The position numbers and the translations under genes were made by a program. Below are positions 1 to 64,000 of a DNA stretch of 64,000 bases, piece by piece. Positions within the stretch are counted from its first letter, which is position 1; each line of letters begins with the position of its first letter. The notes under the pieces were generated by a model. The model made no database searches. It was not told the DNA's origin and worked only from the letters and a program-made list of their open reading frames with translations. The stretch lies in contig NZ_QJTE01000002.1 of the NCBI RefSeq assembly GCF_003217255.1, positions 682,001 to 746,000 on the forward strand. Reading direction: 5' to 3'. Origin of the DNA: Pseudoroseicyclus aestuarii. Its GTDB lineage: Bacteria; Pseudomonadota; Alphaproteobacteria; Rhodobacterales; Rhodobacteraceae.

Positions 1-598
1 TCGCGGTCGCGATCTCGATGGTGGCCTGCACGATCAGCGGGGCCGCGATGTTCGGCACGATGTGATCGCGGCTGATCGCGGCGCGCCCGCGCCCCGCGGC
101 CCGCCCGGCGAGGACGAAGTCGCGCACCCAGACCTGGTTTGCCGCGCCGCGCGCGACGCGGGCGAAGATGGGCACGTTTATGAAAGCGATGGCGAGGCCG
201 GTGTTGAGAAGCGAGGGGCCGAAGGCCGCCGCCAGCATGATCGCGAAGAGCAGGGCAGGGAAGGCGAAGCTGAGATCGCAGAGCCGCATCAACGCCTCTT
301 CGACGCGGCCGCCCCAGGCACTGGCCAGCAGCCCGAGCCCCGTGCCGATCCCCCCGCCCAGCAGCACGGCGCCCGCGGCGACGGAGAGCGAATTGGCCGC
401 CCCCGCCATCAGCCGCGACAGCAGGTCGCGCCCCAGCCCGTCGGTGCCCAGCGGATGCGCCGCGCTCGGGGCGGCCAGCTTGTTCAGCACGTCGATCTCG
501 GCCAGCGGCCAGGGCGTCCAGGCCAGTGAGACAAGGCCCGCCGCTGCCATCAGCCCCACCAGCACCGCGCCGAGGATTAGGCTCGCGCGGTGCCTCAT
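1..598 (-). CDS. ABC transporter permease, DppC/OppC family (partial, C-terminus beyond window)
   Basis: Second inner-membrane permease of a peptide/nickel-type ABC importer. About 199 residues are visible and the 3' end lies outside the window. It opens with one N-terminal membrane segment (LILGAVLVGLMAAAGLV), followed by the family's HPLGTDGLGRDLLSRL motif near residues 48-63, several hydrophobic segments, and a coupling-loop region (RAAGRGRAAISRDHIVPN) near residue 170. The ATG overlaps the stop of the upstream permease gene as ATGA, so translation is probably coupled. Gene order is binding protein, DppB-like, DppC-like. The substrate cannot be read from the sequence; peptides, opines or glutathione-like compounds are the usual range. 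Confidence 0.9.
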   Translation of the reverse strand, partial: MRHRASLILGAVLVGLMAAAGLVSLAWTPWPLAEIDVLNKLAAPSAAHPLGTDGLGRDLLSRLMAGAANSLSVAAGAVLLGGGIGTGLGLLASAWGGRVEEALMRLCDLSFAFPALLFAIMLAAAFGPSLLNTGLAIAFINVPIFARVARGAANQVWVRDFVLAGRAAGRGRAAISRDHIVPNIAAPLIVQATIEIATA

Positions 599-1542
599 GA
601 CTGCCGCCCCGTAAGGCGCGGATCGATGGCGACATAGGCCAGGTCGACGAGGAAATTCGCCGTCACCACGATGGCGGCAAACAGCAGGACCAGCGCCTGC
701 ACGGTGATCAGGTCGCGGTTGGCGATGGATTGCAGCAGCAGCCGCCCGAGGCCCGGCAGCGAGAAGACGCTCTCGATCACCACGGTGCCGGTGACGATGG
801 CGGCGAACTGCATGCCGATGATCGTCACGATCGGGATCAGCGCATTGGGCAGCACGTGGCGCCAGAGGATGCGCCGGCGCGGCAGGCCCGTGGCGCGCGC
901 CGTGCGCACGAAATCGAGGCGCATCACCTCGAGCGCCGCGGACCGCGTGACCCGCGCCAGCACCGCCGATTGCACCAGCGCCAGCGCGATCACCGGCAGC
1001 ACCAGCGCGCGCAGCGCCGCCAGCGGCTGATCCCAGCCCGGAAACCCGCCCGAGGGCAGCCAGCCCAGCCGCACCGCGAAAAGCAGGATCAGCAGGATCG
1101 ACATCCAGAATGCCGGCACCGCGATGCCGATCTGGCTGAGCACCATGACCGCCCAATCGCCCGGCCCGCCGTGACGGGCTGCGGCTGCCATGCCGAGGCC
1201 GGGCGCCAGCACCAGCGTCACCGCCATGGCCCCCAGCGCCAGCGACAGCGTCAGCGGCAGCCGCTCGGCGATCAGCCCGCCGACGGGGACGCGAAAGGCG
1301 TAGCTGGTGCCGAAGTCGCCCTTCAGCGCGCCGAGGGCCCAGGCGGCGTAGCGCGCGGGCGCGGGCGCATCGAGGCCCAGCTGGCTGCGCATCGCCGCCA
1401 GCGCTTCGGGCGAGGCCTCGATCCCGAGGATGCTCAGCGCCGGATCGCCCGGCAGCATCGACATCACCGCGAAGACGACGACGGAGACGGCCAGGAGCGT
1501 CAGCACGAAACCGGCGGCGCGGCGGATCAGGAAGCGGGTCAT
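595..1542 (-). CDS. ABC transporter permease, DppB/OppB family
   Basis: Inner-membrane permease of 315 aa, normal for DppB/OppB/NikB proteins. The N-terminus (FLIRRAAGFVLTLLAVSVVV) is the typical first membrane segment followed by an LPGDPA motif. The coupling loop that contacts the ATPase is visible near residues 205-235 (DFVRTARATGLPRRRILWRH then LPNALIP), and the C-terminal IDPRLT motif is standard. It lies 82 bp downstream of the binding-protein gene, with a hairpin in the gap, and overlaps the next permease by 4 bp. The ribosome-binding site is weak. The ATPase subunits are not in the window and are presumably further left. Confidence 0.93.
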   Translation of the reverse strand: MTRFLIRRAAGFVLTLLAVSVVVFAVMSMLPGDPALSILGIEASPEALAAMRSQLGLDAPAPARYAAWALGALKGDFGTSYAFRVPVGGLIAERLPLTLSLALGAMAVTLVLAPGLGMAAAARHGGPGDWAVMVLSQIGIAVPAFWMSILLILLFAVRLGWLPSGGFPGWDQPLAALRALVLPVIALALVQSAVLARVTRSAALEVMRLDFVRTARATGLPRRRILWRHVLPNALIPIVTIIGMQFAAIVTGTVVIESVFSLPGLGRLLLQSIANRDLITVQALVLLFAAIVVTANFLVDLAYVAIDPRLTGRQS

Positions 1543-1563
1543 CGAGAGCTTTCGAAGGCCGGT

Positions 1564-1594
1564 GCAGGCGCGGCGGGTGCAGCCCCGCGCCTGC
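1564..1594 (-). terminator. Intercistronic hairpin between binding-protein and permease genes
   Basis: Perfect 10-bp GC-rich arms (1564-1573 and 1585-1594) with an 11-nt loop, inside the 82-bp gap between the binding-protein stop and the permease start. There is no T-run after it, so it is more likely a 3' stabiliser or attenuator than a strong terminator. Such hairpins commonly let the binding protein be made in excess over the permeases. Confidence 0.5.
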
Positions 1595-1624
1595 GACCGA
1601 TGCTCTTGGCATCAGGTGCGGGCG

Positions 1625-3112
1625 TCATTCCGCCCAGTGCACCTCCTTGAGCGGCTGGTACAGCACCGGCGCCGCCGTCCAGAACCCCTCGAGGTCGCTG
1701 CGCTGCACCGCAAGCTCGGGCAGCTGGAACAGGAAGGCCATGACCGCATTCTCGGCCAGGTAGCGCTGGCCCTCCTCAAGCAGGGCATTGCGCGCCTCGG
1801 CATCGGTCTCGGCCGAGATCCGGTCCCACAGCGCGTCGAACTCGTCGCTCTGGAAGCCGTAGAAATACTCCGGCCCGCGGGCGAAGTTGCCCATGTCGTT
1901 CGGGCTGGTATGGGCGATGATCGTCATGTCGTAGTTGCGGTTGGAATAGACCTCTTCCAGCCAGTAGCCCCATTCGACGGTCTCGACCGAAACCGCGACG
2001 CCGGCTTGCGCCAGCTCTGCCTGGATGATCTCGGCCGAGCGGGTGGCATAGGGGAAGGGCGGCACGGTCAGCGACAGCTCCGTCACGCCGACCTCCTGAA
2101 ACAGCGCGGCGGCGGTCTCGGTGTCGTGCGGCCAGGTGCCGGTCAGATCGACATAGGCGGGGCCATGCGGCGGGTAGAAGCTGCCGATCGGGGTGGCGGT
2201 GCCGTCCATCGCGCCGGCGATGATCTCCTCGCGGTCGATGGCGCGGTTCACCGCCTCGCGGGCGCGGATGTCGTCGAAGGGCGCGCGGCCGTTGTTCAGC
2301 GCCAGGATCACTTCGCCCTCGGTGGTGCCGATCTCGACGGTGAAACGGTCGTCGTTCTCGAACTGGGCCAGAAGCTCCGGCGCGCCGAGGCCGGCGCGAT
2401 CCAGCTCTCCGGCCAGCAGCGCCGCGGCCATGGCCGAGGCATCGGTGATGAAGCGGAACTCCACCCCGGGGATCGTCACTTCGCCGGCGTCGCGGTGATC
2501 GGGGTTCTTCTCGAGCACCAGCCGGTCGCCGCGGGTCCAGGAGACGAAGCGGAAGGGGCCGGTGCCCACCGGCTCGGTCACGTTGGTCTCGGCGCTGGCG
2601 GGTGAGACGATGGAGGCATCGCCCTGCGCGAGGTTGAACAGGAAGAAGGCGTCGGGCCGCGACAGCGTCACCTCGATGGTGCGCGGGTCCGTCACCGTCA
2701 CGCTCTCGATCGGCTCCCAGATGTCGGAAGAGGGGTTGGTGCTGCCCTCCGCCATCGCCCGCTCGAAGGAAAAGCGGACCGCCTCGGCATCGAAGGGTGT
2801 GCCATCGTGGAAGGCGGCATCCTGGGTCAGGGTGAAGGTATAGGTCAGCCCGTCGTCCGAGATCTCCCAGCTCTCGGCCAGCTGCGGCAGCACCTCGCCG
2901 GCCTCGTTCACCGTGGTGAGCGATTCATAGAGGTTCTGCGTCAGCATCTCGTCGATGGAGGCCGTGGCATCCACGGTCGGATCGAGAACGGTCGGCTCCT
3001 GCATCTCGCCGATGCGGACCGTGCCCTGCTCCTGCGCGAGGGCGGGCAGGGCGGCGGGCAAGCTCAGCGCGAGGATGGCGGCGGGGATCAATAGGGGCTG
3101 GTGGCGTGTCAT
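1625..3112 (-). CDS. ABC transporter substrate-binding protein, family 5 (peptide/nickel type)
   Basis: Periplasmic binding protein of 495 aa that delivers substrate to the two downstream permeases. It has a signal peptide (residues 1-26, cleavage near ALA-QE). The mature start is typical of SBP_bac_5: VRIGEMQEPTVLDPT, a LYESL motif, LAESWEISDDGLTYTFTL, the hallmark VRFSFERAM region, and a GTGPFRFVSW segment in the middle. An AGGAG ribosome-binding site precedes the ATG. It is the first gene of a minus-strand operon and is divergent from the 3250 dehydratase gene, so the 137-bp gap must hold both promoters. The substrate is not deducible; the nearby M20 amidohydrolase fits a peptide or N-acyl amino acid. 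Confidence 0.93.
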   Translation of the reverse strand: MTRHQPLLIPAAILALSLPAALPALAQEQGTVRIGEMQEPTVLDPTVDATASIDEMLTQNLYESLTTVNEAGEVLPQLAESWEISDDGLTYTFTLTQDAAFHDGTPFDAEAVRFSFERAMAEGSTNPSSDIWEPIESVTVTDPRTIEVTLSRPDAFFLFNLAQGDASIVSPASAETNVTEPVGTGPFRFVSWTRGDRLVLEKNPDHRDAGEVTIPGVEFRFITDASAMAAALLAGELDRAGLGAPELLAQFENDDRFTVEIGTTEGEVILALNNGRAPFDDIRAREAVNRAIDREEIIAGAMDGTATPIGSFYPPHGPAYVDLTGTWPHDTETAAALFQEVGVTELSLTVPPFPYATRSAEIIQAELAQAGVAVSVETVEWGYWLEEVYSNRNYDMTIIAHTSPNDMGNFARGPEYFYGFQSDEFDALWDRISAETDAEARNALLEEGQRYLAENAVMAFLFQLPELAVQRSDLEGFWTAAPVLYQPLKEVHWAE

Positions 3113-3249
3113 GACGTCGGCTCCTGAAGTCGGTCGGCCGTGACGTGCAGGCCGGTTGTAACAGGCGCACTACGAATGGAAGCCGCCCGGATGACAAGAG
3201 CGTCTCTAGCGGTCACAATCGGGAAACGCCACGGAAGGGGAGACGTGTC

Positions 3250-4380
3250 ATGGTTGAAAACGGGGAGGGGCTGCGCGCGGGAAGGGTGTGGCGGCCGGAG
3301 TTGCAGGGGCCCTCGGTCGTCACCCCGCGGGGCGGGCGGCTGATCGACGTGACCTGCCGCGCGGTGCCGACGCTCAGCGCGCTCTGCGCGCTGGATGATC
3401 CGGCGGGCTGGCTGCGCGAGGCGAGGGGCGAGGATATCGGCCCGCTCGAGGCGCTGGGCGCGCCGGCCCCCGATGCGCTGCACCTCCTCGCGCCCTGCGA
3501 TCTGCAGGTGATCAAGGCCTGCGGCGTCACCTTCGCCGGCTCGATGATCGAGCGCGTGATCGAGGAGCGGGCGGGCGGCGATCCCGCGCGCGCCCACGAC
3601 CTGCGCGCCACCTTGGCCGAGGCCGTCGGCGGCTCCCTGCGCGACCTGCGCCCCGGATCGGAGGAGGCGGCAGCGGTCAAGGCGCGGCTGATCGAGGAGG
3701 GCCTCTGGAGCCAGTACCTCGAGGTCGGGATCGGCCCCGATGCCGAGGTCTTCACCAAGGCGCCGGTCCTGTCCTCGGTGGGCCATGGCGCGGCGGTCGG
3801 GCTGCACCCCGCCAGCCGCTGGAACAACCCCGAGCCCGAGGTGGTGCTCGCCGTCTCGCCCAATGGCCGCGCGGTGGGCGCGACGCTGGGCAACGACGTG
3901 AACCTGCGCGACGTCGAGGGGCGCAGCGCGCTGCTGCTGGGCAAGGCCAAGGACAACAACGCCTCCTGCGCCATTGGCCCGATGCTGCGCCTCTTCGACC
4001 AGAGCTTCGGCATGGAGGACGTGCGCCGGGCGGAACTGACGCTGACGGTTCAAGGGCCCGAGGGCTTCCGCCTCGAGGGGCGCAGCGCCATGGCCCAGAT
4101 CAGCCGCGACCCGCAGGACCTCGTCGATCAGACCATCGGCCGCCACCACCAGTATCCCGACGGGTTCATGCTGTTTCTCGGCACGCTCTTCGCGCCGACG
4201 CAGGATCGCGGCGCCCCGGGCGAGGGATTCACCCACCAGATCGGCGACCGCGTGACGATCGAGGCGTCGGGCCTCGGGCGGCTGGAGAACACCGTCGCCC
4301 TCTCGACCGAGGCGCCGGAATGGCACTTCGGCCTCATGGCCCTGATGGCAAACCTCGCGCGCCGGGGCCTCCTCGCCTGA
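3250..4380 (+). CDS. Fumarylacetoacetase-family protein, 2-keto-3-deoxyxylonate dehydratase (XylX)-like
   Basis: Predicted sugar-acid dehydratase of 376 aa with a C-terminal FAH fold. The sequence VTFAGSMIERVIEERAGGD (93-111), GLWSQYLEVGIGPDAEVFTK (151-170), WNNPEPEVVL (191-200) and GNDVNLRDVEGRSALLLGKA (214-233) closely resembles what I remember of Caulobacter XylX, which dehydrates 2-keto-3-deoxyxylonate to alpha-ketoglutarate semialdehyde. E195, E197 and D217 are the expected metal ligands. I chose the ATG at 3250 because GGAAGGGGAG lies just upstream; the open frame extends 35 codons further without homologous sequence. No other xylonate-pathway gene is in the window, so the substrate is inferred (L-arabinonate or fuconate analogues are alternatives). 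Confidence 0.8.
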   Translation: MVENGEGLRAGRVWRPELQGPSVVTPRGGRLIDVTCRAVPTLSALCALDDPAGWLREARGEDIGPLEALGAPAPDALHLLAPCDLQVIKACGVTFAGSMIERVIEERAGGDPARAHDLRATLAEAVGGSLRDLRPGSEEAAAVKARLIEEGLWSQYLEVGIGPDAEVFTKAPVLSSVGHGAAVGLHPASRWNNPEPEVVLAVSPNGRAVGATLGNDVNLRDVEGRSALLLGKAKDNNASCAIGPMLRLFDQSFGMEDVRRAELTLTVQGPEGFRLEGRSAMAQISRDPQDLVDQTIGRHHQYPDGFMLFLGTLFAPTQDRGAPGEGFTHQIGDRVTIEASGLGRLENTVALSTEAPEWHFGLMALMANLARRGLLA

Positions 4381-4386
4381 CGCGCC

Positions 4387-4450
4387 TCTTCTTCTTCTCT
4401 TTGCAAGTATCCCGGGGGAGGCCGCGCCAGCGGCCGGGGGCAGCGCCCCC
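4387..4450 (+). repeat. Dispersed repeat family 1, copy A, with terminal hairpin
   Basis: Core TTCTCTTTGCAAGTATCCC followed by GGGGGAGGCC, a GC-rich spacer and a GGGGGC-AGC-GCCCCC hairpin at 4436-4450. Copies B (6152), F (54456) and G (61478, inverted) share the core; A, B and G share the whole layout. It sits in the 130-bp gap after the XylX-like gene and may act as its terminator. Confidence 0.75.
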
Positions 4451-4510
4451 CCTTTCCCTCCGCCCCCGCCCGGGCCTAAGCTGCGCGGCCAAGGGCAGCA
4501 GGAGGCCGTG

Positions 4511-5677
4511 ATGCCGATCAAGAACCGTCTCGCCGAGATGCAGGCCGATATCGCCGGCTGGCGCCGCGAGCTCCACGCCAACCCGGAACTGATGTACGAG
4601 GTGCATCGCACCGCGGCCTTCGTCGCCGAGAAGCTCCGCGCCTTCGGCTGCGACGAGGTGGTCGAGGGCCTGGGCCGCACCGGCGTCGTCGGCGTGATCC
4701 GGGGCCGCAGCGACAGCCGCGGCCATGTCGTCGGCCTGCGCGCCGACATGGATGCCCTGCCGATCGAAGAGGCGACGGGCCTGCCCCATGCCTCCACCGT
4801 GCCGGGCGTGATGCATGCCTGCGGCCACGACGGCCATACCGCGATGCTGCTGGGCGCCGCGCAGTACCTCGCCGAGACGCGCAACTTCGACGGCAGCGTC
4901 GCGGTGATCTTCCAGCCCGCCGAAGAGGGCGGGGCCGGGGCCCTCGCCATGGTCGAGGACGGGATGATGACCCGCTTCGGCATCAAGGAGGTCTACGGCA
5001 TGCACAACATGCCGGGCCTGCCGCTGGGCACCTTCCACATCCGCCCCGGCCCCAGCTTCGCCTCGACCGACGAATACGAGATCACGGTGCGCGGCAAGGG
5101 CGGCCATGCCGCCAACCCCGAGATGGCGGTCGATCCCGTCGTCGCCGCCTCCTCCATCGTGATGAACCTGCAGACCATCGTATCGCGCAACGCGGATCCT
5201 CTGGGCTCCATCGTCATCTCCGTCACCAGCTTCCGCAGCGCCACCGATGCCTACAACATCATCCCCGACGCGGTGGTGCTGCGCGGCACGATCCGGACCT
5301 TCTCCGAAGAGCTTCGAGCCCTTGGCGAGGCGCGGCTGAAGGCCGTCGTCTCGCAGACCGCCGAGGCCCTCGGCGCGGTGGCCGAGATCGACTGGCAGCC
5401 GGGCTACCCGGCGACGGTCAACCACGAGACCGAGACGCTCTACGCCGCCGAGGCCGCGCGCCGCGTCGCCGGGGATGTCGACGAGAACACGCCGCCCGTC
5501 ATGGCCTCCGAGGATTTCTCCTACATGCTGGAGGCGGTGCCCGGCGCCTATATCCAGATCGGCAACGGCGATAGCGCGATGGTTCACCACCCGGCCTACG
5601 AGTTCAACGACGAGGCGATCCCCGCTGGCGCCTCCTTCTGGGCCGAGCTTGTCGAGACACGGATGCCCGCCGGCTAG
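4511..5677 (+). CDS. M20 family metallo-amidohydrolase (hippurate hydrolase/N-acyl amino acid hydrolase type)
   Basis: Zinc-dependent amidohydrolase of 388 aa, the usual length for the HipO/AbgB/IAA-amino-acid hydrolase group. Motifs: GLRADMDALP (75-84) and ACGHDGHTAML (103-113) carry metal ligands, FQPAEEGG (134-141) holds the catalytic Glu pair, and GMHNMPGLPLG follows. A dimerisation domain (near 180-290) interrupts the catalytic domain, and the C-terminus carries the final metal-site histidine (MVHHPAYEFND). GGAGG at 4501-4505 supports the ATG at 4511 over the GTG one codon earlier. It probably cleaves an N-acylated amino acid in the cytoplasm, perhaps imported by the peptide-type ABC system next door; the exact substrate is unknown. 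Confidence 0.88.
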   Translation: MPIKNRLAEMQADIAGWRRELHANPELMYEVHRTAAFVAEKLRAFGCDEVVEGLGRTGVVGVIRGRSDSRGHVVGLRADMDALPIEEATGLPHASTVPGVMHACGHDGHTAMLLGAAQYLAETRNFDGSVAVIFQPAEEGGAGALAMVEDGMMTRFGIKEVYGMHNMPGLPLGTFHIRPGPSFASTDEYEITVRGKGGHAANPEMAVDPVVAASSIVMNLQTIVSRNADPLGSIVISVTSFRSATDAYNIIPDAVVLRGTIRTFSEELRALGEARLKAVVSQTAEALGAVAEIDWQPGYPATVNHETETLYAAEAARRVAGDVDENTPPVMASEDFSYMLEAVPGAYIQIGNGDSAMVHHPAYEFNDEAIPAGASFWAELVETRMPAG

Positions 5678-5690
5678 ACCGGCCCGATCC

Positions 5691-6101
5691 ATGCACGCCC
5701 GCATCGCGCAGGTCTCCCTGCTGGTCCCGGACTACGACGCCGCGCTCGCGTTTTTCAGCCGCATCGGCTTCGAATGCCGAGAGGATACCGACCTCGGCAA
5801 CGGCAAGCGCTGGGTCCGGATCGCGCCGCCGGGCGCGGAGACCGACCTCCTCCTCGCCCGCGCCGCCTCGGACAGGCAGTCCGCGGCCATCGGCAACCAG
5901 GGCGGCGGACGCGTCTGGCTGTTCCTCGAGACCGAGGATTTCGCGCGCGATTACCAGCGCCTGAAAGCGGCCGGGGCGGAATTCGAGGCCCCGCCCAGGG
6001 ACGAGCCCTACGGGCGGGTCGTCGTCTGGACCGACCCCTTCGGCAACCGCTGGGACCTGATCCAGTACAGCCGGCCCGACCGCAGTGGCACGAGCCGCTG
6101 A
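5691..6101 (+). CDS. VOC superfamily (glyoxalase/bleomycin-resistance-like) protein
   Basis: Small cytosolic protein of 136 aa with one vicinal-oxygen-chelate module: IAQVSLLVPDYDAALAFFSR at the start, a central GGRVWLFLETEDFARDYQRL strand-helix, and a C-terminal VVVWTDPFGNRWDLIQY. This is the layout of small VOC proteins annotated as glyoxalases or extradiol-type enzymes. It starts 13 bp after the M20 gene and is probably co-transcribed with it. There is no clear ribosome-binding site at the ATG, so translation may depend on termination of the upstream gene. The substrate is unknown. Confidence 0.82.
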   Translation: MHARIAQVSLLVPDYDAALAFFSRIGFECREDTDLGNGKRWVRIAPPGAETDLLLARAASDRQSAAIGNQGGGRVWLFLETEDFARDYQRLKAAGAEFEAPPRDEPYGRVVVWTDPFGNRWDLIQYSRPDRSGTSR

Positions 6102-6120
6102 CCGGCTGCCGGGCACCCGC

Positions 6121-6157
6121 GAAAGGGGGCGGCCACCTCACGGCGCCGCCCCCTTTC
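6121..6157. terminator. Bidirectional terminator-like hairpin
   Basis: Perfect 13-bp arms (6121-6133, 6145-6157) around an 11-nt loop, between the convergent VOC gene (ends 6101) and TRAP permease gene (ends 6225). The left arm begins GAAAGGGGG and the right arm ends CCCCCTTTC, so each strand gives a GC stem ending in a short T tract. It runs into repeat copy B. Confidence 0.65.
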
Positions 6158-6215
6158 TTCTCTTTGAAAATATCCCGGGGGTGAGGCCCGGCAGGGCCGA
6201 GGGGGCAGCGCCCCC
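6152..6215 (+). repeat. Dispersed repeat family 1, copy B
   Basis: TTCTCTTTGAAAATATCCC followed by GGGGGTGAGGCC, a spacer and a GGGGGC-AGC-GCCCCC hairpin at 6201-6215. Same order of blocks as copies A and G. It lies in the convergent gap just after the 6121-6157 hairpin and ends 10 bp before the stop codon of the TRAP permease. Confidence 0.75.
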
Positions 6216-6224
6216 TCCTGCCTC

Positions 6225-8669
6225 TCAGTCCGCGCCGCGCCCGGCGGCGGGCAGCGCGCCCGGCCCCATGGCCTTGGCCAGCACCACGCCGGCGACCGCG
6301 ACGGCGACACCGATCAGGTCGGTCAGCAGCCCGCCCTCGATCATGAAGAGCGCCGCGACGATCAGCACCGCCCGCACCAGCCAGTTCGCGCGCCCGCCGG
6401 CGATCCAGCCCTGCACGCCAGCCGAGAGCAGGTAGACCCCGACGCAGGCCGTCAGGCAGGCGCGCGCGATCTCCAGCCAGTCGCCCTGCATCAGCAGCGC
6501 GTTGTTGTAGAAGAACATGAAGGGCACGACGAAGGCGGCGATGCCGATCTTGAAGGAGGCCCCCGAGGTCGCCATCGGGTTGGCGCCAGAGATGCCGGCG
6601 GCGGCATAGCTGGCCAGCGCCACCGGCGGGGTGATCGCCGAGAGCACCGCGAAGTAGAAGATGAAGAAATGCGCCGTCAGGGCCGGGATGCCCAGCTGCA
6701 CGAGGCCCGGCGCCACGACCGAGGCCGCCACCGCATAGGCCGCCGTGGTCGGCATCCCCATCCCCAGCAGGATCGAGATGCACATGGCGAAGAACAGCGC
6801 CAGCAGCTGCGAGGTATCGGCGATCCCGAGCAGCAGCCCCGAGAAGCGCGCCCCGACCCCGGTGAGGGAGATCACGCCGACGATGATGCCGGCGCATGCG
6901 CAGACCGCGATGATCTGCACCGACATGACGCCCGCGATGTTGAAGGCGCGCACGACGCCTTCGATGTTCATCCCCGTGCCGCGCCGATTGACCAGCAGCC
7001 AGACGGCAGCGGCGGCCACCGCCAGCAGCACCAGGATGCCGAAGAGCGCCGAGAGGCTCCCGACGGTCGAAGACAGCAGACCGCCCAGCACCAGCACCGC
7101 GACGATGCCGGCGGTAAGCGTAAGGCTGCGCGAGGTCGGGGAGATCCAGCTGACCACCACGGCGGCCAGCGTCGCCAGCGTGCCCGCGCGGATCACCGAG
7201 TAGCCGGCGAAGAGCGCGTAGATCAGGATCACGATGGGCAGGAACAGGTAGACCCGGCGCACCAGCTTGGCGAACTTGGGCAGCTCGTCCTCGCGCATGC
7301 CCCGCATGCCCAGCTTCGCCGCCTCGAAATCGACCATGAAGGTGACCGAGACGAAGTAGAGGACGGCCGGGATGACGGCGGCGAGGGCGATCTCGGTATA
7401 GGGGATGCCGGTGATCTCGGCCATGATGAAGGCGCCGGCGCCCATGATCGGGGGCATGATCTGCCCGCCGGTGGAGGCCGCGGCTTCCACCGCGCCGGCG
7501 GTGGTGCGCTTGTAGCCGACCTTCTTCATCAGCGGGATGGTCAGCGATCCGGTCGCCACGACGTTGCCCGCCGAAGTGCCGTTGATCATGCCCATCAGGC
7601 CGGAGGCGAAGATCGCCACCTTGGCCGGGCCGCCGCGCGCGCGCCCGGCGCAGGCGAAGGCGAAGTTGATGAAGTAGTCGCCGACCTTCGAGGCCTGCAG
7701 GAAGGCCGCGAAGATGATGAAGAGGATGATGTAGGTCGAGGAGACCGCCGTCGTTGGCCCGAGGATGCCCGCATCAGTATAGACCTGGCTGAAGAACCGC
7801 TCCCAGGTCACCGCCGGCGCCTCGAGGAAGCCGGGCAGCCAGCGCCCGACGAAGACATAGGCCAGGAACACGCCCGAGATCACGATCAGCGCGAGGCCCG
7901 CGACCCGGCGCGTCATCTCCATGATCAGCGCGGTCCCGGCGAGGGCGGCGATCGAGATGCCGATCGGCGCGAAGGGCGTGCCGGTCGAGTTGCGCATGAG
8001 CGTGCCGTAAAGGGTGATCAGGTAGGTCGCGACGGCAAAGCCGCAGACAACCAGCGTGAAATCGGGGATCGAGAAGCGGTCACGCTCGCGCCGCTCGAAC
8101 CAGGACACGGCGATGCCGCCGGCGGTGGCGACCAGCAGCGGGATGCCGAACATCCAGATTTCCTGGGTCTTGAGCGTGGCATCGACGCCGTTCCACATCT
8201 CGCCGCCCGAGATGCGGATGGCGAACCAACCCGCGACGCCCAGCGACCAGACCGCCGGGATCATCAGCAGCCAGCCCAGCAGGCTGACGATGCGGCGCTG
8301 GTCCGCGCGCCCCTCGGCAAAGCTCTGGTGCGGGGCGAACATTAGAAAGCCCAGCGTCAGCGCGCCGGCGATGTGCACGATGCGGAAATTCCAGGTCTCC
8401 ATCGGCAGGCTGGGCAGCAGCGGCAGGCTGATGCCGGTCCAGGCCGAGATCGACAGCCCGTTCAGCGCCGCCATGTGGAAAAAGGCGTAGAGCGCGGCGA
8501 AGCCGCCGATCGCCAGCGCCGGCCAGCCGGTGAACAGGCGGCGGTTGCTTTCGATCGGCTCCTCGTCGGTGCCTTCGGCGATCACGCCGCCCCCTTCGGC
8601 AAGCCCGCTTGCCGGAAGCTCCGGCTCGGTGCGGATCGGGTCATCGGTCGGGCGCGTCGGCTCGGGCAT
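6225..8669 (-). CDS. TRAP transporter fused permease (4TM/12TM, TAXI type)
   Basis: Inner-membrane sodium- or proton-driven permease of 814 aa in which the small (DctQ-like) and large (DctM-like) subunits are fused, the normal form for TAXI-type TRAP systems. A hydrophilic N-terminus (1-45) precedes the first membrane segments. The DctM-like part has KVAIFASGLMGMINGTSAGN, MPPIMGAGAFIMAEITG, LGMGMPTTAAYAVAASVVAP and FYFAVLSAITPPVALASYA, the repeated helix-loop motifs of the transport domain. Its partner is the binding protein encoded just upstream (8748-9743). Substrate unknown; TAXI systems often carry dicarboxylates or glutamate-like compounds. Confidence 0.92.
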   Translation of the reverse strand: MPEPTRPTDDPIRTEPELPASGLAEGGGVIAEGTDEEPIESNRRLFTGWPALAIGGFAALYAFFHMAALNGLSISAWTGISLPLLPSLPMETWNFRIVHIAGALTLGFLMFAPHQSFAEGRADQRRIVSLLGWLLMIPAVWSLGVAGWFAIRISGGEMWNGVDATLKTQEIWMFGIPLLVATAGGIAVSWFERRERDRFSIPDFTLVVCGFAVATYLITLYGTLMRNSTGTPFAPIGISIAALAGTALIMEMTRRVAGLALIVISGVFLAYVFVGRWLPGFLEAPAVTWERFFSQVYTDAGILGPTTAVSSTYIILFIIFAAFLQASKVGDYFINFAFACAGRARGGPAKVAIFASGLMGMINGTSAGNVVATGSLTIPLMKKVGYKRTTAGAVEAAASTGGQIMPPIMGAGAFIMAEITGIPYTEIALAAVIPAVLYFVSVTFMVDFEAAKLGMRGMREDELPKFAKLVRRVYLFLPIVILIYALFAGYSVIRAGTLATLAAVVVSWISPTSRSLTLTAGIVAVLVLGGLLSSTVGSLSALFGILVLLAVAAAAVWLLVNRRGTGMNIEGVVRAFNIAGVMSVQIIAVCACAGIIVGVISLTGVGARFSGLLLGIADTSQLLALFFAMCISILLGMGMPTTAAYAVAASVVAPGLVQLGIPALTAHFFIFYFAVLSAITPPVALASYAAAGISGANPMATSGASFKIGIAAFVVPFMFFYNNALLMQGDWLEIARACLTACVGVYLLSAGVQGWIAGGRANWLVRAVLIVAALFMIEGGLLTDLIGVAVAVAGVVLAKAMGPGALPAAGRGAD

Positions 8670-8710
8670 CCGGGTCTCTTGCTGTCAGGGAAGGGGGAGG
8701 GAGGGCGCGC

Positions 8711-8725
8711 CCGGCGCGGGGCCGG
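8711..8725 (-). terminator. Short intercistronic hairpin between TAXI binding-protein and permease genes
   Basis: CCGGC-GCGGG-GCCGG stem-loop within the 78-bp gap, with a possible outer 7-bp pairing between 8707-8713 and 8740-8746 competing with it. Weaker than the equivalent hairpins in the other uptake operons of this window. Confidence 0.35.
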
Positions 8726-8747
8726 ACGCGGTGGTGTGTCGGGCGCC

Positions 8748-9743
8748 TTACTGGGCGGCGCTGTGGATCATGTCGTCGCCGATCTCGGCGCCGTTCTCGT
8801 TGAACCAGGCGGCGGCGCCGGGATGCCAGGGCAGAACGGTGTTCTTGTCCCAGTTGTCGATCGTCGTCGTCTCGGCGGCGCGGTGGATGTTCACCATGCG
8901 CGCGTTATCCGACATCACGGTATCGACCACGGCATGCACGAAGCTGTCGGGCAGGTCGCAGTTGGCGATGGCGAAGTTCCACATCGCGACCGAGCGCGCG
9001 TCCTCGGACAGGGTCGAATAGGTGTCGGCGGGAATGGTGAACTCCGAGACGGGGAAGTTCTCCATCAGCGTCGCCTGCTCGTCCTCGGTGAACTCGACGA
9101 TGTTGATGTCGGTCTGCACCTCGAGCTGGCTGACCGCCGGGATCGGCACGCCGGCGGCGAAGGCCACGACGTCGATCAGACCGTCCTGAAGCTGGCCGCC
9201 AAGGTCGTCCCAGCTGCCGTTGCGGCGGTCGTAATCGACGCCCAGGTCGGTCAGCATCTGCGGGAAGTAGGTGTCCGAGGTGGAGCCGGCAGGGCCGAAG
9301 CCGATGCGCGCGCCGTCCGGGATATCCTCGATCGAGGAGATCCCCGAGGAGCTGAGCGCCGTCACCGAGAAGGGCGTCTGGTACATCGGGAAGATGGCGC
9401 AGGCATTGGTCATCTGCAGGCCGGGCGCGATGGGGTTGGTGCCTTCCATCGACTCGCGGGCCGGGCCCATGGTGGTCAGGCCGAAGGCGGCGTCGCCGGT
9501 ATGCACCAGCGCCATGTTCTGCATCGGGCCGCCGGTGACTTCGGCGCCGCCGGACAGGCCCAGCTCTTCGGCGACGAGGTTCGCCCAGCCGGAGCCATAG
9601 GCGAAGTAGGTGCCGCCCTGGCTGGCGGTGCCGACGGTGAAGCTGGACGGCCAGTCCGAGCGGTCGACGTCGTCCTGCGCCACGGCGGGCAGCGCAGCAA
9701 AGGCGGTGGCCGTGGCGGCCAGGGCTGTAATCAGACGGGGCAT
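8748..9743 (-). CDS. TAXI family TRAP transporter solute-binding protein
   Basis: Periplasmic binding protein of 331 aa. Signal peptide residues 1-22 (cleavage AVA-QD). The mature protein has the TAXI-family hallmark FTVGTASQGGTYFAYGSGWA, a GPARESMEG loop, IPDGARIGFGPAGSTSD and a C-terminal region ending in a WHPGAAAWFNENG-like motif. GGAGGAG upstream supports the ATG at 9743; the frame opens 14 codons earlier without signal-peptide character. It is first in a two-gene operon with the fused permease and is divergent from the AI-2E-family gene. Confidence 0.93.
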   Translation of the reverse strand: MPRLITALAATATAFAALPAVAQDDVDRSDWPSSFTVGTASQGGTYFAYGSGWANLVAEELGLSGGAEVTGGPMQNMALVHTGDAAFGLTTMGPARESMEGTNPIAPGLQMTNACAIFPMYQTPFSVTALSSSGISSIEDIPDGARIGFGPAGSTSDTYFPQMLTDLGVDYDRRNGSWDDLGGQLQDGLIDVVAFAAGVPIPAVSQLEVQTDINIVEFTEDEQATLMENFPVSEFTIPADTYSTLSEDARSVAMWNFAIANCDLPDSFVHAVVDTVMSDNARMVNIHRAAETTTIDNWDKNTVLPWHPGAAAWFNENGAEIGDDMIHSAAQ

Positions 9744-9956
9744 GTCGATCTCCTCCAGAATGGCCCGGCCCCCCGCCGGGTCCACGGAGCCTATCCCGCC
9801 ATGCCCCGCGCGATCAATGGCCGAAATCGCCCGTGATTGCTGACCTTCGCACGGTTACGGGCGCACCGAGGGGCCGGGTGGCAGGGCTTGCCCTTGCTTC
9901 GGCGGGACGCGGGGCGCATGGGAGAGGGACCTGTTGCAACGTGGAGAGGCAGCGAC

Positions 9957-10982
9957 ATGATCAGCCGGGATCTGCGCGCCGCGGCGGCCCTCGTTTCCGT
10001 GACCGTCCTCGCGCTGGCGCTGTGGCAGGTCTCTTTCGTGCTGCTGCTGGTCTTCTTCGCGGTGCTGATCGCGGTCGGCCTGCGCCACCCCGCGCAGGCG
10101 CTGGCGGGATGGACCGGGATGCCGGTCAACCTCGCGCTGGCGCTGGTGGTGCTGCTGATCGTCGCGGCGCTGGGCGGCTTTGCGATGATGCAGGGCATGC
10201 GCATCCTGACCCAGTTCGAGGAACTCTGGACCCGGATCCCCGAGGCGGTGACCGGGCTGGAAGAGCGTCTGCGCGACAGCCGCATGGGCGGGATGCTGGT
10301 CCGCCGGATGGAGGGCTCGGGCGAGGGCGGCGGCATGAACGTCATGGGCGCCATCGGCGGCACGCTCGTGACCCTTGGCGGGGCGGGGGCCAACATCGTG
10401 GTCGTGCTGACGCTGTCGATCTTCCTGGCGACGAAGCCGGAGTTCTATCGGCGCGGGATGGTGAAGCTGGTGCCGCCGCAGCACCGTCCGCGCGCGGACC
10501 AGATCTGCCACGATATCGGCCGCGGGCTCTGGTACTGGCTGCTGGGGCAGCTGGTCGACATGCTGGCGGTGGCGGCGCTCGTCTTCCTCGGCCTGTGGCT
10601 GCTGGGCGTGCCGCTGCCGCTGACGCTGGCATTGATCGCGGGCCTGCTGAACTTCGTGCCCTTCGTCGGGCCGATCATCAGCGTGGTGCCCGCCATCCTC
10701 GTCGCGCTGAGCGAGGGGATGGGCACGGTCGTCTGGGTCGGGCTGCTGTACCTCACGGTGCAGCAGATCGAGGGGAACGTCATCATGCCGCTGGTGCAGC
10801 AGCGCACCACGGCGATCCCGCCGGCCCTGACCATCGTGGCGGTGGCGCTGTTCGGGGTGCTCTTCGGCTTGATCGGCGTGCTTCTGGCGACGCCGCTGCT
10901 GCTGGTCGCGATGATCCTCGTCCAGAAGCTCTGGGTCGAGGATACGCTGGGCGACCGCGAGGACGCCCAGCCCGAGGATTAG
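9957..10982 (+). CDS. AI-2E family transporter (PerM/YdiK-like)
   Basis: Polytopic inner-membrane protein of 341 aa. Hydrophobic segments cover about residues 6-55, followed by a soluble middle segment (70-125), then further membrane segments. The C-terminal core shows [21 protein letters not shown] and the strongly conserved [14 protein letters not shown] and [20 protein letters not shown]. Members have been linked to AI-2 export, Na+/H+ antiport or permease functions, so the substrate is not assigned. The ATG at 9957 has GGAGAGG upstream. Its stop codon interlocks with that of convergent dapA (TTAG). Confidence 0.88.
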
Positions 10983-11851
10983 TCCAGCAGCCCGGCGCCG
11001 CGCATCGCCGCCTCGATCGCGGTGCGCACCGGCGCGCTGGGCAGCGCGAGGGGCGAGCGGACATCGGCGCTGCACAGGCCCAGCAGCGAGAGGCCGTACT
11101 TCGCCCCCACCAGACCGGGCTCGGTGAAGATCGCCTCGTGCAGCGGCATCAGCAGGTCCTGCAGGCGCAGCGCCTCGGCGTAGTCGCCCGTCAGGCTCGC
11201 CGCCTGCATCCGCGCGCAAAGCGCCGGGGCCACGTTGGCGGTGACGCTGATGCAGCCCCGCCCGCCCATCGCGTTGAAGCCGACGGCGGTCGCATCCTCG
11301 CCCGAGATCTGGACGAAGTCCGTCCCGCAGGCGATCCGCTGCCGCGCCACCCGCGCCAGATCGCCGGTCGCGTCCTTGACGCCGAAGATGCCGGGCAGCT
11401 TCGCCAGCTCGGCCATGGTCGCGACGCTCATGTCGACGGCAGAGCGGCCGGGGATGTTGTAGATCAGCACCGGCAGCCCGGCCTCGGCGGCGGCGGTGTA
11501 ATGGGCCACCAGGCCCGCCTGCGTCGGCTTGTTGTAATAGGGCGTGACGACCATCGCACCATCGGCACCGGCGCTTTTCGCGGCCTCGATCAGGCGCACC
11601 GTCTCGGCGGTGTTGTTCGACCCGGCGCCGGCGATCACCGGCACCCGACCCGCGGCATGGCGCACCACCTCGGCCACGACGGCGTCATGCTCCTCGTGGG
11701 TCAGGGTCGGGCTTTCGCCGGTGGTGCCGGCGGGCACGAGGCCGGTGGTGCCCTGCTCGATGTGCCAGTCCACCAGCCGTTTCAGCGCGCTGCGATCCAG
11801 CTGACCCCCGGTGAAGGGCGTGACGAGGGCGACGAGCGATCCCTGGATCAT
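10979..11851 (-). CDS. dapA: 4-hydroxy-tetrahydrodipicolinate synthase
   Basis: First committed enzyme of lysine/diaminopimelate synthesis: condenses pyruvate with aspartate semialdehyde. 290 aa, close to the usual 292. Active-site residues are in place: [10 protein letters not shown] (41-50, Thr44-Thr45), PYYNKPTQ (104-111), YNIPGRS (131-137, Tyr131 and Arg136) and the Schiff-base lysine in GVKDATGD (157-164, Lys159). The full canonical set separates it from the divergent relative at 21336. I chose the ATG at 11851 because the family begins [13 protein letters not shown]; the frame continues 26 codons upstream with no family resemblance. It is divergent from the lytic transglycosylase gene. 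Confidence 0.95.
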
Positions 11852-11960
11852 GTGGGGCGTCCTGCTGCGGGGAAATTGCGCGGCTGTCCTAGCCGCAATC
11901 CGCCGCCTTGCCAAGTTCGTGAGTTGCATCGCCCCCGCGCCCCGTTACGGTCCCGGCCCG

Positions 11961-14003
11961 ATGAAAGCCGCCGTCCTTGCCCTGATCCTCACCCTCTCGC
12001 CCGGCGCCGCCCTCGCGCAGGGGCATGCCGATGTCGTCGCCGCGATGGAGGCCGGCAGCTGGGACCGCGCCTATGCGCTGGCCGCGCAGGGCGTGCAGAC
12101 CGACCTCGTCACATGGGAACGGCTGCGCGCCGGCGACGGGGATTTCGCCGAATACGCCGCCTTCCTGTCCGACCATGCCGATTGGCCCGGCCTTGATGCC
12201 ATTCGGTCGGAGGGCGAGCGCGCGATCCCCGGCTGGGCCGATCCCGCGCAGGTCATCGCCTTCTTCGGCAACGAGGATCCGCTGACCGGCGAGGGCGTCG
12301 CCGCGCTGGCCGAGGCGCTTATGGACGCCGGCCGCTTCGCCGAGGCGGAATCGGTGCTGATCCAGGCCTGGATGTCGCTTGGCCTCGACGACGACGGCTT
12401 CGACGCGCTGATCGGCCCCTACGGTGCGGTGCTCGCGCCCTTCCACGTGGCGCGGGTCGACGCGATGCTCTGGCGCTGGCGGGTCACCGATGCCGGCCGT
12501 CTGCTCGACCGCCTGCCCGAGGATCAGAGCCTGCTGGCCGAGGCGCGGATCGCCCTGATCCGCGATGCCGCCGACGTCGAGACGCGGCTCGCTGCCGTCC
12601 CCGAGGCGCTGCGCGAGGAGCCGGGCCTTGCCTACGACCGCTTCAACCGCTTCGCCAGCCGGGGCGATTACACCAATGCCATCGCCATCCTCGGCACCCG
12701 CACCGCCAGTGCCGATGGGCTGGGCGATCCCTTCCGCTGGGCCAGCTGGCGCGCCGCGCTCGCGCGCTGGACCATGCGCGACGGCCGCCCGCAGGAGGCC
12801 TATGATCTGGCCAGCAGCCACCACCTGACCTCGGGCAGCCAGTGGGCGGATCTCGAATGGCTGTCGGGCTACATCGCGCTGCGCCACCTCAACAGCCCCG
12901 GCATCGCGCTGCAGCATTTCCGCGCGCTCGAGGCGGATGTGGAAAGCCCGATCTCCATCGCCCGCGCCGGCTACTGGACCGGCCGCGCGCTCGAGGCGCT
13001 GGGCCAGCCCGACGATGCGGCGCTGGCCTTCGCCCGGGCAGCGCAGCAGCAGACCGCCTTCTACGGCCTTCTCGCCGCCGAACGTCTGGGCCTGTCGCTG
13101 GACCCGGCCCTGACCGGGCAGGAGGCCTTTCCAGATTGGCGCGAGGCTGCCTTCCTCGCCGATCCGCGCGCGCAGGCGCTGCGGCTGTCGCTTCAGGGCG
13201 GCGACCGGGGCGCGGCGGTGCAGTTCACCGTCGCCCTCGCGCAGGATCTGGATCGCACCGGCCTCGCGCAGCTCGGCGCCATGGTGGCCGAGGAGGGAGA
13301 GCCCTTCTTCGCGCTGATCGTCGGCAAGCAGGGCGCCGCGCGCGGGATCACCCTGCCGGAGTTCTACTTTCCGCTGCACGGTCTGAAGGACATGGAGCTG
13401 CCGGTCGAGCCGGCGCTCGCCCTGTCGATTGCCCGGCGCGAGAGCGAGTTCAACCCGGTGATCGGCAGTCCCGTCGGCGCGCTTGGCCTGATGCAGCTGA
13501 TGCCCGGCACCGCCGAAGAGGTCTCTCGCGGGTTGGGGCTGGCCTATTCCCGCGGCCGGCTGACCTCGGACTGGGAATACAACGCCACGCTGGGCAGCCG
13601 CTACCTTGCCGGTCTCGAGGAGGAGTTCGGCGAAAGCCCGGTGATGATCGCCGCCGGCTACAATGCCGGCCCCTCGCGCCCCTCGCAGTGGATGGCGCAG
13701 CGCGGCGATCCGCGCCGGGGGCAGGCCGATATCGTCGACTGGATCGAGAGCATCCCCTTCACCGAGACGCGGAACTACGTGATGCGCGTGACGGAATCGA
13801 TCCCGGTCTACCGCGCCCGGCTGAGCGGGCAGGCCGGTCCCGTCCGCTTCACCGAGCTTCTGGAAGGGCGGCCACCCTTCATCCGGCCCGTGCCGCGCCC
13901 CGCCTCGCCGGTCGCGGCGGTCGCCGGTGTCCCCACCGCCGCCGCTCGCAGTGCCGATCCCCTGCCGGGGGCGCCGCGCCCCGAACCGCGTCCGCCGCGT
14001 TAG
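11961..14003 (+). CDS. Soluble lytic murein transglycosylase (Slt70-like)
   Basis: Periplasmic peptidoglycan-cleaving enzyme of 680 aa. Signal peptide residues 1-20 (cleavage ALA-QG). A long alpha-superhelical region with TPR-like repeats covers about residues 25-450. The C-terminal SLT catalytic domain follows, with SIARRESEFNPVIGSPVGAL (catalytic Glu in the ES motif), LMQLMPGTAEEVS, a YNATLGSRYL segment and AAGYNAGPSRPSQW. A proline-rich tail closes the protein. The frame opens 50 codons earlier, but the signal peptide fixes the start at 11961. Its stop interlocks (TTAG) with that of the convergent DMT gene. Confidence 0.93.
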   Translation: MKAAVLALILTLSPGAALAQGHADVVAAMEAGSWDRAYALAAQGVQTDLVTWERLRAGDGDFAEYAAFLSDHADWPGLDAIRSEGERAIPGWADPAQVIAFFGNEDPLTGEGVAALAEALMDAGRFAEAESVLIQAWMSLGLDDDGFDALIGPYGAVLAPFHVARVDAMLWRWRVTDAGRLLDRLPEDQSLLAEARIALIRDAADVETRLAAVPEALREEPGLAYDRFNRFASRGDYTNAIAILGTRTASADGLGDPFRWASWRAALARWTMRDGRPQEAYDLASSHHLTSGSQWADLEWLSGYIALRHLNSPGIALQHFRALEADVESPISIARAGYWTGRALEALGQPDDAALAFARAAQQQTAFYGLLAAERLGLSLDPALTGQEAFPDWREAAFLADPRAQALRLSLQGGDRGAAVQFTVALAQDLDRTGLAQLGAMVAEEGEPFFALIVGKQGAARGITLPEFYFPLHGLKDMELPVEPALALSIARRESEFNPVIGSPVGALGLMQLMPGTAEEVSRGLGLAYSRGRLTSDWEYNATLGSRYLAGLEEEFGESPVMIAAGYNAGPSRPSQWMAQRGDPRRGQADIVDWIESIPFTETRNYVMRVTESIPVYRARLSGQAGPVRFTELLEGRPPFIRPVPRPASPVAAVAGVPTAAARSADPLPGAPRPEPRPPR

Positions 14004-14872
14004 GCCGCCTTCGCGCGGCGCCTTGCCCGGAACAGGGTGAAGAGCCCGGCGCTGACGACGATGGCGGCGCCGATGGCGACATGCGGCTCCAGCGTCTCGC
14101 CGAAGACGGTGATGCCGAGCGAGGCCGCGAAAACCAGCTGCAGGTAGGCGAAGGGCTGCACGGCGCTCGCCTCCGCGACCTCGTAGGTCTTGATCAGCAG
14201 CCAGTGGCCCAGCGCGCCCGAGACGCAAAGGCAGCCCATCAGGGCCCAGTCGGTGCCCGTCATCGGCTCCCAATGCCACAGGCCCACCGCGGTCATCGCC
14301 ACGGCGCCCACCGTGCCGGTCCAGAAAAAGCTCGTCGCGCTGCTGTCGCGCCGCGCGACGTAGCGGTTCAGCAGGCCGTAGAGTGCGAAGCAGAAGGCTG
14401 CCGCCAGCGGGAAGACCGCCTCTGGGGCGAAGACGCCGAAGCCCGGCTGCAGGATCACCAGCACCCCGACAAAGCCGATGCCCGCCGCCGTCCAGCGCCG
14501 CCAGCCCACGACCTCGCCCAGGATCGGGCCGGAGAGGGCGCTGATGATCAGCGGGTAGCAGGCGAAGATCGCATGGCTCTCGACCAGCCCGAGGGCGACG
14601 AAGCCCAGCACCATAATGCAGATCTCGCCGGCCAGCAGCAGCCCGCGAAAGGCCTGCAGGACCGGCTGCGGCGTGCGCGCGGCGGCGCGGATGCTGCCCG
14701 ACTGCCGCTTGGCGATGGCGATGACGAAGGCGGCGAAGAACCAGTAGCGCACCATCACGACCATCAGGACGTTGTAGTTGCGGCCCAGGTGCTGCGACAG
14801 CCCGTCCTGCATGGCGAAGACGAAGGTGGCGGCGATCATGAAGATCACGCCGAGGCGGATGTCGTTGCGCAT
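14000..14872 (-). CDS. DMT superfamily (EamA) transporter
   Basis: Inner-membrane exporter-type protein of 290 aa with two EamA repeats of about five membrane segments each. The N-terminal MRNDIRLGVIFMIAATFVFA helix and the loop MQDGLSQHLGR are typical of the RhaT/RarD-like branch; the second repeat begins around residue 148 and ends in LEPHVAIGAAIVVSAGLFTL followed by a basic tail. Its ATG overlaps the mnmD stop by one base, so it is translated behind mnmD although the functions look unrelated. Substrate unknown; amino acid or metabolite efflux is typical. Confidence 0.88.
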   Translation of the reverse strand: MRNDIRLGVIFMIAATFVFAMQDGLSQHLGRNYNVLMVVMVRYWFFAAFVIAIAKRQSGSIRAAARTPQPVLQAFRGLLLAGEICIMVLGFVALGLVESHAIFACYPLIISALSGPILGEVVGWRRWTAAGIGFVGVLVILQPGFGVFAPEAVFPLAAAFCFALYGLLNRYVARRDSSATSFFWTGTVGAVAMTAVGLWHWEPMTGTDWALMGCLCVSGALGHWLLIKTYEVAEASAVQPFAYLQLVFAASLGITVFGETLEPHVAIGAAIVVSAGLFTLFRARRRAKAA

Positions 14873-15528
14873 CAGTCGGGCTTTCGGGCTGCGGTCATGT
14901 GGCGCTTGCGCCCGTATCCGCTGCGCCGCTCCACCGCCAGCCCCGCCGCCTCGAGCGCGCGGCGCACGTGACCGGCGGCGGTATAGGTGGCCAGCGTCCC
15001 GCCCGGCGCGGTATGGGCGGCGACTGCCTCCAGCAACTCAGCGCCCCATAGCTCGGGGTTCTTGGCCGGGGAAAAACCGTCGAGGAACCAGGCATCCGCC
15101 AGCCCGTCCCAGGCGGGCAGGGTCTGCCGCGCATCGCCGAGGATCAGATCGACCTCCAGCCCCGGCCAGACCTCCACCGCGCCTTGCCCCAGCCGGTCCC
15201 AGGCCGCCAGCAGCGGCGCGGCATCGAGGTCGGGGAAGGCCGCCAGCGCGCGGCCTGCATCCTCCCGCGTCAGGGGAAAGGCCTCGAAGCTGGTGAAGCG
15301 CAGCGGCAGATCGCCGCGCAGCGCGTTCAGCGCCAGAAGGTTCAGGCCCGTGCCGAAGCCCAGCTCCGCGATGCGGAACCCCGCCCGCAGCCGCGCGGGC
15401 AGGTCGTTGCCGCCGAAGAAGACGTGCCGCGTCTCTTCCAGCCCCGAGGCGAGCGAGAAGTAGGGATCGTCGAAACGGCGCGAGACGGGCGTGCCCTCCT
15501 CGGTCCAGTCGAGCGCATCTGTCGTCAT
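14872..15528 (-). CDS. mnmD: tRNA 5-methylaminomethyl-2-thiouridine methyltransferase (MnmD half of MnmC)
   Basis: SAM-dependent methyltransferase of 218 aa that completes mnm5s2U at the wobble position of tRNAs. Motifs: ELGFGTGLNLLALNAL (SAM site, about residues 53-68), VEVWPGLEVDLILGDARQTL and FLDGFSPAKNPELWGAELL (the MnmC-type substrate motif), ending with YGRKRHMTAARKPD. In E. coli this domain is fused to an FAD oxidase in bifunctional MnmC; here the oxidase half is a separate, divergent gene at 15579. I chose the ATG at 15528 (MTTDALDW); the frame continues 19 codons upstream. Confidence 0.88.
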   Translation of the reverse strand: MTTDALDWTEEGTPVSRRFDDPYFSLASGLEETRHVFFGGNDLPARLRAGFRIAELGFGTGLNLLALNALRGDLPLRFTSFEAFPLTREDAGRALAAFPDLDAAPLLAAWDRLGQGAVEVWPGLEVDLILGDARQTLPAWDGLADAWFLDGFSPAKNPELWGAELLEAVAAHTAPGGTLATYTAAGHVRRALEAAGLAVERRSGYGRKRHMTAARKPD

Positions 15529-15578
15529 GGCAAAGGGTCCTGTAGGGATCGGCGCGACACTGCAGAGGCGGGCGGGCG

Positions 15579-16619
15579 ATGGCAACGGCGGACGTGACGG
15601 TGATGGGGGCGGGGATCTTCGGCCTTGCCGCGGCTGTGGCCTGCGGACGGGGCGGCGCCCATGTGCGGGTGATCGATCCCGGCGGCGTCGCGGCGGGCGC
15701 CTCCGGCGGCATCGTCGGCGCGCTGGCGCCCCATGCCCCGGACGAGGACCGCTGGGACGCGCTCAAGACCTTCCAGCTCGACGCGCTTCTGATGGCCGAG
15801 GAGTACTGGGCCGACATCGCCCGTCTCTCGGGGCGCGACCCGGGCTATGCCCGGACGGGCCGGCTTCAGCCGGTCGAGGGGGAGGCCGCCCTCGCGCGGG
15901 CCGAGGGGCGGACCGACGCTGCCGCCAGCCTCTGGCAGGGCCGGGCCGAGTGGCGCGTCATCCCCGCGCCCGGCGGCGGCTGGGGGCCGGAGGGCGGCAT
16001 GGTGATCCACGACACGCTGTCGGCCCGCATCGCCCCGCGCGCTGCCTGCGCCGCGCTCAGGGCCGCGCTCGAGGCGCTGGGCGGAGAGGTCGTGCCCGAG
16101 GGGCATCCCGAAGGCGCCGTCATCTGGGCCACCGGGGCCGCCGGGCTCGAGGAGTTGAACGCCCTTGCGGGGCGCGAGGTCGGGCGCGGCATCAAGGGGC
16201 AGGCCGCCCTGCTGCAGCACGATGCCGCCGCGCTGCCGCAGCTTTCGGCGCCGGGCCTGCATGTCGTGCCGCATGGCGACGGCACGGTGGCGATCGGCTC
16301 CACCTCCGAGCGGGAGTGGGAGGTGGAAGGCCCCGACGATCAACTGAATGCCGTGATCGCCCGCGCCCGCGCGCTGGTCCCGGCGCTGGCCGAGGCGCCG
16401 GTGATCGAGCGCTGGGCCGGCATCCGCCCCAGGGCGCGGACCCGCGCGCCGATGCTGGGGCCGCACCCTTTCCGGCAGAACGCCTGGATCGCCAATGGCG
16501 GCTTCAAGATCGGCCTCGCCCTCGCGCCGCTGGCCGGAGAGCTGCTGGCCGACCTCGTCCTGTCCGGCGAGAACCGCATCCCGGAGGAGTTCGACCCCGA
16601 GGCCAGCCTGACCGCCTGA
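15579..16619 (+). CDS. FAD-dependent oxidoreductase, probable tRNA cmnm5(s2)U oxidase (MnmC C-terminal half)
   Basis: DAO-family flavoenzyme of 346 aa. The N-terminal dinucleotide fold VMGAGIFGLAAAVACGRGG (8-26) binds FAD. The C-terminal part has GWAGIRPRARTRAPMLGP and WIANGGFKIGLALAPLAGEL, the FAD-closing segment seen in MnmC and glycine-oxidase (ThiO) proteins. Because it lies 50 bp from and divergent to mnmD, the best inference is that it converts cmnm5U to nm5U, supplying the MnmD substrate. A generic amino-acid oxidase remains possible. It converges on the 16638 regulator gene with an 18-bp gap. Confidence 0.75.
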   Translation: MATADVTVMGAGIFGLAAAVACGRGGAHVRVIDPGGVAAGASGGIVGALAPHAPDEDRWDALKTFQLDALLMAEEYWADIARLSGRDPGYARTGRLQPVEGEAALARAEGRTDAAASLWQGRAEWRVIPAPGGGWGPEGGMVIHDTLSARIAPRAACAALRAALEALGGEVVPEGHPEGAVIWATGAAGLEELNALAGREVGRGIKGQAALLQHDAAALPQLSAPGLHVVPHGDGTVAIGSTSEREWEVEGPDDQLNAVIARARALVPALAEAPVIERWAGIRPRARTRAPMLGPHPFRQNAWIANGGFKIGLALAPLAGELLADLVLSGENRIPEEFDPEASLTA

Positions 16620-16637
16620 GCCGCGCGCGGCTGGCGG

Positions 16638-17354
16638 TCAACCGGGGCGCTGGTCGTCCAGCGTGCCGCCCAGCGCGAGGGTCAGGGAATTGTCGACATG
16701 GCGGGCGAGGGCGGCGCGCGCCTCGACCAGATCGCCCTCGGCCAGGGGCCGCAGGAAGGCAAGATGCTCACGGATCACCCGCTCGGCGTTGAAGGGCGTG
16801 ACCTTGATGCGGGACTGCACGGCCATGCGGATCTTGATCGCTGTCGTGCGGTAGACGTTGTCCACGAGCCCGTTGTGATCGGCCGCGATCATCTGCTTGT
16901 GCATCGCCCAGTCGAGGTCCTGCACCTCCTTCGACTTCACCTCTGAGCGGTCATCGCGGACCTCGCTCGTCAGCGCCTCGTGGCGGGTCAGCCAGTGGAG
17001 CAGGGTCTCGCGGGGGAGGTTCCGGTAGGCCGCCTCTACCGCGCCGAGCTCCAGCCGCCGGCGCAGGCCATAGGCGTCGCGCACGAAAGAGACATCGAGG
17101 CTGGGGATCATCAGGCCGCGCTTGGGCAGGGTCTGCAGAAGGCCCTCGGCCTCGAGCCGGGGAATCGCCTCGCGGATCGAGCCGAGGCTTGAGCCGGTCA
17201 TCTGCACCAGCTCGCGCTGCGACACGAGGCGGCCCGGCGCAAGCTCGCCGCGGTCCAGCAGCACCTCGATCCGGTCATAGGCCGTCTGCCGCAGCAGGTG
17301 CGCATCCCCCGGGCGGTCGGGATCAAGCGCGGTCGTCTGGTCGGTATCATTCAT
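16638..17354 (-). CDS. GntR family transcriptional regulator, FCD subfamily
   Basis: Transcription factor of 238 aa. N-terminal winged helix-turn-helix (about 22-90): YDRIEVLLDRGELAPGRLVS, QRELVQMTGSSLGSIREAIP and RLEAEGLLQTLPKRGLMI. An all-helical C-terminal FCD ligand domain (about 100-230) follows, with the expected acidic and histidine residues (DLDWAMHKQMIAADHNGLV, IREHLAFLRPL, ALARHVDNSLTL) that bind a metal and a carboxylate effector. It is divergent from the TRAP operon at 17457 and is very likely its repressor, responding to the imported acid or a breakdown product. The start at 17354 has no strong ribosome-binding site; an in-frame ATG 17 codons upstream is an alternative. Confidence 0.9.
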   Translation of the reverse strand: MNDTDQTTALDPDRPGDAHLLRQTAYDRIEVLLDRGELAPGRLVSQRELVQMTGSSLGSIREAIPRLEAEGLLQTLPKRGLMIPSLDVSFVRDAYGLRRRLELGAVEAAYRNLPRETLLHWLTRHEALTSEVRDDRSEVKSKEVQDLDWAMHKQMIAADHNGLVDNVYRTTAIKIRMAVQSRIKVTPFNAERVIREHLAFLRPLAEGDLVEARAALARHVDNSLTLALGGTLDDQRPG

Positions 17355-17456
17355 GCAAGAAACAGTGACTAAACTTTTGGCAACTTGCAAACCTTCAACT
17401 GACATGTTAGCGACATGTGTGCAAATTAATGCACTCGGAGAGGAAAGGGAGGAACG
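17355..17456. promoter_or_regulatory. Divergent regulator/TRAP operon control region with candidate operators
   Basis: The 102-bp gap is AT-rich against its GC-rich surroundings and holds several symmetric elements: GCAACTTGC (17380-17388), a direct repeat of GACATGT at 17401 and 17412, and GTGCA-AATTAA-TGCAC (17419-17434) directly before the GGAGG-type ribosome-binding site of dctP. Any could be the site of the FCD regulator; the 17419 palindrome is placed to block transcription or loading at dctP. Confidence 0.55.
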
Positions 17457-18476
17457 ATGTCCAAGATGAGAATGACGCTCGTCACGGCGATGGCCGCCGC
17501 CGCGTTCGGCGGTGCGGCACAGGCCGAGACCCTGCGCTTCGCCACGACGCTGCCCGAGGCCGACAACCCCGAGACCCGGGCGATGCAGGCCTTCGAGCAA
17601 TACGTCGAGTTCCACTCCGGCGGCGACATCGACGTCCAGCTGCTGCATGGCGGCGTTGGCGGCGACCGCGAGCTGCTGGAGAACGTGCGCAACGGCATCT
17701 TCCAGATGACCGCCACGACCGATGGCGCGCTGGCATCCTTCTACCCGAAGGTCCAGGTCTTCTCGACGCCCTACCTCTTCAGCTCCGTCCGCTCGGCCAT
17801 GACCTTCATGAACGAGGCCGAGGTGATGGACGAGTTCGTCGCCGACGTCGAGGACACGGCGGGCCTGCGCATCGTCGGCTACGCCGCCGACGGCTTCCGC
17901 AACTTCGTCAACAACGAGCGTCCGATCGAGGGCCCCGATGACGTCCAGGGCCTCAAGCTGCGCTCGATGGAGAGCCCGGTGATGATCTCGCTGATGGAGA
18001 GCCTCGGCGCCGCGCCGACGCCGATCCCCTTCCCGGAAAGCGCCATGGCGATCCGGCAGGGCGTGGTCGACGGCGGCGAGAACCCGCCCTCCACGGTCAT
18101 CAACGGCGGCTGGGCCGAGGTCATCGACTACATGTCCCTCGACGAGCACATCTTCTCGGCGGTCTTCGCCTATGCGAACCCCGATTTCATCGACGGCCTG
18201 AACGACCAGAGCCGCCGCGCGGTGCTTGACGGCGTGCAGCTCTATTCCTCGATCATGCTGGCCGGCAAGGGGCAGGGCTATCTCGACGATACCCAGCGCA
18301 TCCGCGACATGGGCGTCGAAGTCTACGTCAACGACGCCGAGCAGAAGGCCGCCTTCCGCGAGCGGACGCAGGCGCCGGTGATTGATTTCCTCTCCGGCGA
18401 ACTTGGCGCGGACTACGTCGAAGGCTTCATCGCCGCCGTCGACGAGGTCGAAGCCGAGCTTTACCCCTCCGAGTGA
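17457..18476 (+). CDS. TRAP transporter solute-binding protein, DctP family
   Basis: Periplasmic binding protein of 339 aa. Signal peptide residues 1-23 (AQA-ET). Family features: LRFATTLPEADNPETRAMQ, FEQYVEFHSGGDIDVQLLHG, FSTPYLFSSVRSAMTF, GYAADGFRNFVNNERPI, and LKLRSMESPVMISLMESLGA, whose arginine normally salt-bridges the substrate carboxylate. This predicts a carboxylate ligand such as a sugar acid. A strong ribosome-binding site (AGGGAGG) precedes the ATG. It is the first gene of a six-gene operon and is followed by a hairpin that separates it from the permease genes. Confidence 0.95.
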   Translation: MSKMRMTLVTAMAAAAFGGAAQAETLRFATTLPEADNPETRAMQAFEQYVEFHSGGDIDVQLLHGGVGGDRELLENVRNGIFQMTATTDGALASFYPKVQVFSTPYLFSSVRSAMTFMNEAEVMDEFVADVEDTAGLRIVGYAADGFRNFVNNERPIEGPDDVQGLKLRSMESPVMISLMESLGAAPTPIPFPESAMAIRQGVVDGGENPPSTVINGGWAEVIDYMSLDEHIFSAVFAYANPDFIDGLNDQSRRAVLDGVQLYSSIMLAGKGQGYLDDTQRIRDMGVEVYVNDAEQKAAFRERTQAPVIDFLSGELGADYVEGFIAAVDEVEAELYPSE

Positions 18477-18487
18477 TCCCGATGGCC

Positions 18488-18516
18488 GATGCCGGCCCCC
18501 GCGAGGGGCCGGCATC
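18488..18516 (+). terminator. Intercistronic hairpin after dctP
   Basis: Perfect 12-bp inverted repeat (18488-18499 and 18505-18516) with a 5-nt CGCGA loop, between the DctP stop and the DctQ ribosome-binding site. Only TTAA follows, so partial termination or 3'-end stabilisation of a dctP transcript is more likely than full termination. Confidence 0.65.
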
Positions 18517-18533
18517 TTAACGGGGGCAATCCC

Positions 18534-19052
18534 ATGAGACTCTTCCGCAGCGACGGGCCGATGGCGCCCGTGCTCCGCTTTTGCGACCGGCTGGCGCTGG
18601 CGACCGAATGGATCGCGGCGGCGCTTCTCGGCGCGATCATCGCGGTGAACACCGCCTCCGTCATCGCGCGCTACGCCTTCTCCGCCCCCATCGGCTGGAG
18701 CGAGGAGTTCATGCGCTACGCCATCGTCTGGGCCGTCTACATCGTCGCCGGCGCCTCGTTCCGGCGGGGCGAGCAGATGGTGATCGACCTGATCGACCTC
18801 GTGCCCTCGAAGGGCTTCCGTCTTGCCGCCTCGGTCGTGTCGCTGGTGGCGACGCTGACGCTGGCCGCCGTCGTCGTGGTGCTGGGGCTGCCGTTCCTGC
18901 TGGATACCGGGCAGGTCTCGCCCTCCATGCGCATCCCGATGTGGATTCCCTATGCCTCGGTCGTGGTCGGCTACGCGATGATCGCGCTTCAGGCCATCGC
19001 GACCTTCGTCCAGCCGCCCCCATCGCGGATCGAGGAGGTCACAACGCCATGA
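18534..19052 (+). CDS. TRAP transporter small permease, DctQ family
   Basis: Inner-membrane protein of 172 aa with four predicted membrane segments: IAAALLGAIIAVNTASVIAR, an amphipathic loop then FMRYAIVWAVYIVAGASFRR, VVSLVATLTLAAVVVVLGL and YASVVVGYAMIALQAIATFV. The SAPIGWSEEFMRYAIVW stretch is the DctQ hallmark. The ATG at 18534 follows AACGGGGGC; the frame opens 15 codons earlier inside the hairpin. Its stop overlaps the dctM ATG (ATGA), so the two permease subunits are translationally coupled. Confidence 0.93.
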   Translation: MRLFRSDGPMAPVLRFCDRLALATEWIAAALLGAIIAVNTASVIARYAFSAPIGWSEEFMRYAIVWAVYIVAGASFRRGEQMVIDLIDLVPSKGFRLAASVVSLVATLTLAAVVVVLGLPFLLDTGQVSPSMRIPMWIPYASVVVGYAMIALQAIATFVQPPPSRIEEVTTP

Positions 19053-20329
19053 GCCCCGCCGCCGTCTTCGCCTCCTTCTTCTTCCTCGTGCTCGTCGGGG
19101 CACCCATCGCCGTCGCGCTGGGCCTGACCGGCGCCGCCTCGGCCTGGTGGGCCGGGTTCCCGATGGTGCTGATCCCGACGCGGTTCTTCAGCTCTCTCGA
19201 CAACTTCTCGCTGCTCGCCGCGCCCTTCTACATCTTCGCGGGCGAGATCATGAACCGCGGCGGCATCACCGAGACGCTGATCACCTTCGCGGCGCGGCTG
19301 ACCCGCAAGATCCGCGGCGGCGCGGCCTATGCCAACATCATGGCCTCGGTCTTCTTCGCCGGCATCTCGGGCACCGCGATCGCGGATACCGCGGCGCTGG
19401 GCAAGATCTTCATCAACGGGATGCCCAAGCAGGGCTATACCCGCGAATTCTCCGCCGCCGTCACCGTCGCCAGCTCGATGATCGGGCCGATCATCCCGCC
19501 CTCGGTGATCATGATCGTCTATGCCTCCGTCGCGCAGGTCTCGATCATCAACCTCTTCATCGCCGGCATCGTGCCCGGCCTGCTGATGGGCCTTGCCTGT
19601 GCCGTCGTCGTCTTCCTGACCGGCATGACCGGCAAGGGCCTGCCCAAGGGCGAGATTCAGGCCGTCGAGAAAAGCGGCGGCAAGCTGGCCTTCGAAAGCC
19701 TGCTGGTCTTCACCGTGCCGCTCTTCATCGTCGTGGGCACGCTCTCGGGCGCCTTCACCGCGACCGAAGCGGGCGGCGTGGCCTGCGTCTACGCGATGTT
19801 CCTTGGCGTCTTCGTGCTGCGCACGCTGGGCGGGCGGTCGATCCTCGACGCGCTGCGCCATTCGATGCGCACCACTTCGGTGCTGTATCTCGTGGTCGCG
19901 GGCGCCTCGGTGCTGTCCTACGTGCTGACCGTCACCGGCGCGGTGAACGGGCTGCGCGATCTGGCGGATGGCTTTGCCGGCAATCCCACGATCTTCCTGT
20001 TCTTCATCCTCGCCGTGCTGCTGATCGCGGGCTTCTTCCTCGAGCCCGGCGTGCAGGTCCTTCTGCTCGCGCCGATCTTCCTGCCGATGGCCCGCGCCCT
20101 CGGGATCGACGAGATGCAGTTCGCGATGATCTTCCTGCTGTCGGGCACGCTCAGCCTGATGACGCCGCCGGTGGGGATATGCCTCTTCGTGGCGGCGCAG
20201 ATCGGAGAGATCCCGATCGGCCGCATGTTCAAGGCGATCCTGCCCTTCCTCGTCGCACAGATCGTCGCGATCTCGCTTCTGATCCTGTTCCCCGAGCTGG
20301 TGACCTTCCTTCCCAACCTGACCGAGTGA
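19049..20329 (+). CDS. TRAP transporter large permease, DctM family
   Basis: Inner-membrane transport subunit of 426 aa with about twelve membrane segments. Hallmarks: PFYIFAGEIMNRGGITETLI, ANIMASVFFAGISGTAIADT, ASSMIGPIIPPSVIMIVYAS and, near the end, GTLSLMTPPVGICLFVAAQI. These are the two helix-hairpin regions of the elevator-type transport domain. It works with the 18534 small subunit and 17457 binding protein. The downstream dehydrogenase starts 5 bp after its stop, so the uptake and catabolic genes form one transcript. Confidence 0.95.
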   Translation: MSPAAVFASFFFLVLVGAPIAVALGLTGAASAWWAGFPMVLIPTRFFSSLDNFSLLAAPFYIFAGEIMNRGGITETLITFAARLTRKIRGGAAYANIMASVFFAGISGTAIADTAALGKIFINGMPKQGYTREFSAAVTVASSMIGPIIPPSVIMIVYASVAQVSIINLFIAGIVPGLLMGLACAVVVFLTGMTGKGLPKGEIQAVEKSGGKLAFESLLVFTVPLFIVVGTLSGAFTATEAGGVACVYAMFLGVFVLRTLGGRSILDALRHSMRTTSVLYLVVAGASVLSYVLTVTGAVNGLRDLADGFAGNPTIFLFFILAVLLIAGFFLEPGVQVLLLAPIFLPMARALGIDEMQFAMIFLLSGTLSLMTPPVGICLFVAAQIGEIPIGRMFKAILPFLVAQIVAISLLILFPELVTFLPNLTE

Positions 20330-20334
20330 GTCTG

Positions 20335-21339
20335 ATGCCGCAAAAGAAAGTGCTCGTCCTGACCGAGCAGTTCACCAACGAGGACACGCTCTTCGACCCG
20401 CTGCGCGAGGCGGGCTACACCGTCGAGGTCAACGAGACCGGCCGCCTGCCGGACGAGGCCAAGCTGCGCGAGATGCTGGCGCAGGACGTGGTCGCGACCA
20501 TCGCCGGGGGCGAGCCCTATACGCCCGCCGTGATCGAGGCTGCCGCCGACCTGTCGATCATCGCCCGCTGGGGCGTGGGCTACGACAAGGTCGACGTGCC
20601 CGCCGCGACGGCGGCCGGGATCCCCGTCGCCATGGCCTTCGGCGAGAACCACGAGAGCGTCGCCGAATACGCCCATGCCATGGCGCTGTCGCTGGCCTGC
20701 GGGCTGGGCCGCCGCGACGCGATGGTGAAATCGGGCAGCTGGAGCTTCGACGGCTTCCACCCCGGTCTCTGGGGCCGGACCGCCGGGCTGATCGGCCTTG
20801 GCCGGATCGGCGGCGCCATGGCGCGCCGGCTGAAGGGGCAGGGGATGGAGGTGCTCGTCGCCGATCCCGCGCTGGATGCGGCCACCGCCAAGGCCGCCGG
20901 CGTCGAGGCCGTGGATCTGGGCACGCTGCTGACGCGGGCGGACCTGATCTCGGTCCATGCGCCCTCGACCCCGCAGACGCGGCACATGCTGAACGACGAC
21001 ACCTTCGCCAAGATGAAGCCCGGCGCGATCGTGGTGAACACCTCGCGCGGGCCGCTGATCGACGAGGCGGCGCTGCTGCGCGCGCTGGAATCCGGTCATC
21101 TTGGCGGCGCCGGCCTCGACGTCTTCGAGGTCGAGCCGCTGCCCGGGGCCAGCCGCCTGCGCGAGATGCCCAACGTGATCCTCTCGCCGCATGTCTCGGG
21201 CATGGACCGCATGGCCGAGGCCCGCGTCACGGGCCGCTGCGTGAGCAACATCCTGACCTGGCTGCACGGCGATCCGGCCGAGCTGCAGCCCTACGTCGTC
21301 AATCCGCAGACACTGAAGAACAAGGAGTCCGCACGATGA
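20335..21339 (+). CDS. D-isomer-specific 2-hydroxyacid dehydrogenase family protein
   Basis: NAD(P)-dependent oxidoreductase of 334 aa that should interconvert a 2-hydroxy acid and a 2-keto acid. The nucleotide-binding GLGRIGGAMARRL is at 154-166, catalytic Arg238 in NTSRGPLIDE, Glu267 in LDVFEVEPLP, and catalytic His286 in SPHVSGMD. The N-terminal substrate-domain motif IIARWGVGYDKVDV (75-88) resembles phosphoglycerate-dehydrogenase-like members. Its stop overlaps the next ATG by 4 bp. In this operon it probably oxidises or reduces the imported sugar acid; the real substrate is unknown. Confidence 0.9.
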   Translation: MPQKKVLVLTEQFTNEDTLFDPLREAGYTVEVNETGRLPDEAKLREMLAQDVVATIAGGEPYTPAVIEAAADLSIIARWGVGYDKVDVPAATAAGIPVAMAFGENHESVAEYAHAMALSLACGLGRRDAMVKSGSWSFDGFHPGLWGRTAGLIGLGRIGGAMARRLKGQGMEVLVADPALDAATAKAAGVEAVDLGTLLTRADLISVHAPSTPQTRHMLNDDTFAKMKPGAIVVNTSRGPLIDEAALLRALESGHLGGAGLDVFEVEPLPGASRLREMPNVILSPHVSGMDRMAEARVTGRCVSNILTWLHGDPAELQPYVVNPQTLKNKESAR

Positions 21340-22271
21340 CCATCAAAGTCGACGGGATCATCCCCGTGATGCTGACGCCCTTCGATCAAGAGAACAAGAT
21401 CGACTGGGCCAGCTACGAGCGCCTGATCGAATGGTACATCGAGCGCGGCGCCACGGCGCTCTTCGCCGTCTGCCAGTCCTCGGAGATGCAGTTCCTCAGC
21501 CCCGAGGAAAGCGTGGCGCTGGCCCGCTTCACCGTCGAGAAGGTGAACGGCCGCGTTCCCGTCGTCGCCTCCGGCCATATCTCTGACACGCCCGAGGCGC
21601 AGGCGCGCGAGCTTTGCGCCATCGCCGAGACCGGCGTCGACGGCGTGGTCCTCGTGACCAACCGCCTTGCCGGCATGGATGACGGGCCCGAGGTCTTCAA
21701 GGCCGCGGTCGACGCCTTGCTCGAGGCCCTGCCGAAGGACCTGACGCTGGGCCTTTACGAATGCCCCGCGCCCTTCCGCCGGCTGCTCTCCGACGAAGAG
21801 CTGCTTTACTGCGCCCAGACCGGCCGCTTCGCGCTGCTCAAGGACGTCTCCTGCGATCTCGAGACGGTCACGCGCCGGGTCGCGCTGGTCAAGGACACGC
21901 CGCTGGGCATCTGCAACGCCAATGCCGCCATTGCCTGGCCGGCGATGCAGGCGGGCTCCACCGGGTTCTGCGGTGTCTTCACGAACATCCACCCGGACCT
22001 CTACCGCTGGCTGCGCGATCACGGCGCCGAGCACCCCGAGTTCGCCGAGGATCTGGCGACCTTCCTCGTGTTGGCCGCGCAGACCGAGCCGATGGGCTAT
22101 CCGAAGATGGCCAAGCACTACCTGCAGCGCGAGGGCGTGATCGCCTGCCCGGACAGCCGGGTGCATCCCGGCGACATCTTCGAGCGGTTCTGGGGCCTCT
22201 CGCCGGTGCTCGACCGCATCGCCGAGGGCACGCAGCGCTACCGGGACAGGATCGCGGCGCTTCCGGAATGA
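21336..22271 (+). CDS. Dihydrodipicolinate synthase/N-acetylneuraminate lyase family aldolase
   Basis: Class I pyruvate-type lyase of 311 aa. The Schiff-base lysine is Lys169 in FALLKDVSCD and the conserved tyrosine is Tyr141 in GLYECPAP. The pyruvate-carboxylate loop, normally GTTGE, is VCQSSEMQF (45-53) here, so it is not a lysine-synthesis DapA; that role is covered by the 10979 gene. Within the operon the likely role is retro-aldol cleavage of a 2-keto-3-deoxy sugar acid. It overlaps its neighbours by 4 bp on both sides. Confidence 0.88.
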   Translation: MTIKVDGIIPVMLTPFDQENKIDWASYERLIEWYIERGATALFAVCQSSEMQFLSPEESVALARFTVEKVNGRVPVVASGHISDTPEAQARELCAIAETGVDGVVLVTNRLAGMDDGPEVFKAAVDALLEALPKDLTLGLYECPAPFRRLLSDEELLYCAQTGRFALLKDVSCDLETVTRRVALVKDTPLGICNANAAIAWPAMQAGSTGFCGVFTNIHPDLYRWLRDHGAEHPEFAEDLATFLVLAAQTEPMGYPKMAKHYLQREGVIACPDSRVHPGDIFERFWGLSPVLDRIAEGTQRYRDRIAALPE

Positions 22272-23188
22272 CGGTCGCGGTCTTCGGCTCGGTCAACCTC
22301 GACCTTGCTGCCCATGTCGCGACGCTGCCGGCCCCGGGCGAGACGATCCACGCCCTGGGCTTCGACGCGGCCCTTGGCGGCAAGGGGGCGAACCAGGCCG
22401 TCGCCGCGGCCCGGCTGGCGAAGGGCCCCGTGCGCTTCGCCGCCGCGGTCGGAACGGACGCCAATGCCGCGCAGATCCGGCGCGAGCTCGAGGCGAACGG
22501 TGCCCCGCTGGGGGACCTGCGGGATTTTCCGGGCGGTAGCGGCCTTGCGCTGATCCAGATCGACGCGGCCGGGCAGAACGCGATCACCGTCGTCGGCGGC
22601 GCCAACATGGCCTGGCCCGACGAAGGGCCGGGCGCGGCTTTCCTTGAGGGCGTGGACACGCTTGTCCTGCAGCTAGAGGTGCCGCTGGCCGCGGTGCGGC
22701 GGGCGGCGAGCATGGCCCGCGAGAGGGAGATCCGCGTGATCCTCGATCCTGCGCCGGTCGGCGATGCCGAGGCGACCCGCGCGCTGCTGCCGCTGGCCGA
22801 CGTGGTGACCCCGAACGAGAGCGAGGCCGCCGCCCTGCTGGGCTGGCGCCCGACGACCCTCGATGAGGCCCGCCGCGCCGCGCAGGAGCTTCGGGCGCTT
22901 GGCCCGGGGCTTGCCGTGGTCAAGCTGGGCGAGAAGGGCCTCGCCTATGCCGCGGAAGCCGGATCGGGCGAGATCGCGCCGTTCCGGGTCACGGGCGTGG
23001 ATTCGGTCGCCGCCGGCGATGCCTTCTGCGGCGCGCTATCCGTCGCCCTCGACGAGGGGCAGGGGGTGGAGGCGGCGCTCCGCTTTGCCTCGGCCTGCGG
23101 CGCGCTCACGGCGACGCGGCGCGGCGCGGCAGCTTCCATACCCGACCGCGACGAGGTCGAGCGCTTTCTCGCGGCGCAGGACGGATGA
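22268..23188 (+). CDS. rbsK: Ribokinase (PfkB family)
   Basis: Sugar kinase of 306 aa. Start MTVAVFGSVNLDLAAHV and the PfkB signature LGGKGANQAVAAARL (36-50) are typical of ribokinase; the C-terminal AGDAFCGALSVAL carries the catalytic Asp and anion hole. Ribokinase phosphorylates D-ribose, but PfkB paralogues also take deoxyribose and other pentoses, or 2-keto-3-deoxygluconate. Here it is the last gene of a TRAP/dehydrogenase/aldolase operon without ribose genes, so the real substrate may be a breakdown product of the imported acid. The ATG overlaps the previous stop; a hairpin follows. Confidence 0.85.
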   Translation: MTVAVFGSVNLDLAAHVATLPAPGETIHALGFDAALGGKGANQAVAAARLAKGPVRFAAAVGTDANAAQIRRELEANGAPLGDLRDFPGGSGLALIQIDAAGQNAITVVGGANMAWPDEGPGAAFLEGVDTLVLQLEVPLAAVRRAASMAREREIRVILDPAPVGDAEATRALLPLADVVTPNESEAAALLGWRPTTLDEARRAAQELRALGPGLAVVKLGEKGLAYAAEAGSGEIAPFRVTGVDSVAAGDAFCGALSVALDEGQGVEAALRFASACGALTATRRGAAASIPDRDEVERFLAAQDG

Positions 23189-23215
23189 CCCAGGGGGCTT
23201 CGCTCGGCTGAGGTG

Positions 23216-23234
23216 GGGGGGCTCAGTGCCCCCC
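23216..23234 (+). terminator. Rho-independent-like terminator after the TRAP operon
   Basis: GGGGGGC (23216-23222), loop TCAGT, GCCCCCC (23228-23234), followed by TTCTGC. It lies 27 bp after the ribokinase stop and before the convergent lrgB gene. Confidence 0.6.
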
Positions 23235-23313
23235 TTCTGCGCCTTTGCGCCAGAGCGGGCGGGATGCTCGACCATCTCCGTCACCGGACGCGGCGGGCCG
23301 CCTTCCGTTTCTC

Positions 23314-24024
23314 CTATCGGAAAAGGGCCAGCACCCAGGGCGCCAGCAGGGAGGTCAGCATCGCGTTCAGCGCCATGCCGATGCCGGCAAAGGCGCCGGC
23401 GGTCTGGTGCACCTGCAGCGCGCGGGCGGTGCCGATGCCATGGGCGGCGACCCCGGCGGCAAAGCCGCGCGCGCGCCAGTCGCGCACCCGCAGCGCGTTC
23501 AGCAGCGGCGTGACGATGATCCCGCCGGTCACCCCGGTGATCAGCACCAGCGCCGCCGTCAGCGTCGGCGGGCCGCCGATCCGCTCGGCGATGCCGATGG
23601 CCACGGGGGCGGTGACGCTTTTCGCCGTCAGCGCCGTCAGCACCGCCCCGTCCAGCCCGAAAAGCCGCGCCAGCCCTAGCGCCGAGACCATGGCCACCAG
23701 CGCGCCCGCCAGCAGCGCCGCCGCCATCGGCAGGGCGGTGCGGCGGACATGGGCGATATTGGCGTAAAGCGGCACGGCGAGGCAGACCGTCGCCGGCCCC
23801 AGCAGGAAATGCACGAACTGCGCGCCCTCGAAATAGGTGTCGTAGTCGGTGCCCGTCGTCAGCAGCACGGCGGCAAGGATGCCGATCGCCAGCAGCACCG
23901 GGTTGGCCAGCGGGTTGCGCCCGGTGGCGGTGAAGATCGCGTCGCCCACGAGGTAGGCGCCCAGCGTCAGCCCCAGCCACAGAAGCGGGCCGTGCGACAG
24001 GTAGCTCCAGATATCGGGGATCAT
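23314..24024 (-). CDS. lrgB: LrgB family protein
   Basis: Inner-membrane protein of 236 aa, partner of LrgA/CidA holin-like proteins. Long hydrophobic helices are separated by family-typical loops: LGAYLVGDAIFTATGRNPLA, FLLGPATVCLAVPLYANIA, LTAKSVTAPVAIGIAERIGG, LVITGVTGGIIVTP and GVAAHGIGTARALQ. LrgAB pairs affect murein hydrolase activity in Gram-positives; in bacteria and plants several carry glycolate or pyruvate. Its ATG overlaps the lrgA stop (ATGA). Confidence 0.92.
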   Translation of the reverse strand: MIPDIWSYLSHGPLLWLGLTLGAYLVGDAIFTATGRNPLANPVLLAIGILAAVLLTTGTDYDTYFEGAQFVHFLLGPATVCLAVPLYANIAHVRRTALPMAAALLAGALVAMVSALGLARLFGLDGAVLTALTAKSVTAPVAIGIAERIGGPPTLTAALVLITGVTGGIIVTPLLNALRVRDWRARGFAAGVAAHGIGTARALQVHQTAGAFAGIGMALNAMLTSLLAPWVLALFR

Positions 24025-24380
24025 CGCAGCTGCTCCTGCCCGCCGGTCAGCCGCAGCACCCAGACGAAAACCAGCGCGGCGGCGGCGATGGCCAGCGCGG
24101 TGGAGGCGAGCAGCACCAGCGCGATGGCCAGCCCCTCGCGCTGCAGCAGGTCGAGGTAGCGGATCACGCCCACGCCCACCGGCACGAAGAGCAGCGACAG
24201 ATGCGCCAGCACGCCGCGCGCCGTCCCCTCGATCCGGGTGTAGAGGCGCGGCATGGCCAGAAAGCTCGCCGTCAGCAACGCCATGCCCAGCACCGGGCCG
24301 GGCAGCGGCAGCCCCAGCCCCTGCGAGATCGCCTCGCCGGCAAGCTGGTAGCACAGGATCAGGAAGAGATGGCGTATCAT
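24021..24380 (-). CDS. lrgA: CidA/LrgA family protein
   Basis: Small inner-membrane protein of 119 aa with four hydrophobic helices. The LPLPGPVLGMALL loop and the sequence LLFVPVGVGVIRYLDLLQ are the diagnostic LrgA motifs. Encoded directly before lrgB with 4-bp overlap, forming the standard two-component LrgAB module. Which of holin-like or organic-acid transport activity applies cannot be told from sequence; the neighbouring sugar-acid operon makes organic-acid transport plausible. Confidence 0.92.
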   Translation of the reverse strand: MIRHLFLILCYQLAGEAISQGLGLPLPGPVLGMALLTASFLAMPRLYTRIEGTARGVLAHLSLLFVPVGVGVIRYLDLLQREGLAIALVLLASTALAIAAAALVFVWVLRLTGGQEQLR

Positions 24381-24503
24381 CGGCGGCGCGCTCCGCTGGG
24401 GGTCGGTGCCAGAGCTACCGGCGCCGCTGCGGGAACGGAAGGGCGGTGGCTCAGCCTGCCTCCGGCGCGAGGCTTGCGCGTGTCTGCTCTGCGGAAAAAG
24501 CGG

Positions 24504-24950
24504 TCAGTCGGCCCGGTCCAATGCACCGGGCGGAACGCCCATGGCCGCAGCGATCCGCCGCATGTCGTCCGGGGTGATCCGGCGCTTGGGTCCGCGCAGC
24601 AGCAGTCCCCAGTGTTCCTTATGGCCGCGCGTGAGGTCGAGACCCTCCAGAAGCGGACGAATGGCGGCGGGCCGAGCCTCGGCGACGTAATCGACATCCA
24701 CCCGGTAGGGATGGAAGCCCATCGCCTGCGCGGCATGGTAGGGCGCATCCGAGGTGACGCGCCCGATCGCCGTGAAGGTCTGCACCGGCGCGCCGGTCCC
24801 CATGCCCTCGCGCGGCGCATAGTAGGCGAGCCAGTCGCCCCTGCGCAGCGCCCGGATGGCATCCTGCCTGCCGTGGCCCAATTGCGCAAAGCCCCCCGCG
24901 ACACCCCCACGGACATGATCCGCCGAGGCGATGCCGATCCAGCAGGCCAT
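24504..24950 (-). CDS. EVE domain-containing protein
   Basis: Cytosolic protein of 148 aa consisting of a single EVE (PUA-like) domain: MACWIGIASADHVRGGVAGG, a central RRGDWLAYYAPREGMGTG pocket segment, TAIGRVTSDAPYHA, and a C-terminal GHKEHWGLLLRGPKRRI. EVE domains read modified nucleobases in DNA or RNA, and stand-alone versions have been associated with RNA metabolism and occasionally with defence loci. There is no restriction or defence gene beside it. It starts 3 bp downstream of the VOC gene stop and is probably co-transcribed with it. Confidence 0.85.
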   Translation of the reverse strand: MACWIGIASADHVRGGVAGGFAQLGHGRQDAIRALRRGDWLAYYAPREGMGTGAPVQTFTAIGRVTSDAPYHAAQAMGFHPYRVDVDYVAEARPAAIRPLLEGLDLTRGHKEHWGLLLRGPKRRITPDDMRRIAAAMGVPPGALDRAD

Positions 24951-24953
24951 CGC

Positions 24954-25328
24954 TCAGCCGGCCTGCGGGGCAGTATGCGCAGTGATGGTGTAGCCGAAGG
25001 GGTCCTCGAAGGCGAAGTAGCGGCCGAAGGGGCCGTCCTTGGGCGCGAAGGCAATCGTGACGCCCCGCGCCGCGAGGTGGTCATGCAGCGCCTCGGCGTC
25101 GTCGCAGCCGAACCACAGGGCGATCCCGTGACCGAGCGGGCGCGCGGCGTCGAGGTCGACGACGGGGGTGCGCACGGCAAAGGGGATCGGCTGGGTGTCG
25201 AACACCACGGCGCCCGGAGGCGCGAAGGCGGCCGGGGTCAGGCCGACGACCTCGGTATAGAAGGCGCGGGCGGCGTCGAGGTCCGCGACCTGAATGCCGA
25301 TGAAGTTGGGTCCGATGAGGTGGGGCAT
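24954..25328 (-). CDS. VOC superfamily protein (glyoxalase/bleomycin-resistance type)
   Basis: Cytosolic protein of 124 aa, one VOC module: NFIGIQVADLDAARAFYTEV at the start, HGIALWFGCDDAEALHDHLA in the middle and GRYFAFEDPFGYTITAHTA at the end, which carries a typical metal-ligand glutamate region. It is divergent from a MarR regulator gene 65 bp away, and two operator palindromes lie over the shared promoter. Such VOC-MarR pairs usually respond to electrophiles or antibiotics. Substrate unknown. Confidence 0.85.
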   Translation of the reverse strand: MPHLIGPNFIGIQVADLDAARAFYTEVVGLTPAAFAPPGAVVFDTQPIPFAVRTPVVDLDAARPLGHGIALWFGCDDAEALHDHLAARGVTIAFAPKDGPFGRYFAFEDPFGYTITAHTAPQAG

Positions 25329-25359
25329 GTAGATTGTCTTTCGTCTGGCGGAGTTCTAT

Positions 25360-25400
25360 TATCAGGCAACTGATATAGTATAAGCCTGCTGATATGACAA
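25360..25400. promoter_or_regulatory. Two MarR-type operator palindromes over a divergent promoter
   Basis: TATCAG-GCAA-CTGATA (25360-25375) is a perfect 6-4-6 inverted repeat. TATAAG-CCTG-CTGATA (25379-25394) is a second copy with one mismatch, centred 19 bp (about two helical turns) away. On the minus strand, TTGTCA (25395-25400) and TATATC (25372-25377) with a 17-bp spacer form a plausible promoter for the VOC gene, covered by both operators. The second site also abuts the first possible start codon of the MarR gene, which suggests autoregulation. Confidence 0.72.
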
Positions 25401-25837
25401 GCACCGATATGCCCTCGCCCGACACCGTTTTCGACGCGCACCAGTCCCTGGGATACGCCATCAAGCGGGCGCAGCAGGCCCTGCGCCTGCGCATGGACCG
25501 GCAGTTGAAGGAACTCGGGCTGACGGCCCCGCAGTACAACGTGCTGTGCAGCCTCGACGCCGAGCCGGGCGCCTCGAACGCGCGGCTGGCGCGCCGGGCT
25601 TTCGTCACGCCGCAGACCATGCAGTCGATGCTGGTGAAACTGGAACGCGCCGGCCTGATCGAGCGGAGCCCGGATGCAGAGCATGGCCGCATCCAGCGGA
25701 CGCAGCTTACCGAGGCCGGTCAGGACACGCTGACGAAGGCGCATCGCTGCGTGCATGAAACGGAGGTGATCGCCCGAAACGCGGCATCGCCGGACGCGGC
25801 CGAGATGCTGCTCAGGGTCGCGGAGGCTCTTTCGTAG
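25394..25837 (+). CDS. MarR family transcriptional regulator
   Basis: Dimeric winged-helix regulator of 147 aa (143 if the ATG at 25409 is used). LGYAIKRAQQALRLRMDRQL is the dimer helix; LTAPQYNVLCSLDAEPGASN and ARRAFVTPQTMQSMLVKLER form the helix-turn-helix, followed by the wing (GLIERSPDAEHGRIQRTQLT) and helices for dimerisation. Neither candidate start has a ribosome-binding site, and the first overlaps an operator palindrome, so the message may be leaderless or start at 25409. It most likely represses itself and the divergent VOC-EVE genes until a small-molecule ligand binds. Confidence 0.9.
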   Translation: MTSTDMPSPDTVFDAHQSLGYAIKRAQQALRLRMDRQLKELGLTAPQYNVLCSLDAEPGASNARLARRAFVTPQTMQSMLVKLERAGLIERSPDAEHGRIQRTQLTEAGQDTLTKAHRCVHETEVIARNAASPDAAEMLLRVAEALS

Positions 25838-25892
25838 GGCGAGGGACCGGGTCGGCCCCTGAAGGTCGCGGCGCTGGCAATCCACCGTCCCG

Positions 25893-26957
25893 TCAGGCTT
25901 CAGGTAGCGCCTTCTCGAAGGTGATGGAGGTCGGCGCGCCGTAGCCCGGGTGGGCCCTACGCGCCACCTCGTTGAAGCCCATGGCGGCGAAGGCGGCGTG
26001 GTTGGCGGTCAGCTCCACCCGCGACTGCAGGCGCAGGCGGGGCAGGGAGAGGGCCTTGGCCCGCTCGGCTGCCGCCTCGATCAGGCGGCGGGCAAGGCCC
26101 GCGCCGCGCGCGGCCGCATCGACGGCGATCTTGCCGAGGTAGAGCGCATCCTCCTGCGGCGTGAAGATCGCGCAGGCGCGCAGCGGCGTGCCGATGCCCC
26201 AGACCTCGCCGTCTTGCGCTTGCCCCTGCAGCGCGGCGAGGGTCAGGCGGTGCACGGAAGAAGGCGGGTCGATCCGCCCCTCCATGTAGGCGAAGCTGCG
26301 GTGGATCAGCGCCAGCGCCTGCGGCAGGGCCGGATCCACGGGGCCGAGGCAGCGGGGCGCATCCTCCGGCGGCCAGGGGATCACGGTCAGCTCGGGCCAC
26401 AGCGCCTTGTGCCGGGCGGCCTTGCCCTCGTGCGTGGCGCGGTTCGGCAGGAGCGTGTTCGGCAGGACGCGCAGGGCAAAGATATCGGCCAGCCCGTAGG
26501 GGGCGTAGATGTCGAACCCCTCGTCCGCGCGCAGGCGCATCCCGATGCAATGGGTGGCCGAGGCGAAGTGGTCGATGCCGTCGCGGGCCGAGGTCAGCGG
26601 CGCGCGGGCATGGCCGAAGTGATCCTCGAACCAGAGGTGCACCCGCGCCTGGTTGCGGACCTCCACCGGCGGCTGGGCGGCAAAGCAGGGGGCGGCGCGG
26701 CGGATCACCCGATCCTCGGCTTCCCAGCTGGTGTCGGGGTCGAAATAGAACAGGTCGATGTCCTTGACGCCCTGCAGGGCCGGGCGCCCCGTCAGTTGGT
26801 TCCAGACCGCGCCGTAAAGCGCGCCCGAGACGATCCACCAGTCCGGCAGGTCCAGCGCGCGGGCGGCGCGGAAGGCGGCCATCAATTCGGGGCAGGCCCG
26901 GACGATCTTCACGAGCCGCGCCTCCAGCCCCGCCTCGCCGGGGGCGGCGGCATCCAT
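25893..26957 (-). CDS. Fusion: nucleotidyltransferase-like domain plus GNAT acetyltransferase
   Basis: Cytosolic protein of 354 aa with two domains. Residues 1-190 look like the nucleotidyltransferase family PF06042/COG3575: WIVSGALYGAVWNQLTG (41-57), the metal-binding DID in GVKDIDLFYFD (63-73), and DGIDHFASATHCIGMRL (126-142). Residues 210-354 are a GNAT domain: LYLGKIAVDAAARGAGLARR (272-291) carries the acetyl-CoA loop (Arg284, Gly287), and LQSRVELTANHAAFAAMGF (310-328) the last core elements. Each half is recognisable; their fusion is unusual in my knowledge. The ATG overlaps the DUF1349 gene stop by one base, so the pair is co-translated. Substrates are unknown. Confidence 0.82.
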   Translation of the reverse strand: MDAAAPGEAGLEARLVKIVRACPELMAAFRAARALDLPDWWIVSGALYGAVWNQLTGRPALQGVKDIDLFYFDPDTSWEAEDRVIRRAAPCFAAQPPVEVRNQARVHLWFEDHFGHARAPLTSARDGIDHFASATHCIGMRLRADEGFDIYAPYGLADIFALRVLPNTLLPNRATHEGKAARHKALWPELTVIPWPPEDAPRCLGPVDPALPQALALIHRSFAYMEGRIDPPSSVHRLTLAALQGQAQDGEVWGIGTPLRACAIFTPQEDALYLGKIAVDAAARGAGLARRLIEAAAERAKALSLPRLRLQSRVELTANHAAFAAMGFNEVARRAHPGYGAPTSITFEKALPEA

Positions 26958-27523
26958 CAGTGGATCTCGCGCGGCGGGTCCGGCTGCAGGGTGAAGCCGT
27001 CGAAGCGGGCCGTCAGCCCCCCCCGCTTGGGCGAGCAGGCCATCGGCCCGACCTCGACCCGCCCCTCGGGAAAGCTGCACAGGCGGATCATCTCGGCGCC
27101 GCCTTCCGTCACATGCTCGATCTTCACGGCATCCTGCCAGCGGGTCAGGCGCAGCGTGACGGGGCCGGCATCGGTAAGCGGCGTCTTCGACCAGTCCGAG
27201 GCGGTCTGCGTGACTACGACCGAGAGCGCGCGGGCCCCGTCGGTATACTCCACCCCGGCCTTGATCCAGTGCAGCGGTCCGCTGCGCAGCATGATCCCGG
27301 CCTGGTCGTAGAGCGCGCTGTAATCGGCGTCGAAGGTCAGCTCGACCGCGAAATCGGCATGCAGCGCGTGATAGAGGAAGTGCCCCGAGGCCTCTTCGAG
27401 GCCGTAGTAGCTGCGCTGCCAGAAGTCGGTCTTCTCACCGGTGGTCAGGATCAGGCTGCTGCCCTCGACCCGGTGCTCGGGCGGCTCGTTCAGCCATTCC
27501 ATCGTCTCGAATCCGGGGGTCAT
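26957..27523 (-). CDS. DUF1349 domain-containing protein
   Basis: Cytosolic protein of 188 aa with a single DUF1349 (COG3506, concanavalin-like beta-sandwich) domain: WLNEPPEHRVEGSSLILTTG, TDFWQRSYYGLEEASGHFLY, LYDQAGIMLRSGPLHWIKAG, VEYTDGARALSVVVTQTASD and a C-terminal GPMACSPKRGGLTARFDGF. No signal peptide is seen. AGGAGG precedes the ATG at 27523; the upstream open frame has no family similarity. Members resemble carbohydrate-binding sandwich folds, but I know of no established function. It is the first gene of a two-gene operon with the fusion protein. Confidence 0.85.
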   Translation of the reverse strand: MTPGFETMEWLNEPPEHRVEGSSLILTTGEKTDFWQRSYYGLEEASGHFLYHALHADFAVELTFDADYSALYDQAGIMLRSGPLHWIKAGVEYTDGARALSVVVTQTASDWSKTPLTDAGPVTLRLTRWQDAVKIEHVTEGGAEMIRLCSFPEGRVEVGPMACSPKRGGLTARFDGFTLQPDPPREIH

Positions 27524-27934
27524 CGGGGCCTCCTGCGCCAGCGCTCGATCCGATCCTGCGCCGATTTGGACCGCGGGGTCCAGAGGCGGCGCCCGACCGC
27601 CTCGGAGGGTTGATCGGGGCACCGGCCGGCGCTGGGGCGAGGGGGGATGGGCGGTGCAGCGAAAGGGCGACGTCCGGGCCTGCTGCACCCTGCGCCTCCG
27701 GCGGGAGTATTTGGGGAAACATGAAGGGGTGTTCTTTGGACCTTCCCACCGTGTCTCGAGCGTCTGCCGGGCTTGGGCGAGGGCCTTGGCCCCGCGCAGC
27801 GCGGGGGCGTGCGCCCGGCCGGGACCAGTCGGGCGCGCTGCCGTCGGATACGGGATTGGCGCTGGCGGCGAGACGGTGCATCAGGGGCATATCGCCGCGC
27901 GGGTTGCGCGCGTGTCTCGGCAGGAGGCCGCATC
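27524..27934. other. 411-bp intergenic region with repeat copy C and a short hairpin
   Basis: Lies between the DUF1349 gene (leftward) and the small protein at 27935 (rightward). It contains family 2 repeat copy C (27703-27729) and a CCCCGCG-CAG-CGCGGGG hairpin (27790-27806). I see no convincing additional coding sequence: the open frames here lack ribosome-binding sites and have shadow-like arginine/proline-rich composition. Confidence 0.5.
27703..27729 (+). repeat. Dispersed repeat family 2, copy C
   Basis: GAGTATTT, three variable bases (GGG), then GAAACATGAAG. The two fixed blocks are identical in copies D (33718, inverted) and E (50344, inverted). No gene is nearby on the left for 180 bp. 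Confidence 0.7.
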
Positions 27935-28102
27935 ATGGATTACAGCAAGTCGGGCGGGACCAAGGGGCCCAAGGGCCAGCCCCGCCACAAGGAACACAAC
28001 GCGCCCGGGGGCGACAAGAACCCGTTCGGCAAGCGCAACGACGCCAAGGCCGACCTGGTGCGCAAGCTGAAGGAAGCGGCGCAGAAGCGCGAAGAAGGCT
28101 AG
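27935..28102 (+). CDS. Small basic protein, unknown function
   Basis: 55-residue, very hydrophilic protein. The N-terminal half is rich in Gly, Lys, Pro and His (SGGTKGPKGQPRHKEHN), and the C-terminal half is a predicted charged helix (DAKADLVRKLKEAAQKREEG). AGGAGG lies 9 bp before the ATG, a strong ribosome-binding site, which makes this more than a chance frame. I recall similar short proteins as conserved hypotheticals in Rhodobacteraceae but know no function; composition suggests an intrinsically disordered nucleic-acid-associated protein. Its stop interlocks (CTAG) with the convergent GNAT gene. Confidence 0.72.
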   Translation: MDYSKSGGTKGPKGQPRHKEHNAPGGDKNPFGKRNDAKADLVRKLKEAAQKREEG

Positions 28103-28620
28103 GCGGGCAACCGCTTTTCCATGAAGACGCTGACGCCGTTGTCGGCATAGCTGCCGAAGACGCCGCAGCGGGTGAAGCCCTGCCGCTCGTACAGGCGGCA
28201 GGCCGCCTCCAGCGCCTCGCCCGTCTCCAGCCGGAGGAGCGGCAGACCCTCGGCGCGGGCGGCCTCCTCGACCCTCCGCAGCAGGGCGAGCGCGACGCCG
28301 CGCCCGCGGGCCTCTTCGGCGGTGAAGAGGCTTTTGACCTCTCCGTAGCCCGCCTTGACCTGCAGGGCGCAGCAGCCCAGCGGGGTGCCCGCCGCGTCAT
28401 GGGCCGCGAAGAAGCGGATGTCCGGACCCTCCAGCTCCTCGATCTGCAGGAAGTTGTTCTCTTCCGGCTTGTAGAGCCGGCGCATCAGGGCCTGGCTGGC
28501 CTGCAGCAGCGCCAGCGGGCCGGGGTCGCGGGGGCGCGCCGGGGCTATGGTGTAGCCTGCTGCCTCGGGCGCGCTCATGCCGCCGCCAGAGACAGCGGTT
28601 GCGGGGATCTTGGCGGGCAT
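28099..28620 (-). CDS. GNAT family N-acetyltransferase
   Basis: Acetyltransferase of 173 aa (159 if the ATG 42 bp downstream is used). ITIAPAR-type opening (YTIAPARPRDPGPLALLQAS), FFAAHDAAGTPLGCCALQVK (core beta hairpin), VKSLFTAEEARGRGVALALL with the acetyl-CoA motif RGRGVA, and LEAACRLYERQGFTRCGVFG, the standard final motif. GGAGG five bases before 28620 supports the longer form. The pattern matches ElaA/YesJ-type small GNATs often misnamed as ribosomal-protein acetyltransferases; substrate unknown. Confidence 0.88.
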   Translation of the reverse strand: MPAKIPATAVSGGGMSAPEAAGYTIAPARPRDPGPLALLQASQALMRRLYKPEENNFLQIEELEGPDIRFFAAHDAAGTPLGCCALQVKAGYGEVKSLFTAEEARGRGVALALLRRVEEAARAEGLPLLRLETGEALEAACRLYERQGFTRCGVFGSYADNGVSVFMEKRLPA

Positions 28621-28741
28621 GGGGCCTCCGGGTTCGGGTGGTATCAAGCGGCCTGGAAGAGGCGCGGCGACTGTGCGGGCAGCGTGGAGGGAGGGTCAAG
28701 GCCCGCGCCGCCGCCTTCCGCGGCCCTCCGACCCGTAAAAT

Positions 28742-28769
28742 TTGACCTGCCTCACCGAATCGTTAACTT
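28742..28769 (+). promoter_or_regulatory. Candidate promoter of the cfa-like gene
   Basis: TTGACC (28742-28747), 16-bp spacer, TAACTT (28764-28769), in an AT-rich patch 32 bp before the start codon at 28801. Resembles a housekeeping sigma-70 promoter; I do not see the TGATCC -35 element expected for an RpoE-dependent promoter. Confidence 0.35.
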
Positions 28770-28800
28770 TTCCTCGGGACCCATCACCAAGGGGAGAGCC

Positions 28801-30063
28801 ATGTGGTCAGAGGCGATCAACCAGATGCTCCGCCAGTGGATGCGGAAGGGCGCGCTGACCCTGCATCTGCCTGACGGCACCGCCCGATCCTACGGGGACG
28901 GGACGGCGCCGCAGGTCACCCTGCGCATCCACGACGACGCGACGCTCAGGCGGCTGGCCCTGAACCCCGACCTCGCGCTGGGCGAGGCCTACATGGAGGG
29001 CAGCCTGACCGTCGACGGGGACGATCTGCACGGCCTGCTGGAGCTGGTGCTGCGCAACTTCGGCGGCGGGCGGCGCAGCTGGTGGAACCTGCCGGGGCGC
29101 TGGCTGCGCAAGGCCCGGCGCGGGCTCGACCAGCGCAACATCGCCGCCTCCTCGCGCCGCAACGTGGCGCATCACTACGACCTGCCGCCGCGGCTCTATG
29201 ACCTCTTTCTCGACGAGGACCGGCAGTATTCCTGCGCCTATTTCCGCGATCCCGGCGACGGGCTCGAGCAGGCGCAGCTGCAGAAGAAGCATCACATCGC
29301 CCGCAAGCTGCGGCTGGAGCCCGGACTGCGGGTGCTGGACATCGGCTGCGGCTGGGGCGGCATGGCCCTGACGCTGGCGCGCGATTACGGCGTGCAGGTC
29401 ACCGGCGTCACGCTGTCCGAAGAGCAGCTGAAGGTCGCGCAGCGCCGGGCGCGCGAGGAGGGCCTCGAGGACCGGGTGGAGTTCCGCCTGCAGGATTACC
29501 GCGCGGTGACCGAGACCTTCGACCGCATCGTGTCCGTGGGCATGTTCGAACATGTCGGCCTGCCGCAGTTCGACCCCTACTTCCGCGCCGTGCACGACCT
29601 GCTGGCCGAGGATGGCGTCGCTCTGGTCCATACGATCGGCTGGGCCGGCCCGCCGGGATCGACCAACCCCTGGATCGCCAAGTACATCTTCCCCGGCGGA
29701 TACATCCCCTCGCTGTCCGAGGTGGCGCCGGTGATCGAGAACAATGGCCTGTGGCTGACCGACCTCGAATGCCTGCGCCTGCACTACGCCCTGACCCTGC
29801 GGCACTGGTACGATCGCTTCACCGCGCGGCTGGACGAGGCGCGCGAGATCAACGACGAGACCTTCGTGCGGATGTGGAAATTCTACCTCGTCGCCTCGGA
29901 GCAGAGCTTCCGCTTCAACAGGCAGGACGTCTTCCAATTCCAGATCAGCAAGCGGCTGGATGCCGTGCCGATCACCCGCGACTACCTGTACCGGTCCGGG
30001 CTGGTCCCGCGGCAGGCCGAGGTCGAGACCCTCGACCGCGCGAGGGACCACGCGGCAGAGTGA
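28801..30063 (+). CDS. cfa: Cyclopropane-fatty-acyl-phospholipid synthase family methyltransferase
   Basis: SAM-dependent enzyme of 420 aa that methylates the double bond of unsaturated acyl chains in membrane phospholipids. An N-terminal lipid-binding region (TLHLPDG, ALGEAYMEGSLTVDGDDL) leads to the catalytic domain: NVAHHYDLPPRLYDLFLDED, YSCAYFRDPGDGLEQAQLQK, the SAM site LDIGCGWGGMALTLARDYGV (about 179-198), and VGMFEHVGLPQFDPYF. The ribosome-binding site is AGGGGAGAG. A related enzyme in Rhodobacter sphaeroides methylates acyl chains on the way to furan fatty acids, so this gene could be either type; the RpoE-ChrR lipid locus lies 6 kb downstream. Confidence 0.9.
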   Translation: MWSEAINQMLRQWMRKGALTLHLPDGTARSYGDGTAPQVTLRIHDDATLRRLALNPDLALGEAYMEGSLTVDGDDLHGLLELVLRNFGGGRRSWWNLPGRWLRKARRGLDQRNIAASSRRNVAHHYDLPPRLYDLFLDEDRQYSCAYFRDPGDGLEQAQLQKKHHIARKLRLEPGLRVLDIGCGWGGMALTLARDYGVQVTGVTLSEEQLKVAQRRAREEGLEDRVEFRLQDYRAVTETFDRIVSVGMFEHVGLPQFDPYFRAVHDLLAEDGVALVHTIGWAGPPGSTNPWIAKYIFPGGYIPSLSEVAPVIENNGLWLTDLECLRLHYALTLRHWYDRFTARLDEAREINDETFVRMWKFYLVASEQSFRFNRQDVFQFQISKRLDAVPITRDYLYRSGLVPRQAEVETLDRARDHAAE

Positions 30064-30076
30064 CCATATCTTGGGG

Positions 30077-30102
30077 GCATCTGTTTCGGTGCCTCCAGAT
30101 GC
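30077..30102 (+). terminator. Weak hairpin between cfa and smc
   Basis: GCATCTG (30077-30083) and CAGATGC (30096-30102) form a 7-bp stem with a 12-nt loop, 13 bp after the cfa stop. No T-run follows, so its role as terminator is uncertain. Confidence 0.35.
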
Positions 30103-30161
30103 TGCGCGGTCAAGATTGACTCTGCGCCGCCCTCTCCGGCACTCTTGGTGCAAAAGGGCAG

Positions 30162-33100
30162 ATGTCAGGCATGCGATTCACCCGCCTCAGGCTGAGCGGC
30201 TTCAAGAGCTTCGTCGATCCGACGGAACTGGTCATCGCGCCGGGTCTGACGGGCGTCGTCGGGCCCAATGGCTGCGGCAAGTCCAACCTGCTCGAGGCGC
30301 TGCGCTGGGTGATGGGCGAAAGCCGCCCCACGGCGATGCGCGGCGGCGGGATGGAGGACGTGATCTTCGCCGGCGCCGCGACGCGCCCGGCGCGGCACCA
30401 TGCCGAGGTGACGCTGGTCATCGACAATACCGACCGCCTCGCCCCCGCCGCCTTCAACGATGCCGATACGCTGGACGTGGTGCGCCGCATCACCCGCGAT
30501 GCCGGCAGCGCCTACCGTGTCGGCGCCAAGGAGGCGCGGGCCCGCGACGTCCAGATGCTCTTTGCCGATGCCTCGACGGGCGCGCATAGCCAGGCGCTGG
30601 TGCGGCAGGGACAGATCGCTGAGCTGATCAACGCCAAGCCCGCGCAGCGGCGCCGCATCCTGGAAGAGGCGGCCGGCATCTCGGGCCTGTACCAGCGCCG
30701 CCACGAGGCGGAGCTGAAGCTGCGGCAGGCCGAAGGCAACCTCGCCCGCCTAGACGATACCGTCGGCGCACTGGCCTCGCAGCTAGCCTCGCTCGCGCGG
30801 CAGGCGCGGGCGGCGGCGCGCTACCGCGAGATCGGCGCCGCCCTGCGCCGGGCCGAGGCGCTGCTGCTCTGGCGGCGCTGGCACGAGGCCGGGATCGCCC
30901 TGGCCGAGGCCGAGGCGTTGCTGCGCGAGCAAGCCGCCGAAACCTCTCGCGCCGAAGGGGCCGCGCGCGCCGCCCTCTCGGCCCGGACCGAGGCCGAGAC
31001 CGCCTTGCCGCCGCTGCGCGAGGAGGATGCCGTCGCCACCGCCCTTCTGGCGCGGCTGGAGACCGAGGAAGGCACCCTGGACGAGCGCGCGCGCCGAGCC
31101 GAGGGCACGATCCGCGCCGTGACCGGGCGGCTCGACCAGATCACCCGCGACCGCGCCCGCGAAGAGGCGCTGACCCGCGATGCGGACGAGGTGATGACCC
31201 GCCTGCGCGCCGAGGGCGAGACGCTGCGCGCCGCCGGCGAGGGCCACGAGGCGCGCCTCGCCGAGGCGCAGGAGCAGGCCGTCGAGGCCGCGCGGAACCT
31301 CGAGGCCCGCGAGGCGGAGCTTTCGGAGGGCACCGAGGAGGTCGCCCGCCTCTCCGCGCGCCACCAGTCGGGCCAGCGCCTTGTGCAGGATGCGGCCAAG
31401 ACCCTCGCGCGCGAGGAGGCCGCCGCCGAGAAGGCGCGCGAGGCCGCCCGCGCCGCGCAGGACGCCGCCACCGGCGCCGAGGCCGCGATGGCGCAGGCCG
31501 GCACCCGGCAGGAGGAGGCGCAGGAAGCCCTCGCGCAGGCAGAGACCGCGCTCGAGGCGGCAGAGGCCGCGCGCGCCCAGACGCAAGGCGAAGAGGCCGA
31601 GGCCCGCTCTGCCCGCTCTGCCGCGGAGGGCGAGGCCAGCGCGCTCAAGGCCGAGGCCGCCGCCCTGTCGCGGCTGGTGGAGCGCGAGGCCGGCGCCGGC
31701 ACGCAGCTTCTCGACCGGCTCGAGGTGCATGCGGGCTACGAGGCCGCCTTGGGCGCCGCGCTGGGCGAGGATCTGCAGGCGCCCGAGATCGCGGGCGAGG
31801 GCGCCTTCGGCTGGGACGCGCTGCCCGATTACGAGGCGCCGCAGCCGCTGCCCGGCGGGGCGCGCGTGCTGGGACAGGTGGTCAACGCGCCGCCGGTGCT
31901 GGCCCGGCGCCTGGCGCAGATCGGCGTGGTCTCGCCCGAAGAGGGGGCGCGGTTGCAGGCCCTGCTGCAACCCGGCCAGCGCCTCGTCAGCGAGGCGGGC
32001 GATCTCTGGCGCTGGGACGGCTACCGCGCCTCGGCGGGCGATGCCCCCAGTGCCGCCGCCCTGCGCCTGCAGCAGTTGAACAAGCTTGCCGCGCTGAAGG
32101 ACGACGTGACGCGCGCCGAGGCGCAGGCCGATCAGGCCCGCAGCGCGCATGAGACCCTGTCGCAGCGCCTCAAGCAGCAGGCCGAGGCCGATGCCAGCGC
32201 CCGCCGCGCCCGTCGCGAGGCCGATGCCGCTGTGGCCGAGGCCGCCCGCGCGCTCTCCCGCGCCGAAAGTGACCTGACATTGGCGCAGGGCCGGCTCGAG
32301 ACCGCGCAGCTGGCCGAGGCGCGCCACGCCGAAGAGGCCCGCGCCGCCCGCACCGCCAGGGCCGAGGCCGAAGCCGCGCTGGCAGAGCTGCCCGATCTCG
32401 GGGCCGCGCGCGAGGCGGTCGAGGGGCTGCGCCGCACGGTCGAGGCCGCGCGGATCGAGACCATGTCCCGCCGCAGTGCCGAGGGCGAGCTGCGCCGCGA
32501 GGGCGAGGCCCGGACCGCCCGCGAGGCCGCGATAGCGCAGGAGCTCGCGGGCTGGGACAAGCGCCTCTCCGGCGCCTCCGGCCGGATCGAGGAGCTGACC
32601 GAGCGCGAGGTCTCTGCCCGCCGCGATCTCGACCGCGCCCAGCGCGTCCCCGGCGAGATCGCCGAGCAGCGCGAGGGCCTCGGCCAGCGTCTGGCAGAGG
32701 CAAAGGCGCGGCGCGGCGCGGGCGCCGAGGCGCTGGCCGGCGCCGAGGCTCGCCTGCGCGACGCTCTCGAGGCCGAGCGCGAGGCAGAGCGTCAGGCCGG
32801 CGCCGCGCGCGAGGCCCGCGCCCGCGCCGAGGCCCGCGCCGATGCCGCCCGCAGCGCCGTGGAGGAGGCCGCCCAGCGCAGCGACGAGGCGCTGGAGATG
32901 GCGCCCGAGGCCATCCTCGCCGCCTTCGAGGCGGAAGAGGCCGAGGTTCCCGCCATCCCCGCGCTCGAAACCGAGGCCGCGGGCCTGCGCCGGCAGCGCG
33001 ATGCGCTCGGCTCCGTCAACCTGCGGGCCGAGGAGGACGCGCAGGAGATCGCGGGCGAGCACGAGACCCTGATCCGCGAGAAAGCCGACCTCGAGAATGC

Positions 33101-33626
33101 CATCGCCACGCTGCGGCAGGGCATCGCCAGCCTCAACAGCGAGGGGCGGCAGCGGCTTCTCGATGCCTTCGAGGAGGTGAACGCCAATTTCTCGCGCCTC
33201 TTCACCCATCTCTTCGGGGGCGGCGAGGCGCGGCTGGAGCTGGTCGAAAGCGCCGATCCGCTCGAGGCGGGGCTGGAGCTTCTGTGCCAGCCGCCGGGCA
33301 AGAAGCTGCAGGTGCTTTCGCTGCTCTCGGGCGGCGAGCAGACGCTGACCGCGCTGGCGCTGATTTTCGCCGTCTTCCTCGCGAACCCGGCGCCGATCTG
33401 CGTGCTGGACGAGGTCGACGCCCCGCTGGACGATGCCAATGTCACCCGCTTTTGCGACCTGCTCGACGAGATGACCCGCAGCGCCGACACGCGCTTTTTG
33501 ATCATCACCCACCACGCGGTGACAATGAGCCGGATGGACCGCCTCTTCGGCGTGACCATGGGCGAGCAGGGCGTCAGCCAGCTCGTCAGCGTCGATCTGA
33601 AAAAGGCCGAAGCGCTGGTCGCCTGA
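30162..33626 (+). CDS. smc: Chromosome segregation protein SMC
   Basis: ATPase of 1154 aa that compacts and organises the chromosome with ScpA and ScpB. N-terminal head: LRLSGFKSFVDPTELVIAPG and Walker A GVVGPNGCGKSNLLEALRWV. Then a long alanine/arginine/glutamate-rich coiled coil (about 170-490), a compact hinge (about 500-640, GTQLLDRLEVHAGYEAALGA), a second coiled coil, and the C-terminal head with signature LSLLSGGEQTLTALALIFAV, Walker B CVLDEVDAPLDDANVTRFCD and the His switch ITHHAVTM. AAGGGCAG precedes the ATG. Length and architecture are complete. Confidence 0.97.
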   Translation: MSGMRFTRLRLSGFKSFVDPTELVIAPGLTGVVGPNGCGKSNLLEALRWVMGESRPTAMRGGGMEDVIFAGAATRPARHHAEVTLVIDNTDRLAPAAFNDADTLDVVRRITRDAGSAYRVGAKEARARDVQMLFADASTGAHSQALVRQGQIAELINAKPAQRRRILEEAAGISGLYQRRHEAELKLRQAEGNLARLDDTVGALASQLASLARQARAAARYREIGAALRRAEALLLWRRWHEAGIALAEAEALLREQAAETSRAEGAARAALSARTEAETALPPLREEDAVATALLARLETEEGTLDERARRAEGTIRAVTGRLDQITRDRAREEALTRDADEVMTRLRAEGETLRAAGEGHEARLAEAQEQAVEAARNLEAREAELSEGTEEVARLSARHQSGQRLVQDAAKTLAREEAAAEKAREAARAAQDAATGAEAAMAQAGTRQEEAQEALAQAETALEAAEAARAQTQGEEAEARSARSAAEGEASALKAEAAALSRLVEREAGAGTQLLDRLEVHAGYEAALGAALGEDLQAPEIAGEGAFGWDALPDYEAPQPLPGGARVLGQVVNAPPVLARRLAQIGVVSPEEGARLQALLQPGQRLVSEAGDLWRWDGYRASAGDAPSAAALRLQQLNKLAALKDDVTRAEAQADQARSAHETLSQRLKQQAEADASARRARREADAAVAEAARALSRAESDLTLAQGRLETAQLAEARHAEEARAARTARAEAEAALAELPDLGAAREAVEGLRRTVEAARIETMSRRSAEGELRREGEARTAREAAIAQELAGWDKRLSGASGRIEELTEREVSARRDLDRAQRVPGEIAEQREGLGQRLAEAKARRGAGAEALAGAEARLRDALEAEREAERQAGAAREARARAEARADAARSAVEEAAQRSDEALEMAPEAILAAFEAEEAEVPAIPALETEAAGLRRQRDALGSVNLRAEEDAQEIAGEHETLIREKADLENAIATLRQGIASLNSEGRQRLLDAFEEVNANFSRLFTHLFGGGEARLELVESADPLEAGLELLCQPPGKKLQVLSLLSGGEQTLTALALIFAVFLANPAPICVLDEVDAPLDDANVTRFCDLLDEMTRSADTRFLIITHHAVTMSRMDRLFGVTMGEQGVSQLVSVDLKKAEALVA

Positions 33627-33696
33627 GGGGGCTCAGCCCAGCACCAGCAGCAGGCAAGCGAGGCGCGTCGCCCCGCCGCCCCTTGGGCGGAACCGA

Positions 33697-33742
33697 GGGC
33701 GCCGCCGCGCCCCCCTGCTTCATGTTTCTCTAAATACTCATC
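33697..33742 (+). repeat. Dispersed repeat family 2, copy D (inverted), with hairpin
   Basis: GGGCGC-CGCC-GCGCCC hairpin (33697-33712) followed by CTTCATGTTTC, three bases, AAATACTC (33718-33740). This is the reverse complement of the copy C blocks. It sits in the 284-bp gap between convergent smc and the hydroquinone reductase gene and may terminate smc. Confidence 0.65.
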
Positions 33743-33910
33743 TTGCCCGGCCCCGGCCCTGCGCTCCGCCAACTCGTCTGGCGCCGCCCGCGTCATGCCT
33801 TTGCAGGCCAGCCGCCACGCCTGCAGTTGTCTAAAGCCGCCATGCCACAGGCCTAAAAGCCAAGCGGGGCCCCTGTCCGGAGCCCCGCCCAATGCCGCGC
33901 CTGCGCAGGC

Positions 33911-34900
33911 CTAGGCCGCCGGCAGCGCCTCGCGCCCATGCGGCGCCATCAGGTCCAGATCGGGTCCGATGGGCACGATCCGGTGCGGGTTAATCATGTC
34001 GTGGCTGTAGTGGTAATGCCGCGTGATGTGGTCGAAATGCACCGTCTCGGCGACGCCCGGCCATTGGTAGAGTTCGCGCGTATAGGCCCAGAGGCTCGGG
34101 TACTCGATCAGCTTGCGCCGGTTACACTTGAAGTGGCCGTGATAGACCATGTCGAAGCGGATCAGCGTGGTGAACAGCCGCCAGTCGGCCTCGGTCACGC
34201 GGTCCCCCATCAGGTAGCGCTGGCCCGACAGACGCTCTTCCAGCCAGTCGAGGCTGTCGAACAGCGGATGGACGGCCTCTTCGTAGGCCTCCTGAGTGGT
34301 GGCGAAGCCGGACTTGTAGACGCCGTTGTTCACGGTGTCGTAGATGCGCGCGTTCACCGGCTCGATCGCCTCGCGCAGATCCTCTGGCCAGAAGTCCTGG
34401 GTATCCCCGGTCACGCCGTCGAAGGCGGAATTGAGCATGCGGATGATCTCGGCGCTCTCGTTCGAGACGATGGTGCCGCGCTCCTTGTCCCAGAGGATCG
34501 GCACCGTCACGCGGCCCGACATCTCCGGCGCCGCCTTGAGGTAGACGTCGCGCAGGAAGGGCAGGTCGAACTGCCGGTCACCGGTGGTGCCGGGGAACGC
34601 GGTGTCGAAGGTCCAGCCCTCGCCCAGCATGTCGGGCGAGACGACGGAGACCTCGATGTGCTCCGTCAGCCCCTTGAGGGCGCGGAAGATCAGCGCGCGA
34701 TGGGCCCAGGGGCAGGCATAGCTGACATAGAGATGGTAGCGCCCGCTCTCCGCCTTGAAGCCGCCCTCGCCCGAGGGGCCGGCACTGCCGTCGGCGGTGA
34801 CCCAGTTGCGGAACTGCGTGGTGGTGCGCTTGAAGGCGCCGCCGTTGCTCTTGGTGTCGTACCAGCTGTCGTCCCAGACGCCGTTGATCAATTGGCCCAT
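33911..34900 (-). CDS. Glutathionyl-hydroquinone reductase (Xi-class glutathione transferase, YqjG/PcpF-like)
   Basis: Cytosolic enzyme of 329 aa that removes glutathione from glutathionyl-hydroquinones. Hallmarks: WYDTKSNGGAFKR near the start, the catalytic cysteine Cys63 in YVSYACPWAHRALIFRALKG, TVPILWDKERGTIVSNESAE (glutathione site), and the long C-terminal helical domain with GDRVTEADWRLFTTLIRFD and HFDHITRHYHYSHDMINPHR. AGGAGGAAAG upstream supports the ATG at 34900. It lies just downstream of chrR on the same strand and may belong to the same oxidative-stress response. Confidence 0.93.
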   Translation of the reverse strand: MGQLINGVWDDSWYDTKSNGGAFKRTTTQFRNWVTADGSAGPSGEGGFKAESGRYHLYVSYACPWAHRALIFRALKGLTEHIEVSVVSPDMLGEGWTFDTAFPGTTGDRQFDLPFLRDVYLKAAPEMSGRVTVPILWDKERGTIVSNESAEIIRMLNSAFDGVTGDTQDFWPEDLREAIEPVNARIYDTVNNGVYKSGFATTQEAYEEAVHPLFDSLDWLEERLSGQRYLMGDRVTEADWRLFTTLIRFDMVYHGHFKCNRRKLIEYPSLWAYTRELYQWPGVAETVHFDHITRHYHYSHDMINPHRIVPIGPDLDLMAPHGREALPAA

Positions 34901-34958
34901 GTCGCTTTCCTCCTGGCTATGACGGGCCAAGTGGGGCGCGCAGGCCGTCGCGGCAATC

Positions 34959-35624
34959 TCAGATGCCGAACAGACGCTGTGCGACGCGCGGCAGAAAGCT
35001 GTTGAAGCGCAGCCGGGCGTCGGTCGCGGCAAGGCAGATGCAGGGCGGCCCCGGCTCTGCTGTGGGCGTATGTTCAAGCGCGGGATCCGCGACCTCGATG
35101 TCGCCGGGGCCGAAGCGGCTGACCTTGTCGCTGAAGGCGCCCGACAGGACCAGCGTCAGCTCTGTACCCCTGTGGCCGTGATCTGGCACCGCGACACCGC
35201 CGGGGATCCGCAGCAGGTAGGCGCTGCCGCCGCTTCTGGTGCGAATGGGCGCCTGCGCGACGCCGCCGCCGATCCGCCGCCAGCGGATGTCCGAAAAATT
35301 CGGCCCGATCCAGTCCGACAGCGGCTGCGGCAGCGCGTCGGGGCTAGGGCGCGGCGCCTGTTCCGGCTCTGCCGGCATGGCGTGGGCGCGGGCCAGCGTC
35401 CGGGCGAGGCTTCCCTCGGCGGGACGAGAGAGCCCGCCCTCCGGCGCGGCGTCGAGCAGGGCGCCGCCCAGCGCCTCGTGCGCGGCGGCGTCGGCGCGGC
35501 AAATGTCGCAAAAGGCCAGATGCGTGGCCACGGCGAGATCCAGCGCCTCGGGCAGGGCGCCGGCGGCATGGGCCATCAGAAGGGATTCGGTCGGGTGGTG
35601 CTTGGGTTGCGCGAAGCCGGTCAT
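34959..35624 (-). CDS. chrR: Anti-sigma factor ChrR
   Basis: Zinc-binding anti-sigma factor of 221 aa that holds RpoE inactive until singlet oxygen or organic peroxide appears. The N-terminal ZAS domain has His10, His35, Cys39 and Cys42 (HLAFCDIC), with the spacing of the ligands I recall from Rhodobacter sphaeroides ChrR. The C-terminal cupin domain has His149, His151 and Glu155 (DHGHRGTELTLVLSGAF) and His185, again with identical spacing to the known zinc ligands, plus a CxC at 195-197. The start overlaps the rpoE stop by 4 bp. All expected sensing residues are present. Confidence 0.95.
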   Translation of the reverse strand: MTGFAQPKHHPTESLLMAHAAGALPEALDLAVATHLAFCDICRADAAAHEALGGALLDAAPEGGLSRPAEGSLARTLARAHAMPAEPEQAPRPSPDALPQPLSDWIGPNFSDIRWRRIGGGVAQAPIRTRSGGSAYLLRIPGGVAVPDHGHRGTELTLVLSGAFSDKVSRFGPGDIEVADPALEHTPTAEPGPPCICLAATDARLRFNSFLPRVAQRLFGI

Positions 35625-36154
35625 GACATCTCTTTTCTCAGGCGCTCCAGCGCCAGCCGCAGGCGGGACTTGATCGTGCCGAGCGGGATGCCGGTCTCGG
35701 CGGCGATCTGGCTATGCGTGAGCTCGCCGAAATAGGCCTGCTCGATCAGGTCGCGCTGGACCCGTGGCAGGCCAGAGAGGGCCTGCGCAAGCTGCGCCGT
35801 CTCCTCGCGCAGCGCGAGGACCTCGGCCTGCTCGGCCTCGGGCTCTGGTCCCCATGGCAGATCCTCGGGCTCGGGGCGGCGGGCGCGGCGAATGCCGTCG
35901 ATCCGTCGGTTGCGGGCGATGGTGAAGATCCATGTCGCCACGCTGGCGCGCCCCGGCTGGTAGAGCGCCGCCTTGCGCCAGACCGTCGCCATGACGTCCT
36001 GCATCAGGTCCTCGGCGAGGTCTGCAGTGGCGCCGCCGCGGATCAGGAAACCTTTCACGCGGGGGGCGAAATGCGCGAAGAGCCGGGCGAAGGCCGCCTC
36101 GTCGGCCGTGTCCCGGATCGCGGCAAGCTCCTGCGTCCAGTCGGCGGCTGACAT
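35621..36154 (-). CDS. rpoE: ECF sigma factor RpoE (ECF11, singlet-oxygen response)
   Basis: Sigma factor of 177 aa. Region 2: FARLFAHFAPRVKGFLIRGG, DLAEDLMQDVMATVWRKAAL and ASVATWIFTIARNRRIDGIR. Region 4: LPRVQRDLIEQAYFGELTHS and IAAETGIPLGTIKSRLRLAL, the -35-recognition helix-turn-helix. The pairing with chrR identifies it as the RpoE of the singlet-oxygen response, which turns on photolyase, lipid-modifying and quinone-protecting genes. I chose the ATG at 36154 from the conserved N-terminus; no clear ribosome-binding site is seen. It is divergent from the oxidoreductase-DUF1365-SDR operon. Confidence 0.94.
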   Translation of the reverse strand: MSAADWTQELAAIRDTADEAAFARLFAHFAPRVKGFLIRGGATADLAEDLMQDVMATVWRKAALYQPGRASVATWIFTIARNRRIDGIRRARRPEPEDLPWGPEPEAEQAEVLALREETAQLAQALSGLPRVQRDLIEQAYFGELTHSQIAAETGIPLGTIKSRLRLALERLRKEMS

Positions 36155-36287
36155 GCTCTGATGTTCGATGATCCGGTCTCCGATCCCTTGCCGTGGACCA
36201 TAGGTCAGGCGGTCACCGGCGCCAAGGCGCGGCATGATCCGGGGCGTTTCCGGAATGGCGATTGTCATGGCCAGTGCAGTCATGGAC

Positions 36288-36317
36288 AGGATACGCGGGT
36301 CTTTGCGGGCCGGATCA
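36288..36317 (-). promoter_or_regulatory. Candidate RpoE-dependent promoter of rpoE-chrR
   Basis: On the minus strand, TGATCC (36312-36317), an 18-bp spacer, then TATCCT (36288-36293). The -35 element and spacer equal the Rhodobacter RpoE consensus as I remember it (TGATCC-N18-TAAnnn); the -10 is a weaker match. It would give a leader of about 125 nt and allow autoregulation. Confidence 0.45.
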
Positions 36318-36382
36318 CCTGCCCCTGTGAACCACGGGCGGGGTCCGTCCGTAGCACTGACCATGGGTTGCCGGGAGACGAC

Positions 36383-37663
36383 ATGACTATCACGCGCAGG
36401 CGGATCGCCGTCATCGGCTCGGGCATCTCGGGGCTGGGGGCGGCCTGGCTGCTTGGCCGGCAGCACGAGGTGACGCTGATCGAGGCCGAGGACAGGCTGG
36501 GCGGTCATGCCCGCACGCGGATGGCGGGCCCGCGCGGCGATCAGCCCGTGGATACCGGCTTCATCGTCTTCAACCGCGTCACATACCCGCACCTTTGCGC
36601 GCTTTTCGACGCGCTCGAGGTGCCGGTCGAGCCCGCCGGGATGAGCTTCGGCGCCTCGATCGGCGGCGGGCAGATCGAATACGGCCTCGCCGGCCTCGGC
36701 GCGCTGCTGGCGCAGCCGCGCAACATGGCCGATCCCCGGTTCCTGTGGATGCTGCGCGATATCCTGCGGTTCAACGCCATGGCCGCGAAAGCCGCCTCCG
36801 ATCCCGCGATGACCACGGGCGAGCTGATCGCGCGGCTCGGCCTCGGGGCGCGGTTCCGCGATCACTACCTGCTGCCGCTGACCGGGGCGATCTGGTCGGC
36901 CCCGCTCGAGGGGATGCTCGAGTTTCCGGCGCAGGCGCTGATCCGGTTCCTGCAGAACCACGGGCTGATGAGCCTGCGCGGCCAGCACCAGTGGTACACC
37001 GTGACGGGCGGCAGCCGCAGCTACGTCGCCCGCCTCGAGGCGGCGCTGCGGGCGCAGGGCACGAGCATCCGCACCGGCTGCCCGGTTGCATCCGTCCGCC
37101 GCGGGCCGGGCGGCGCCGAGGTGACGATGCGCGGCGCGCGCGAAACCTTCGACGAGGTCGTCTTCGCCACCCATTCCGACGACACCCTGGCCCTGCTCTC
37201 CGATCCAACACCGCAGGAGCGGCGGGTGCTGGGCGCGATCCGCTACCGGCCCAACGACATGGTGCTGCATTCCGACCCTTCGGTGATGCCGCGGCGGCGG
37301 GCGGTCTGGTCGTCCTGGGTCTATTCGCAGGAGGGCGCGCAGAGCAGTCCGCGGATCGGCCTGACCTACTGGATGAACGCGCTCCAGCCCTGGCTGACGG
37401 AGCCGCTCTTCGTCACCCTCAACAGCCAGCGCCCGATCCGGCCCGAGCTGGTCTGGGACCGCGCCGTGCTGCGGCACCCGGTCTTCGACAGTGCCGCGCT
37501 TTCCGCGCAGCGCGAGGCGGCGGCGATGAACGGGCAGGGCGCGACCTGGTTCTGCGGCGCCTGGATGCGCTACGGTTTCCACGAGGACGGGCTGGCCAGC
37601 GCCCATGCTGTGGCCGATGGCATCGCCGCGCGCAGAGCCGCGGCGCCGCTGGCGGCGGAGTGA
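36383..37663 (+). CDS. FAD/NAD(P)-binding oxidoreductase (COG2907 amine-oxidase-like), RpoE-regulon type
   Basis: Flavoprotein of 426 aa. FAD fold IAVIGSGISGLGAAWLLGR (8-26) with the downstream LIEAEDRLGGHARTR; then FIVFNRVTYPHLCALFDALE, QHQWYTVTGGSRSYVARLEA, VVFATHSDDTLALLSDPTPQ and a C-terminal FCGAWMRYGFHEDGLASAHA. This family sits next to rpoE in Rhodobacter sphaeroides (RSP_1091), where genetic work links it to furan-fatty-acid synthesis; it probably oxidises a membrane acyl chain. The ATG at 36383 follows GGGAGA. Its stop overlaps the GTG of the next gene. Confidence 0.88.
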   Translation: MTITRRRIAVIGSGISGLGAAWLLGRQHEVTLIEAEDRLGGHARTRMAGPRGDQPVDTGFIVFNRVTYPHLCALFDALEVPVEPAGMSFGASIGGGQIEYGLAGLGALLAQPRNMADPRFLWMLRDILRFNAMAAKAASDPAMTTGELIARLGLGARFRDHYLLPLTGAIWSAPLEGMLEFPAQALIRFLQNHGLMSLRGQHQWYTVTGGSRSYVARLEAALRAQGTSIRTGCPVASVRRGPGGAEVTMRGARETFDEVVFATHSDDTLALLSDPTPQERRVLGAIRYRPNDMVLHSDPSVMPRRRAVWSSWVYSQEGAQSSPRIGLTYWMNALQPWLTEPLFVTLNSQRPIRPELVWDRAVLRHPVFDSAALSAQREAAAMNGQGATWFCGAWMRYGFHEDGLASAHAVADGIAARRAAAPLAAE

Positions 37664-38454
37664 CCGCCCCGCGCCTGCTTCGGGCCGTGACCTGGCATGG
37701 CCGGACCCCCGGCGCGGCGGAGGGGCCGGGGCGTCACGCCTTTCGCTACAGCGTCGATTACCTGCTGTTGGACCCCGAGGCCCGTTTGACCGGCCCGCGC
37801 CTTTTCGCCCGCAACCGTCCCGCGCCCGTCGCGCTGCATGACGCCGATCACGGCGGCCTGCCGGGGCAGGGGCAGGGGGCGCCCTGGGCGCGGGCGGTGC
37901 TGCGCGATCACGGTGCGCCCGCCGGGCTGCGGCTGGAGCTTCTGGCACAGCCGCGGGTCTGGGGCCATGTCTTCAACCCGGTCAGCTTTTGGCTGGCGCG
38001 CGACGGCGCAGGCGCCCTGCGCGCCGTGATCGCCGAGGTCACGAATACCTACGGCGACCGCCATTCCTACCTGTGCCGCCGGGACGGCTGGGCCGCGATC
38101 GGCCCCGGGGACCGGATCGAGGCCCGCAAGCTCCTGCATGTCTCGCCGTTCCAGCCGCTGGACGGGACCTATACCTTCGGCTTCGACATCACGCCCGGGC
38201 AGGTGCGGATCGTCATCGCCTATGCCCGCGCGGAGGGCGGCGGCATGACCGCCACGCTGGAGGGGCCGCTGAAGCCGCTGACCACCCGCCGCCTGGCCTG
38301 GTCGCTGCTGCGCCGCCCCTTCGGCTCGCGCCGGGTGCTGGCGCTGATCCACTGGCAGGCCCTGCGCCTGTGGCTTCGCGGGGCGCGCTTTCGCCCGCGC
38401 CCCGCGCCGCCGCGCGGGGAGGTCAGCGGAACGGGCCCCGGGGGAACCGGCTGA
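37660..38454 (+). CDS. DUF1365 domain-containing protein
   Basis: Protein of 264 aa made of one DUF1365 domain (COG3496): HAFRYSVDYLLLDPEARLTG, the key RVWGHVFNPVSFWLARDGAG, IAEVTNTYGDRHSYLC, KLLHVSPFQPLDGTYTFGFD and LTTRRLAWSLLRRPFGSRRV. It starts with GTG in a GTGA overlap with the oxidoreductase gene, so the two are translationally coupled. DUF1365 proteins regularly travel with COG2907 and CFA-synthase-like genes; the R. sphaeroides counterpart (RSP_1090) is also implicated in furan-fatty-acid production. Biochemical role unproven here. Confidence 0.87.
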   Translation: MTAPRLLRAVTWHGRTPGAAEGPGRHAFRYSVDYLLLDPEARLTGPRLFARNRPAPVALHDADHGGLPGQGQGAPWARAVLRDHGAPAGLRLELLAQPRVWGHVFNPVSFWLARDGAGALRAVIAEVTNTYGDRHSYLCRRDGWAAIGPGDRIEARKLLHVSPFQPLDGTYTFGFDITPGQVRIVIAYARAEGGGMTATLEGPLKPLTTRRLAWSLLRRPFGSRRVLALIHWQALRLWLRGARFRPRPAPPRGEVSGTGPGGTG

Positions 38455-38498
38455 CTAGCGCTAGGTTAGTCCCTGAAGCATCTTGAGGGGAGTGGGTC

Positions 38499-39236
38499 GT
38501 GCGCGACTGGACGGGCAAGCGGTACTGGATCGTCGGGGCGAGCGAGGGGCTGGGCCGCGCATTGGCCAAGCGCATCAGCGGCGCCGGCGCGCATGTCATC
38601 CTTTCGGCGCGCACCCGCGACCGCCTCGACGATCTGGCGGCAGAGCTGCGCGGCCCCTCGGAGATCCGCCCCGTCGATGTTGCCGACCGCGCCGCCGTCG
38701 AGGAGGTCGCGCGGGGCCTTGGCGAGATCGACGGCATGGTGTTCCTGGCCGGGCTCTATTGGCCGATGGCCGCGACCGACTGGGACGCCGCCCAGGCCGA
38801 GCAGATGGCCGACGTCAATTTCACCGGCGCGCTGCGCACCGTCGGTGCCGTTCTGCCGGGCATGCTGCGCCGGGGCTCTGGGCATATCGCGCTGACGGGG
38901 TCCATCGCGGGCTACAGGGGGCTGCCGGGGGCGATCGGCTACGGCGCCTCGAAGGCGGCGGTGATGTCGCTGGCCGAGAGCCTGCACTACGACCTGCGGC
39001 GCACGCCGGTCGAGGTGCAGCTGGTGAACCCGGGATTCGTGCGCACCCGGCTGACCGATAAGAACGATTTCGCCATGCCGGGCATCATGGATGCCGAGGA
39101 GGCGGCGCAGCTTTATTTCGAGCATTTGAATGCCGGCGGCTTCCAGCGCAGCTTTCCCCTGGCCATGGCCACTGCCCTGCGGGCCACGCGGCTGCTGCCC
39201 GAGGCCCTGTATCATCGTATTTTTCGGGGTCGCTGA
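38499..39236 (+). CDS. SDR family NAD(P)-dependent oxidoreductase
   Basis: Short-chain dehydrogenase of 245 aa. Cofactor motif WIVGASEGLGRALAKRIS (10-27), the FLAGLY and DVNFTGALRTVGA segments, catalytic Ser in ALTGSIAGYRGLPGAIGYGA and the YxxxK of YGASKAA. The start is GTG with GAGGGGAG upstream. It lies 44 bp after the DUF1365 gene in the RpoE-linked operon; a similar SDR occurs near this locus in R. sphaeroides. It may reduce a ketone or aldehyde formed during acyl-chain modification. Confidence 0.88.
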   Translation: MRDWTGKRYWIVGASEGLGRALAKRISGAGAHVILSARTRDRLDDLAAELRGPSEIRPVDVADRAAVEEVARGLGEIDGMVFLAGLYWPMAATDWDAAQAEQMADVNFTGALRTVGAVLPGMLRRGSGHIALTGSIAGYRGLPGAIGYGASKAAVMSLAESLHYDLRRTPVEVQLVNPGFVRTRLTDKNDFAMPGIMDAEEAAQLYFEHLNAGGFQRSFPLAMATALRATRLLPEALYHRIFRGR

Positions 39237-39488
39237 CCGATCCTCCAAGACGATTCAGGATTGTCAAGGGGGTGGAATGATGCCCTGAGCAGGCGTCGCG
39301 TTCAGTGGCGCGCAATGTAAACGTTTCTTGGCTCGGCGACCTCTCGCTTGCGTGAGTGTTGTAAAATTGACCACATCGCGCCGCATCGCTACGCCCCATG
39401 CGAACGGAAGCCTCGCCGCGGACGTTTGAAAGTCCAGATACGGGTCAGCGGCAGCTGGCAAGCAGCACCATTCGAAAGGGTACATAGA

Positions 39489-40316
39489 ATGAAAGCCAAG
39501 AACATCTTCGTCCTCGCGACGATCTCCAGCTTCGTGGCCGGCGCGGCCATGGCTCAGTCCCCGGTCTTCTCGAACGAGGACCTCGCCGAGGACCAGATCG
39601 AAGACCTGCAGGACGATATCGAAGACGACTTCGAGCGTGAGACCTACACCTATGCCGCCGACGGTGGCATGCCGACCGGCTTCACCGGTTCGGTCGCCGG
39701 TCGCGCCACGCTGACCAACGGCAACACCGACAACCAGGACGCCGGTGTCGGCGCCTCCTTCGGCTACTATGACGGCCTGAACGGCCACAAGGTGCAGCTG
39801 AGCTACACCTACTCCGAAGTGAACAACAACACCTCCGACAACTCGCTCGTCGCCAGCTACGACTACACCCGCGACCTGACCCCGCAGGTCTATGGCTTCG
39901 TCAAGGCGATCGCGGTCTACGACGAGTTCGACAGCTACGAAGAAGACTACTTCGTCGGCGCCGGCCTCGGCTACCGCGTGTTCAGCTCGGCCGACGTGCA
40001 GTGGGCCGTGCAGGCTGGCCCCGGCTACCGCTGGACCAAGAACCAGAACGGCGACGAGGAAGAGGAAGCCGCGCTGAACGTCAGCTCCGACTTCTTCTAC
40101 CGGATCAACGAGACCGTTGCGATGACCAACGACACCGAGATCCTGTACTCGGACAGCAACACCTACGTCACCAACGACTTCGGCGTGAACTACTCGATGA
40201 CCGACGCCCTGGCCCTGCGTGCCAGCGTCCTGACCGAGTACAACACCGATCCGCTGCCGGGCTTCGACGACACCGACAACCAGTTCGGCCTGTCGGTCGT
40301 CTACAACTTCAACTGA
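39489..40316 (+). CDS. DUF481 family outer-membrane protein
   Basis: Predicted outer-membrane beta-barrel of 275 aa. Signal peptide residues 1-22 (AMA-QS), a short acidic segment (SNEDLAEDQIEDLQDDIEDD), then alternating amphipathic strands rich in Gly, Tyr, Asn and Asp (GSVAGRATLTNGNTDNQDAG, VGAGLGYRVFSSADVQWAVQ) and a terminal FGLSVVYNFN ending in aromatic residues as barrels do. It matches the salt-induced DUF481/YdiY family. It is acidic and Asn-rich compared with its neighbours. GAAAGGG lies 9 bp before the ATG; a strong terminator follows. Confidence 0.87.
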   Translation: MKAKNIFVLATISSFVAGAAMAQSPVFSNEDLAEDQIEDLQDDIEDDFERETYTYAADGGMPTGFTGSVAGRATLTNGNTDNQDAGVGASFGYYDGLNGHKVQLSYTYSEVNNNTSDNSLVASYDYTRDLTPQVYGFVKAIAVYDEFDSYEEDYFVGAGLGYRVFSSADVQWAVQAGPGYRWTKNQNGDEEEEAALNVSSDFFYRINETVAMTNDTEILYSDSNTYVTNDFGVNYSMTDALALRASVLTEYNTDPLPGFDDTDNQFGLSVVYNFN

Positions 40317-40339
40317 TCCCACGGATCGGCTGAGAGATC

Positions 40340-40370
40340 GGGGGGCAAGGGAAACCTTGCCCCCCTTTTT
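40340..40370 (+). terminator. Rho-independent terminator after the DUF481 gene
   Basis: Perfect 11-bp stem (40340-40350, 40355-40365) with a GAAA tetraloop, followed by TTTTT (40366-40370). It is the clearest intrinsic terminator in the window and implies strong, isolated transcription of the outer-membrane protein. The convergent SGNH hydrolase gene ends at 40376. Confidence 0.93.
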
Positions 40371-40375
40371 CGTGG

Positions 40376-41014
40376 CTAGAGCGCCTCTATCGCCCCGGCC
40401 ACCGCGCGGCCTAGGCTACGCTGCGCCTCGGCGTCGAAATGCACGCCATCGACGGGGCTGACCTCGATCACGCTGCCCGCGTCGAGAAAGCCCGCGCCCC
40501 AGGTCGCGGCCAAGTCCCGCAGCAGCGGCGGAAGGGCCAGCGATGTCTCGCGTGCCCCGGCGAACTGCCGCGCGATGGGCCCCTGCTCGAGCACGGGCGG
40601 CGGGCAGATCAGCAGCACGCGAAAGCCGCCGTGCGCCTCCTGCACCATCACGTCATTGGCCATGGCCAGAAGCCCCGCGAGACCGGCGGCCACGCGCCTC
40701 GCATCGGCGCCGAACATCGCCTTCGTGTCGTTGGTGCCCAGCATGATCGCCAGCACGTCCACGGGCCGGTGGCTGGCCAGCGCGATGCGCAGGCCCATGC
40801 GGCCGTCCATGTGATCGCCCATCACCGGGTCGGGGAACTGCGCCGTGCGGCCGGGCAGCCCCTCCTCGATCACCTGCCAGCCCGCGCCGAGCGCGGCCTC
40901 GGCGGCCCGGGGCCAGCGGTCTTCGGGGGCGTGGCGCCGGGAGGATGTCAGGGTCTCCATTGGCATGGTGCCATGGGTGTTGCTGTCGCCGAAGCACAGA
41001 ACGGTGCGGGTCAT
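40376..41014 (-). CDS. SGNH/GDSL hydrolase (arylesterase-like)
   Basis: Esterase-type enzyme of 212 aa without a signal peptide. Block I is VLCFGDSNTHG with nucleophile Ser11, block II EEGLPGRTAQFPD (oxyanion Gly), block III MLGTNDTKAMFG (Asn), and block V DGVHFDAEAQ with the catalytic Asp-His pair. It matches the SGNH arylesterase/acyl-CoA thioesterase-like group. AGGAGAGGAGG precedes the ATG at 41014. It is divergent from the thioredoxin-like gene. Natural substrate unknown. Confidence 0.88.
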   Translation of the reverse strand: MTRTVLCFGDSNTHGTMPMETLTSSRRHAPEDRWPRAAEAALGAGWQVIEEGLPGRTAQFPDPVMGDHMDGRMGLRIALASHRPVDVLAIMLGTNDTKAMFGADARRVAAGLAGLLAMANDVMVQEAHGGFRVLLICPPPVLEQGPIARQFAGARETSLALPPLLRDLAATWGAGFLDAGSVIEVSPVDGVHFDAEAQRSLGRAVAGAIEAL

Positions 41015-41155
41015 CGAGGCCTCCTCTCCTTGTCGCGGCAGGCTAGGCGCGCCGCGACGAAGGGTAAAGCTGCGGGCCCAGCTGCCCGGCCCCCTTGGCG
41101 CGGCGGCGCAGGCGTCACATATTGCGGCCAAGCCAAGGGACGAAAGGAACGCGCC

Positions 41156-42091
41156 ATGTTCGGCATGAAGGACAGCCAGACCGCAGGGCAGGGCGCCCAG
41201 GCCCCCGCCGGCACCATCGTGGATGCCACCGACGCCACCTTCATGCAGGAGGTCATCGAAGCCTCGCAGAAGGTGCCGGTGATCGTCGATTTCTGGGCCA
41301 CCTGGTGCGGCCCCTGCAAGACGCTCGGCCCGGCGCTCGAGGATGCGGTCGCCAAGCAGGGCGGCAAGGTCAAGCTGGTCAAGATCGACGTCGACGCCAA
41401 CCAGGCCTATGCCGCGCAGCTTCAGGTGCAGTCGATCCCGACGGTCTATGCCTTCTTCCAGGGCCAGCCCGTCGATGCCTTCCAGGGTGCGCTGCCGCCG
41501 AGCCAGGTGCAGGAATTCGTGCAGAAGCTGGCCGCGATGAGCCCCGAGGCCGGGGCCGAGGACGAGGGCCTCGCGCAGGCCATCGAGGCGGCCGATCAGA
41601 TGCTCGAAGAGGGCGATGCCGCCGGCGCCGCCGAGACCTTCGCCGCCGTCCTGCAGGAAGAGCCGGCCAATGCCGCCGCCTATGCCGGGCTGGTGAAGGC
41701 CTATCTCGCGCTGAACGACATCGACCAGGCCGAAGCGGTGCTGAACGGCGCCCCCGCCGAGATCGCCCATTCGCCGGAACTCGATGCCGCCCATGCCCAG
41801 ATCGCGCTGGCGCGGCAGGCCGCTGGCGCCGGCCCCGTCGCCGATCTCGAGGCGCGGCTCGAGGCCGATCCCGCCGATCACCAGGCGCGCTACGACCTGG
41901 CCACCGCGCTGCATGCGCAGGGCAAGGTCGCCGAGGCCGTGGATCAGCTGCTGGAGCTGTTCCGCCGCGACCGCGACTGGAACGAGGGCGCCGCCAAGAC
42001 GCAGCTCTTCACCATCTTCGACGCCCTGCCGGCGAAGGACCCTGTGGTGCAGTCCGGGCGGCGTCGCCTGTCCTCGATGATCTTCGCCTGA
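41156..42091 (+). CDS. Thioredoxin-domain co-chaperone, YbbN/CnoX family
   Basis: Cytosolic protein of 311 aa. N-terminal thioredoxin fold (about 20-125) with VIVDFWATWCGPCKTL (active cysteines 51 and 54; the E. coli relative lacks the first one), and SIPTVYAFFQGQPVDAFQGA. The C-terminal half is TPR-like (EDEGLAQAIEAADQMLEEGD, LVKAYLALNDIDQAEAVL, LARQAAGAGPVADLEARLEA). CnoX proteins protect unfolded substrates from oxidation and hand them to chaperonins. The ribosome-binding site is GAAAGGAA. It leads a three-gene set with the Lon-N and Trm112 genes. Confidence 0.92.
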   Translation: MFGMKDSQTAGQGAQAPAGTIVDATDATFMQEVIEASQKVPVIVDFWATWCGPCKTLGPALEDAVAKQGGKVKLVKIDVDANQAYAAQLQVQSIPTVYAFFQGQPVDAFQGALPPSQVQEFVQKLAAMSPEAGAEDEGLAQAIEAADQMLEEGDAAGAAETFAAVLQEEPANAAAYAGLVKAYLALNDIDQAEAVLNGAPAEIAHSPELDAAHAQIALARQAAGAGPVADLEARLEADPADHQARYDLATALHAQGKVAEAVDQLLELFRRDRDWNEGAAKTQLFTIFDALPAKDPVVQSGRRRLSSMIFA

Positions 42092-42152
42092 GCCGCGGGA
42101 TGAGGGCCTGCCCCGCCGCACCGCGGCAGTTGCCTAAGCGGGGGGCAGGTCT

Positions 42153-42809
42153 ATGTCAGATCGCATGGCGCCCCAGATAGATCTGCCCGACCACATTCCC
42201 CTGTTCCCGCTGCCGGGCGCGCTCCTGCTACCGCGGGCGAGGCTGCCGCTGCATATCTTCGAGCCGCGCTACCTGTGCATGGTGGACGACGTGCTCAAGA
42301 CGCAGGATCGGCTGATCGGGATGATCCAGCCGCTGCCCGGCGACAAGGGCAGCGCCGGGCCGCTGCACCGCATCGGCTGCGCTGGCCGGCTGACCGGCCT
42401 GTCCGAGACCGAGGACGGTCGCTACATGATCACCCTTCTGGGGATCTCGCGGTTCCGCATCGCCAGCGAGAGCGAAGGCTTCACCCCCTACCGCCGGGCC
42501 GAGGCCTCTTGGGAGGGGTTCGATGCCGATCGCGGTCCGGAAGAGCACGATCCCGGTCTGGAGCGGGCGCGCTTCATGACCCTGCTCGAGAAGTTCTTCG
42601 ACCAGCGCGGGCTCTCGACCGATTGGGACAGCCTGCGCGATGCCGACGACGAGATGCTGATCAACTCGCTGTCGATGCTGTGCCCCTTCTCGCCCGAGGA
42701 TCGGCAGGCCCTGCTCGAGGCGCCCTCGCTCGTGACGCGGCGCGAGACGCTGGTGGCGCTGATCGAATACGGGCTGCGCGGCGGCGATGACGAAGGGATG
42801 ATGCAATGA
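42153..42809 (+). CDS. LON peptidase substrate-binding (Lon-N) domain protein
   Basis: Cytosolic protein of 218 aa with only the N-terminal domain of Lon and no AAA+ or protease part. [20 protein letters not shown] and [20 protein letters not shown] are the family signature, then [20 protein letters not shown] and a helical C-terminus ([20 protein letters not shown]). Stand-alone Lon-N proteins are common in alphaproteobacteria next to YbbN; function not established, possibly protein-quality control. Its stop overlaps the Trm112 start. Confidence 0.92.
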
Positions 42810-43015
42810 CCGAACAGAAGACCGAGACCGCGCCGCAGGCCCAACCCTTCGAGCGGCACATGCTCGAGGCGCTGGTCTGCCCGCAAAGCCAGGGCCCGCT
42901 CAGCTACGACGCGGAGCGGCAGGAGCTGGTCAGCCGGGCCGCCGGCCTCGCCTATCCGATCCGCAGCGGCATCCCGGTGATGCTGGTCGACGAGGCCCGC
43001 CAGATCGAGGACTAG
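42806..43015 (+). CDS. Trm112 family protein
   Basis: Protein of 69 aa in the YcaR/Trm112 family: [20 protein letters not shown], then [20 protein letters not shown] and the terminal VDEARQIED. Bacterial members are short beta-rich proteins; eukaryotic and archaeal Trm112 activates tRNA and release-factor methyltransferases. Only one of the usual zinc-type cysteines is present (LVCP), as in many bacterial members. It starts inside the stop of the Lon-N gene and its own stop interlocks (CTAG) with the convergent ubiH-like gene. Confidence 0.92.
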
Positions 43016-44229
43016 CGCATCAAGGGCGGCAGATCGCCCGAGATGCCCGCCGCCTCGCGGATCAGCGCGCGCCTGAGCGGCGGCAGCGAGGAGACCGCGC
43101 CGAGGCCGAGGTCGCGCAGCCCGCGCAGCAGCGCATTGTCGTTCGAAAACAGGCGATTGGTCAGATCCGTGGTCCCCGCCAACATCGCGGTATCGCTGCG
43201 GCGCCAGCGAGCATAACGCTCGAGCACCGGAAGCGCGCCAATGTCCTCGCCCCGGCGCCGCGCCTCTTCCAGCACGGCGGCAAGGGCCGCGACATCGCGC
43301 AGGCCCGCATTCAGCCCCTGTCCCGCGATCGGGTGCAGCCCGTGCGCCGCATCGCCCACCAGCGCCACGCGCGGCGCGGCGAAACTGTCGGCCAGCGAGA
43401 GCCCAAGCGGGTAGCCGAAGCGATCCCCCTCAAGCGAAATCTCTCCCAGAAAGCTGCCGAAGGCCGGGCGCAGCGCGTCAAGGAATGTCGCGTCGTCCAT
43501 CGCCAGCAGCGCCTCGGCCCTCGGGCGGTGCTCGCTCCAGACGATGGAAGAGCGGTTGCCCTGCAGCGGCAGGATCGCCAGCGGCCCGCCGGGCATGAAG
43601 AACTGATGCGCCACGCCCTCGTGCGGGCGCTCGTGACGGACGGCGCAGACGATGGCGGTCTGCTCGTAATCCCAGCCGCCGCGCGTGATCCCGGCGCGGG
43701 TGGCGGTGCCGCTGCGGCGCCCGTCGCAGCCCACGATCAGCGCGCCGTCCAAACTGGTGCCACTGGCCAGCGTCACGCTGGCGCGCCCGGCGCGGACCTC
43801 CTGCGCGGTGACGGTCTGCGGCGCGTGGCGCGGGATGCCCGCCGCCTCGAGCGCCGCCGAGAGGGCAGGGCGCAGGTGCCGGTCCTCCACCATCCAGCCC
43901 GAGGGGCCTGCCAGATCCTCGACCTCGGAACTGTCGAACAGCAGGTAGAGCGGGGCGGCCCCTTCGCCGGCGCGGCCGTCCGAGACCTTGATCTCGACCA
44001 TCGGCTGGGCGCCGCCCTCCAGCGCCTGCCATATCCCCAGCCGGCGCAGCATCCGCACCGAGGCGGCGGCCAGCGCATAGGCGCGCCCGTCGAAGCCCGG
44101 CGCCTCCTGCACGGCGGGGGGCTGCGCGTCGATCAGCACCGGGCGAAGCCCGGCCTGCCGCGCGGCGAGGGCGAGGACGGGGCCGGTCAGCCCGCCGCCG
44201 ACGATCAGGATGTCGCTGCCTGTGCTCAT
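43012..44229 (-). CDS. UbiH/COQ6 family FAD-dependent hydroxylase
   Basis: Flavin monooxygenase of 405 aa predicted to hydroxylate the ring during ubiquinone synthesis. FAD motif [20 protein letters not shown] (7-26), the middle [15 protein letters not shown] (DG motif), and [20 protein letters not shown] with the following [20 protein letters not shown], which is diagnostic of the UbiF/UbiH/UbiI/COQ6 family. GGAGGG precedes the ATG at 44229. Which ring position it acts on cannot be told from sequence. Confidence 0.9.
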
Positions 44230-44333
44230 GCCCTCCAGATAGGGCGCGGCGGGGCGAATTGTCCATGCGGCAGAGCGCATTGCCCACGGCGGCGCGCGCT
44301 CCTAGGGTGCCTTCGGACGGGGAAGGACGGGCT

Positions 44334-45671
44334 ATGACCGATTGGCTGACACAGGGCGCGGCGGCGCTGGGGCGGGGCATCGCGGCCGGGCGGATCGATC
44401 CGCGCGATCTGGCGGAGGCCTTTCTCGCCGCGATCGAGGCGCATCCCGAGGCGGGGCGCATCTATGCCCGCACCACGCCCGAGCGTGCCCGCGCCGAGGC
44501 CGCCGCCGCCGCCGCCCGCGCGAAGGCTGGAACGCGGCGCGGCCCGCTCGACGGTGTGCCGGTCTCCTGGAAGGATCTTTTCGACACCGCCGGCACGGCG
44601 ACGGAGGCGGGGACGCCGCTCATGCGCGGCCGCGTGCCCGAGCGCGACGCCGCGCTGCTGCGCCGCGCGACGGCGGCCGGCCTCGTCTGCCTCGGCAAGA
44701 CGCATATGACCGAGATCGCCTTTTCCGGCCTGGGGCTGAACCCGATGACCGCGACCCCGCCCAATGCGCTGATCGACGGCGCGGTGCCCGGCGGCTCGTC
44801 CTCTGGGGCGGCGGCCTCTGTGGCCTTCGGGCTGGCGCCCGTCGCCGTGGGATCGGACACCGGCGGGTCGATCCGCGTGCCCTCGGTCTGGAACGGTCTC
44901 GTCGGGATCAAGCCGACGCATGGGCTGCTGCCGCTGGAGGGGGCGGTGCCGCTCTGCGACCGGTTCGACACCGCCGGGCCGCTGGCGCGCAGCCTTGCCG
45001 ATGGCGCGGGCTTCCTCGCCTCCGTCGGCGGGCCGAACCCGGACCTGCGCGGCGCCAGCCTGAAGGGCGCGCGGCTGCTGGTCATGGAAACGGTGGTCAT
45101 GGAAGACGTGGAGCCGCAGGTCGCCAGTGCCTTCGACAAGGCCCTCGCGGCGCTGGAGGCGGCGGGCGCGGTGATCCATCGCGCCGGCTTCGCCCCGCTG
45201 GAGCGCGCCTACGAGATGGCCGGCCCGCTTTATACCGCCGAGGCCTGGGCCTGGTGGCGCGGGCGGATCGAGGCCGATCCCGAGGCGATGTACCCGCCGA
45301 TCCTGTCCCGCGTCTCCGCCGGGCGGGACGTTTCCGCCGCCGACTGGATTGCCGGCTGGGCCGAGCTTGGCGTGATGCGGCGCGACTGGGCGGCGATGGC
45401 CGCGGGCTATGATGCCGTGATCTGCCCCGGCGCCGCGCTGCTGCCGCCGCAGGCCGCGGCGGTGGAAAACGATGCAGAGCTGTTCCGCACCGCCAACCTC
45501 AAGACCCTGCGCAACACGCGGCTGGCGAACATGATGGGCCTTCCCTCCATCGCGCTGCCGGCGGGCGGGCGGGCCTGCGGTATCCTGCTGAACGGGGCCG
45601 CCGGGCAGGACGGGCAGCTCATGCGCCTCGCCGCGGCGGCAGAGCCCGTGCTGACCGAAACCCTGCCCTGA
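44334..45671 (+). CDS. Amidase (amidase-signature family)
   Basis: Amide hydrolase of 445 aa. The Ser-cisSer-Lys triad is complete with canonical spacing: Lys80 in GVPVSWKDLFDTAG, Ser155 in VPGGSSSGAAASVAFG and Ser179 in GSDTGGSIRVPS. The C-terminal part (ICPGAALLPPQAA, NMMGLPSIALPAGG) matches amidases of the GatA-like group, but the protein is too short and divergent for GatA. Substrate unknown. It is followed 147 bp later by an aminotransferase gene. Confidence 0.9.
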   Translation: MTDWLTQGAAALGRGIAAGRIDPRDLAEAFLAAIEAHPEAGRIYARTTPERARAEAAAAAARAKAGTRRGPLDGVPVSWKDLFDTAGTATEAGTPLMRGRVPERDAALLRRATAAGLVCLGKTHMTEIAFSGLGLNPMTATPPNALIDGAVPGGSSSGAAASVAFGLAPVAVGSDTGGSIRVPSVWNGLVGIKPTHGLLPLEGAVPLCDRFDTAGPLARSLADGAGFLASVGGPNPDLRGASLKGARLLVMETVVMEDVEPQVASAFDKALAALEAAGAVIHRAGFAPLERAYEMAGPLYTAEAWAWWRGRIEADPEAMYPPILSRVSAGRDVSAADWIAGWAELGVMRRDWAAMAAGYDAVICPGAALLPPQAAAVENDAELFRTANLKTLRNTRLANMMGLPSIALPAGGRACGILLNGAAGQDGQLMRLAAAAEPVLTETLP

Positions 45672-45818
45672 CGGGGCGCCGATTCGGCGACCCGAAAGAC
45701 ACAGGCAAGAGGGCAGGGGGCCGCGAAAGGCCCCGGCTTCGCTGGACATGCGGACCTGCGCGGGGCACAGTCCGGGGCAAGCCGGGGCGCTCATGATCCC
45801 GGCATCGAGGCACAGCAG

Positions 45819-47003
45819 ATGATGACCCCCGAGCGGTTCTCGGACCTACCGGATTACGCCTTTCCGCGGTTGCGGAGGCTCCTGGGCGATATCGCCCCGG
45901 GGGGAGAGCCGCTTGCCCTGACGATCGGCGAGCCGACGCATCCCTTTCCCGCCTTCGTGCCCGAGATCATCGCCGCCCAGTCCGCCGGCTTCGCACAGTA
46001 CCCGCCCAACGACGGCACGCCCGAGCTTCAGGTGGCGATCACCGCCTGGATCGCGCGCCGCTACGGCGTGACGGTGACCGAGGATCGCATCCTGCCGCTG
46101 AACGGCACGCGCGAGGGCCTGTACAACGCCGCGATGGCGCTGTGCCCCGAGACGAAGGGCGGCAAGCGGCCCGTGGTGCTGATCCCGAACCCCTTCTACC
46201 AGGTCTATGCCGTGGCCGCCCTCTCGGTCGGGGCAGAGCCGGTCTATGTCCCCGCGACGGCGCAGACGGGCTTCCTGCCCGATTACGCCGCCCTGCCGGC
46301 CGAGGTTCTGGACCGTACCGCCATCGCCTATATCTGCTCGCCCTCGAACCCGCAGGGCGCGGTGGCCGGGCGGGACTACTGGCGCGATCTTCTCGCGCTG
46401 GCCGAGCGGCATGATTTCATCGTCTTCTCAGACGAGTGCTATTCCGAGATCTGGCACGAGACACCGCCCCCCGGCGCGCTGGAGGTTGCGGCCGAAGTCG
46501 GCGCCGATCCCGAGCGGGTGGTGGTCTTCAACTCGCTTTCGAAGCGGTCGAACCTGCCGGGCCTGCGCTCGGGCTTCGCCGCTGCGGGCCCCCGCTCCTC
46601 GGCCCTGCTGCGGCAGCTGCGCGCCTATGCCGGCGCGCCCCTGCCGCTGCCGCTGCAGCGCGCCGCCGAGGCTGTCTGGGCCGACGAGGCCCATGTCGAA
46701 GAGAGCCGCCGGCTCTACGCCGCCAAATACGCCCTCGCGCAGGAGGTGCTGGGCAACGTGCCGGGCTTTGCCCTGCCGCAGGGCGGCTTCTTCCTCTGGC
46801 TGCCGGTCGAGGACGGCGAGGCCGCGGCGCGGCAGCTTTTCCGCGAGACCGGGGTGCGGGCGCTTCCGGGCGCCTACCTCGGGCGGGAGGTGGACGGAAC
46901 GAACCCCGGCGCGGGGTATCTGCGGGTCGCCATGGTGGCCCCGCAGGAGGCGCTCGCGCGGGGGCTCACGGCCCTGCGCGGCTGCCTGTACGATGTGACT
47001 TAG
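45819..47003 (+). CDS. Class I/II PLP-dependent aminotransferase (DapC-like)
   Basis: Aminotransferase of 394 aa (393 if the second ATG is used). LALTIGEPTHPFPAFVPEII and YPPNDGTPELQVAITAWIAR are the substrate-side signature, LPLNGTREGLYNAAMAL the cofactor phosphate region, YICSPSNPQGAVAGRDYW the NPxG motif, and NSLSKRSNLPGLRSGFAA contains the PLP lysine near residue 240. The set resembles succinyldiaminopimelate transaminase DapC of alphaproteobacteria; it starts 12 bp before ftsK. Aspartate-type specificity remains possible. Confidence 0.88.
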   Translation: MMTPERFSDLPDYAFPRLRRLLGDIAPGGEPLALTIGEPTHPFPAFVPEIIAAQSAGFAQYPPNDGTPELQVAITAWIARRYGVTVTEDRILPLNGTREGLYNAAMALCPETKGGKRPVVLIPNPFYQVYAVAALSVGAEPVYVPATAQTGFLPDYAALPAEVLDRTAIAYICSPSNPQGAVAGRDYWRDLLALAERHDFIVFSDECYSEIWHETPPPGALEVAAEVGADPERVVVFNSLSKRSNLPGLRSGFAAAGPRSSALLRQLRAYAGAPLPLPLQRAAEAVWADEAHVEESRRLYAAKYALAQEVLGNVPGFALPQGGFFLWLPVEDGEAAARQLFRETGVRALPGAYLGREVDGTNPGAGYLRVAMVAPQEALARGLTALRGCLYDVT

Positions 47004-47015
47004 GGAAGGACGGCG

Positions 47016-50000
47016 ATGGCCTATCAGACACGCGGACGCGAACCGCTGTTCGACAGCACCACACAGGCCGCCCTCGAGAAACGGGGCAAGGAACTGCTGG
47101 GGCTGGCGCTGCTGGCGCTGGCCATGGCGGCGGCGATGCTGCTGGGCAGCTATTCGGCCGAGGATCCGAACTGGATGCTCGCCTCGGATGCGCCGGTGCA
47201 GAACTGGCTCGGCCGGCCCGGCGCCTCCATCGCGCAGCCGGTGATGATGATCGTCGGGCGCGGCGCCTGGGCGGTGCCGCTGGTGCTGCTGGCCTGGGGC
47301 ATCCGCATGCTGCTGCACCGGGGCGAGGATCGCGCCGTCTCGCGCGCCGTCTTCGCGCCCATCGCCGTGGCGCTGGCCTCTGTCTTCTTCGCGACGCTGG
47401 GCACCCCGTCGGACTGGCCGCACAGCTTCGGCCTTGGCGGGCTCTTCGGCGACACCGTCCTCGGCCTTCTGCTGACGCTGCTGCCCTTCGGCGTGGGCGT
47501 GACCACGGTGCTGCTGGGCCTCGTGCTGGCGGCGGTGGTGCTGCTGGCGCTGGCTTTCGTCTCGGGCTTCACCGCCGCCGAGATCGGGCTGGGGCTGCGG
47601 CTGGGCCTTCTGGGCCTCGTCATGGGCTACGACCTGCTGCTTCGGGCGCTGGGGCAGGGGGCGCAGGTCTCGATGAAGGCCGGGAGCGCGGCGCAGCTCC
47701 GCCTGTCGCAGCGGATGCAGGACAGCCGCGAGGCGCGCGCCGAACGCCGGGCCGCCGCGCCCACGGCCTATGCCGAGGCGCCCGAGGCGCAGCCCCGCAC
47801 CCGTGCCCGCCGCAGCTACCAGCCCGAGGCGCTGGTCGACGATGGCGATTGGGAGGAGCCCGCGCCCGCCCCGCAGCCCGAGGCCCCCGCCGGCACGGCG
47901 CAGCGCATCGCCTCGATCCTGCGCCCGCGCAGCGCGCCGCAGGAGGCGCCCGAGGCCATGGCCGCGCCCCGGGCCGAGCCTGCGCCGCAGCGCCGGATGC
48001 CGCCCGCGATCGGCGGCGGCACCGTCGGCCGCCCGGTCGAGCGGACCCTCGCGGCCCCCGCCCGCGCGCCCGAGCCGGCGCCGCAGGGCGGCTTCCTCAG
48101 CCGGATGCCGCAGCTCCTGCGCCGCGACCAGGCCGCCATGCCCGAGCCCGAGCTTGTCGATGCGCCTGCCGCCGATTGGGACGAGGCGCCCGACGACGAC
48201 CGCATCCGCGCGCGCATCACCGATGCCGTCCGCGCCCGCGCCAAGGGGCCGCAGGCCCCGGCGATGCGTGACGGCCGGATCGAGCCGGCGCTGACCCGTG
48301 GCTGCGGCCCGCGGCCCCTGCTCCTGAACCTCGCCCCGCGCCCCGCCCCGGCGGAGCCGCTGCTGCGCGAGACGCCGCCCCTGACCCGCGGCCCGGCCAG
48401 CACCGCCCCCTTCGCCGAGGTTGAGCCCGAGGAGATGGACCTGCCGGAGCCCGAGGCGCAGGATCCGCTGGACGAGATGGACGCCATGGACGCCATGGAT
48501 GACGCCGGCTTCGACGCGGAGGAGGCCTTCCCCGAACCCTCCGCCCCCGCCGCGATGCCCGAAGCGCCCCGCGTCCAGCGCGAAGGCCCCCCCTCCCCTG
48601 CCGCCCCGGCGCCCCGCATCCCGGTGCCCGAGGCCCGGAAGGTCGTCCAGCACCCGCCGAAAAAGCCGCAGGCCCTCTCCAGCCGCGCCCAGGCCGAGGC
48701 GCAGCCCGACCTGCCGATGGCCGAGCGCGAGGAAGAGTACGAGCATCCGCCGCTGAACCTGCTGATGGATCCCGCCCGGATCGAGCGGCATCACCTGTCC
48801 GACGAGGCGCTGGAAGAAAACGCGCGCATGCTCGAATCCGTGCTCGACGACTACGGCGTGAAGGGAGAGATCGTCTCGGTCCGCCCCGGTCCCGTCGTCA
48901 CCATGTACGAGCTCGAGCCGGCGCCGGGCCTCAAGGCGAGCCGCGTGATCGGCCTTGCCGATGACATCGCCCGCTCGATGTCGGCGCTCTCGGCGCGCGT
49001 CTCGACCGTGCCGGGCCGCTCGGTGATCGGGATCGAGCTTCCCAATGCCAGCCGCGAGATGGTCGTGCTGCGCGAGATCCTCGCCGCGCGCCAGTTCGGC
49101 GACGGCAAGGCGCAGCTGCCCCTCGCCCTGGGCAAGGACATCGGCGGAGAGCCGATCATCGCCAACCTCGCCAAGATGCCGCACCTGCTGATCGCGGGCA
49201 CCACCGGCTCGGGCAAGTCGGTGGCGATCAACACGATGATCCTGAGCCTTCTCTACAAGCTCAAGCCCTCCGAGTGCCGGCTGATCATGATCGATCCCAA
49301 GATGCTGGAGCTCTCGGTCTACGACGGCATCCCGCACCTGCTCTCGCCGGTCGTCACCGATCCCAAGAAGGCGGTCGTCGCCCTCAAGTGGGTCGTCGGC
49401 GAGATGGAGGAACGCTACCGCAAGATGTCGAAGATGGGCGTGCGCAACATCGACGGCTACAACGGCAAGGTGAAGGACGCGCTCGAGCGGGGCGAGACCT
49501 TCGACCGCACCGTGCAGACCGGCTTCGACGAGGAGACGGGCGATCCGATCTACGAGACCGAGGAGATCACGCCCGAGAAGATGCCCTACATCGTCGTCAT
49601 CGTCGACGAGATGGCCGACCTGATGATGGTCGCGGGCAAGGAGATCGAGGCCTGCATCCAGCGCCTCGCGCAGATGGCGCGGGCCTCGGGCATCCACCTC
49701 ATCATGGCGACTCAGCGCCCCTCGGTCGATGTGATCACCGGCACGATCAAGGCGAACTTCCCGACCCGGATCAGCTTCCAGGTCACCTCCAAGATCGACA
49801 GCCGCACCATCCTGGGCGAGCAGGGGGCCGAGCAGCTTCTGGGCATGGGCGACATGCTCTACATGGCCGGCGGCAGCCGCATCACCCGCGTGCACGGCCC
49901 CTTCTGCTCGGACGAGGAGGTCGAGGAGATCGTCAGCTACCTGAAAAGCTTCGGCCCGCCGGAATACGTCGGCCAGGTCGTGCAGGGCCCCGACGACGAC

Positions 50001-50276
50001 AGCGCCTCGGACATCGACGCGGTGCTCGGCCTCTCGGGCGGCGGCAGCTCCGGCGCCTCCTCGGCCTCGGGCGATTCGGAGGCCGCGCTCTACGACACCG
50101 CCGTCCATATCGTCGCCAAGGACCGCAAGTGCTCGACCTCCTACATCCAGCGCAAGCTGGGCATCGGCTACAACAAGGCCGCCCGCCTCGTGGAGCAGAT
50201 GGAGGATCAGGGCGTCGTCAGCCCCGCCAACCACGTCGGCAAGCGCGAGGTGCTGGTGCCCGAGGTGCACCACTAG
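47016..50276 (+). CDS. ftsK: DNA translocase FtsK
   Basis: Divisome DNA pump of 1086 aa. Four N-terminal membrane segments (about 25-210, for example [20 protein letters not shown]), a long Pro/Ala/Glu-rich linker (230-590), then the motor: [19 protein letters not shown] (Walker A near 730), [40 protein letters not shown] (Walker B near 860), [20 protein letters not shown], and the C-terminal gamma domain ([39 protein letters not shown]) that reads KOPS sequences. It follows the aminotransferase with 12 bp between them and ends at a perfect hairpin. Confidence 0.97.
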
Positions 50277-50310
50277 CTCGCGGTGCACTAGGCCGAGGCC
50301 CGGCGGAAAT

Positions 50311-50351
50311 ACATGAAGGGGCGGCACCGGTCCGGCGCCGCCCCTTCATGT
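50311..50351. terminator. Bidirectional hairpin between ftsK and dps
   Basis: Perfect 15-bp arms (50311-50325, 50337-50351) with an 11-nt loop, between convergent ftsK (ends 50276) and dps (ends 50401). The arms end in ACATGAAGGGG/CCCCTTCATGT and the right arm continues directly into repeat copy E. On the plus strand it is followed by TTTCC. Confidence 0.75.
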
Positions 50352-50371
50352 TTCCGGAAATACTCCGGGGG
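50344..50371 (-). repeat. Dispersed repeat family 2, copy E (inverted)
   Basis: CTTCATGTTTC, three bases (CGG), AAATACTC, then CCGGGGG: reverse complement of the copy C blocks. It overlaps the right arm of the ftsK/dps hairpin, and the left arm carries a partial copy (AAATACATGAAG), so the hairpin itself appears to be built from the repeat. Confidence 0.7.
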
Positions 50372-50400
50372 TCCGGGGGCTGGCCCCCGGCGCTTCGGGC

Positions 50401-50886
50401 TTACTTGGACTTCGGGCTGTTGGCGCCGATGAACCAGGCATCCTTGTCGATCTGGCGGCTGACCTCGGTGAAGAGATCGGCGGTATCGTCGTCGCCCGCC
50501 TCGTCGGCGGCCTCGATCGCCTTGCGCACCACTTCGCCCACGCTCAGGAAACGGTCCTTGAGCGCCTCGACGTGCTCCTCGATGGCGGTGATCTCGGTCG
50601 GATAGGCCTCCATCTTGGCGCCTTCGGCGACCACCTCGGCGGTGCCCTTGGCAAGGCCGCCAAGGATCACGGCGCGCTCGGCGATGGTGTCGGTGCTCTC
50701 GCGCAGGCGCTCGGCAACGTCGTCGAGCAGCTCGTGCACGCCGATGAAGCCCTGGCCCTTGAGGTTCCAGTGGGCCTGCTTGACGGCAAGGGTGAGGGCG
50801 ATGGTCTCGGAGAGGCTGGCGTTCAGAAGGTCCACCATCTTGTGGCGGGTCTGGGCGTCTTCTCCGCTGATGAATGCTTCGGGCAT
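50401..50886 (-). CDS. dps: Dps family DNA-binding ferritin-like protein
   Basis: Iron-storage and DNA-protection protein of 161 aa that forms dodecamers. Four-helix features: DLLNASLSETIALTLAVKQA, HWNLKGQGFIGVHELLDDVA and LRESTDTIAERAVILGGLA contain the inter-subunit ferroxidase ligands (His, Asp and Glu of the HWNxxG and DxxAER motifs). The C-terminal helix is DTADLFTEVSRQIDKDAWFI. GGAGA precedes the ATG. Oriented against its neighbours ftsK and lolA. Confidence 0.95.
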   Translation of the reverse strand: MPEAFISGEDAQTRHKMVDLLNASLSETIALTLAVKQAHWNLKGQGFIGVHELLDDVAERLRESTDTIAERAVILGGLAKGTAEVVAEGAKMEAYPTEITAIEEHVEALKDRFLSVGEVVRKAIEAADEAGDDDTADLFTEVSRQIDKDAWFIGANSPKSK

Positions 50887-51139
50887 GGGTGTCTCCGTAT
50901 CGGCTGGTAGGTCGGGGCAGGGACGCTCGGCGGCCCCGCTTCACCTGCACAAGAGCCTGCCCCCGCCGGCGGTTCCCGGCGCAGATTCACGTCGGTTATC
51001 GGCTGACATCGGCAGCGTGGCGGCACGTGAGGGCGGCGTTATCGCTTTTCGGTGGCGGCGGCGGCGCGATGACCCCATCTGACGCAGCAGGCCGCCGCAT
51101 CAGGCGCAACCCGACCGACACGAACCAAGGAGCCGATCC

Positions 51140-51751
51140 ATGACAGTATTCCCGGTGCGCGCCTCGCGCGCGATCCTCGCCGCCGCGCTGACGCTTGCGG
51201 CGCTGCCGGCGGCGGCGCAGCAGCTGTCGCTGGGGCAGATCTCGGGCTATCTCAACCAGCTTCAGACCGCGCAGAGCGGCTTCACCCAGATCAACGCCGA
51301 CGGCACGCTGCAGACCGGCACGCTCTACATCAAGCGCCCCGGCCGCGTGCGCTTCGAGTATCAGGGGGACGAGTCGATGATGATCGCCGGTGGCGGGCAG
51401 GTCGCAGTCTTCGACGCCCGCTCGAACCAGCCGCCCGAGCGCTACCCCCTCAGCCAGACCCCGCTGAGCATCATCCTCGAGCGGAACGTCGATCTGTCGC
51501 GCTCGGGCATGGTCACGGGCCATAGCTCTGACGGGACGACGACCAGCGTCACGGCGCAGGATCCGGCCCATCCCGAATACGGCAATATCCGCATGGTCTT
51601 CACGGCCGATCCGGTCGAGCTGCGGCAATGGGTCGTCACCGACAACGGCGGCGGCGAGACGACGGTGGTTCTGAACGACATGACGACCGGTGTCGGCATC
51701 TCCGACCGTGAGTTCAACATCCGGGCCGAGATGAACGACTGGCAGAACTGA
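51140..51751 (+). CDS. lolA: Outer-membrane lipoprotein carrier protein LolA
   Basis: Periplasmic chaperone of 203 aa that ferries lipoproteins from LolCDE to the outer membrane. Signal peptide residues 1-26 (AAA-QQ). The mature region has LSLGQISGYLNQLQTAQSGF, GTLYIKRPGRVRFEYQGDES (the LolA signature), VAVFDARSNQPPERYPLSQT and a C-terminal VLNDMTTGVGISDREFNI. AAGGAG lies just before the ATG. LolA usually follows ftsK directly in alphaproteobacteria; here dps on the opposite strand separates them. Confidence 0.92.
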   Translation: MTVFPVRASRAILAAALTLAALPAAAQQLSLGQISGYLNQLQTAQSGFTQINADGTLQTGTLYIKRPGRVRFEYQGDESMMIAGGGQVAVFDARSNQPPERYPLSQTPLSIILERNVDLSRSGMVTGHSSDGTTTSVTAQDPAHPEYGNIRMVFTADPVELRQWVVTDNGGGETTVVLNDMTTGVGISDREFNIRAEMNDWQN

Positions 51752-51787
51752 TCCGGTGGCCGGCCGCGTCCAGCGCGGCCGGTACCC

Positions 51788-52372
51788 TCAGCGGCGGTTG
51801 CAGGCCCGCAGCTGCGAATCGTAAAGCCGCGTCCGCTCCGCCAGGGCGCCGCTCACCTGCACCAGCCAGGCCTTGGCGCGGTAGCTGCCGCGGGCATAGC
51901 CGGCGCGCCCCTCGTGGTAGGCGAGGTACTGGTTGTAGGTATCGCCCAGCGGGATCCCCAGCTCGGCCTGGGTCTGTGTCATGTACCAGCCCATGAAGTT
52001 CGTCGCGTGGAAGATGTTGTCGCGCCGGTGGCGGCGGCCGCCCTCGCGCTCCTGATACTCCTCCCAGGTGCCGTCGAGGGCCTGGGCATAGCCGAAGGCG
52101 CTGGATTGCCGCCCCACGGGGATCACCCCCAGCGTCCAGCGGTGCGGCGGACGGGCATCGCCGATGAACTTGCTTTCCTGGTACAGCATGGACATCTGCA
52201 CCGGCACCGGAACGCCCCAGCGGCGCTCCGTCGCCCGGAAGGCGCGCAGGTATTCGGGATGCTGCGCGACGATGCTGCAGGCGTTGTCCAGCTCTCGCGG
52301 GGCGGCGAAGTTTCGCGGCCCGCACCCGGCAAGGATCAGCAACAGCATGACCGCGCGGAGGTAACTGCTCAT
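51788..52372 (-). CDS. Lysozyme-like (transglycosylase SLT) lipoprotein
   Basis: Lipoprotein of 194 aa: the signal ends in a lipobox (LLLILAGCGP, lipid-modified Cys17). The mature domain has VPVPVQMSMLYQESKFIGDA with the catalytic Glu of the ES motif, SSAFGYAQALDGTWEEYQER, NIFHATNFMGWYMTQTQAEL and YNQYLAYHEGRAGYARGSY, typical of short SLT-type lysozyme-like proteins in Rhodobacteraceae. It probably nicks peptidoglycan locally at the membrane. It converges on lolA and diverges from hspQ. Confidence 0.87.
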   Translation of the reverse strand: MSSYLRAVMLLLILAGCGPRNFAAPRELDNACSIVAQHPEYLRAFRATERRWGVPVPVQMSMLYQESKFIGDARPPHRWTLGVIPVGRQSSAFGYAQALDGTWEEYQEREGGRRHRRDNIFHATNFMGWYMTQTQAELGIPLGDTYNQYLAYHEGRAGYARGSYRAKAWLVQVSGALAERTRLYDSQLRACNRR

Positions 52373-52574
52373 CTGCCCCTCGCGACGTTTTCTTTTGCCG
52401 TGGTTCTACCCGATCCGGCGGCGCATGAAAACGCCCGATGCCCGCAGGCGGCGGGCTTGCGCCGCCGCGGCGACTGTCCGGCAGGGAACGACTGTCTGTT
52501 TCGGGCCATTGCGGCCGCCCCGTGGTGGACTTTTGTCCGCCGGGCCTTCTATCTGGCACAAAGGAGGCGATGAC

Positions 52575-52901
52575 ATGTTGCAGACCCGGGCCAAGTACAA
52601 CATCGGACAGGTGGTCCGTCATCGGCGCCACCCCTTCCGAGGCGTGGTCTTCGACGTGGATCCGACCTTCTCGAACTCGGAAGAGTGGTACGATTCGATC
52701 CCCGAGGACAGCCGCCCCAAGCGCGAGCAGCCCTTTTATCACCTCCTCGCCGAGACGGACGAAAGCTACTACGTCGCCTATGTCTCCGAGCAGAACCTGA
52801 TGGCCGACTATTCCGGAGAGCCGGTGGATCACCCCGATCTGCAGGGGATGTTCGGCCCCTTCGAGGACGGCGCCTATTCGCGGCAGGCGCAACTGAACTG
52901 A
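52575..52901 (+). CDS. hspQ: Heat shock protein HspQ
   Basis: Protein of 108 aa in the HspQ/YccV family, which in E. coli promotes turnover of DnaA and acts as a Lon specificity enhancer. Signature: YNIGQVVRHRRHPFRGVVFD and VDPTFSNSEEWYDSIPEDSR, QPFYHLLAETDESYYVAYVS, EQNLMADYSGEPVDHPDL. A perfect AAGGAGG (52561-52567) with 7-nt spacing fixes the start at 52575. I do not see a sigma-32-like promoter in the 200-bp gap upstream. Confidence 0.94.
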   Translation: MLQTRAKYNIGQVVRHRRHPFRGVVFDVDPTFSNSEEWYDSIPEDSRPKREQPFYHLLAETDESYYVAYVSEQNLMADYSGEPVDHPDLQGMFGPFEDGAYSRQAQLN

Positions 52902-53079
52902 CGGGGCGGGGGGCGGAGCTGAACCGGCGGGGGCCGAAGCGCCGGCGCCGCACCCTGTGGGGGCAATGTGGTGCGGCGCCGGTATGGTCTTTCGACCCTG
53001 CACCTGTTTAACCCCGGCAGATGGGCGCCTGCATGACCGCTTGGTGGCGCCTTCGGGGCCATTGCAGGATGGATTGCAG

Positions 53080-53556
53080 ATGAATCACGATACCGTCACG
53101 CCGCTGCACGGCGCCGAGCTTGCCGCGCGCATCGCCGCCCTCGCCGAGGGAGAGGACGATGAGGTCGCGCTCATGGCGACCCTCGCCTGCGAGCTGCACC
53201 ATGCCGACGACCGCTTCGACTGGACCGGCTTCTACCGCGTCACCGCGCCGGAGCTTCTGAAGATCGGCCCCTATCAGGGCGGCCACGGCTGCCTGACGAT
53301 CCCCTTCGCGCGCGGCGTCTGCGGCGCCGCCGCCCGCACCGGCGAGGTGCAGATCGTCGAGGACGTGGAGGCTTTCCCCGGCCATATCGCCTGCTCCAGC
53401 AGCACCCGCTCCGAGATCGTGCTGCCGGTCTTCACCGGCAGCGGCCGGCTGATCGGCGTTCTCGACATCGACAGCGACCGTCCCGCCGCCTTCGATGCGC
53501 GCGATGCCGCCGCTCTGAACGCGATCCTGCGGCAGGTCTTCGGCCGCCTTGCCTGA
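53080..53556 (+). CDS. msrC: Free methionine-(R)-sulfoxide reductase (GAF domain)
   Basis: Cytosolic GAF-fold enzyme of 158 aa that reduces free Met-R-sulfoxide. The three characteristic cysteines are present: HGCLTIPFARGVCGAAARTG gives the first two and FPGHIACSSSTRSEIVLPVF the third; RSEIVLP and VLDIDSDRPAAFD are family-invariant. The frame opens 41 codons upstream, but homology begins at 53080. No strong ribosome-binding site is visible (GGATTGCAG). It probably complements the thiol and quinone protection genes elsewhere in the window. Confidence 0.9.
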   Translation: MNHDTVTPLHGAELAARIAALAEGEDDEVALMATLACELHHADDRFDWTGFYRVTAPELLKIGPYQGGHGCLTIPFARGVCGAAARTGEVQIVEDVEAFPGHIACSSSTRSEIVLPVFTGSGRLIGVLDIDSDRPAAFDARDAAALNAILRQVFGRLA

Positions 53557-53659
53557 GGGGCTCTGCCGCGCCTTGATCTGGGTCAAGGCGCGGCGCCCGC
53601 GGCCATGCGATCCGGGCAGGGAAGGGCCGGCACCTCCGCCCGCGCCCCGGGAGATCGCG

Positions 53660-53752
53660 ATGACCCGCCACCTCGAAATTCTGCTGCCGGCGCTGCTGGC
53701 CCTGTCCTTCTGCTTCGCCGCCCTGGGCCCGATGGTCGCGGCGGTCGCCTAG
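53660..53752 (+). CDS. Possible 30-residue single-span membrane peptide
   Basis: Short frame: MTRHLEILLPALLALSFCFA then ALGPMVAAVA. It is almost entirely one hydrophobic helix with a charged N-terminus, like other small membrane proteins. GGGAG lies 7 bp before the ATG and the frame sits in the gap between msrC and the pseudouridine synthase. There is no database evidence from here; composition and ribosome-binding site are the only support. Confidence 0.4.
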   Translation: MTRHLEILLPALLALSFCFAALGPMVAAVA

Positions 53753-53801
53753 CCGCCCGGCCGGGGATGCCCCCGGCGCCGCGATGCGCTAGGGCAGGGG
53801 C

Positions 53802-54449
53802 ATGGATGACGTCTACGACCCGCCGCGTGGCCCGCTCGAGGTGCTGCACGAGGACCACGAGATCCTCGTGGTCAACAAGCCCTCCGGCCTCCTCTCGGTG
53901 CCCGGAAAGGGCCCGCATCTCGCCGATTGCCTGATGGCCCGCATCCTGGCGGCCTATCCGACGGCGCTACTGGTGCACCGGCTGGACCGGGACACCTCGG
54001 GCGTCATGGTCTTTGCCCTGACGCCCCATGCGCAGCGCCACCTCGGCCTGCAGTTCGAGAAGCGGCAGACGAAGAAGACCTATGTCGCCCGCCTCTGGGG
54101 CGAGATGGCCGAGAAGACCGGCACCGTCGACCTGCCGCTGATCGTCGACTGGCCGAACCGCCCGCGCCAGAAGGTCGACCACGACGAAGGGCGCCCGGCG
54201 CAGACCGACTGGCGCCTGCTGCGAAAGGGCGGCGGCGAAAGCCGGGTCCGGCTCATGCCGCGCACCGGCCGCTCGCACCAGCTGCGGGTGCACATGCTGG
54301 CGCTCGGCCACCCGATTCTCGGCGATCCCTTCTACGCGACAGGCCCCGCGCGGGCGCACGAGCGCCTGATGCTGCATTCCGAGGTGCTGCAACTGCGCCA
54401 TCCCGACGGGGGCCGCGGCATGCGGTTTCGCGCCGCCGCCCCGTTCTGA
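53802..54449 (+). CDS. RluA family pseudouridine synthase (single-domain, no S4)
   Basis: rRNA/tRNA pseudouridine synthase of 215 aa. Catalytic Asp62 in LVHRLDRDTSGVMVFAL; substrate motifs ILVVNKPSGLLSVPGKG, KKTYVARLWG, and RLMPRTGRSHQLRVHMLALG with GHPILGDPFY. It lacks the N-terminal S4 RNA-binding domain, like E. coli RluA (23S U746 and tRNA U32), so a RluA-type target is the best guess. A separate gene 460 bp downstream encodes a RluC-like enzyme with an S4 domain. Confidence 0.9.
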   Translation: MDDVYDPPRGPLEVLHEDHEILVVNKPSGLLSVPGKGPHLADCLMARILAAYPTALLVHRLDRDTSGVMVFALTPHAQRHLGLQFEKRQTKKTYVARLWGEMAEKTGTVDLPLIVDWPNRPRQKVDHDEGRPAQTDWRLLRKGGGESRVRLMPRTGRSHQLRVHMLALGHPILGDPFYATGPARAHERLMLHSEVLQLRHPDGGRGMRFRAAAPF

Positions 54450-54455
54450 ACCGCG

Positions 54456-54511
54456 CCCCCTTCTTCTCTTTGGAAATATCCCGCGGGGGTGTGGGGGTGC
54501 GAAACCCCCAC
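54456..54511 (+). repeat. Dispersed repeat family 1, copy F, with hairpin
   Basis: TTCTCTTTGGAAATATCCC followed by GCGGGGGTG and a GTGGGGGT-GCGAA-ACCCCCAC hairpin (54491-54511). The hairpin replaces the GGGGGCAGCGCCCCC end seen in copies A, B and G. Located 6 bp after the pseudouridine synthase stop, so it could terminate that gene. Confidence 0.7.
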
Positions 54512-54555
54512 TCCGGCGATTGACTTCCCGCGCCCGGCGCCCGACATGCGCCCCC

Positions 54556-54912
54556 ATGACCCTGTCCCTTCTCCAGATCGCCATCGGCGGCGGTATCGGC
54601 GCCTGCCTGCGCTACGGCGCGGGCCAGCTACTGGCCTTTCCGCTGGGTACGCTGGCGGTGAACCTGATCGGCAGCTTCGCGATCGGGCTTCTCTTCGTGC
54701 AGCTCGACGCGCGCGGGCTGGCGCATTGGGGGCCGGGTCTGGTCACGGGGCTGCTGGGCGGCTTCACCACGTTTTCGGCCTTTTCGCTCGATACGCTGCG
54801 GCTGCTGGAAGACGGCCGGCTGGCCGCCGCCGGCGGCTATGTCGCGGCCTCGGTCGGGCTGGGCCTGCTGGCCTGCGGTGCCGGCCTCTGGATTGGGAGG
54901 GCCCTGCCATGA
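54556..54912 (+). CDS. crcB: Fluoride efflux channel CrcB/Fluc
   Basis: Inner-membrane protein of 118 aa with four helices, functional as a dual-topology dimer. IAIGGGIGACLRYGAGQLLA, FPLGTLAVNLIGSFAIGLLF, VTGLLGGFTTFSAFSLDTLR and a final helix carry the invariant GTLxVNxxGSF and GxxGGxTTFSTF-type motifs that line the fluoride pore. The frame opens 12 codons upstream; the family begins at 54556. No ribosome-binding site or fluoride-riboswitch pattern is evident upstream. Its stop overlaps the next ATG. Confidence 0.94.
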   Translation: MTLSLLQIAIGGGIGACLRYGAGQLLAFPLGTLAVNLIGSFAIGLLFVQLDARGLAHWGPGLVTGLLGGFTTFSAFSLDTLRLLEDGRLAAAGGYVAASVGLGLLACGAGLWIGRALP

Positions 54913-55952
54913 GCGGTGTCGAAACGCGCAAGGTCGGCCCGGACGAGGGCGATCAACGGCTGGACCGCTGGCTGCGCCGGCTGCATCCGCACCTGCCGCA
55001 GACGCGCATCGAGAAGATGTGCCGCAAGGGCGAGATCCGCGTCGACGGCGGGCGGGTGAAACCCGCGACCCGCCTCGAGGTGGGGCAGAGCGTGCGCATC
55101 CCGCCCGTGCCCGACGACATCGCCGACCGCCCGGCCGAGGCCTATCGCATCTCCCGCGCCGACGAGGAGATGATGAAGGCCGCCGTCCTTTACAGGGACG
55201 AGCACATCATCGCCATCAACAAGCCGCCGGGCCTCGCCACGCAGGGCGGCAGTGGCGTGACGCGGCATGTCGACGGCCTCGCCGAGGCGCTGCGCTTCGG
55301 CTACGAGGACAAGCCGCGGCTGGTGCACCGCCTCGACCGCGATACCTCGGGCGTGCTGCTTCTGGCGCGCACCCGTGTGATCGCCCGCGCCCTGACCGAG
55401 AACCTGCGCCACCGCGAGGCGCGCAAGATCTACTGGGCCGCCGTCGGGGGCGTGCCGCAGCCCCTGAACGGCACCGTGAAATACGCGCTGGTCAAGGCGC
55501 CGGGCCACGGCAAGGGCGGCGAGGGCGAGAAGATGCGCGCCGTCCATCCCGACGATCTGGACAAGACCTACGGCGCCAAGCGCGCCGTCACCGATTACTC
55601 GGTCATGGAATGGCTGGGCCGCCGCGCGGCCTGGGTCGCGCTCGAGCCGATCACCGGCCGCACGCACCAGCTGCGCGCCCATATGGCCGAGATGGGCCAT
55701 CCGATCATCGGCGACGGCAAGTACGGCGGATCGGGCCAAGAGAACCTGGGCGAGGGCTGGGGCGCCTCGCTGGGCGGCGAGCTGAGCCGCAAGATGCACC
55801 TGCACGCGCGCTTCCTGTCGATCGAGCATCCAGTGACGCATGCGCAGATCAAGATCACCGCGCCGCTGCCCGAGCACATGGTCCGCACCTGGGACTATGT
55901 CGGCTGGCAGGTGAAATACGCCCCCGAAGACCCCTTCACTCCCGGCGACTGA
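54909..55952 (+). CDS. RluC/RluD-type pseudouridine synthase
   Basis: Pseudouridine synthase of 347 aa. The N-terminal S4 RNA-binding domain (about 16-75, QRLDRWLRRLHPHLPQTRIE, CRKGEIRVDGGRVK) is followed by the catalytic domain: HIIAINKPPGLATQGGSGVT, catalytic Asp in LVHRLDRDTSGVLLLAR (near 140), ALEPITGRTHQLRAHMAEMG and GHPIIGDGKYGG. A 23S rRNA target of the RluC type is likely. Its start overlaps the crcB stop by 4 bp. The crcB-rluC-ATP12 neighbourhood is recurrent in alphaproteobacteria. Confidence 0.92.
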   Translation: MSGVETRKVGPDEGDQRLDRWLRRLHPHLPQTRIEKMCRKGEIRVDGGRVKPATRLEVGQSVRIPPVPDDIADRPAEAYRISRADEEMMKAAVLYRDEHIIAINKPPGLATQGGSGVTRHVDGLAEALRFGYEDKPRLVHRLDRDTSGVLLLARTRVIARALTENLRHREARKIYWAAVGGVPQPLNGTVKYALVKAPGHGKGGEGEKMRAVHPDDLDKTYGAKRAVTDYSVMEWLGRRAAWVALEPITGRTHQLRAHMAEMGHPIIGDGKYGGSGQENLGEGWGASLGGELSRKMHLHARFLSIEHPVTHAQIKITAPLPEHMVRTWDYVGWQVKYAPEDPFTPGD

Positions 55953-55962
55953 GGAGAACGCG

Positions 55963-56670
55963 ATGGCCGAATGGGCTCCGAAACGGTTCTGGACCGAGGC
56001 GAAGGTCGTCGAGGCCGAGGGCGGCTGGACCGTCGTTCTGGACGGCCGCGGGGTGCGCACGCCGGCCAAGGCGCCGCTGGTCCTGCCGAGTGAGGCCACC
56101 GCGGCCCTTGTCGCCGAGGAGTGGCAGGCGCAGGGCGAGCGGATCGAACCCGCGACCATGCCCGCGACCCGCACCGCCAATTCCGCCATCGACCGCGTCG
56201 CGCCGCAGCACGGCGCCGTGGCCGAGATGCTGGCCGGCTACGGCGAGACCGATCTTCTGTGCTACCGCGCCGAGGCGCCCGAGGGGCTGGTGCAGCGTCA
56301 GACCGAGGCCTGGGACCCGCTGCTCGAGTGGTCCGCCCAGGCCCTCGGGGCGCGGCTGCAGCTGGCGCAGGGCCTGATGCCCGTGGCGCAGGACGCCGGC
56401 GCGCTTCGTGCCCTCGCCGCCCGGGTCGAGGCGATGGATTCGTTCCGGCTGGCCGCCTTCCACGATCTCGTGGCCCTCTCGGGCTCTCTCGTGCTGGCCT
56501 TCGCGGTCACGGAGCAGCGCCTGACGCCAAGTCAGGCCTGGGAGTTGTCGCGCGTCGACGAGGACTGGCAGATCGCTCAATGGGGCGATGACGAGGAGGC
56601 CGCGGCGACCACGGCCTATCGCCGCGCCGCATTTCTGGACGCGGCCCGGTTTTATCTGCTCATCGACTGA
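55963..56670 (+). CDS. ATP12 family F1-ATPase assembly chaperone
   Basis: Protein of 235 aa in the ATP12 family, which in mitochondria binds the F1 alpha subunit before assembly. Signature: RFWTEAKVVEAEGGWTVVLD, GRGVRTPAKAPLVLPSEATA, PATMPATRTANSAIDRVAPQ, GETDLLCYRAEAPEGLVQRQ, WDPLLEWSAQALGARLQLAQ and SWELSRVDE-like ending (AWELSRVDEDWQIAQWGDDE). AGGAGAA lies 7 bp before the ATG. It closes the crcB-rluC operon. Confidence 0.93.
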   Translation: MAEWAPKRFWTEAKVVEAEGGWTVVLDGRGVRTPAKAPLVLPSEATAALVAEEWQAQGERIEPATMPATRTANSAIDRVAPQHGAVAEMLAGYGETDLLCYRAEAPEGLVQRQTEAWDPLLEWSAQALGARLQLAQGLMPVAQDAGALRALAARVEAMDSFRLAAFHDLVALSGSLVLAFAVTEQRLTPSQAWELSRVDEDWQIAQWGDDEEAAATTAYRRAAFLDAARFYLLID

Positions 56671-56788
56671 GCATTTGCCCAATCACAGATTGTAGTTCGT
56701 CCTGAAGGCGAACCCTCCCGCTTGCTTCGGCCAGCGGGATGAGTTGCACATGTCTTGACCTGTTGGCGATTATTCGCGCAACCTGTCT

Positions 56789-56804
56789 TGGCACGGGGGC
56801 AGCA
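56789..56804 (+). promoter_or_regulatory. Candidate sigma-54 (RpoN) promoter of bztABCD
   Basis: TGGCAC-GGGGG-CAGCA: the invariant GG and GC elements are exactly 10 bases apart, as in the consensus TGGCAC-N5-TTGCA. It lies 95 bp before the bztA start, inside a 228-bp gap with room for an NtrC-type enhancer site. It fits nitrogen-controlled amino-acid uptake. Confidence 0.5.
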
Positions 56805-56898
56805 AGATCCCCGAAGCACTCGCCCGAAACGGGCGCACCATAATAAACATGGCCCCCAGACAGGGGGTCGGGACCATCGAACTCAGGAAGAGGTTTCC

Positions 56899-57921
56899 AT
56901 GAAGTATTCCGCACTCTTCGGCGCGCTGACCGTGACCGGTCTGGCCGCGACCGGGGCGTCCGCCCAATCCACGCTCGAGACGGTCCAGGACCGGGGCGAG
57001 CTGGTCTGCGGCGTGAACACCGGCCTCACCGGCTTTGCCGAACAGGGCGCCGACAACGAATGGACCGGCTTCGACGTGGCGCTGTGCAAGGCCGTCGCGG
57101 CGGCGGTTCTGGGCGATGCCTCGGCCGTCTCCTACGTGCCGACCACCAGCACCGACCGCTTCGACCTGCTGACCTCGGGCCGGATCGACATGCTGTCGCG
57201 CAACACGACCTGGACCTACAGCCGCGACGTCGACCTGGCGATGGATTTCGCCGGCGTGAACTACTACGACGGCCAGGGCTTCATGGTCCGCAGCGACATG
57301 GGCGTGGGCTCCGCGACCGAGCTTGACGGCGCCACGATCTGCATCCAGTCCGGCACCACGACCGAGCTGAACCTCGCGGATTACTTCGCCACCAACGGCA
57401 TGTCCTTCACCGCCCAGAGCGGCGAGACCAACGCCGAGCTCGAGCAGGCCTTCCTCGCCGGCAGCTGCGATGCCTACACCACGGATGCCTCGGGCCTGGC
57501 CGCGACGCGCGCCTCCTTCCCGAACCCGGATGACTACATCATCCTGCCCGAGATCATCTCCAAAGAGCCGCTTGGCCCTGCCACGCGCGAGAACGACAGC
57601 GACTGGACCGACATCGTCGCCTGGACGCTGAACGCTCTGATCGCCGCCGAAGAGCTGGGCGTCACCTCCGACAACGTCGAAGAGATGGCGAGCGCCGACA
57701 ACGAGAACCCCGAAGTGCGCCGCCTTCTGGGCGTCGAGGGCGACCTCGGCCAGATGATGGGCCTCGACAACGACTGGGCCGTGAACGTCATCAGCGCCAC
57801 CGGCAACTACGGCGAGATCTTCGAGGAGTTCCTCGGCGAATCGACCCCGATCGGCCTCGCACGCGGGCTGAATGCGCAGTGGACCGACGGCGGCCTGCTC
57901 TACGCGCCGCCCTTCCGCTAA
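56899..57921 (+). CDS. bztA: Glutamate/glutamine/aspartate/asparagine ABC transporter binding protein BztA
   Basis: Periplasmic binding protein of 340 aa. Signal peptide residues 1-23 (ASA-QS). LETVQDRGELVCGVNTGLTG, EWTGFDVALCKAVAAAVLGD, LTSGRIDMLSRNTTWTYSRD and DGATICIQSGTTTELNLADY are the AapJ/BztA signature, including the DxxSRNTTWT loop. It delivers acidic amino acids and their amides to BztBC. The ATG at 56899 follows GAAGAGG and starts the four-gene operon. It is followed by a hairpin. Confidence 0.95.
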   Translation: MKYSALFGALTVTGLAATGASAQSTLETVQDRGELVCGVNTGLTGFAEQGADNEWTGFDVALCKAVAAAVLGDASAVSYVPTTSTDRFDLLTSGRIDMLSRNTTWTYSRDVDLAMDFAGVNYYDGQGFMVRSDMGVGSATELDGATICIQSGTTTELNLADYFATNGMSFTAQSGETNAELEQAFLAGSCDAYTTDASGLAATRASFPNPDDYIILPEIISKEPLGPATRENDSDWTDIVAWTLNALIAAEELGVTSDNVEEMASADNENPEVRRLLGVEGDLGQMMGLDNDWAVNVISATGNYGEIFEEFLGESTPIGLARGLNAQWTDGGLLYAPPFR

Positions 57922-57930
57922 CCTGACGCA

Positions 57931-57955
57931 CCGGGCGCGCCACGCGCGCGCCCGG
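57931..57955 (+). terminator. Intercistronic hairpin after bztA
   Basis: CCGGGCGCGC (57931-57940), 5-nt loop CACGC, GCGCGCCCGG (57946-57955): perfect 10-bp stem, 9 bp after the bztA stop. No T-run follows. Likely protects a stable bztA message while limiting read-through into the permease genes. Confidence 0.65.
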
Positions 57956-58040
57956 ACGCCCCAGACCGGCTTCGCTGGCGCGCCGCCTCGGCAGTGCCGC
58001 GATGCCTTGTATCCAGGCACTTTGCGACAAGGGGTCTGCC

Positions 58041-59315
58041 ATGGCCGCGAGCCCATCCCAAATCGGCCCGGTGTTCCGGCCCTCGATGTTGCTGTACGAC
58101 AGCCGCTATCGCTCCATCACCATCCAGATCGTCGTCCTGCTGCTGGTCATGGCCGGCATCGGCTGGCTGCTGCACAACCTCTTCACTAACCTCGCGCAGC
58201 TTGGACGGACGCTGGACTTCGACTTTCTCGGTCGCCGCGCCGGTTACGAGATCACCCCCTCGCTGATCCAGTACAGCGCCGACAACACCCATTGGCGCGC
58301 CTTGGTCGTCGGCTTGCTGAACACGCTGCTCGTGGCGCTGGTCGGCTGTATCCTGGCGACCATCGTCGGGGTTTTGGTGGGCGTGCTGCGCCTGTCGAAC
58401 AACTGGCTCGTCGGACGGCTGATGACCGTCTACGTCGAGGTCTTCCGCAACATCCCGGTGCTGTTGTGGATCCTGATGCTGTTCGCCGTGCTGAAGGAGG
58501 CCACGCCCGCGCCCAATGCCTACAGGCTGACGCCGGCGATGGTTGAGGCGGGCCAATCCGCCGATGCCTCGATGTTCCTCGGCAGTTTCGCCGTGACCAA
58601 CCGCTACACCACGATGCCGACGCCGCTGCTCTCGCGCGGGCCGGGCGGCATCGATCTGGGCTTCGTCAACTTCTCGGGCGGCTTCCTGATCCTGGCGCTG
58701 ATCCTGATCGCCTCGATCCTGGCGGTGCGCTATCTCGGGCGCCGCGCCACCCGTATCCAGGCGGAGACGGGCAAGCGGCCCACCACCTGGTGGCAGAGCC
58801 TGCTGATCCTCTTCGTGCCGGTGATCCTGGCGCTCTGGGCGATGGGCTTTTACATCCAGGTCCCCGAGATCACGAGCTTCAACTTCAGCGGCGGCATCCA
58901 GCTTTCGAACGGCTTCGTCGCGCTGACGCTGGCGCTGGCGCTCTACACCGGTGCCTTCATCGCCGAGATCGTGCGGGCCGGCATCTTGGCCGTCTCACGC
59001 GGGCAGAGCGAGGCCGCCTTCGCCCTTGGCCTGCGGCCGGGATGGACGATGCGGCTGGTGATCCTGCCGCAGGCATTGCGGGTGATCGTCCCGCCGCTGA
59101 TCTCGCAGTACCTGAACCTGACCAAGAACTCCTCTCTGGCGCTGGCGGCCAGCTACCTCGACCTGCGCGGCACGCTGGGAGGCATCACGCTGAACCAGAC
59201 CGGGCGCGGCCTCGAATGCATGCTGCTGCTCATGGCGATCTACCTGATCATCAGCCTGCTCATCTCCTCGGGGATGAACGTCTTCAATTCCCGCGTCCGC
59301 CTGAAGGAGCGCTGA
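58041..59315 (+). CDS. bztB: Amino-acid ABC transporter permease BztB
   Basis: Inner-membrane permease of 424 aa with about eight segments, longer than simple HisM-type permeases, as is normal for BztB/AapQ. MLLYDSRYRSITIQIVVLLL near the start; NTLLVALVGCILATIVGVLV and VYVEVFRNIPVLLWILMLF belong to the permease fold; the coupling loop is SRGQSEAAFALGLRPGWTMR followed by LPQALRVIVPPLISQYLNLT. AAGGGG precedes the ATG at 58041. Pairs with BztC. Confidence 0.94.
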   Translation: MAASPSQIGPVFRPSMLLYDSRYRSITIQIVVLLLVMAGIGWLLHNLFTNLAQLGRTLDFDFLGRRAGYEITPSLIQYSADNTHWRALVVGLLNTLLVALVGCILATIVGVLVGVLRLSNNWLVGRLMTVYVEVFRNIPVLLWILMLFAVLKEATPAPNAYRLTPAMVEAGQSADASMFLGSFAVTNRYTTMPTPLLSRGPGGIDLGFVNFSGGFLILALILIASILAVRYLGRRATRIQAETGKRPTTWWQSLLILFVPVILALWAMGFYIQVPEITSFNFSGGIQLSNGFVALTLALALYTGAFIAEIVRAGILAVSRGQSEAAFALGLRPGWTMRLVILPQALRVIVPPLISQYLNLTKNSSLALAASYLDLRGTLGGITLNQTGRGLECMLLLMAIYLIISLLISSGMNVFNSRVRLKER

Positions 59316-59316
59316 G

Positions 59317-60633
59317 ATGAGCGATGTTCACGCCCAGACCGTCCCCTTCGTCCGCAAGAGCATGCTCCCCGAGGCAGAGCCGCCGGCCCGCCAGCGCGGC
59401 GTGCCGCTCTGGCTGCGCGAGAACCTGTTCTCGGGCTGGTTCAACACGATCCTGACGATCCTCGGCGCCGCGGCGGCGATCTGGCTGGTCGCCAGCATCC
59501 TGCCGTGGATGCTGCGCGGCGTCTGGAACGCCGACTCCTTGCGCGAATGCCGGGACATCGTGATCGAGCGCTACGGCGAGGGCGTCACCGGCGCCTGCTG
59601 GGCGATGATCCGCGAGCGCTGGCCGCAGTACATCTTCGGCATGTACCCGCAGGACATCTTCTGGCGCCCGACGCTGGCCTTCGTGCTGCTTCTGGTCGCC
59701 ATCGCGCCGGTCCTCTACCTGTCGCTGCCGCGCAAGCTTCTGATCTTCTCGGCGCTTTACCCGGCGCTGGCCTACTGGCTGCTCTGGGGCGGGACGATCT
59801 GGCTGCCTGTCATGGTGCTTGTCGGCTTCGCCCTGGGCTGGGGCGCGCTGCGGCTGGTTCTGCCGCGCTTCGGCGCCATCGTGGCCACCGCGGTCGCGGT
59901 GCTGGTGCCCGTGCTGTGGTGGGGCCTGCTGGCCGGGGATGCGGCGCAGGACCTGCAGGGCCTCGTCCCCCTCGCATTGCGCCCGGTCGGATCGGCGGCC
60001 TTCGGCGGGTTCCTCCTGTCCTTCGTGTTGGGCGTGACCGGCGTGTCGCTGTCGCTGCCGCTGGGGCTGCTTCTGTCGCTGGGGCGGCGCAGCGACCTGC
60101 CGCTGATCCACTACCTCTGCGTCGGCTTCATCGAGTTCATCCGCGGCGTGCCGCTGATCACGCTGCTCTTCACGGCATCCCTGCTGCTGAACTACTTCCT
60201 GCCGCCGAACTCGGATTTCGACATCATCCTGCGGGTCATCATCATGGTGACGCTCTTCGCCGCGGCCTATATCGCCGAGGTGATCCGCGGCGCCCTCGCG
60301 GCCCTGCCGCGCGGGCAGTACGAGGCGGCCGATGCGCTGGGCCTCGATTACTGGAAGGCGCAGCGGCTGATCATCCTGCCGCAGGCGCTGAAGATCTCGA
60401 TCCCCGGCATCGTCTCGACCTTCATCGGGCTCTTCAAGGATACCACGCTGGTGGTCTTCATCGGGCTGCGCGACCCGCTCAAGGGCGTGACCGACATGAT
60501 CCGCCAGACCACCGCCTGGAAGGGCATCTACTGGGAGCCCTACATCTTCGTCGGCGCCCTCTTCTTCGTGATCTGCTTCAGCATGTCGCGCTACGCGATG
60601 TACCTCGAGCGCAAGCTCGAGCGCGGCCACTGA
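59317..60633 (+). CDS. bztC: Amino-acid ABC transporter permease BztC
   Basis: Inner-membrane permease of 438 aa, second half of the BztBC heterodimer. [20 protein letters not shown] near the start, a variable large periplasmic part ([20 protein letters not shown]), [40 protein letters not shown] and the coupling loop [20 protein letters not shown] followed by [20 protein letters not shown]. It starts 1 bp after the bztB stop, so translation is coupled. Confidence 0.94.
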
Positions 60634-60647
60634 CAAGGATACCGCTC

Positions 60648-61463
60648 ATGACCGATCAAGCCCTTCATCCCGACGCGCCCGCCGATGCGGCGCTGCACGG
60701 TGATCCCGCCAAGATGCAGATTTCCGACGAGGTCGCGATCCGCATTGCCGGCATGAACAAGTGGTACGGCAGCTTCCACGTGCTGCGCGACATCGACCTC
60801 ACCGTGCACCGGGGCGAGCGGATAGTGATCTGCGGCCCCTCCGGCTCGGGCAAGTCGACGCTGATCCGCTGCATCAACCGGCTGGAAGAGCACCAGTCCG
60901 GCGACATCATCGTCGACGGGACCGAGCTGAACTCCGACCTCAAGAACGTCGACAAGATCCGCTCCGAGGTCGGGATGTGCTTCCAGCACTTCAACCTCTT
61001 TCCGCATCTGACGATCCTCGAGAACTGCACGCTGGCGCCGATCTGGGTGCGCAAGACCCCCCGCAAGGAGGCCGAGGAGACGGCCATGCATTTCCTGCGC
61101 AAGGTCAAGATCCCCGAGCAGGCGGACAAGTATCCCGGCCAGCTCTCGGGTGGCCAGCAGCAGCGCGTGGCGATCGCCCGGTCGCTCTGCATGCGCCCGC
61201 GCATCATGCTCTTCGACGAGCCGACCTCGGCCCTCGATCCCGAGATGATCAAGGAGGTGCTCGACACGATGATCGAGCTCGCCGAGGAGGGGATGACGAT
61301 GCTCTGCGTCACGCACGAGATGGGCTTTGCCCAAGCGGTCGCGAACCGGGTGATCTTCATGGACCAGGGCCAGATCGTCGAGCAGAACGAGCCGCACGAG
61401 TTCTTCCGCAACCCGCGGTCCGAGCGCACCAAGCTGTTCCTGAGCCAGATCCTCGGGCACTGA
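60648..61463 (+). CDS. bztD: Amino-acid ABC transporter ATPase BztD
   Basis: Cytosolic ATPase of 271 aa energising BztBC. Walker [21 protein letters not shown] (62-81), Q-loop [18 protein letters not shown], signature [20 protein letters not shown], Walker [21 protein letters not shown] and His switch [20 protein letters not shown]. An N-terminal extension of about 30 residues precedes the ATPase core, usual for the Bzt/Aap group. It is followed 15 bp later by repeat copy G. Confidence 0.96.
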
Positions 61464-61477
61464 GGCCGGGCCGGGCA

Positions 61478-61547
61478 GGGGGCGCTGCCCCCGCCCGCGC
61501 TGGCGCGCGGCCTCCCCCGGGATATTTTCAAAGACAAGAAGGGGGCG
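61478..61547 (-). repeat. Dispersed repeat family 1, copy G (inverted)
   Basis: Reverse complement of the copy A layout: GGGGGC-GCT-GCCCCC hairpin (61478-61492), a GC-rich spacer, GGCCTCCCCCGGGATA and TTTCAAAGACAAGAAGGGGG. On the minus strand it reads TTGTCTTTGAAAATATCCC, one base off the family core. It occupies the gap between bztD and the 61585 gene. Confidence 0.75.
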
Positions 61548-61584
61548 GGCTTTTCCTGGCGGGTCCTGCCCCTAGATCATGCCC

Positions 61585-61968
61585 ATGAAACACGCTGCCC
61601 TCGCCCTGCTGATCGCCCTTGCCGCCACGCCTGCCGCCGCGCAGGAGGAGGGGGACGATTTCGACCTGATGGGGCAGGGCGCGCAGATGTTCTTCCAGGG
61701 CATGATGAACCAGATGCGGCCCGCGCTCGAGGGCATGGAGGGGCTGGCCGAGGAGGCGCGGCCGCATCTTCAGGCCCTGATCAGCGAGATGGGGCCGGCG
61801 CTCATGCGGGTGCTGAGCCGTGTCGACGACATCGCGAACTACGATCTGCCCGAGCTGACCGAGGATGGCGATATCGTCATCCGCCGCAGCGAGGATGCGC
61901 CCGAGTGGGTGCCCTGGGACGAGCGGGAGGCGCCCGAGCAGGAGGCGCCAGAGGGCATCGAGCTCTAG
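61585..61968 (+). CDS. Small periplasmic protein, unknown function
   Basis: 127-residue secreted protein: signal peptide 1-19 (AAA-QE), then an acidic mature region with GQGAQMFFQGMMNQMRPALE, LAEEARPHLQALISEMGPAL and VDDIANYDLPELTEDGDIVI RRSEDA, an amphipathic helix followed by a short beta tail. I recognise the layout from Rhodobacteraceae proteins that are sometimes mislabelled as AAA+ ATPases; there is no Walker motif here. It lies alone between the bzt and urt operons. An ATG two codons earlier is the alternative start. Function unknown. Confidence 0.75.
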   Translation: MKHAALALLIALAATPAAAQEEGDDFDLMGQGAQMFFQGMMNQMRPALEGMEGLAEEARPHLQALISEMGPALMRVLSRVDDIANYDLPELTEDGDIVIRRSEDAPEWVPWDEREAPEQEAPEGIEL

Positions 61969-62358
61969 TACCTTCGGCTTTCGATCTCTGCCATACGGGT
62001 CGGCGGTGGTGACCGGCCCGATATACTGTCTCGTCTCGATGAAAGGGCCCGGTCCCAGCGACCCGTCCTGACTTGCCTTGGCGCATCCGGCGGCGCGATC
62101 CTTCTCGATCAGTGTCACATCTCTTGCCCGATCACGCCTCATGCGTGTGTCAATAATTCCGCTTAAAACTTGTGCAGATGCTGTCATGGCGCCCGTTCGG
62201 CGGTTGCGCACCGCTGACAGTCCCGGCGCCCGGTCGCAGCCTGTCATCGCTGCGTGCGCAACACGCACGCCCCCGATCCGCGCCGCCAGGCTGCTGTCCC
62301 TGTCCCCGGCTGCTGCGGCCCCGGGGCCGGGATACCGCCTCTGCATCAAGGAAGCACG
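61969..62358. promoter_or_regulatory. 390-bp leader of the urea transporter operon
   Basis: No convincing gene. An AT-richer patch at 62148-62175 is the most promoter-like stretch. GCGTGCG-CAACA-CGCACGC (62252-62270) and a GGCCCCGGGGCC palindrome near 62320 could form hairpins in a long 5' leader. A TGGCGC-N5-CGGCG element at 62187 has the GG-GC spacing of a sigma-54 site but poor flanks. Confidence 0.35.
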
Positions 62359-63642
62359 ATGACACTACGCACTCTTTCTTTGACCACTGCCCTCGTCCTT
62401 GCGGGCCTTCCGGCCGCCGCGCAGGAGGCCGACTGCCCGATCAAGGTGGGCGTGCTGCATTCGCTGTCCGGTACCATGGCGATCTCGGAGACGACGCTGA
62501 AGGACGCGATGCTGATGCTCATCGAGCAGCAGAACGAGGCCGGCGGGCTGCTGGGCTGCGATCTGGAGGCCGTGGTGGTCGACCCCGCCTCGGACTGGCC
62601 GCGTTTCGCCGAGCTGGGCCGTCAGCTGCTGACCGAGGACGAGGTCGACGTGATGTTCGGCGCATGGACCTCTGTCAGCCGCAAATCCGTGCTGCCGGTC
62701 CTCGAAGAGCTGAACGGTCTGATGTTCTACCCGGTGCAGTACGAGGGCGAGGAGAGCTCTCGCAACGTCTTCTACACCGGCGCCGCGCCGAACCAGCAGG
62801 CGATCCCGGCGGTCGACTACTTCCTCGAGGAGCTGGGGATCGAGAAGTTCGCGCTGCTGGGCACCGACTACGTCTACCCGCGCACGACCAACAACATCCT
62901 CGAATCCTACCTGATGGACAACGGGATCGCGGAAGAGGACATCTTCGTCAATTACACGCCCTTCGGCCAGTCGGACTGGTCGACCATCGTCTCTGACGTG
63001 ATCGAGCTGGGCTCGGACGGCAGCCTCGTGGGCGTGATCTCGACCATCAACGGCGATGCCAACGTCGGCTTCTACAAGGAGTTGGCCGCTCAGGACGTGA
63101 GCGCCGATGACATCCCCGTCGTCGCCTTCTCGGTCGGCGAGGAAGAGCTTTCGGGCCTCGATACCTCGAACCTCGTCGGGCACCTCGCGGCTTGGAACTA
63201 CTTCCAGTCCGCCGACACCCCCGAGAACGAGGAGTTCATCGCCGCTTGGCACGACTTCATCGGTGACGACAGCCGCGTGACCAACGACCCGATGGAGGCC
63301 CATTACATCGGCTTCAACATGTGGGTGAACGCGGTCGAGGAGGCCGGCACCACCGATGTCGACGCCGTGCGCGAGGCGATGTGGGGGCAGGAGTACCCGA
63401 ACCTGACCGGCGGCACGGCCGTGATGGGCACGAACCATCACCTGTCCAAGCCGGTGCTGATCGGAGAGATCCGCGAGGACGGGCAGTTCGACATCATCTC
63501 CGAGACCGATCCCGTGCCGGGCGATGCATGGACCGACTACCTGCCGGAAAGCGCGGTCCTCGAGAGCGACTGGCAAGAGCTCGAGTGCGGCATGTACGAC
63601 ACCGAGACCGAGACCTGCGTCCAGATCACCTCGAACTACTAG
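62359..63642 (+). CDS. urtA: Urea ABC transporter substrate-binding protein UrtA
   Basis: Periplasmic urea-binding protein of 427 aa. Signal peptide residues 1-22 (AAA-QE). IKVGVLHSLSGTMAISETTL, VDVMFGAWTSVSRKSVLPVL, LNGLMFYPVQYEGEESSRNV and FYTGAAPNQQAIPAVDYFLE are diagnostic of UrtA, as is YIGFNMWVNAVEEAGTTDVD near the end; cysteines at the C-terminus (LECGMYDTETETCVQI) are also typical. CAAGGAAG lies before the ATG at 62359. It opens the urtABCDE operon that normally adjoins urease. Confidence 0.95.
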   Translation: MTLRTLSLTTALVLAGLPAAAQEADCPIKVGVLHSLSGTMAISETTLKDAMLMLIEQQNEAGGLLGCDLEAVVVDPASDWPRFAELGRQLLTEDEVDVMFGAWTSVSRKSVLPVLEELNGLMFYPVQYEGEESSRNVFYTGAAPNQQAIPAVDYFLEELGIEKFALLGTDYVYPRTTNNILESYLMDNGIAEEDIFVNYTPFGQSDWSTIVSDVIELGSDGSLVGVISTINGDANVGFYKELAAQDVSADDIPVVAFSVGEEELSGLDTSNLVGHLAAWNYFQSADTPENEEFIAAWHDFIGDDSRVTNDPMEAHYIGFNMWVNAVEEAGTTDVDAVREAMWGQEYPNLTGGTAVMGTNHHLSKPVLIGEIREDGQFDIISETDPVPGDAWTDYLPESAVLESDWQELECGMYDTETETCVQITSNY

Positions 63643-63652
63643 GGCGATCCTC

Positions 63653-63678
63653 CCGGGGGCGCGCAATCGCGGCCCCGG
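63653..63678 (+). terminator. Intercistronic hairpin after urtA
   Basis: CCGGGG pairs with CCCCGG, then after one G-G mismatch CGCG pairs with CGCG, closing a CAAT loop. It lies 10 bp after the urtA stop and 22 bp before the urtB start. Same position in the operon as the hairpins after bztA and dctP. Confidence 0.5.
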
Positions 63679-63700
63679 ACCCCTCTTGCAGGACAGACCG

Positions 63701-64000
63701 ATGCTGCGCCTTTTCTTCGCCATCCTCCTGACCGCGGTCGCCGCGCCCGCCGCGGCGCAGGAGACGCTGCAGGATATCCTTCAGAGCCATGCAGAAGAGG
63801 TGGCCGATCCGGGCCGCCGCAGCGTGGGCGTGGTCATCGAGGACCTGCTGGAGGCGGGCGTGCCGGGCGCGCCCCTTTTCCTCGACGCTTGGCAGAACCG
63901 CGAAGTCGTGCTGAACGAAGGCGACGGGTTGTTCTACATCGCCGGCGAAGAGGAGGGCGGCATGACCGTCCTGCGTGACATCGCCGATGGCGCGGCGGTG
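63701..64000 (+). CDS. urtB: Urea ABC transporter permease UrtB (partial, N-terminal 100 residues)
   Basis: Only the N-terminal 100 residues are in the window. MLRLFFAILLTAVAAPAAAQ is a signal-like segment, followed by ETLQDILQSHAEEVADPGRR, a VVIEDLLEAGVPGAPLFLDA stretch and NEGDGLFYIAGEEEGG. This periplasmic N-terminal domain before the LivH-type membrane part is characteristic of UrtB and absent from other branched-chain-type permeases. It continues beyond the window edge. Confidence 0.85.
   Translation, partial: MLRLFFAILLTAVAAPAAAQETLQDILQSHAEEVADPGRRSVGVVIEDLLEAGVPGAPLFLDAWQNREVVLNEGDGLFYIAGEEEGGMTVLRDIADGAAV

Follow-up and report, generated by a model that had tools for sequence, protein, structure and literature searches.

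The reading frame at this locus raises two questions: whether a nucleotidyltransferase (NT) and a GNAT acetyltransferase are truly joined in one protein, and why these two enzymes should share a chain. The window, i.e. the whole stretch of 64,000 nucleotides of Pseudoroseicyclus aestuarii DNA that was analysed, contains the frame of 354 amino acids without internal stop between positions 26957 and 25893 of the minus strand. The NT half matched PF06042 with 168.3 bits (cut-off 25) over positions 2-159 of 159, and the GNAT half matched PF00583 with 35.7 bits (cut-off 20.7) over residues 261-328. The conserved DxD carboxylates D66 and D68 were invariant in an alignment of 24 sequences. The sequence RGAGLA (R284xxG287xA289) conforms to the GNAT acetyl-CoA loop R/Q-x-x-G-x-G/A; among 25 aligned sequences G287 was invariant, R284 and A289 were present in at least 90 %. 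Judged by these alignments, both enzyme halves carry intact active-site motifs. A preliminary description had reported a PF06042-like NT with a DID motif at residues 66-68 joined to a complete GNAT domain and had asked for the catalytic residues in relatives; family matches and residue conservation confirmed it on both points.

The junction was located by comparison with separate homologues. The NT reaches its natural end (...PWP), four residues (PEDA) follow, and the GNAT begins at its natural start (PRCLGPVDPAL). The GC3 content was even at 0.90-0.98 across this junction. In the 354-residue protein, two enzymes that most relatives encode separately are genuinely fused. Structure prediction with AlphaFold, also suggested in the preliminary description, supported both domains: the NT domain alone reached a pLDDT of 94.6, and in the full-length model (mean pLDDT 82.7) the GNAT was well formed, the placement of NT relative to GNAT being unreliable (pTM 0.57). 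The GNAT half matched GNAT folds in the PDB, many of them N-acetyltransferases. The NT fold aligned to 2LA3 with a Z of 19.1 over 179 residues; the nearest folds thereafter were CCA-adding enzymes with Z of about 7 to 11.5, the highest for 3h3a (Z 11.5). The NT head of ~200 residues runs directly into the GNAT, and the neck, body and tail of CCA-adding enzymes are missing. Because these further domains are lacking, a small molecule is the more likely acceptor of the NT than tRNA.

Table 1. Features of the fused gene, its neighbours and the second fusion; positions refer to the window, for the second fusion to locus L111
Feature	Position	Strand	Evidence
Fused NT-GNAT gene, 354 aa	25893..26957	-	PF06042 nucleotidyltransferase + GNAT
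NT domain, residues 31-192, CCA-adding-enzyme head fold	26382..26867	-	PF06042, E 1.6e-49
D66-I-D68 metal-binding motif	26754..26762	-	invariance in alignment
Junction, residues 197-200 (PEDA)	26358..26369	-	NT end ...PWP / GNAT start PRxL...DPAL
GNAT domain, residues 201-354	25896..26357	-	PF00583, E 1.2e-8; GNAT folds in PDB
RGAGLA acetyl-CoA loop, residues 284-289 (RxxGxA)	26091..26108	-	conserved in relatives
DUF1349 gene (P0002), 188 aa	26957..27523	-	PF07081, E 2.1e-54
GNAT2, cob-cluster passenger kept	28099..28548	-	65 % to GNAT beside cobW in relatives
LrgA, cob-cluster passenger kept	24021..24380	-	53 % to Limimaricola LrgA
LrgB, cob-cluster passenger kept	23314..24015	-	63 %
Second fusion, L111, another genus of same family, 353 aa	7848-8909	-	PF06042, E 8.2e-43; PF00583, E 1.5e-9

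As a rule each domain has a gene of its own, frequently in the interval from cobN to cobO, a point missed by the preliminary description. Separation was seen in nearly all relatives, and most stand-alone GNATs of the family shared 48-63 % identity with the fused GNAT half. Closest to the window NT were the NTs of four Limimaricola loci (74-79 % identity, clade support 97/98). Counted at E <= 1e-30 in a family sample of 394 genomes, about 15 genomes carried the NT, two of them in fused form. The proposed search for PF06042 combined with an acetyltransferase thus yielded a second fusion, in L111, and no further full-length fusion in a class-wide sample of 385 genomes. Plasmids gave 78 matching records, none covering 80 % of the query; no phage, viral-contig or PADLOC match was obtained, and a link to phages or defence is unsupported. 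The second fusion is followed by a separate GNAT1 gene and preceded by cobW-GNAT2-cobN. In both fusions the NT stops at almost the same point; their GNAT halves share about 40 % identity and belong to different subfamilies. In the GNAT tree the fused GNAT of L111 grouped with the GNAT' of L037 (support 100/99), apart from the window GNAT. A single clade of the two fused NTs was rejected by the AU test (p 0.011), a single clade of the two fused GNATs was not (p 0.25). Independent origins of the two fusions are therefore likely on these phylogenetic grounds, not certain; the fusion is rare and has probably arisen twice.

Close pairings of NT and GNAT genes were present in cob clusters of other genomes. 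In L036 the NT is followed by an overlapping GNAT in a different frame, in L037 a GNAT' precedes the NT with an overlap of 4 nt, and in four cob clusters (L003, L038, L040, L041) NT and GNAT lie within one gene's distance. In many genomes the GNAT stands among unrelated housekeeping genes without an NT, so a coupling of NT and GNAT is not general; further NT genes likewise have housekeeping genes of no evident relation around them. Stand-alone GNAT1 genes of two other genera lie divergent beside an SMC gene (L060 6117-11519, L064 6226-10704), and the fused gene of the window is a few genes away from smc (30162-33626, plus strand; interval 25893-33626). The NT gene of one cob cluster (L083 6446-6724, minus strand) looks broken, with a frame of 92 amino acids and a stop inside the family match.

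Sixteen NT loci, among them all four Limimaricola loci, formed part of cobalamin clusters and had cobN, cobO or both as neighbours, often with a GNAT nearby; these NT loci were picked by similarity to the window protein and are not an unbiased sample. The usual order was cobW-GNAT2-cobN-NT-(GNAT, GFA, NYN protein or LrgAB)-cobO. The window presents GNAT2, NT-GNAT, LrgA and LrgB in the matching order on one strand, and cobW, cobN and cobO are absent from this cluster. The CobN, CobO and PduO families (PF02514, PF02572, PF01923) had no match in the whole window genome; CobO was found in 186 of 248 family genomes. The window genome retains cobH and cobL, so its cobalamin pathway is better described as incomplete than as wholly absent. 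Since the module was kept without detectable cobN or cobO, it is probably not a step of cobalamin synthesis. Between the fusion and LrgAB (24504-25837) the window encodes an EVE-domain protein and a glyoxalase-fold protein on the minus strand and a divergent MarR regulator on the plus strand. Elsewhere in the window genome (C2, at about 466-469 kb; L081 17779-19901, minus strand, continuing in L082 1-885), a precorrin-8X methylmutase domain of the CbiC/CobH type (PF02570) seems to be joined to a long N-terminal region read from L082 and is followed by a cobL-like gene; both were kept although cobN and cobO were not detected. In Limimaricola cinnabarinus LL-001 (L035 7004-8404) the matches to LrgB and CobO came in pieces, which suggests frameshifts or draft errors.

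The gene preceding the fusion had been named a DUF1349 partner whose frame ends one base before the NT start. The family assignment was correct (PF07081, 184.3 bits, cut-off 32.4); the spacing was not, since the stop of DUF1349 and the start of the NT share one base (TGATG). The suggested check of the conservation of this partner turned out negative. DUF1349 was present in 17 of 389 relatives and stood beside an NT or GNAT in none of the loci inspected; in L104 it lay about 4 kb from the cob cluster, several genes off. It was rejected as functional partner and is an incidental neighbour, the coupling being local to the window. DUF1349-like domains of a different kind from this single-domain protein occur in another genome (G101:C1:2576552-2579713), as four repeats with an exact spacing of 915 bases and identical scores in one open frame of 1663 codons.

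For the fused protein we propose two coupled small-molecule-modifying enzymes that arose from neighbouring genes, a reading to which the sequences lend an even chance. An NTP would serve as NMP donor for the NT, which would modify a small acceptor through two-metal chemistry at the DxD motif; the GNAT would take acetyl from acetyl-CoA and place it on an amine, either of that substrate or of one linked to it. The pair may form a coupled module in Rhodobacterales that works like the ANT-AAC aminoglycoside enzymes and would often travel in the cobN-cobO interval. A coupled action is supported by the two-enzyme chain, the intact motifs and the second, apparently independent NT-GNAT fusion; against it stands the small share of fused genomes, only 2 of about 15. 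The preliminary description had read the locus as modification of a shared small substrate together with the DUF1349 protein. A coupled action of the two enzymes fits the comparison; for a pathway of three parts including DUF1349 the comparison gave no support. More tentative is the wider view of an undescribed Rhodobacterales module that would both nucleotidylate and acetylate a single metabolite. Such a module would accompany cobalamin genes, would have been fused at least two times in independent events and would persist after core cobalamin enzymes are lost.

An origin of the fused frame in an assembly or sequencing error joining two adjacent or overlapping genes is very unlikely. The overlapping pair of L036, in different frames at nearly the same spacing, could be joined by an indel of one base, and with one extra base in the assembly the NT would end at nt 649, with which the sequence alone is compatible; the window junction was read in one genome of the genus. 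With a lost base, however, the true NT frame would stay open to nt 998 instead of closing at its natural end, the GC3 content is even through the junction, and a second genome has a fusion of matching length, whose probably independent origin speaks against an artefact. Least probable of all is an RNA-directed enzyme, with a CCA-adding-like head that would work at the 3' end of an RNA and a GNAT that would acetylate this RNA or a group attached to it. The kinship of the NT fold to CCA-adding enzymes favours such a role, but no body or tail region separates head and GNAT, and none of the named GNAT families, whether RNA-directed or of another kind, matched the GNAT half at its cut-off.

The fusion could also reflect proximity only, if unrelated small genes tend to gather between cobN and cobO and adjoining frames there occasionally fuse without functional coupling. 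This is a possible explanation, though a doubtful one. GFA, LrgAB and an NYN-domain protein share the interval in varying combinations, GNAT1 occurs there without NT in four loci (L011, L015, L016, L017), and the NT-bearing genomes are mostly unfused. Yet two fusions with different GNAT subfamilies and a near-identical NT end point exceed a single accident, overlapping NT and GNAT pairs exist in both orders, and the fused form keeps its catalytic motifs intact. A corrinoid or some other intermediate of the cobalamin pathway is an improbable substrate of the module. The 16 cob-cluster loci argue for such a substrate, and because cobH and cobL were kept in the window genome, a corrinoid-related role retains some weight. 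On the other hand, the module persisted where cobN, cobO and PduO were not detected, and in other genera NT genes stand without cob neighbours (L042, L044, L051, L053-L055, L070).

Coupled enzymes would matter for a family with one NMR structure and no reaction found in the literature, for which the GNAT fusions hint at the partner chemistry. A literature search on PF06042, NTP_transf_6 and COG3575 found neither a function nor a characterised member. The apparently independent fusions and the overlapping NT/GNAT pairs narrow the search to substrates that would offer an amine as well as a group able to accept a nucleotide. By parting the module from cobN and cobO, the window genome helps to decide for or against a cobalamin step.

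Among known systems, the structure 2LA3 (NP_344798.1) belongs to the same PF06042 family (NTP_transf_6) and has the same fold; its title names a CCA-adding enzyme head domain. Unlike the fusion, it consists of one domain (191 aa) and lacks a GNAT; no report of an activity was found for it. CCA-adding enzymes (tRNA nucleotidyltransferases) share the head-domain fold and the DxD motif, but carry extra tRNA-binding domains that are missing here. The fusion in L111 is similar in architecture, length, junction point and cob-cluster context, and differs from the window fusion by its other GNAT subfamily, the separate GNAT1 after it and the presence of cobN. The preliminary description knew of no characterised example. 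One that shares the architecture is ANT(3'')-Ii/AAC(6')-IId from Serratia marcescens, a nucleotidyltransferase and an acetyltransferase in one chain with both domains active, as far as described in PMC6017855, citing Kim et al. 2006. According to that account its NT is of the ANT(3'') type and its substrates are aminoglycosides, in contrast to the PF06042 domain here, and our gene lies on the chromosome, in what was formerly the setting of a cob cluster, and without resistance context. AAC(6') family models scored about 12-22 bits on the GNAT half (cut-offs 140-325); for the NT half Pfam gave PF06042 alone and NCBIfam nothing at E <= 1, hence no AadA/ANT(3'') membership. The likeness to ANT-AAC enzymes would thus be one of mechanism only, the tested family features having failed here. 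The architecture of nucleotidyltransferase and acetyltransferase has a precedent; the PF06042 plus GNAT variant of such a bifunctional enzyme is new.

Follow-up and report, generated by a model that had tools for sequence, protein, structure and literature searches.

A predicted sigma-E/ChrR switch divergent from furan fatty-acid genes in Pseudoroseicyclus aestuarii

Results

Does the rpoE-chrR pair of Pseudoroseicyclus aestuarii, which lies divergently from a ufaD-ufaO-SDR operon in the 64-kb stretch of DNA analysed here (the window), form a stress switch for furan fatty-acid synthesis, and which signal would it answer? Judging from its genes, predicted promoters and relatives, the locus is very probably a stress switch of the standard sigma-E/ChrR kind, linked to the synthesis of furan fatty acids. 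The genes and coordinates are those first noted on this DNA, and the placement of RpoE-ChrR beside an oxidoreductase-DUF1365-SDR operon was confirmed by profile matches to Amino_oxidase/NAD_binding_8, DUF1365 and adh_short (Table 1). The 3' end of rpoE overlaps the start of chrR by 4 bases, ufaO begins with a GTG codon that overlaps the ufaD stop, and the SDR gene starts 44 bases past ufaO.

Table 1 Features of the rpoE-chrR/ufaD locus (window positions)
Feature	Position	Strand	Assignment and evidence
chrR	34959..35624	-	zinc anti-sigma factor: N-terminal anti-sigma domain, C-terminal cupin; TIGR02451, PDB 2Z2S chain B alignment
rpoE	35621..36154	-	ECF sigma factor (ECF11 type); Sigma70_r2, Sigma70_r4; PDB 2Q1Z chain A
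predicted sigma-E promoter, rpoE-chrR	36292..36317	-	TGATCC-N16-CGTA, 23.5 bits
predicted sigma-E promoter, ufaD operon	36328..36353	+	TGAACC-N16-CGTA, 15.2 bits
ufaD (RSP_1091 type)	36383..37663	+	putative FAD-dependent desaturase, methyl-branched fatty acyl chains; Amino_oxidase/NAD_binding_8
ufaO (RSP_1090 type, DUF1365)	37660..38454	+	putative furan-forming step; PF07103 210.7 bits
SDR gene (RSP_1087 type, 245 aa)	38499..39236	+	adh_short 139.5 bits

An ECF11 sigma-E/ChrR pair with all zinc ligands conserved

At the level of sequence, rpoE-chrR is confirmed as an ECF11 sigma-E/ChrR pair. ChrR scored 189 bits with the anti_sig_ChrR profile TIGR02451 (cut-off 124.5) and also matched Pfam Cupin_7, and the best PDB matches of the two proteins were to 2Q1Z for RpoE (112 of 174 residues identical to the sigma factor, chain A) and to R. 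sphaeroides ChrR, 2Z2S, for ChrR (116/200). The claim that every zinc ligand of the N-terminal and cupin domains is conserved held in the alignment to 2Z2S, where 8 of 8 ligand positions are identical: in the N-terminal domain H6, H31, C35 and C38 correspond to H10, H35, C39 and C42 of the P. aestuarii protein, and in the cupin domain H141, H143, E147 and H177 to H149, H151, E155 and H185 (we take H6, H31, C35, C38, H141 and H143 to be the R. sphaeroides ligand numbers). C187 and C189 are also kept, as C195 and C197. Of these residues, E147, H177, C187 and C189 are named in the available text of PMC6852236.

A pair of predicted promoters between rpoE and ufaD

To score sigma-E-like sites, we built a matrix from the rpoE upstream regions of 72 relatives, without the window sequence, and scanned both strands of the 64 kb. 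Its two highest-scoring sites both lie between rpoE and ufaD, one in each direction. The best of them places rpoE-chrR behind its own predicted sigma-E promoter; TGATC-N17-CGTA stands upstream of rpoE in 72 of 76 relatives, whose scores on this side are high by construction. The site facing ufaD ranks second and differs from TGATCC by one change; on this strand, which lay outside the training of the matrix, 45 of the 76 relatives score at least 12 bits. These 76 come from a sample of 80 loci after removal of L011 (rpoE-chrR placed otherwise), L013 and L026 (no rpoE-chrR detected in the fetched DNA) and L029 (a 3.4-kb contig).

A margin of just 1.7 bits separates the second-best window site from the third (30461, minus strand, 13.5 bits), which lies inside an SMC-like open frame (30162-33626) and was taken as chance, as was a 14.3-bit site at 11039 of the fetched stretch L086, downstream of ufaM. 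Scores of 13-16 bits are thus reachable without a likely promoter.

Across the whole genome a strict version of the pattern occurred at 7 sites and in the control at 0. The rpoE site is an exact match, and the other six score 23.4, 20.5, 15.6, 13.2, 12.7 and 8.5 bits with the matrix. Three of the six were examined with their surroundings: one lies 23 bases before a DUF2177 gene, and beside the remaining two no clear target gene was seen. With one mismatch allowed, the loose pattern was found at 853 genome places, compared with 151 in the control. No sigma-E-like site above 5.7 bits was found within about 1.5 kb on each side of the rpoH-like genes.

A common layout with a compact operon

The comparison with relatives covered the best 80 of at least 587 confirmed loci. 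Within this sample the divergent rpoE/ufaD layout occurs in 76 of 80 loci, ufaD is 54-64% identical over the best segment, ufaO directly follows ufaD wherever it was found (79/79), and an SDR homologue is present in 75 of 80, the gaps between ufaO and SDR in relatives being measured between match ends rather than gene ends. The locus shares with RSP_1092-1093 and RSP_1091-1087 of R. sphaeroides 2.4.1 the gene order, the divergence, the ChrR ligands and the adjacency of ufaD and ufaO, and also an RpoE promoter before both operons (reported in PMC3818230 for R. sphaeroides and predicted here for P. aestuarii). Profile matches support the proposal that the divergent genes are of the RSP_1091 and RSP_1090 types (UfaD and UfaO), and it is strengthened by the promoter pair and by the presence of a UfaM-like gene outside this locus.

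Unlike R. sphaeroides, P. aestuarii has neither the MFS gene (RSP_1089 type) nor the DUF3833 gene (RSP_1088 type) between ufaO and SDR; the genes usual at this place are absent, and the operon is not the full five-gene RSP_1091-1087 set. A DUF3833 protein from a relative had no match anywhere in the P. aestuarii genome and matched the relative's own genome, used as control. Homologues of RSP_1089-1087 vary among Rhodobacteraceae (PMC3818230, in part), and by the available account in PMC7380195 deletion of RSP_1087 left the fatty-acid profile of R. sphaeroides unchanged.

The divergent rpoE-chrR/ufaD layout is already in print. A 2008 comparison, as told in part of PMC6852236, gave rpoE-chrR and the furan fatty-acid genes as a conserved core, with lineage-level detail, and that paper cites the same comparison as having predicted the Caulobacter system. 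Since this is the usual arrangement in the family, with or without photosynthesis, the locus is real but ordinary. Its small local traits are the compact operon without RSP_1089- and RSP_1088-type genes and the lack of a detected sigma-E-like site before photolyase-ufaM.

A UfaM-like gene next to a photolyase gene

Putative genes of all three furan fatty-acid pathway types (UfaM, UfaD, UfaO) are present in the genome, as in the R. palustris operon RPA2569-2571 (described in PMC7380195, in part). Unlike that operon, P. aestuarii carries its UfaM-like gene outside the ufaD operon, on another contig (C1; CMAS, 283.8 bits), directly 3' of a photolyase gene; R. sphaeroides has the same photolyase-methylase pairing in RSP_2143 phrA and RSP_2144 cfaS, according to the accessible part of PMC7074977. 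In a methylase tree built from match segments, whose bootstrap had not settled, the protein falls in the UfaM-like part, a group that includes the methylase which L075 encodes between its ufaO and SDR genes. The cyclopropane synthase of the window (28801-30063), considered as the pathway methylase, was set aside because it groups apart (100/100) from the UfaM-like proteins.

In R. sphaeroides RSP_2144 belongs to the RpoE regulon, a regulatory feature that does not itself define the pathway enzymes. Among the eight best sites of L086, none that lies 5' of ufaM exceeds 3.2 bits, with a matrix that, as an rpoE-promoter matrix, could miss variants. With no sigma-E-like site found either before photolyase-ufaM or near the rpoH-like genes, RpoE may control a different set of genes here than in R. 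sphaeroides. One rather doubtful possibility is that in this lineage ufaM left the sigma-E regulon and is always on, so that sigma-E would gate desaturation and ring formation alone, through a stripped three-gene operon; if so, membranes would always hold the methylated precursor, to be turned quickly into furan lipids on stress. Among six genomes in which the photolyase start and more than 700 bases before it were available (P. aestuarii and L147-L151), a sigma-E-like site precedes the photolyase gene in one, L148. Against such a split, L149 has a 15.7-bit site that points to ufaM from within the photolyase gene, and about 0.7 kb separates photolyase and ufaM in L151.

The switch in genomes without a reaction centre

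A search for phototrophy genes elsewhere in the genome, called for in the earlier note, gave no match to Photo_RC, the sole phototrophy marker used. A search for phytoene/squalene synthase matched three genome places, carotenoid and hopanoid genes not being separated. We then surveyed 295 genomes of one family, one per genus and hence not independent, with genomes not listed as matches taken as the complement. ChrR gave 255 matches, 240 over the cut-off (the 15 under it were picked by E-value to fit the tally). ChrR over the cut-off and UfaD occur together in 236 of the 295 genomes, neither in 40 and only one of them in 19. In the 174 genera without Photo_RC, 132 carry ChrR over the cut-off and 128 also UfaD.

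The RpoE-ChrR system spans photosynthetic and non-photosynthetic species (PMC6852236, in part), and 132 of the 240 genomes with ChrR over the cut-off have no Photo_RC match, so a ChrR without a reaction centre in P. aestuarii is not surprising. The first interpretation thus stands for rpoE-chrR and the RSP_1091/RSP_1090 assignment; its implied surprise at the absent photosynthesis genes does not, given ChrR in 132 of 174 such genera. P. aestuarii is a further example of a genome that has no reaction-centre gene and keeps the sigma-E-ChrR and furan fatty-acid genes intact. The count of 128/174 restates, with more genomes, a published question: which singlet-oxygen source or other signal maintains the system in heterotrophs.

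Proposed mechanism and the nature of the signal

By analogy with work on R. sphaeroides and R. palustris, from which the enzyme reactions, ChrR turnover and signal are inferred, ChrR would keep RpoE inactive via its zinc domain until singlet oxygen, perhaps through oxidised lipids, leads to ChrR degradation, which in R. sphaeroides involves UfaD/UfaO and DegS/RseP-like proteases. Full RpoE activation needs RSP_1090 and RSP_1091, and ChrR turnover needs RSP_1090, in the available text of PMC3818230. Freed RpoE would transcribe rpoE-chrR and, from the divergent promoter, ufaD-ufaO-SDR. The UfaM-like methylase would convert vaccenoyl chains of phospholipids into 11Me-12t-18:1, UfaD would take this to 11Me-10t,12t-18:2, and UfaO would form from it 9M5-FuFA, a singlet-oxygen scavenger (UfaD and UfaO steps as in PMC7380195, in part).

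By the same analogy, singlet-oxygen sensing in P. aestuarii can fairly be inferred. The same switch and enzymes might instead answer mainly organic hydroperoxides, metals or UV-A in nature, with singlet oxygen a minor signal, which we consider rather unlikely. In its favour, the P. aestuarii genome has no Photo_RC match, and the Caulobacter system answers organic hydroperoxide, cadmium and UV-A too. However, singlet oxygen also activates that system rapidly, as do organic hydroperoxides, other inducers acting more slowly, and the cupin domain kept here is needed for the singlet-oxygen response and dispensable for t-BOOH inactivation of ChrR (E147 and H177, reported as necessary for both signals, do not discriminate; all as given in the sections of PMC6852236 used here). 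The retention of both ufaD and ufaO likewise argues for singlet oxygen, as deletion of RSP_1090 is described in part of PMC3818230 as impairing the singlet-oxygen response and not the organic-peroxide response.

A very improbable alternative is that the product of ufaD-ufaO-SDR is some modified lipid other than a furan fatty acid, made by way of the window cyclopropane synthase. DUF1365 and FAD genes commonly lie near CFA-type genes, which counts for it, as does the position of this CFA synthase gene in the same window, about 6 kb off. The separate tree group of its protein speaks against this route, and furan fatty-acid synthesis, the preferred reading, has a candidate methylase of its own in the photolyase-linked UfaM-like gene.

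The ChrR-RpoE locus and its relatives

The locus adds one member to a well characterised class and has two minor traits of its lineage. The earlier note had read rpoE-chrR beside genes of the RSP_1091 and RSP_1090 types (ufaD and ufaO), at coordinates that proved correct, and the searches bore out that reading: ChrR matches TIGR02451 with 189 bits (cut-off 124.5) and carries the cupin domain, the UfaD-type protein is of the FAD amine-oxidase type, the UfaO-type protein is a DUF1365 protein (210.7 bits) and the third divergent product is a short-chain dehydrogenase (SDR). Against the R. sphaeroides proteins of known structure, 112 of 174 positions are identical for RpoE and 116 of 200 for ChrR (2Z2S). 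In the latter alignment all eight zinc-ligand positions are retained, as had been claimed, with H6, H31, C35 and C38 corresponding to H10, H35, C39 and C42, and H141, H143, E147 and H177 to H149, H151, E155 and H185 (we take H6, H31, C35, C38, H141 and H143 to be zinc ligands).

Features of the locus and sigma-E-like sites (window positions unless stated)
Feature	Position	Strand	Remark
glutathione transferase-type gene	33911-34900	-	58 bases past chrR, same strand; start picked by eye
chrR	35624-34959	-	4-base overlap with rpoE
rpoE	36154-35621	-	4-base overlap with chrR
site, rank 1	36292-36317		towards rpoE; 23.5 bits
site, rank 2	36328-36353		towards ufaD; TGAACC; 15.2 bits
ufaD	36383-37663	+	divergent from rpoE-chrR
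ufaO	37660-38454	+	GTG start overlaps ufaD stop
SDR gene	38499-39236	+	GTG start
DUF481 gene	39489-40316	+	about 250 bases 3' of SDR gene
CMAS gene	28801-30063	+	310 bits; separated from the locus by about 6 kb
site in L154	3058-3092 (C1 near 970063-970088)	-	23.4 bits; strong as rpoE site
site in L155 (C3)	2630-2664	+	20.5 bits; 23 bases before DUF2177 membrane-protein gene

A scan of named genomes for ufaD gave at least 587 confirmed places, the best 80 of which were kept. Among these 80, 75 have both ufaO and the SDR gene; the gap between them is at least 1600 bases in 56, being filled by MFS and DUF3833 genes in L001, and is below 200 bases in four (L010, L011, L065, L070). In the window it is 44 bases. 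The L001 DUF3833 protein, which recovers itself in its own genome, found no match in the P. aestuarii genome. Excerpts of the literature report that the fatty-acid profile stayed the same when RSP1087, 1088 or 1089 was deleted singly (PMC7380195), and that more distant Rhodobacteraceae lack RSP_1089-1087 homologues (PMC3818230).

The glutathione transferase-type gene could be co-transcribed with chrR; homologues occur in two of the best 80 relatives' loci (L008, L023), several kb off and on the other side. For the DUF481 gene, none was found in those 80 loci at E 1e-10.

Presence without photosynthesis

The phototrophy-gene search that the earlier note proposed was run for the reaction-centre family Photo_RC only, with no match in the genome. 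Across 295 family genomes, one per genus, ChrR occurs in 255 (240 above cut-off), 251 have UfaD at E 1e-60 or lower, and 121 have Photo_RC. ChrR above cut-off is found in 108 of the 121 genomes with Photo_RC versus 132 of the 174 without, UfaD in 115 versus 136, and both together in 108 versus 128; the two proteins are concordant in 276 of 295 genomes (236 both, 40 neither). Phototrophs are somewhat richer in the system, which is still present in most family genomes without Photo_RC, and the implied surprise of finding it without photosynthesis falls away. Parts of PMC6852236 likewise place it in both phototrophs and non-phototrophs in earlier genome sets, and describe a core regulon that includes rpoE-chrR and furan fatty-acid genes; in parts of PMC7074977 the arrangement is conserved in many Rhodobacteraceae and missing from the phototroph R. 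capsulatus.

Predicted sigma-E promoters

In 76 of the best 80 loci rpoE-chrR is divergent from ufaD, and the commonest spaced word pair of these intergenic stretches is TGATC-N17-CGTA, towards rpoE (72 of 76). A matrix built from those 72 relatives, the window excluded, was run on both strands of the 64 kb. The predicted rpoE site ranks first and is clear. The predicted ufaD site ranks second and owes much of its weight to position; the third (13.5 bits) lies within an SMC-like frame. On the ufaD-ward strand, outside the matrix training, 45 of the 76 relatives reach at least 12 bits. An RpoE promoter before both operons is described for R. sphaeroides in a portion of PMC3818230.

UfaM and the rest of the pathway

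From plasmid expression, UfaM, UfaD and UfaO were predicted to be enough for the furan fatty acid 9M5-FuFA, and a strain table equates ufaM with RSP2144 (PMC7380195, in part). In the genome (3.44 Mb, computed completeness 100%) CMAS has two strong matches, scoring 311.4 and 283.8 bits, plus three weak ones; of the strong pair, one is in the window and the other on contig C1. The window gene scores 540.6 bits with the cyclopropane synthase model CPFASynBruc, below its cut-off of 600; it is a cyclopropane fatty-acid synthase-type gene, a second lipid methylase beside the UfaM-like gene on C1. In a 27-row tree it falls in a separate three-row group (100/100), and the C1 protein in a 12-row family group (100/99) nested in a large UfaM-like group that includes an L075 methylase whose gene lies between ufaO and the SDR gene.

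The C1 gene directly follows a DNA photolyase gene; phrA (RSP_2143) and cfaS (RSP_2144) are listed as R. sphaeroides RpoE regulon members in part of PMC7074977. Among the ten relatives from the same tree group with fetched surroundings, four (L147-L150) have photolyase next to ufaM, at most about 0.1 kb apart; the distance is 0.7 to 1.3 kb in L146 and L151, and about 2.2 to 2.5 kb in L152, L153, L157 and L158. Of the eight best sites of the rpoE-promoter matrix in the C1 stretch (L086), none above 3.2 bits lies upstream of the ufaM start. Five relatives had a photolyase start with more than 700 bases before it (L147-L151), and one, L148, has a site (23.5 bits) just before photolyase; L149 has a 15.7-bit site within photolyase, oriented towards ufaM. 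In the stretches lacking that upstream DNA (L146, L152, L153, L157, L158) the best site anywhere reaches 10.7 bits, on the opposite strand.

Proposed mechanism and signal

Degradation of ChrR would release RpoE, which would transcribe rpoE-chrR and ufaD-ufaO-SDR; UfaM, UfaD and UfaO would convert vaccenoyl chains to 9M5-FuFA, which would react with singlet oxygen, and UfaD and UfaO would feed back on ChrR turnover. This genome contributes only the component genes and predicted promoter sites. Singlet oxygen is the signal that we infer for the strain. A viable alternative signal is peroxides, metals or UV-A, to which the Caulobacter system responds, but singlet oxygen activates that system too, and rapidly (both from parts of PMC6852236).

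Other sigma-E-like sites in the genome

The RpoH model has five matches, one above cut-off. No sigma-E-like site above 5.7 bits lies near the three stronger (C1:513403, C2:593515, C1:618489) in the fetched stretches, whereas R. sphaeroides rpoHII is an RpoE regulon member, as is the fasciclin gene RSP_1409 (PMC7074977, in part). The L154 site lies between a tRNA-Gly gene and a putative fasciclin-type gene, oriented away from the latter; no clear gene was found downstream, and it perhaps serves a small RNA. The L155 site makes the DUF2177 gene a candidate sigma-E regulon member.
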